16,292 bases of DNA from Nitrospinota bacterium. GTDB lineage: Bacteria; Tectomicrobia; Entotheonellia; J063. Where the stretch lies: positions 1-16,292 of the forward strand of contig RFHZ01000369.1 in NCBI GenBank assembly GCA_003696125.1, written 5' to 3'. Made by a program: the position numbers and the translations under genes. This document shows, in pieces, positions 1 through 16,292 of this stretch. The notes beneath the pieces were generated by a model. It saw only the letters and a list, made by a program, of their open reading frames with translations. It ran no database searches and was not told the origin of the DNA. Numbering within the stretch: position 1 is the stretch's first letter; each line of letters starts with the position of its first letter.

Positions 1-255
1 GGTACTCCTCCTACAGAGGTCAATCTCCTTGGCTACCGTGTCGCAGAGGCTTTGCCTCGACTGGAACGTTATCTGGATCACGCCTTCCAGGCCGGCTTGC
101 CCCGGGTACGTATCATTCACGGCAAAGGGAGTGGACGTCTCCGCCAAGCCGTATTGGATTACCTCCGCTCCCATCCGGCGGTCAAGGCATTCGTTCCTTG
201 TTCACCACAAGAAGGGGGATGGGGAGCAACAGCAGTAGAACTCGACGTCAATTAG
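1..255 (+). CDS. mutS2: MutS2 C-terminal end, Smr domain (5'-truncated by window)
   Basis: The first 84 codons of the window (frame 1, stop TAG at 253-255) are the C-terminal end of a longer protein. They read as a complete Smr (small MutS-related) domain. The signature is VNLLGYRVAEAL near the start, the nuclease/RNA-binding-type loop IIHGKGSGRLR in the middle, and the closing GGWGATAVEL. In MutS2 (RqcU) the Smr domain sits at the extreme C-terminus after the MutS-like ATPase and supports nucleic-acid binding or cleavage. MutS2 has been linked to control of recombination and to rescue of collided ribosomes. The ATPase part lies outside the window, so a stand-alone Smr protein cannot be strictly excluded. 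MutS2 is the likeliest parent because it commonly lies upstream of dnaG-rpoD in related genomes. The next gene, dnaG, starts about 80 bases downstream. Confidence 0.85.
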   Translation, partial: GTPPTEVNLLGYRVAEALPRLERYLDHAFQAGLPRVRIIHGKGSGRLRQAVLDYLRSHPAVKAFVPCSPQEGGWGATAVELDVN

Positions 256-263
256 TCGTTAAC

Positions 264-289
264 CCTGTGGACACCGCTCTGCCCACAGG
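264..289 (+). repeat. Hairpin in the mutS2-dnaG gap
   Basis: CCTGTGG (264-270) and CCACAGG (283-289) form a perfect 7-bp stem with a 12-base loop, nine bases after the mutS2 stop. No run of T follows, so it is a poor intrinsic terminator. It may be an mRNA-stability or attenuation element, or chance. Confidence 0.4.
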
Positions 290-337
290 ATCGTTTATGG
301 TGCATGGGGAATTCCCAACTGTTTGTTGGTTGTGTCT

Positions 338-2152
338 ATGGCCTATCTTCCGCAGCAAGTTATCGATGAGGTGCGGAGTCGAGTCGATATCGTCGATCTG
401 ATCGCCGATTACGTCTCCTTGCAGCCTAGCGGAGAAAACTTCAAGGGACTCTGCCCTTTTCATCAAGAGCAGACCCCGTCCTTTGTGGTGAGTCCCAGGA
501 AACAGCTCTTCCACTGTTTCGGTTGCGGAGCCGGTGGGAATGTCTTTCACTTCCTGATGCGCTACGAACATCTCTCCTTTCCAGAGGCCGTCTCCCTGCT
601 TGCTCAACGTGCAGGAATCCCCCTTCCCCGTCCTTCCCACCGCCCCTCCCAGGAAGAGCAGCGCAAAGAGATCTTCTATCAGCTCAATACCTCGGTGACA
701 GAATACTACCAGCATCTCCTCCAACACCCGACGCTGGGAAGACGGGGACAGGAGTATCTCCGACAGCGAGGGATCACTGCCCAGGTCATTTCTACCTTCC
801 GTCTCGGTTATGCTCCTCCTCGCTGGGATACCCTGGTCAAGTATTTCGTAGAGGAGCAGGGCCGATCCCCCTCCCTGTTGCAGACAGGAGGATTGATCAA
901 ACCCCGTCCACAAGGGAAGGGGTTTTACGATCTCTTTCGTGACCGGATCATCTTCCCTATCCTCGATCTGCAGGGGCGTCCCATCGCCTTCGGGGGAAGG
1001 GCCCTGGAGTCGGACCAACTCCCCAAATACCTGAACTCCCCGGAGACCCCCCTCTACAAGAAGGGGGAGATGCTGTACGGACTGTATCACGCCCGGCAGG
1101 CGATCCGACGCCTGGGTTATGTCCTGGTGGTGGAAGGCTATTTTGATCTTCTCACCCTCTGGCAGGCGGGGATAGAAAATGTGGTCGCCACGCTAGGAAC
1201 CAGCATGACCAGACGGCAAGCTCACCTCCTCCGCAACTACACCCGGGAGATCGTACTGGTATTCGATGGTGATCAGGCGGGAAAAGCCGCGGCCTTTCGG
1301 GGGAACACCCTGTTGATGGAGGCAGGGATCAATGTGCGTCTCCTGGTCCTCCCTGCCGGGACAGATCCGGATACGCTGATTCGTACCCAGGGGAAGGAAG
1401 CGTTTCTCCACCTGCTCGACCAGGCTCTTCCCTTTATAGAACATCTGATTCGGCATGGAGAACACCGCTGGAATTCCATTCAGGATAAGCTGCGCTATAT
1501 TCATACTCTGCTCCCCTTAATCGCCAAAGTCGCTCGTCCCATGGAACAGATGGAATACCTCTCCCTGCTGGCCGAAAAGACCCGGGTCTCAGAGCATCTC
1601 CTCCACCAGGAGTTACGAGCCTACACCCGGGCACGGGCATCGCGGGGACAGCCCTCATCCACTCTGCCTTCTTCGCCCAAACCGTCTCTCCCCTCCACCG
1701 TCACTCCCAACGTGGAGAAGGACCTTATCCAGTTGATGCTAGAGGACCCCACCCTCATCCCCCGTGTGCAAAAGGAGGTTTCTCCCGAAGAGTTTACGGA
1801 TAGGGAGTGGGGAGAGATGGCTTGTCTGCTCTTTGCCCTTGCAGAAAAAGGTGTGGAGGCAACACCGGCCCAAATCATCGATCTCTTCCCTCGTCCCCAG
1901 TTGCGGGAACGGGCTTCTCAGTTGTTGATGCGCCAATTGCCGCTTGAACATCGGGACCAGTTGCTGGAAGGGTGTCTCTCTATGATGCGTGATAGACGAG
2001 TCAAACGAGAACAAGAGAAGCTAAAAGCTCTGATGAAAGCGGCGGAAAGCCGAGGGGATTTTACCGAGTCTACTCGCTTGTTGCAACGGTTTATGGCCTT
2101 GCAACGAGAACGAAAAGGGAAAGAAAAGGGGGAAAAAGCGGGGATGACATAA
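338..2152 (+). CDS. dnaG: DNA primase DnaG
   Basis: DnaG synthesises the RNA primers for leading-strand initiation and Okazaki fragments, working with the DnaB helicase at the fork. The 604-residue protein has the full architecture. An N-terminal CHC2 zinc-binding domain has C39, H42, C60 and C63. The RNA polymerase core carries KYLNSPET and a TOPRIM fold with E266 (VVEGYFD) and D310/D312 (VFDGDQAG). A Ser/Pro-rich linker spans about 430-458, and a C-terminal helicase-binding domain starts near 459. The length is normal for the family. I chose ATG 338 because MAYLPQQVIDEV matches the usual N-terminus. An in-frame TTG at 323 (adding MLVVS) has a GGGGA about 12 bases upstream and is a real alternative, whereas the ATG has no good ribosome-binding site directly before it. 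rpoD follows after 80 bases, the usual macromolecular-synthesis operon pairing. Confidence 0.97.
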   Translation: MAYLPQQVIDEVRSRVDIVDLIADYVSLQPSGENFKGLCPFHQEQTPSFVVSPRKQLFHCFGCGAGGNVFHFLMRYEHLSFPEAVSLLAQRAGIPLPRPSHRPSQEEQRKEIFYQLNTSVTEYYQHLLQHPTLGRRGQEYLRQRGITAQVISTFRLGYAPPRWDTLVKYFVEEQGRSPSLLQTGGLIKPRPQGKGFYDLFRDRIIFPILDLQGRPIAFGGRALESDQLPKYLNSPETPLYKKGEMLYGLYHARQAIRRLGYVLVVEGYFDLLTLWQAGIENVVATLGTSMTRRQAHLLRNYTREIVLVFDGDQAGKAAAFRGNTLLMEAGINVRLLVLPAGTDPDTLIRTQGKEAFLHLLDQALPFIEHLIRHGEHRWNSIQDKLRYIHTLLPLIAKVARPMEQMEYLSLLAEKTRVSEHLLHQELRAYTRARASRGQPSSTLPSSPKPSLPSTVTPNVEKDLIQLMLEDPTLIPRVQKEVSPEEFTDREWGEMACLLFALAEKGVEATPAQIIDLFPRPQLRERASQLLMRQLPLEHRDQLLEGCLSMMRDRRVKREQEKLKALMKAAESRGDFTESTRLLQRFMALQRERKGKEKGEKAGMT

Positions 2153-2216
2153 GGCCTGACGCCTGGACTTTCTTTTAACCCTTGTGGGCAGGGATTCAGA
2201 GAGGTCTTTTTCGGAT

Positions 2217-2222
2217 GGAGGT
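2217..2222 (+). promoter_or_regulatory. Ribosome-binding site deciding the rpoD start
   Basis: GGAGGT, ten bases before ATG 2233, is the strongest Shine-Dalgarno in the area. It lies inside the extension that would result from an upstream in-frame ATG at 2215. That upstream ATG has only a weaker AGAGAGG at 2198-2204. The site therefore favours 2233 as the start. Confidence 0.6.
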
Positions 2223-2232
2223 GCGAGAAACT

Positions 2233-4008
2233 ATGGCCAAAAAAGGGAGGAGTGCAGAGTTAAAACAGTTGATATCCATGGGTAAAGAGAAAGGATTCCT
2301 TACCTATGAAGAAGTCAACGATATCCTGCCCCCGGATATTGTCTCACCCGAACAGATCGATGATCTCATGGTCCTTTTCGATGAGATGGATATCGAGCTG
2401 GTCGATACCGAACAGCGAAGCTCAAAGGTTACCCTGGTAAAGGTCGAAGAGAAAGAGGAGGGTGGAGAGGAGAAGAGCATTCCCCTCACCGATACGGACT
2501 CTGTTCTGGGGAAAACGGACGATCCTGTTCGCATGTATCTGCGAGAGATGGGGACCATTCCGCTCTTGACGCGAGAGGGAGAGGTGGCCATCGCCAAGCG
2601 GATCGAAGAGGGACAGCGAGAGATCATGCAGGCGGTGGTCCGGTGTCCTTTCAGCGCCAGAGAGGTACTGCAGTTAGGGGAGAAAGTCCGCACCGGCAAG
2701 CTTCCCCTCCACCACTTCTCCTTTTGCGAAGAGGGGGAACCGAAGAGTAAGGAGAAATTACACAAGGAGAAGAAACGGATCCTTACCCTGCTCGACCAGC
2801 TTGCGACAGAAGAGGCCCGGTGGGTAGAGTACCGCAGAAATCTCTCCTCTCAAGGGCGCAGAGACGCCTCCTGTACAGAGAGGGATAGAGAGGAGGAGCA
2901 GAAGCTACGGGAACGTATCGCCACCCTGCTGGAGCAGCTCAACCTCCTGCCCATCCATGTGGAACGCATGGTGCAAAAGCTGGAAAACTTCTGGCATCAG
3001 ATGACCGCAGCCCAGCAAGAGATAAGACGGATTCAAGAGGCGACGGGCATGAGCTGCGAAGAGTTACGAGAACTGATCCGGCAGAAGCGGCAGGCCTCGC
3101 CCGGATCATCAGAGCCCTCGGGGGAGTCACCCACCCTTCCCCTGGCCATCCTGCTCGAATATGAAAAGCGGATGAAAAATGCCCGCCGGAAGATGCGCCG
3201 TCTGGAACAGGAAAGCGGCATGAGTTACGCCGAGGTGTGGGAGGTGCTGCAGAAGGTCCGCAAGGGCCAGGAAAAAGATCGAGAAGCCAAGCGGGAGCTG
3301 GCCGAAGCCAACCTGCGCCTCGTGGTGAGTATCGCCAAGAAATATATGAACCGGGGGCTCCAGTTTCTCGACCTGATCCAGGAAGGGAATATCGGATTGA
3401 TGAAAGCGGTGGATAAGTTTGAGTATCGACGAGGGTACAAGTTCAGCACCTATGCGACCTGGTGGATCCGCCAGGCCATCACCCGTGCCATCGCTGATCA
3501 GGCCCGTACCATCCGCATTCCTGTGCATATGATCGAAACGATCAACAAGCTGGTCCGCACCTCACGCTACCTCGTCCAGGAACTGGGGCGAGAGCCTACC
3601 CCCGAAGAGATCGCCGACCGGATGGGCCTGCCGGTGGAAAAGGTACGCAAGATCCTCCGGATCGCCAAAGAGCCGATCTCCTTAGAAACCCCTATCGGTG
3701 AGGAACGAGACAGCCACCTAGGGGATTTTATCGAGGATAAAAAAGCCGTATCCCCGGCAGAAGCTGCCATCAAACTCAACCTGAAGGAGCAGACGCTCAA
3801 AGTCCTCCAGACCTTGACTCCCCGGGAAGAAAAAGTGTTACGAAAACGGTTCGGCATTGGGGTGGATAGCGAACATACCCTGGAAGAGGTGGGACAGGAT
3901 TTTGATGTGACACGGGAGCGTATCCGGCAAATCGAGGCCAAAGCGCTTCGCAAGCTCCGTCATCCCAGTCGCAGCAGGCAACTCCGCAGTTTTGTTGAAA
4001 ACTCCTGA
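2233..4008 (+). CDS. rpoD: Primary RNA polymerase sigma factor (sigma-70/RpoD, large-insert form)
   Basis: This is the housekeeping sigma subunit that directs core RNA polymerase to -10/-35 promoters. The 591-residue protein shows region 1.1 (about 1-60, [16 protein letters not shown]) and region 1.2 ([11 protein letters not shown], about 97-130). A long, charged, helix-rich non-conserved region follows, from about 135 to 345. Region 2 starts near 357 ([22 protein letters not shown], then [13 protein letters not shown]), followed by region 3 ([15 protein letters not shown]). Region 4 carries [15 protein letters not shown] and the helix-turn-helix [11 protein letters not shown] at 559-568. The insert is typical of proteobacterial-type RpoD, whereas Gram-positive SigA is about 370 residues. 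Start 2233 is chosen for its GGAGGT ribosome-binding site; ATG 2215 is the alternative. It lies 80 bases after dnaG and is probably co-transcribed with it. Confidence 0.97.
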
Positions 4009-4023
4009 GAGAAGCCGTATCAT
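3995..4023 (+). promoter_or_regulatory. Candidate sigma70 promoter for the tRNA, across the rpoD stop
   Basis: TTGAAA (3995-4000) and TATCAT (4018-4023) are separated by exactly 17 bases, and each matches the consensus at five of six positions. Transcription would start near 4030, a few bases before the tRNA at 4034. The rpoD stop codon (4006-4008) lies in the spacer. This would let the tRNA, and possibly the genes after it, be transcribed independently of dnaG-rpoD. Confidence 0.5.
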
Positions 4024-4033
4024 ATAAGAGAAG

Positions 4034-4106
4034 GGGCCCATAGCTCAGTCGGTAGAGCAGCGGACTCATAATCCGTTGGTCCCTGGTTCGAGTCCAGGTG
4101 GGCCCA
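4034..4106 (+). tRNA. tRNA with CAU anticodon (probably tRNA-Ile2, otherwise elongator tRNA-Met)
   Basis: A complete 73-base cloverleaf is visible. The acceptor stem is 4034-4040 with 4099-4105 (7 bp, no mismatch), and the D-stem is GCTC/GAGC. The anticodon stem is 4060-4064 with 4072-4076, with anticodon CAT at 4067-4069. The T-stem is CCTGG/CCAGG around a TTCGAGT loop, and the discriminator is A4106. No CCA is encoded, so it must be added by the CCA-adding enzyme. It is not an initiator, because the anticodon stem lacks three consecutive G-C pairs of the fMet type. The acceptor pairs C4-G69 and C5-G68 match what E. coli TilS recognises in tRNA-Ile2, where C34 becomes lysidine and the tRNA reads AUA. 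Elongator tRNA-Met in E. coli has U4-A69 and A5-U68. The identity is therefore inferred as Ile2 but not proven. Confidence 0.95.
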
Positions 4107-4147
4107 TCAAACCTTTACCATTTTCCGGGTGTGTGAGGAGATGAGGG

Positions 4148-4918
4148 TTGGAGGACCAATTAAAACGGTTGGTTACCTTACAGAAGCTTGATCGCGAGAT
4201 GCGAGAACTGGAAGCGCTCAAGGCCCGCATTGCGCCGTTCCTGCAAGAGGCACGGGGGGAGGTCATCCGGTGTCAGGAGGCCCTGCAGAAGCAGGAGCAG
4301 GCTGTCACCAATCTAAAGAAAGAGCGCAAGAGGAAAGAATCACAGATCGAGGTCGAAGAACTCGCCCTGCAGAAAGCCAAGGGCAAGCTGTTGGCGGTGA
4401 AGACGAATCGTGAATATACGGCGGTACTGGAAGAAATAGATACCATTCACCGCCGTATCGACTCCCTCGAAGATGAGGTGCTGGCCCTCATGGAAGCGGT
4501 GGAAAAGGAAGAAGAGGTTGTACGCACGCTCACGGCCCGCCTCCAGCAGGTGGAAGAGGAGTACCGGGCGGTAGAGCGAGAAAAGGAGGGGGAGAGGGAA
4601 GAGCTCGACCGCCTCTTGGCCACGAAAGCGCAACAGCGGCAAGCCTTGATGGAGGAGCTTGACCCGACCCTCGTAGACCAGTATACCCGCATCGCTCACA
4701 ACCGGAATGGCCTGGCCGTCGTTCCCCTCAAGGACGATATCTGCCAGGGCTGTTTTTTGAGTCTCCCCCCGCAGCTGTCACACGAGCTGCGCAAGTATGA
4801 GCGGCTGATTACCTGTTCCCACTGTCAGCGTATCCTCTACTGGCCAGAAGAGCAAGAGGCACAGGGTGAACCCACCACAGGCGAAGAAGCCGAATCGCCA
4901 CGCCAAAGTTTACATTGA
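4148..4918 (+). CDS. Coiled-coil protein with C-terminal C4 zinc ribbon (COG1579/DUF164 type)
   Basis: The 256-residue protein has two parts. Residues about 5-180 are almost entirely charged heptad-like sequence rich in E, K, Q and L, predicting a long antiparallel coiled-coil hairpin. The C-terminal zinc ribbon has C199-x2-C202 and C223-x2-C226 (ICQGC and TCSHC). A conserved stretch, KTNREYTAVLEEI, lies in the coiled coil. This is the architecture of the COG1579 family, which includes H. pylori HP0958. Members have been tied to nucleic-acid binding or adaptor roles, but the general cellular function is not settled and I assign none here. The start is TTG 4148, with GAGGAGA (4135-4141) six bases upstream; the ATG at 4141 is out of frame. 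The gene follows the tRNA by 41 bases, and its last 53 bases overlap the RNase HI gene. Confidence 0.85.
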   Translation: MEDQLKRLVTLQKLDREMRELEALKARIAPFLQEARGEVIRCQEALQKQEQAVTNLKKERKRKESQIEVEELALQKAKGKLLAVKTNREYTAVLEEIDTIHRRIDSLEDEVLALMEAVEKEEEVVRTLTARLQQVEEEYRAVEREKEGEREELDRLLATKAQQRQALMEELDPTLVDQYTRIAHNRNGLAVVPLKDDICQGCFLSLPPQLSHELRKYERLITCSHCQRILYWPEEQEAQGEPTTGEEAESPRQSLH

Positions 4919-5300
4919 TGGAGCTTCGCGGGGAAATCCGGGTCGGGCGGCAGCAGGGGTGGTCTTCTATGACCAGCAAGGCACGCTGATCGAAGAAGTG
5001 GGGAGGTATCTGGGGGAGACGACGAACAATGTCGCCGAATACCAGGGATTGTTACTGGCCCTGCAACGTGCCCAGGCATTAGGTATCCGCTCTCTAGAGA
5101 TCTTCTCCGATTCCCAGCTTCTCACCAAGCAGCTGAACGGTCACTATCAGGTCAAATCTCCCCACCTTTTACCCCTCTATCGGCAGGTAAAACAATTGAT
5201 GCAGGCCTTCGAGTATGTTACAATACGGTACGTTCCCCGTACGGCGAATCAACGAGCTGATCGCGTAGCGAACAGGGCGTTAGAAGAAGGGCTAAAGTAG
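4866..5300 (+). CDS. rnhA: Ribonuclease HI (RNase H1 family)
   Basis: The enzyme cleaves the RNA strand of RNA-DNA hybrids, removing primers and R-loops. The 144-residue protein has the whole RNase H fold and the DEDD metal-binding set: D18 (YIDGASRGNPG), E58 (NNVAEYQGLL), D82 (IFSDSQLL) and D132 (NQRADRVAN). The histidine that E. coli RNase HI has before the last Asp is not obvious here. A loop reading VPRTANQRAD takes its place, as in the shorter bacterial RNase HI-like proteins that lack the basic handle. The GTG start at 4866 has AAGAGG at 4854-4859. No other standard start codon lies between it and the conserved first strand, so the 53-base overlap with the zinc-ribbon gene appears genuine. 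The last codons and stop lie inside the terminal helix of the following RNase P RNA. Confidence 0.93.
   Translation: MNPPQAKKPNRHAKVYIDGASRGNPGRAAAGVVFYDQQGTLIEEVGRYLGETTNNVAEYQGLLLALQRAQALGIRSLEIFSDSQLLTKQLNGHYQVKSPHLLPLYRQVKQLMQAFEYVTIRYVPRTANQRADRVANRALEEGLK
5196..5224 (+). promoter_or_regulatory. Candidate promoter for rnpB, inside rnhA
   Basis: TTGATG (5196-5201) is followed after exactly 17 bases by TACAAT (5219-5224). A TG at 5216-5217 sits one base before the -10, giving the extended -10 TGTTACAAT. Transcription would start near 5231, leaving a leader of roughly 50-60 bases before the mature RNase P RNA. It lies wholly within the RNase HI coding region, so codon constraint could also have produced it. 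Confidence 0.45.
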
Positions 5301-5685
5301 CGCAGACGATCGCTGGCATCCCGGGGGGATGCCAGAGGAAAGTCCGAGCTCCACAGAGCAGAATGCTGGATAACGTCCAGGCGGGGTGACCCGACGGAAA
5401 GTGCCACAGAAAAGAGACCGCCTGCTCCCGGGCTCTCCGGGAGGGGGTAAGGGTGAAAAGGTGAGGTAAGAGCTCACCGCACTTCCGGTGACGGAAGTGG
5501 CAGGGCAAACCCCATTCGGAGCAAGGCCAAATAGGAAAGCGCTTGAGGGTTGCTCGCCCGATGCTTTCGGGTTGGCCGCTTGAGGTATGAGGTAACTCAT
5601 ACCCTAGAGGAATGATCGTCGCCGTAAGAGTGTGCCCGCTCTTACGGAACAGAACTCGGCTTATGCGCTGCTTTAGTCCTTCTTC
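5283..5685 (+). repeat. 22-bp terminal inverted repeat enclosing the RNase P RNA
   Basis: Bases 5283-5304 pair with 5664-5685 over 22 consecutive positions, with only two G-U wobbles (5291 with 5677, 5298 with 5670). The inner part is RNase P helix P1. The outer part covers the last five sense codons and the stop codon of rnhA on the 5' side, and the presumed trailer on the 3' side. Confidence 0.9.
5292..5676 (+). ncRNA. rnpB: RNase P RNA, bacterial class A
   Basis: This is the catalytic RNA subunit of RNase P, which removes 5' leaders from pre-tRNAs. The diagnostic conserved regions appear in order. They are GAGGAAAGTCCGAGCTCC (5335-5352, 5' strand of P4), the AGAGACCGCC and GGGTGAAAAGGTG stretches, GAGCAAGGCCAAATAG, GGTTGGCCGCTTGAG, and ACAGAACTCGGCTTA (5650-5664, 3' strand of P4). 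Helix P1 is formed by at least 5292-5304 with 5664-5676. P2 is GACGATC (5305-5311) with GATCGTC (5614-5620). P3 is an 8-bp hairpin at 5313-5335. The core matches E. coli-type class A throughout and lacks the Bacillus class B layout. The mature ends are estimated from P1, since the helix can continue nine more pairs outward on each side. It lies between rnhA and the dcw promoter. Confidence 0.96.
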
Positions 5686-5857
5686 CTCTCCGAGCTGTGC
5701 ACTTCGAGTGGCAGGGGGAGGCTCCCTTTTCCTGATTTTTCCCGGCTCGTTTTGCTCGATGTCCCTGTGACGATGGCCCTCCGGGTCGTTTCTGCTCCTG
5801 GGGAACGAAGTGGGGGGATTTCCCAGAGAAAAGAGGGAGAGAAGGCCAACTTTTTTC
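5686..5857. other. Intergenic stretch between rnpB and the mra promoter, no gene seen
   Basis: About 170 bases hold no convincing coding frame or RNA gene. There are two weak dyads. One is GGGA-GGC-TCCC (5716-5726) followed by TTTT, a poor terminator candidate for rnpB. The other is a bulged stem around 5770-5789. The last part is T- and A-rich and may serve as upstream promoter sequence for mraZ. Confidence 0.5.
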
Positions 5858-5875
5858 AGAAAAGCTGACTTTTCT
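5858..5875. repeat. A/T-rich inverted repeat just upstream of the mra -35 box
   Basis: AGAAAAG (5858-5864) and CTTTTCT (5869-5875) are a perfect 7-bp dyad with a four-base CTGA loop. It ends one base before the -35 hexamer. It could be an operator, part of an A/T-rich UP-type element, or chance in a low-complexity stretch. Confidence 0.35.
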
Positions 5876-5876
5876 C

Positions 5877-5905
5877 TTGACAAGAGCACAGGGAGTGTGT
5901 ATAGT
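5877..5905 (+). promoter_or_regulatory. Pmra, sigma70 promoter of the division/cell wall cluster
   Basis: TTGACA (5877-5882, perfect) and TATAGT (5900-5905, five of six) are separated by exactly 17 bases. Initiation would fall near 5912, about 39 bases before the mraZ ATG. A 13-base palindrome, CTCTTG-A-CAAGAG (5874-5886), is centred on the -35 hexamer. The MraZ repeats begin four bases past the predicted start, the expected place for autorepression. It is the strongest promoter match I found in the window and probably drives mraZ through murC and beyond. Confidence 0.85.
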
Positions 5906-5915
5906 GAGAGCACAG

Positions 5916-5940
5916 TGGGGAAAAGTGGTGGAAAGTGGGG
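5916..5940 (+). promoter_or_regulatory. MraZ operator: three TGGKG repeats with 10-bp period
   Basis: TGGGG (5916), TGGTG (5926) and TGGGG (5936) occur at exact 10-base intervals, each followed by a five-base purine spacer. MraZ proteins bind direct TGGGN repeats spaced by five bases upstream of mraZ, so the autorepressor is the expected ligand. The middle copy departs from TGGGN at its fourth base. The last copy runs into the mraZ Shine-Dalgarno sequence. Confidence 0.85.
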
Positions 5941-5950
5941 AGAGGTTCTT

Positions 5951-6433
5951 ATGTTCCTGGGAAACTACCAGGTCAAGATGGATGCCAAGGGACGGATTAG
6001 TATCCCGGCCAAATACCGCGAGGTCTTGTCTACCGAATATGGCCCTGAACTGATCCTCACCACCCTCGACCACTGTATCGAAGCCTATCCGAAACAGGAA
6101 TGGCTCCTCCTCACCCAACAACTCCAACGCCTCCCCTCACTCAAGCGCGACGTGCGGATGCTGATGCGCGCGCTCTTCTCCACGGCCCACGAATGCACCC
6201 TGGATAGCCAAGGGCGAATCCTGATCCCTGCCCCCTTGCGTGAGTACGCCGACCTCAGAGGAGACGTGGTTATCCTCGGGGTCAATACCAAGATCGAAAT
6301 CTGGAGCAAGGAGCGATGGGACGCCTATAACAGTTCGGGACGAGAGCAACTGGTAGAAATTGCGGATAAACTTGCCGAACTTACCATGGAACGAGGGCAA
6401 AACCTTGCAAGCGATCGCTTCCTCCAGACCTAA
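5951..6433 (+). CDS. mraZ: Transcriptional regulator MraZ
   Basis: MraZ is a ring-forming DNA-binding repressor of its own dcw operon. The 160-residue protein has the two tandem SpoVT/AbrB-like half-domains that define the family. The first carries DAKGRISIPAKYRE (D11, G14, R15). The second carries DSQGRILIPAPLRE (D85, G88, R89). The length is close to the E. coli protein (152 residues). The start is ATG 5951 with GGGGAGAGG five bases upstream. An in-frame opening to 5810 would run through the promoter and is discounted. Three cognate repeats lie directly upstream. Its 3' end overlaps the start of rsmH, which implies translational coupling. Confidence 0.97.
   Translation: MFLGNYQVKMDAKGRISIPAKYREVLSTEYGPELILTTLDHCIEAYPKQEWLLLTQQLQRLPSLKRDVRMLMRALFSTAHECTLDSQGRILIPAPLREYADLRGDVVILGVNTKIEIWSKERWDAYNSSGREQLVEIADKLAELTMERGQNLASDRFLQT
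6393..6397 (+). promoter_or_regulatory. Ribosome-binding site deciding the rsmH start
   Basis: GAGGG lies seven bases before TTG 6405, inside the end of mraZ. A stronger-looking AAGGAG at 6433-6438 is badly placed: no standard start codon follows it before the conserved HLPVL. The TTG is therefore preferred. Confidence 0.5.
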
Positions 6434-7373
6434 AGGAGAGACGAGGCACCTGCCGGTGCTGGTAGAACAGGTGATAGCCTTCCTTTCCCCGCATCCGGGC
6501 GGCCTCTACGCAGACTGCACCCTGGGGGAGGGGGGGCATACCCGGGCTCTGCTGCAGGCCTCTGCCCCCTCGGGCCGCGTTCTGGGTATCGACCGGGATG
6601 CAGCAATGCTTCGACGGGCGCAGCAAAACCTGGCGGAGTTTGGCGAACGGGTCATCTTCTGCCACGACTCCTTCCATCACCTGGCCGATATCCTGCGGGC
6701 ACAGGGCTGGGAGAAGCTCGACGGAATCCTCATGGACTTAGGGCTCTCTTCCTTCCATCTGCAGCAACCAGAACGAGGGTTCAGCTTCCAGCAGCCGGGA
6801 CCGCTGGACATGCGCTTCAATCAGGAGGACCCTCTCACCGCGGCAGAGCTGGTGAATACCCTCTCCCAGGAAGAGCTCTGCTCCCTGCTGAAGACGTATG
6901 GCGAAGAGCGCTGGGCACCACAAATCGCCAAAGCTATTGTCCAAAGAAGGCTCCATGCCCCTATTGTCCGCACAGATCAACTGGTCGCCTGTATACTCGC
7001 TGCCATCCCCGGCCGGCGCTCCAGGAGGATCCATCCAGCAACCAAGACCTTTCAAGCACTGCGCATCGCGGTGAATGCAGAACTCCAGATCCTGCAAGAA
7101 GGCCTTACAACTGCCCTGGACTGCCTGAAGCCGGGAGGGAGAATCTGCGTGATCACCTTCCACTCCTTGGAGGATCGTATCGTCAAGCAGATCTTCCGCA
7201 CAGCAGCGGGTCGGTGTCGGTGTCCCCCGCATCTCCCTTCCTGCCTCTGCGGCCGGCAAGGGAAGATTCGTATCTTGACCAAGAAACCGGTTGTGCCCAC
7301 ACGGGAAGAGATCGCCCAAAACCCTCGTTCGCGGAGCGCCAAACTGCGCGCTGCCGAACGTATCATGGCCTGA
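6405..7373 (+). CDS. rsmH: 16S rRNA (cytosine1402-N4)-methyltransferase RsmH (MraW)
   Basis: RsmH uses S-adenosylmethionine to methylate N4 of C1402 in the 16S rRNA decoding centre. From TTG 6405 the protein is 322 residues, close to the usual 310-315. Visible signatures are HLPVLVEQV (H15), the SAM-binding loop DCTLGEGGHT (D37-T46), LGIDRD (D63), DLGLSS starting at D111, GFSFQQPGPLDMR, the late motif ITFHSLEDRIVK, and the Cys-rich CRCPPHLPSCLCG. The frame is open up to a TTG at 6360, but that gives a longer tail and has no ribosome-binding site. The gene overlaps mraZ by 29 bases, the standard second gene of the cluster. ftsL follows after a 31-base gap. Confidence 0.95.
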   Translation: MQAIASSRPKGETRHLPVLVEQVIAFLSPHPGGLYADCTLGEGGHTRALLQASAPSGRVLGIDRDAAMLRRAQQNLAEFGERVIFCHDSFHHLADILRAQGWEKLDGILMDLGLSSFHLQQPERGFSFQQPGPLDMRFNQEDPLTAAELVNTLSQEELCSLLKTYGEERWAPQIAKAIVQRRLHAPIVRTDQLVACILAAIPGRRSRRIHPATKTFQALRIAVNAELQILQEGLTTALDCLKPGGRICVITFHSLEDRIVKQIFRTAAGRCRCPPHLPSCLCGRQGKIRILTKKPVVPTREEIAQNPRSRSAKLRAAERIMA

Positions 7374-7404
7374 AAGCGTGCCAGGGAGGATGATCGGAGA
7401 AGCC

Positions 7405-7779
7405 ATGAGCACAGAGGAAAAACGACAGCACGGCCAGCACTCCCCTCTCTCCTCTCCCCCGGAGAGAAAAGCACGCCGTTTACTCTCTGATGCCTTTTCC
7501 CTGCTCTGCTCCCTCCTCCCGATCAGCCTGGGGATGCTCATCTATGTGTGGCCCCATGTCCAGATGGTGCGCCTGGCTTATCAATTTCAGGCCTTGCAAC
7601 AGCAGACAAAGACTCTGCAGCAGGAGAACAGGCGCCTCCAAATCGAAGTGGCAACGCTTCGCTCACCCCAGAGGATCGCCCGTATCGCACAGGAACTGGG
7701 ACTTGTTGTCCCCCAGAATGACCAGCTGGTGGTAATTAAGAGGCAGAGGGAACCCGATGCAAGCCGTTCCACACCATGA
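7405..7779 (+). CDS. ftsL: Cell division protein FtsL
   Basis: FtsL is a small bitopic membrane protein that forms a coiled-coil complex with FtsB/DivIC and FtsQ and helps activate the FtsW-FtsI synthase. The 124 residues contain a basic cytoplasmic N-terminus (RKARR), one membrane segment at about 27-48 (FSLLCSLLPISLGMLIYVW), and a coiled coil at about 51-85 rich in Q and L. The family-type end is SPQRIARIAQELGL. Sequence conservation is low in this family, so the call rests on topology plus position between rsmH and ftsI. The start is ATG 7405 with GGAG five bases upstream; an in-frame ATG at 7390 abuts its Shine-Dalgarno. It overlaps ftsI by 23 bases. Confidence 0.88.
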   Translation: MSTEEKRQHGQHSPLSSPPERKARRLLSDAFSLLCSLLPISLGMLIYVWPHVQMVRLAYQFQALQQQTKTLQQENRRLQIEVATLRSPQRIARIAQELGLVVPQNDQLVVIKRQREPDASRSTP

Positions 7780-9586
7780 GATAGTTACGCGCATGCTGGT
7801 AGTCGCCTGGGGACTACTGCTCTGTCTTCTGGTCTTGATCGGTCGCCTGGGATACATTCAAATCTGGCAACACCGGGACCTGACGGCACAGGCGGAACGC
7901 CAGTACCGCAAGGTGCTGGTTGTCCATCCCCCCAGGGGAACCATCTATGACCGCCACCAGAAGATCCTGGCGATGAATATCGATACCGACTCGATTTATG
8001 CCCGGCCTCCCCAGATCGAGAAAAAAGCGGCCATGACTCAAGCCCTGGCCTCGATACTCCGATTAAGAAGGGGTGAACTCCGGCAAAAGCTGTACTCGAA
8101 CAAACCGTTTGTCTGGATACGACGCAAGGTTTCCCCCCAGGAGGCGGCAGCGGTGAAACGGCTCACAGATAGAGGGATCGGTCTCCTCCGGGAGAGTAAG
8201 CGCTATTATCCGAAGCGGGAGCTGGCCGCCTCCCTCCTCGGCTTTGTCGGTATGGATAATCGGGGTCTAGAAGGCCTGGAGTTGCTGTACGACAGGTATA
8301 TGTATGGGAGACCACGCCGCATCATCCTGGAGAAGGATGCCCGGGGACGAACCCTCCCCGGTGAAGCCTCCTCCCTCCCCTCTTCTCCCCAGGGGCTCGA
8401 TTTGATATTGACTATCGATGAGAATATTCAGTATGTGGTGGAAAAAGAGCTCTCCGCCCAGGTCAAGGCTACCCAGGCCCGCTACGGTGTGGCCATCGCC
8501 ATGGTCCCGCATAGCGGAGAAATTCTGGCCATGGCCACCTATCCCACCTTTAATCCGAACCGGTTCCGTAAATACCACCCCTCCCGCTGGCGAAACCGGG
8601 CCATAACCGATGGATTTGAACCGGGCTCTACCTTCAAGGTCATCGTGGCAGCAGCCGCCTTGCAAGAAGGGGTGGTGAGGACGGATGAGCAGTTTTTCGC
8701 CGAACAAGGGGCCTTTGCTGTCGGAGGGGTCATCATCCGGGATCACAAGCCGTTCGGCTGGTTATCTTTTCCCCAAATCCTGGAGCAGTCGAGCAACATC
8801 GGTGCCATCAAGATCGCCCAGCGCCTGGGTAAGGAACGCCTTTATACCTATATCCGCCGCTTCGGCTTTGGGGAGAAGACCGGCATAGATCTTCCGGGGG
8901 AAATCCCCGGCTTGATCCGGAAACCCCGGCACTGGTCACGTGTCTCTATCGGGGCCATCGCGATCGGTCAGGAGATTTTAGTCACCCCTATTCAACTGAT
9001 CACCGCCTTTTCCGCTATTGCGAATGGGGGAAAACTGGTCAAACCGTATGTGGTACAACGGATACAAAGAGAGGGGCAGGTTGTGCGTTCCTTCTCCCCC
9101 CAGCCTATCCGTCAGGTGATCTCCCCCGCTGTCAGCCAGGAATTGCGGACCATCCTGCAGGGGGTTGTCGAGCGGGGTACCGGAAAACTCGCGGCCGTGG
9201 ACGGGTATACCGTGGCAGGGAAGACGGGGACGGCACAAAAGATTGATCCTCAAAGTAAAACCTATGCCCGGGGAAAAGTAGTGGCCTCCTTTGTCGGCTT
9301 TCTGCCAGCAGACCATCCTCGTATCACCCTGCTGGTTGCCCTGGATGAACCGAAAGGGCGAGTCTGGGGAGGAACGGTCGCTGCCCCGGTGTTCAGCCGT
9401 ATTGCCCGTCAAATCATGCCCTACCTCCAGGTTCCCGCACAGAACACAGCGGTGGTATGGGCTCACCCAGCCTCTTCTCCTCGCTCACAAGAGGCGGCAG
9501 GGGGAGATACCTCGCAGGCGACATCCTTCTTCGCCTATGCCCCGCTTCAGGCAGAATGGCTACCAGCAGGGAGTGATCTACCATGA
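7757..9586 (+). CDS. ftsI: Septal peptidoglycan DD-transpeptidase FtsI (PBP3-type, class B PBP)
   Basis: FtsI cross-links septal peptidoglycan in the periplasm as partner of FtsW. The 609-residue protein has one N-terminal membrane anchor (about 12-33). The pedestal/dimerisation domain begins with RGTIYDRHQKILA. The transpeptidase domain has all three penicillin-binding motifs: STFK with catalytic S291 and K294, SSN at 345-347, and KTGT starting at K489. No PASTA repeat follows; the C-terminus ends in an extra tail of about 50 residues, rich in A, S and P, with no recognisable motif. The start is ATG 7757 with AGAGGG six bases upstream. The gene overlaps ftsL by 23 bases and murE by 4 (ATGA). 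Position in the cluster separates it from the elongation-specific PBP2. Confidence 0.96.
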   Translation: MQAVPHHEIVTRMLVVAWGLLLCLLVLIGRLGYIQIWQHRDLTAQAERQYRKVLVVHPPRGTIYDRHQKILAMNIDTDSIYARPPQIEKKAAMTQALASILRLRRGELRQKLYSNKPFVWIRRKVSPQEAAAVKRLTDRGIGLLRESKRYYPKRELAASLLGFVGMDNRGLEGLELLYDRYMYGRPRRIILEKDARGRTLPGEASSLPSSPQGLDLILTIDENIQYVVEKELSAQVKATQARYGVAIAMVPHSGEILAMATYPTFNPNRFRKYHPSRWRNRAITDGFEPGSTFKVIVAAAALQEGVVRTDEQFFAEQGAFAVGGVIIRDHKPFGWLSFPQILEQSSNIGAIKIAQRLGKERLYTYIRRFGFGEKTGIDLPGEIPGLIRKPRHWSRVSIGAIAIGQEILVTPIQLITAFSAIANGGKLVKPYVVQRIQREGQVVRSFSPQPIRQVISPAVSQELRTILQGVVERGTGKLAAVDGYTVAGKTGTAQKIDPQSKTYARGKVVASFVGFLPADHPRITLLVALDEPKGRVWGGTVAAPVFSRIARQIMPYLQVPAQNTAVVWAHPASSPRSQEAAGGDTSQATSFFAYAPLQAEWLPAGSDLP

Positions 9587-11094
9587 GGGAGCAGCCTTTA
9601 CAGAACCTTCTCTCTTCCTGCACGCATGAGCTGGTGCACGGGACGCTCTCTCTGCCTGTTCGTGGCCTGGCGTATGATTCACGGGCTGTGCAGCCGGGAG
9701 ATCTCTTTGTCGCCTGGCATGGCCTGAAGCAGGATGGTCATCGTTTTATCGCCGAGGCGATCCGACGTGGGTGCAGGGCGGTGGTCGGAGAGAATCGACA
9801 GGCCCTGGAGCAGGTACGCCAGCAGTTCTCTCCTTCCCCCACCCTGGTCCTGGTCCCGGACAGCCGGCTTGCCCTGGCCCACCTGGCTGCTGCTTTCTAC
9901 CAGTACCCTGCCCGGAAGATGAAGGTGATCGGGGTAACCGGAACCAACGGGAAAACAACCACGACCTATCTTTTGGAATCGATTCTGCGCGCCAGTGGAA
10001 CCTCGGTAGGGGTCATCGGGACCATCACCTATCGCTACGATGGGTGGGAGGCCCCTGCGGAACGTACGACTCCTGAAGCATCGGACATTCAACGCCTGCT
10101 TCACCAGATGGTGGAAGCGGGGGTAGAGTACTGCATCATGGAGGTCTCCTCCCATGCGTTGGCCTGGAAACGGGTCCTGGGATGCCACTTTGCGGTAGGG
10201 CTCTTTACCAATCTGAGTCAGGACCATCTCGATTTCCACCGGGATGAAGAGGAATACTTTCAGGCCAAAGCCAGCCTCTTTCTCTCCTATCCGGTAGATA
10301 TCGCTGTCATCAATGGGGATGATCCCTGGGGCCGACGGCTGATCTCGCTCCTCCCCCACCCCCCTCTCACCTATGGAAGGGGGAGAGAGCATACCGTTTC
10401 CGCCCATGACCTGGATATCGATGCCCAGGGAATTCGGTGTTCCCTCTCCACCCCTTATGGAACCCTCCCCCTCCGGTCGGCCCTGTTGGGAGAGTTTAAT
10501 CTTCACAACATCCTGGCCGCTGCGGCGGTGGGGATAGGATTGAATGTCGATCTGGCTTCGATCAAGACAGGTATCGAAGCGGTACGCACGGTACCAGGGC
10601 GCTTCGAGAGGGTAGAGGCGGGACAGGATTTCCTGGTAGTGGTCGATTATGCTCATACCCCGGAAGCGCTACGCGGCGTCCTTTCGGTAGCCCGTCGTCT
10701 CACCCCCCGTCGCCTGATCACCGTGTTCGGCTGTGGAGGAGACCGGGATCGCAGCAAACGTCCTCTGATGGGTAAGGCGGTGGCCGAGTATAGCGACTAC
10801 ATTCTGCTCACCTCAGATAATCCCCGCAGCGAGGACCCGATGGCGATCATCCGGGCGGCCGAGGAAGGGATAAAACAGGTCAAACCCCTCAAACCGTACC
10901 TGACAGTGCCGCAGCGCAGAGAAGCAATAGAACAGGCCATCCAGATGGCAACAACGGGAGACATCGTGGTCATTGCGGGCAAGGGCCATGAAACCTATCA
11001 GATCATCGGAGAAACCGTGCTCCCTTTTGACGACCGTGTCGTGGCACGAGACGCGCTCCAGCGCCGGATTAAAGAGAGGGAAAAAGGGGAATGA
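9583..11094 (+). CDS. murE: UDP-MurNAc-L-Ala-D-Glu : meso-diaminopimelate ligase MurE
   Basis: This cytoplasmic ATP-dependent ligase adds the third residue of the peptidoglycan stem. The 503-residue protein has the three Mur domains: the UDP-substrate domain (about 1-110), the ATPase domain with P-loop GVTGTNGKTTTT (117-128), and the C-terminal ligase domain. Family motifs include TTPEASDIQ, SSHALAWKRV, QAKASLF with the lysine that is normally carbamylated, FNLHNILAA, and GCGGDRDRSKRPLM. DNPRSEDP (D412-R415) is the signature of enzymes that select meso-diaminopimelate over lysine. The start codon overlaps the ftsI stop as ATGA, and the stop overlaps the murF start in the same way. Confidence 0.97.
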   Translation: MREQPLQNLLSSCTHELVHGTLSLPVRGLAYDSRAVQPGDLFVAWHGLKQDGHRFIAEAIRRGCRAVVGENRQALEQVRQQFSPSPTLVLVPDSRLALAHLAAAFYQYPARKMKVIGVTGTNGKTTTTYLLESILRASGTSVGVIGTITYRYDGWEAPAERTTPEASDIQRLLHQMVEAGVEYCIMEVSSHALAWKRVLGCHFAVGLFTNLSQDHLDFHRDEEEYFQAKASLFLSYPVDIAVINGDDPWGRRLISLLPHPPLTYGRGREHTVSAHDLDIDAQGIRCSLSTPYGTLPLRSALLGEFNLHNILAAAAVGIGLNVDLASIKTGIEAVRTVPGRFERVEAGQDFLVVVDYAHTPEALRGVLSVARRLTPRRLITVFGCGGDRDRSKRPLMGKAVAEYSDYILLTSDNPRSEDPMAIIRAAEEGIKQVKPLKPYLTVPQRREAIEQAIQMATTGDIVVIAGKGHETYQIIGETVLPFDDRVVARDALQRRIKEREKGE

Positions 11095-12488
11095 ACTGGA
11101 CGGTACGCGACATCATAGAGGCTACCGGAGGGGAGCTCGTAAGCGGGAACCCGGAGCAGCCCCCTTTTACCGGTATCAACACCGATACGCGAACCCTGAA
11201 AGCCGGAGAGCTCTTCTGTGCCCTGAAAGGACCTCGTTTTGATGGCCATGCCTTCCTCCACGAGGCCTGCCAGAAGGGAGCGGGTGGGGTCCTGGTCTCC
11301 TCCGTCTCCCCGCAGTTACAGCAGCAGGGGTACTGCCAGATCCGGGTAAAGGATACCCTGGCGGCCCTGGGAGAACTCGCCCGGTATCACCGTCGCCGTC
11401 TTCCGGTAACCGTGGTCGGGATCACCGGGAGTAACGGAAAGACGAGTACAAAAGAGATGACGGCTCATGTCTTGGCCCGGGCATACCCGGTACTCAAAAG
11501 CCCTGCCAATCATAATAACCTGATCGGACTCCCCCTTACCCTGCTCCAGCTCGAGCCTCACCACCGTGTTGCCGTGGTCGAACTGGGGACCAATATGCCG
11601 GGAGAGATGGCCCGTCTGGCCCAAATAGCCGGAGCAGATATCGGGGTTCTGACCAATATCCATCCGACGCATCTCGCCTTTCTCGGCTCGGTACAGCAGG
11701 TCAGAGCCGAAAAGGGGAAGCTCTTGGAAAGCCTTGATGAACAGGGAGCCGCTGTGCTCAATGGAGATGACGAGGCGGTTAGATCTCTCGCCTCCCGGGT
11801 GCGGGGGAGGGTGGTGACCTTCGGCTTGTCCCCGCAGAATGATATCCGGGGTGAAGCGGTACGCGTGCAGGGGTGTCGAGGAATCTCTTTTCAGCTTGTC
11901 CTTGCCGGGGAGAAAGCCACCATACGGCTTCCGGTCTTAGGTACCCATAACGTATACAACGCTTTGGCGGCTGCAAGTGTCGCCTCCCTTTTAGGCCTTG
12001 ATCTCTCCCGGATTCGGGAGGGACTGCAACACTATACCGGCATTCCCAAGCGGCTCGAGCTCTTCCATCTGGCAGATGAGGTGCAGGTTTTGAACGACTC
12101 GTATAACGCCAATCCGGCCTCCTTGCGGGCAGCAATTGCCACCCTGGCTACCCTGCCCAAGCGGGGAAAGCATATCCTGGTCGTGGGAGACATGCTTGAG
12201 CTGGGAGAGGCAGGAAAGCGGTTGCACCAGGAAATTGGACAGGAGTTGCCCTCCTCCACCGTTGATCACCTGATCACGGTGGGGCCACTGGCCGCCTGGA
12301 TTGCCCAGGGGGCCCGTGAGGCGGGCATGCCCTCCCCCCAGATCGCGGTCTGCACGGATCAGGAAGAGGCCTGGCAAAGGCTTGTTGCCTGGCTAGGCCA
12401 GGGGGACACGGTGCTCATCAAGGGATCACGTGGCATGCAGATGTGGCAAATTACCGAGCGTTTGCTCGCCAGACAAAGGGACCTGTGA
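11091..12488 (+). CDS. murF: UDP-MurNAc-tripeptide : D-Ala-D-Ala ligase MurF
   Basis: MurF completes UDP-MurNAc-pentapeptide by adding D-alanyl-D-alanine in the cytoplasm. The 465-residue protein shows the MurF N-domain (DTRTLKAGELFCALKGPRFDGH), the P-loop GITGSNGKTSTK (110-121), and the family motifs KSPANHNNLIGLPLTLL, ELGTNMPGEM and LNDSYNANPAS. A late GDMLELG also matches. The length is typical, and there is no extra domain that could supply the missing MurD function. It overlaps murE by 4 bases and shares a single base with the mraY start (TGATG). That arrangement suggests coupled translation of three consecutive wall-synthesis genes. Confidence 0.96.
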   Translation: MNWTVRDIIEATGGELVSGNPEQPPFTGINTDTRTLKAGELFCALKGPRFDGHAFLHEACQKGAGGVLVSSVSPQLQQQGYCQIRVKDTLAALGELARYHRRRLPVTVVGITGSNGKTSTKEMTAHVLARAYPVLKSPANHNNLIGLPLTLLQLEPHHRVAVVELGTNMPGEMARLAQIAGADIGVLTNIHPTHLAFLGSVQQVRAEKGKLLESLDEQGAAVLNGDDEAVRSLASRVRGRVVTFGLSPQNDIRGEAVRVQGCRGISFQLVLAGEKATIRLPVLGTHNVYNALAAASVASLLGLDLSRIREGLQHYTGIPKRLELFHLADEVQVLNDSYNANPASLRAAIATLATLPKRGKHILVVGDMLELGEAGKRLHQEIGQELPSSTVDHLITVGPLAAWIAQGAREAGMPSPQIAVCTDQEEAWQRLVAWLGQGDTVLIKGSRGMQMWQITERLLARQRDL

Positions 12489-13576
12489 TGTTCTATCATC
12501 TCCTCTACCCGTTACATACAACCTTCTCTGCCTTTAACGTCTTTCGCTACCTCACTTTCCGGACGGCGTATGCGATCTTAACCGCCCTGGTTATCAGCCT
12601 GTTCCTGGGTCCCTGGATGATTCGCTTGCTGAAACGGTACCAGGTCGGAGAACGCATCCGAGAATTAGGCCCCAAAGCCCATCAGGCCAAGGCCGGTACT
12701 CCCACGATGGGAGGGCTCCTGATCCTTACCGCTCTTACCCTCCCGACCCTCCTCTGGGCCGACCTGACCAATCGGTATATCTGGCTCCTCCTCTACACCG
12801 CGTTCGGCTTTGGGTTGATCGGCTTTCTGGATGATTATCTCAAGTTGAGTGGCCGACGAGGGGATGGACTTGGGGTCAAAGAGAAGCTCCTCGCCCAGAG
12901 TGTTGTGGCCCTGGGGACAGCGCTCTTTCTCTATCTCTTTCCGGATAATCCGGCCGTGGTAACCAAGCTCAGCGTCCCCTTCTTCAAGAATTTCACGCCG
13001 GACCTGGGGGTAGCCTATGTTCCGTATGTGGTACTGGTCATCGTCGCCACCTCTAATGCGGTCAATATCACCGACGGATTGGATGGACTCGCTATCGGTC
13101 CCATCATCATTGCCATGCTCGCCTATACGGTGATCGTGTACCTCTCTGGGAATGTCAAGTTTGCCCAATATCTCAATATCTTCTATATCAGAGGGGCGGG
13201 AGAGGTCACCGTCTTCTGCGGTTCGGTCCTGGGAGCGAGTCTGGGGTTTCTCTGGTATAACGCTTACCCGGCGCAAATCTTCATGGGTAACGTCGGCTCG
13301 CTCAGCCTGGGAGGGATCCTGGGAACGGTGGCGGTACTGAGTAAGCATGAACTCCTTCTCTTTCTGGTCGGGGGAATATTTGTGATCGAAGTGGTCTCGG
13401 TGATCCTGCAGGTCGCCTATTTTAAGATCAGTGGAGGAAAGCGGATCTTCCGCATGGCCCCGCTGCATCACCACTTTGAAGAGAAAGGCTGGGAGGAACC
13501 GAAGGTCATCGTGCGTTTTTGGATCATTGCCATCATTCTCGCTCTCCTCAGTTTGAGTACCTTAAAGCTACGCTAG
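12488..13576 (+). CDS. mraY: Phospho-MurNAc-pentapeptide transferase MraY (with an Asp-to-Asn change at a key site)
   Basis: MraY transfers phospho-MurNAc-pentapeptide to undecaprenyl phosphate, making lipid I in the inner membrane. The 362-residue protein matches E. coli MraY (360) in length and has about ten hydrophobic segments. It has FNVFRYLTFR, GTPTMGG, the Mg2+ motif DDYLK with D115/D116, NAVNITDGLDGLA, and the HHHFE motif near the C-terminus. The motif that normally reads MGDVGS reads MGNVGS here. Codon AAC at 13289-13291 gives N268 at the position of E. coli D267, a residue needed for Mg2+ binding and activity in studied enzymes. The start is ATG 12488 with AAAGGGA six bases upstream; the frame is open 15 codons further without a good start. 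ftsW follows after 11 bases with no murD. Confidence 0.95.
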   Translation: MFYHLLYPLHTTFSAFNVFRYLTFRTAYAILTALVISLFLGPWMIRLLKRYQVGERIRELGPKAHQAKAGTPTMGGLLILTALTLPTLLWADLTNRYIWLLLYTAFGFGLIGFLDDYLKLSGRRGDGLGVKEKLLAQSVVALGTALFLYLFPDNPAVVTKLSVPFFKNFTPDLGVAYVPYVVLVIVATSNAVNITDGLDGLAIGPIIIAMLAYTVIVYLSGNVKFAQYLNIFYIRGAGEVTVFCGSVLGASLGFLWYNAYPAQIFMGNVGSLSLGGILGTVAVLSKHELLLFLVGGIFVIEVVSVILQVAYFKISGGKRIFRMAPLHHHFEEKGWEEPKVIVRFWIIAIILALLSLSTLKLR

Positions 13577-13587
13577 GTGAGGGAACA

Positions 13588-14706
13588 ATGCGGCGAACCA
13601 GATACGATTTAGTTCTCCTTCTCCTCACTATTGTTTTGGTGGCTATCGGCATCACCATGGTGTATAGCGCCAGTGCCGTGCTGGCCCTGGAACGCTTCGG
13701 TGATTCCTACTTCTTCCTGAAGCGGCAGCTCCTGTGGGCTTTGCTGGGGCTGGTGGGATTGGGAGGCGCCATGTATTTCGACCACCAGAAGCTCCGCCGA
13801 TGCATCTATCCTCTCCTCGGCCTCAGCATCCTTCTCCTGCTCCTGGTGCTTGTCTCTCCCTGGGGAAAAGAGATCGAAGGGGCACGGAGATGGCTGCGTA
13901 TGGGGGGAATCACCTTCCAGCCTTCTGAACTTGCCAAGCTCGTTCTGGTGATATATCTGGCGCACTCATTAACGAAAAGACAGGCTGCCCTGTCCTCCTT
14001 CACCCGTGGGTATCTCCCCCATCTCCTCGTCATCGGCCTGCTGGCCCTTTTGATCTTCTTACAGCCTGATCTCGGGACAGCGGTGATTCTGGTTATGGTG
14101 GCCTTCACCCTCCTCTTTGTCGGAGGGGTTCCCTGGACCTTCCTCTCCGTCTCGGTCCTGGCCCTGCTCCCCTGGCTCTACCAGGCGATCACGAGTGCCG
14201 ATTATCGGCAGCGAAGGATTCTGGCCTTTCAAGATCCGTGGAGTGATCCTACCGATGCCGGGTTCCAGATCATTCAATCCCTGTTTGCCCTTGGTCGAGG
14301 AGGGATATGGGGATTAGGACTGGGGGCAGGCAAGCAGAAGCTCTTCTTCCTCCCCGCTCCCCATACCGATTTTATCCTTGCCGTGTTGGGGGAGGAACTC
14401 GGCTTTATCGGCACGGCAGGCCTGCTGGTCGGCTTTCTGCTGGTGCTCTGGCGGGGGATGGCTATTGCCTTACGGGCGAAAGACCCCTTCAGCATGCAAC
14501 TGGCTTTTGGCATCGTCTTCCTCCTTCTGTCGCAGGTCATCATCAACAGCGGGGTGGTAGTCGGGTTGCTTCCGACCAAAGGATTACCGCTTCCCCTGAT
14601 AAGTTTGGGAGGGTCATCGTTAGTAACGAACATGGTGGGGATAGGAATCTTACTCAATATCTCCTCTCAGTCCTCTCCCCCCTCATCGCTCAGGAGGAGA
14701 CCATGA
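13588..14706 (+). CDS. ftsW: Septal peptidoglycan glycosyltransferase FtsW (SEDS family)
   Basis: FtsW polymerises lipid II into glycan strands at the septum with its partner FtsI. The 372-residue protein is strongly hydrophobic with about ten membrane segments. It has the SEDS signatures VYSASAVLA, GARRWLRMGGITFQPSELAKL, LQPDLGTA, GFQIIQSLFALGRGG, and PHTDFILAVLGEELGFIG, where D261 corresponds to the proposed catalytic aspartate. The end carries PTKGLPLPLISLGGSS. The PHTDF context and cluster position favour FtsW over RodA. The start is ATG 13588 with GGTGAGGG about five bases upstream. It lies 11 bases after mraY, where murD would normally be found, and overlaps murG by 4 bases. Confidence 0.95.
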   Translation: MRRTRYDLVLLLLTIVLVAIGITMVYSASAVLALERFGDSYFFLKRQLLWALLGLVGLGGAMYFDHQKLRRCIYPLLGLSILLLLLVLVSPWGKEIEGARRWLRMGGITFQPSELAKLVLVIYLAHSLTKRQAALSSFTRGYLPHLLVIGLLALLIFLQPDLGTAVILVMVAFTLLFVGGVPWTFLSVSVLALLPWLYQAITSADYRQRRILAFQDPWSDPTDAGFQIIQSLFALGRGGIWGLGLGAGKQKLFFLPAPHTDFILAVLGEELGFIGTAGLLVGFLLVLWRGMAIALRAKDPFSMQLAFGIVFLLLSQVIINSGVVVGLLPTKGLPLPLISLGGSSLVTNMVGIGILLNISSQSSPPSSLRRRP

Positions 14707-15809
14707 GGCTGGTTATCGGTGGTGGGGGGACAGGAGGACACCTCTACCCGGGGCTCGCGGTTGCGCAGGCTTTTAAGCAGCGCGACCCCCAGACCGAGGT
14801 GCTCTTTATCGGTTCCGCGGCCGGGATCGAAGTCGAGGTGCTTCCCCGCGAGGGGTTTCCCCTTGTACAGATCGCTATCCGGGGGATCGTGGGCAAGCGG
14901 GGATGGGGGAAAGTGCAGGCCTTGAGTCGGCTCCCCCTGGCCCTGGGACAAGCCCTGGTTATCCTCTCCCGTTTCCGACCCGATCTGGTCCTGGGGGTAG
15001 GAGGGTACGTATCCGGTCCAGTCATCACCGCCGCCTTTCTCCTGCGTATCCCCCGTCTGATCCATGAGCAGAATCTTATTCCGGGGATGACCAATCGTCT
15101 CCTCGGTGCTATAGCGAACCGGGTGGCCATCTCTTTTCCCGATTCTGCGCTCTATTTCCCGACGCAGAAGACCGTCTTTACCGGGAACCCTGTGCGTCCG
15201 GAGATTATCCAGCGGATGAGGGAAAAAGAGGAGCGCTCGCCGGCAGAGACCCGATTCCGTCTCCTGATCTTTGGGGGGAGCCAGGGAGCCCATAGCCTGA
15301 ACATGGCGATGCTGGAGGCACTTCCTGCTCTTCGTCCCTGCAAGGAGTCATTGGTGATCACGCATCAAACCGGGAAGGCGGACTGGCAGATGGTACAGGA
15401 GGCATACGCCAGGGAAGGATTTCGGGCAACCGTTGTCCCCTTTATCCGAGACATGGGGGGAGCCTATGCCGCGGCCGATCTGGTGATCTGCCGGGCTGGA
15501 GCCACCACGCTGGCAGAACTCTCTGCCTGCGGGAAGGCGGCGCTGCTCATCCCCTATCCGTATGCCACCCATAATCATCAGGAGATCAACGCCCGCAACT
15601 GGCAAAAGATGGGGGCGGCAGACCTTATTCTTGATAACGAGCTATGTGGAGATGTCCTCGCAGAAAAGATCCGTTTCTATGGAGAACACCGGGAAAAGCT
15701 GGCCAGGATGGCGGCACAGAGTAAACGTATGGGGAGCCCGGATGCAACAGACCGTCTTGTGGAGCTTTGCATCATGGTTGCAGAAGTGAGGCGCTCAGGG
15801 TATCGGTAA
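14703..15809 (+). CDS. murG: UDP-GlcNAc : lipid I GlcNAc transferase MurG
   Basis: MurG is a peripheral membrane GT-B glycosyltransferase that adds GlcNAc to lipid I, giving lipid II. The 368-residue protein has the glycine-rich N-domain loop [14 protein letters not shown] with H13. It also has [21 protein letters not shown], the hinge motif TGNPVR, the second glycine loop [11 protein letters not shown], and the UDP-GlcNAc motif [16 protein letters not shown] with [10 protein letters not shown]. The start is ATG 14703, overlapping the ftsW stop as ATGA, with AGGAGGAG just upstream. An in-frame opening back to 14307 lies over ftsW and is discounted. A 35-base gap separates it from murC. Confidence 0.97.
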
Positions 15810-15844
15810 GGGTACGGGTAGCGTGGAGAGGAAAAGGGGTAGCG

Positions 15845-16292
15845 ATGTTTCGAAAAGTTCAGCACCTGCACTTCGTGGGGATTGGAGGCATCGGGATGAG
15901 TGGTATCGCCGAGGTGCTGCTCAACCTGGGTTATTTTGTTACCGGTTCAGACCTGGTCCGTTCCGATCTGACCCAACGATTAGAGCGGATGGGGGCCAGG
16001 GTCTTCTTAGGCCACCGGCCAGAGCATGTGGCAGGCGCAGATGTGGTGGTGATCTCCTCGGCAGTGGCCAATGACAACATAGAGGTGGTTACCGCCAGGC
16101 AGCAGAAGATCCCGGTGATTCGCCGGGCAGAGATGCTGGCAGAACTGATGCGGATGAAGTATGGGGTTGCCGTGGCCGGCAGCCATGGGAAGACAACAAC
16201 CACCTCCCTGGTGGCGACCGTACTAGCCAAAGGAGGGTTAGATCCGACCATGGTCATCGGAGGCAAGCTGAATAGCCTGGGTGGCAATGCCA
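15845..16292 (+). CDS. murC: UDP-MurNAc : L-alanine ligase MurC, N-terminal part (cut by window end)
   Basis: MurC adds the first amino acid of the stem peptide. Only 149 complete codons are present before the window ends, with no internal stop. They cover the nucleotide-binding loop [39 protein letters not shown] and the ATP P-loop [10 protein letters not shown] (A111-T120). The serine and histidine in SHGKTT are characteristic of MurC rather than MurD, E or F. The start is ATG 15845 with AAAAGGGG five bases upstream. Being next after murG agrees with the standard dcw order, so this gene is not the missing murD. Confidence 0.95.

Follow-up and report, generated by a model that had tools for sequence, protein, structure and literature searches.

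A lengthened P1 helix in an RNase P RNA whose gene overlaps the end of rnhA

Introduction

In pre-rRNA, the leader and the trailer pair with each other to form a long helix, which serves as a processing stalk for RNase III. A different arrangement has been described for the RNase P RNA gene (rnpB) of Staphylococcus aureus, wherein RNase J trims a read-through RNA spanning gpsB (SA1279) and rnpB back to the boundary of the P1 stem, P1 itself having been proposed as the block that protects the end (PMC3937233). In thermophiles, contact between P1 and L9 is reported to stabilise RNase P RNA (Marszalkowski et al. 2008, as cited in PMC4227106), and this contact is all that a literature search for extended P1 helices in thermophiles yielded. 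Here we describe an rnpB gene from a bacterial contig of 16,292 nucleotides (the whole stretch of DNA that was analysed, hereafter the window), in which the 5′ arm of an extended P1 reaches into the coding region of the upstream gene, rnhA.

Results

Genes located in the window include dnaG, rpoD, a tRNA gene, a gene for a CT398-like protein, rnhA, rnpB, mraZ and further genes for division and cell wall synthesis, all of which are on the plus strand (Table 1). The rnhA product exceeds the cut-offs of both Pfam RNase H domains and also matches NCBIfam RNase HI families, at scores below their cut-offs. A strong sigma-70-like promoter (TTGACA-17-TATAGT) lies upstream of mraZ at window positions 5877-5905.

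Table 1. Features of the window at and around the rnpB locus
Feature	Position	Strand	Evidence
Gene for a CT398-like zinc-ribbon protein; precedes rnhA and overlaps it	4148..4918	+	Pfam PF24481, PF02591
rnhA, RNase HI of RVT_3 type	4866..5300	+	PF13456 1.8e-28, PF00075 3.4e-13, ORF
Putative sigma-70-like promoter inside rnhA (TTGATG, 17 nt, TACAAT, extended -10 TG)	5196..5224	+	Promoter-like sequence; inferred start near 5231
5′ arm of 22-bp P1 (5283-5293, extension past Rfam P1)	5283..5304	+	Direct pairing, partition function, phylum covariation of pairs 12-19
rnpB, class A RNase P RNA	5294..5678	+	RF00010, 345.1 bits, E 4.6e-113, model 1-367 of 367
rnhA stop codon TAG inside P1	5298..5300	+	Sequence
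3′ arm of 22-bp P1 (5675-5685, extension)	5664..5685	+	Pairing, partition function, phylum covariation of pairs 12-19
Intrinsic-terminator-like hairpin and T run	5712..5740	+	Sequence; fold of 5686-5745
mraZ, start of division/cell wall cluster, downstream of rnpB	5951..6433	+	TIGR00242 above cut-off

The match of the window rnpB to RF00010, for which the gathering score is 100, covers all 367 model positions, includes the P4 strands and the specificity domain, and contains few broken pairs. As in other RNase P RNAs, among which the length of P1 is variable, a P1 helix joins both ends of the RNA. Judged by this match, the RNA is of the ordinary class A type, with a lengthened P1, and its identification as RNase P RNA in an earlier, sequence-only reading of the region was correct.

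There are 22 uninterrupted pairs joining nucleotides 5283-5304 to 5664-5685, of which 20 are Watson-Crick pairs and two are G-U wobbles (G5291-U5677 and U5298-G5670). This helix had been noticed in the sequence-only reading, and both direct pairing and folding confirm it. The P1 stem of the Rfam model accounts for the inner 11 pairs, and thus the helix extends 11 pairs past the model. All 22 pairs form with probabilities of 0.81-1.0 when folding begins either at the inferred transcript start (5231) or at the rnhA start codon, and the computed duplex energy is -37.7 kcal/mol for the 22 bp compared with -15.7 kcal/mol for the 11-bp core. The last codons of rnhA are GAA GAA GGG CTA AAG TAG at 5283-5300. 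Because the frame ends at 5300, 18 of the 22 bases in the 5′ arm are coding or belong to the stop codon, which agrees with the earlier claim that the outer part of this arm encodes the end of RNase HI, and rnhA shares its last 7 nucleotides with the Rfam model and its last 18 with the helix.

To place this length in context, P1 was measured in 143 RNase P RNAs gathered from genomes across the bacterial domain. The median length of uninterrupted P1 pairing is 11 bp, and the window helix, earlier described as much longer than usual, is therefore about twice as long as the median. Chance pairing was estimated from a swap null, wherein the outer 5′ flank from one genome is paired with the 3′ flank from another. 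In the average profile of the 143 RNAs, excess pairing over this null mostly stops at position 11, and 11 or more further uninterrupted pairs arise in only 7e-5 of the swap trials. Six of the 143 RNAs, including those of the window and of its relative G001, have at least 19 uninterrupted pairs (range 19-24), and thus the long P1 represents a real and recurrent minority class that is not unique to the window. Uninterrupted runs and the swap null replaced a gapped stem alignment, which was dropped when bulges threaded through A/T-rich flanks gave long apparent extensions in many genomes. Among other genomes that were missed by the rnhA-overlap pattern described below, four loci (L164, L165, L176 and L267) have P1 stems with 16-24 uninterrupted pairs. 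At four further loci (L051, L124, L127 and L136), a T run is located directly 3′ of the P1 3′ arm, as if P1 were a terminator stem.

The phylum to which the window belongs comprises five species, each represented by one genome. Four of these, from three genera, have a complete rnpB and were compared (G000, which is the window genome, and G001, G002 and G003). The fifth (G004) was left out because its rnpB is cut off by a contig end, and no convincing match was obtained on searching for the 5′ half of this gene. The covariation analysis therefore uses four sequences, whose arms were hand-aligned with the P1/P2 junction and a GGCUUA motif as anchors. All four species have standard pairs at positions 12-19, and six of these eight pairs have changed on both sides. 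Changes on both sides occur at 11 of the 22 pairs in total, which is matched by none of 500 shuffles and by no slid register. Internal mismatches are present in the helices of G002 and G003. The sequence-only reading had proposed that compensatory changes should be sought in relatives outside the first 8-12 pairs. Because they reach pair 19, the proposal of a longer helix stands on these four sequences, with the exception of the outermost pairs 20-22, which are not conserved (present in the window, partly present in G003). On this pattern of compensatory change, the P1 extension is a conserved structure and a real part of the RNA, measuring about 19 bp across the phylum.

The gene preceding rnpB differs among these relatives. 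A cytochrome c gene is found upstream of rnpB in G001, where it ends some 345 nucleotides away and no gene overlaps the extension. In G003, the frame of a CT398-like zinc-ribbon protein enters rnpB with no rnhA in between (L003, minus strand, 1889-2728). On the other side, mraZ follows rnpB wherever the flank was read (window, G001 and G003). Since the extension is equally present without an overlapping gene or with a different one, the helix is kept for the RNA, and its overlap with rnhA is incidental. The DNA had earlier been viewed as constrained both as rnhA code and as RNA structure; the arm does code, and in G001 and G003 the extension is kept without rnhA.

Ordinary RNase P RNA genes carry a -10-like element 11-20 nucleotides before P1 (48 hits in this interval for 149 genes), which is positioned as if transcription begins at P1. 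At loci that overlap rnhA, promoter-like hits are found 71-90 nucleotides upstream, inside rnhA, where they frequently share a single codon position (TTGAAA-17-TATGATATTAT within LLK..F..YDIIH). The promoter-like site in the window is one codon off this common position, and it outscores synonymous-codon shuffles encoding the same protein (p about 0.005-0.01). This suggests that much of the rnpB RNA need not derive from a joint transcript with rnhA. The idea that every rnpB-adjacent rnhA has an internal promoter was rejected, because the window alone was clearly above synonymous shuffles among 18 genes. In another set of 84 loci, the window is one of 8 that reached p <=0.05 against such shuffles, and most other loci were not significant when taken singly. 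With the terminator-like hairpin downstream, the inferred precursor would span approximately 5231-5740 and thus contain both P1 arms.

There is a modest association between a long P1 and a distant putative promoter. Of the 49 RNAs in which a -10 element directly precedes P1, 1 has a P1 stem with at least 15 uninterrupted pairs, compared with 12 of the 94 others (Fisher p 0.035, uncorrected for phylogeny). Likewise, among rnhA-overlapping loci, P1 is longer with an internal than with an adjacent promoter (p 0.012, also uncorrected for phylogeny). When internal-promoter loci are compared with all other rnhA-overlapping loci, the difference in P1 length is not significant (p 0.11).

Among the matches listed, 53 genomes have both genes, and in 32 of these rnhA precedes rnpB on the same strand by no more than 1.5 kb, including 28 in which the distance is at most 120 bp. 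The 32 genomes mostly represent different families. A search pattern in which conserved C-terminal codons of RNase HI are joined to the rnpB core was also scanned in GTDB genomes, and it was found in at least 119 stretches. These are from bins labelled Omnitrophota, Myxococcota/Deltaproteobacteria, Dadabacteria, Nitrospirota, Spirochaetota, Elusimicrobiota, Saccharibacteria, Aquificota and others. Of 386 genomes sampled across the bacterial domain, 13 carry the exact pattern, and a backwards control pattern gave none among the matches listed. The rnhA frame overlaps the start of P1 in 68% of 72 measurable loci. Given this distribution, rnhA directly upstream of rnpB is an old conserved bacterial gene pair. 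No earlier description of the pair was found in the open-access literature searched, which does not prove that none exists.

Some overlaps go deeper. Four of 89 rnhA frames continue past P1-P3 and stop only at the TAA within the conserved GGGTAAC, with EESPGSTGQGAG as an example of the resulting tail. These four (L036, L117, L100 and L129) cross the GAGGAAAGUCC core, and the ribozyme core would therefore supply the codons for their RNase HI tail (EESPG..GQ.AG). Similar tails recur in differently labelled bins. In L129, a distal helix with 15 uninterrupted pairs (GATCTCGAGTCGAAG with CTTCGGCTCGAGATC) is encoded by the end of rnhA, making this a second clear case resembling the window. A proposal that rnhA overlap is associated with a much longer P1 is unsupported, as stems with at least 16 uninterrupted pairs occur both with and without the overlap, the two counts being 8/143 and 7/74; on average, P1 is one or two pairs longer with the overlap.

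Discussion

We propose, with a probability of roughly 60%, that P1, at 19-22 bp instead of the usual 11 bp, acts as a clamp on the two ends of a precursor that carries a leader. Transcription of rnpB would begin at the putative promoter inside rnhA, or would reach the gene by reading through from rnhA, and would yield a 5′ leader of about 60 nucleotides that contains the extension. The end of this leader would then pair with the 3′ flank, such that the ends of the RNA are locked together. Most likely, such a clamp would shield the ends from exonucleases, set the point where trimming stops, and with it the place of the mature ends, and stabilise the fold. The overlap with rnhA probably follows from an old and tight rnhA-rnpB pair, wherein the variable C-terminal tail of RNase HI can accept residues dictated by the helix. 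A search of all five genomes of the phylum, whose assemblies may be incomplete, gave no match to RNase J over the cut-off, and thus the clamp and trimming model would need another nuclease.

The main rival to an end clamp is cleavage by RNase III, by which both strands of the long P1 would be cut about one turn in, leaving a normal 11-bp stem. RNase III prefers approximately two turns of A-form helix, and 22 bp is near this length. The enzyme is encoded by the window genome (G000:C348, 253 bits, over the cut-off) and by three of its four class relatives, and the inferred transcript would present both P1 arms to it. However, we consider such a stalk unlikely, because no more than about 19 bp is conserved, with the internal mismatches in G002 and G003, and because RNase III processing of bacterial rnpB was not found in the literature searched. 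If the extension were instead merely tolerated, with a transcribed leader and trailer allowing neutral drift towards longer pairing, then compensatory changes at pairs 12-19 over three genera would not be expected. These changes make neutral drift quite improbable, even though it fits the wide differences in P1 length between lineages, the occurrence of long stems both with and without rnhA overlap, and the unconserved pairs 20-22.

Perhaps the least credible possibility is a linkage between the two genes, wherein ribosomes finishing rnhA on a joint transcript hold P1 open and translation of rnhA competes with formation of the RNase P RNA. Its appeal lies in the position of the rnhA stop codon inside P1, where most of the 5′ arm would be covered by a ribosome as it terminates, and in the many phyla in which rnhA frames run into rnpB. 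Yet G001 keeps the extension with no overlapping gene at all, and the promoter-like site inside rnhA would yield rnpB transcripts that are not translated, which together render a linkage of this kind highly improbable. An end clamp remains our preferred reading. A phylum that keeps a P1 of about 19 bp would provide a natural case for how the ends of an essential ribozyme are set, and this in bacteria that have RNase III and RNase E/G (the latter also present in the window genome) and no detected RNase J.

More notable than the long P1 is the old and repeatedly overlapping rnhA-rnpB pair. A tentative broader picture, which we would not yet favour, is that the pair is ancient, that the RNase P RNA starts inside the rnhA frame in many lineages, and that in some of these a promoter within rnhA codons is combined with a lengthened P1 that defines the ends. 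If this were true, then a single stretch of DNA would serve as protein code, promoter and ribozyme structure. Because rnhA is directly upstream of rnpB, and often overlaps it, in many unrelated genomes, annotation of the boundary can be wrong and deletion of either gene may damage its neighbour.

Relative to the class A consensus of RF00010, the window RNA matches the core and has P1 in the standard place, and it differs by 11 uninterrupted pairs that continue outward. Like the pre-rRNA stalk, its helix spans about two turns and would join leader to trailer, in this instance with 22 bp, about 19 of which are conserved. The P1-L9 contact of thermophiles, as described in the citing article, similarly makes P1 a stability element, and it differs in being a tertiary contact with loop L9 that involves no lengthening into a coding region. 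The S. aureus gene has gpsB upstream rather than rnhA and is processed by RNase J, whereas in the window P1 has twice the length and encloses the rnhA stop codon, and RNase J is not found over the cut-off. The likeness that we claim to the S. aureus system is that rnpB would also be transcribed from within or through an upstream protein gene and then trimmed to an end that is protected by P1.
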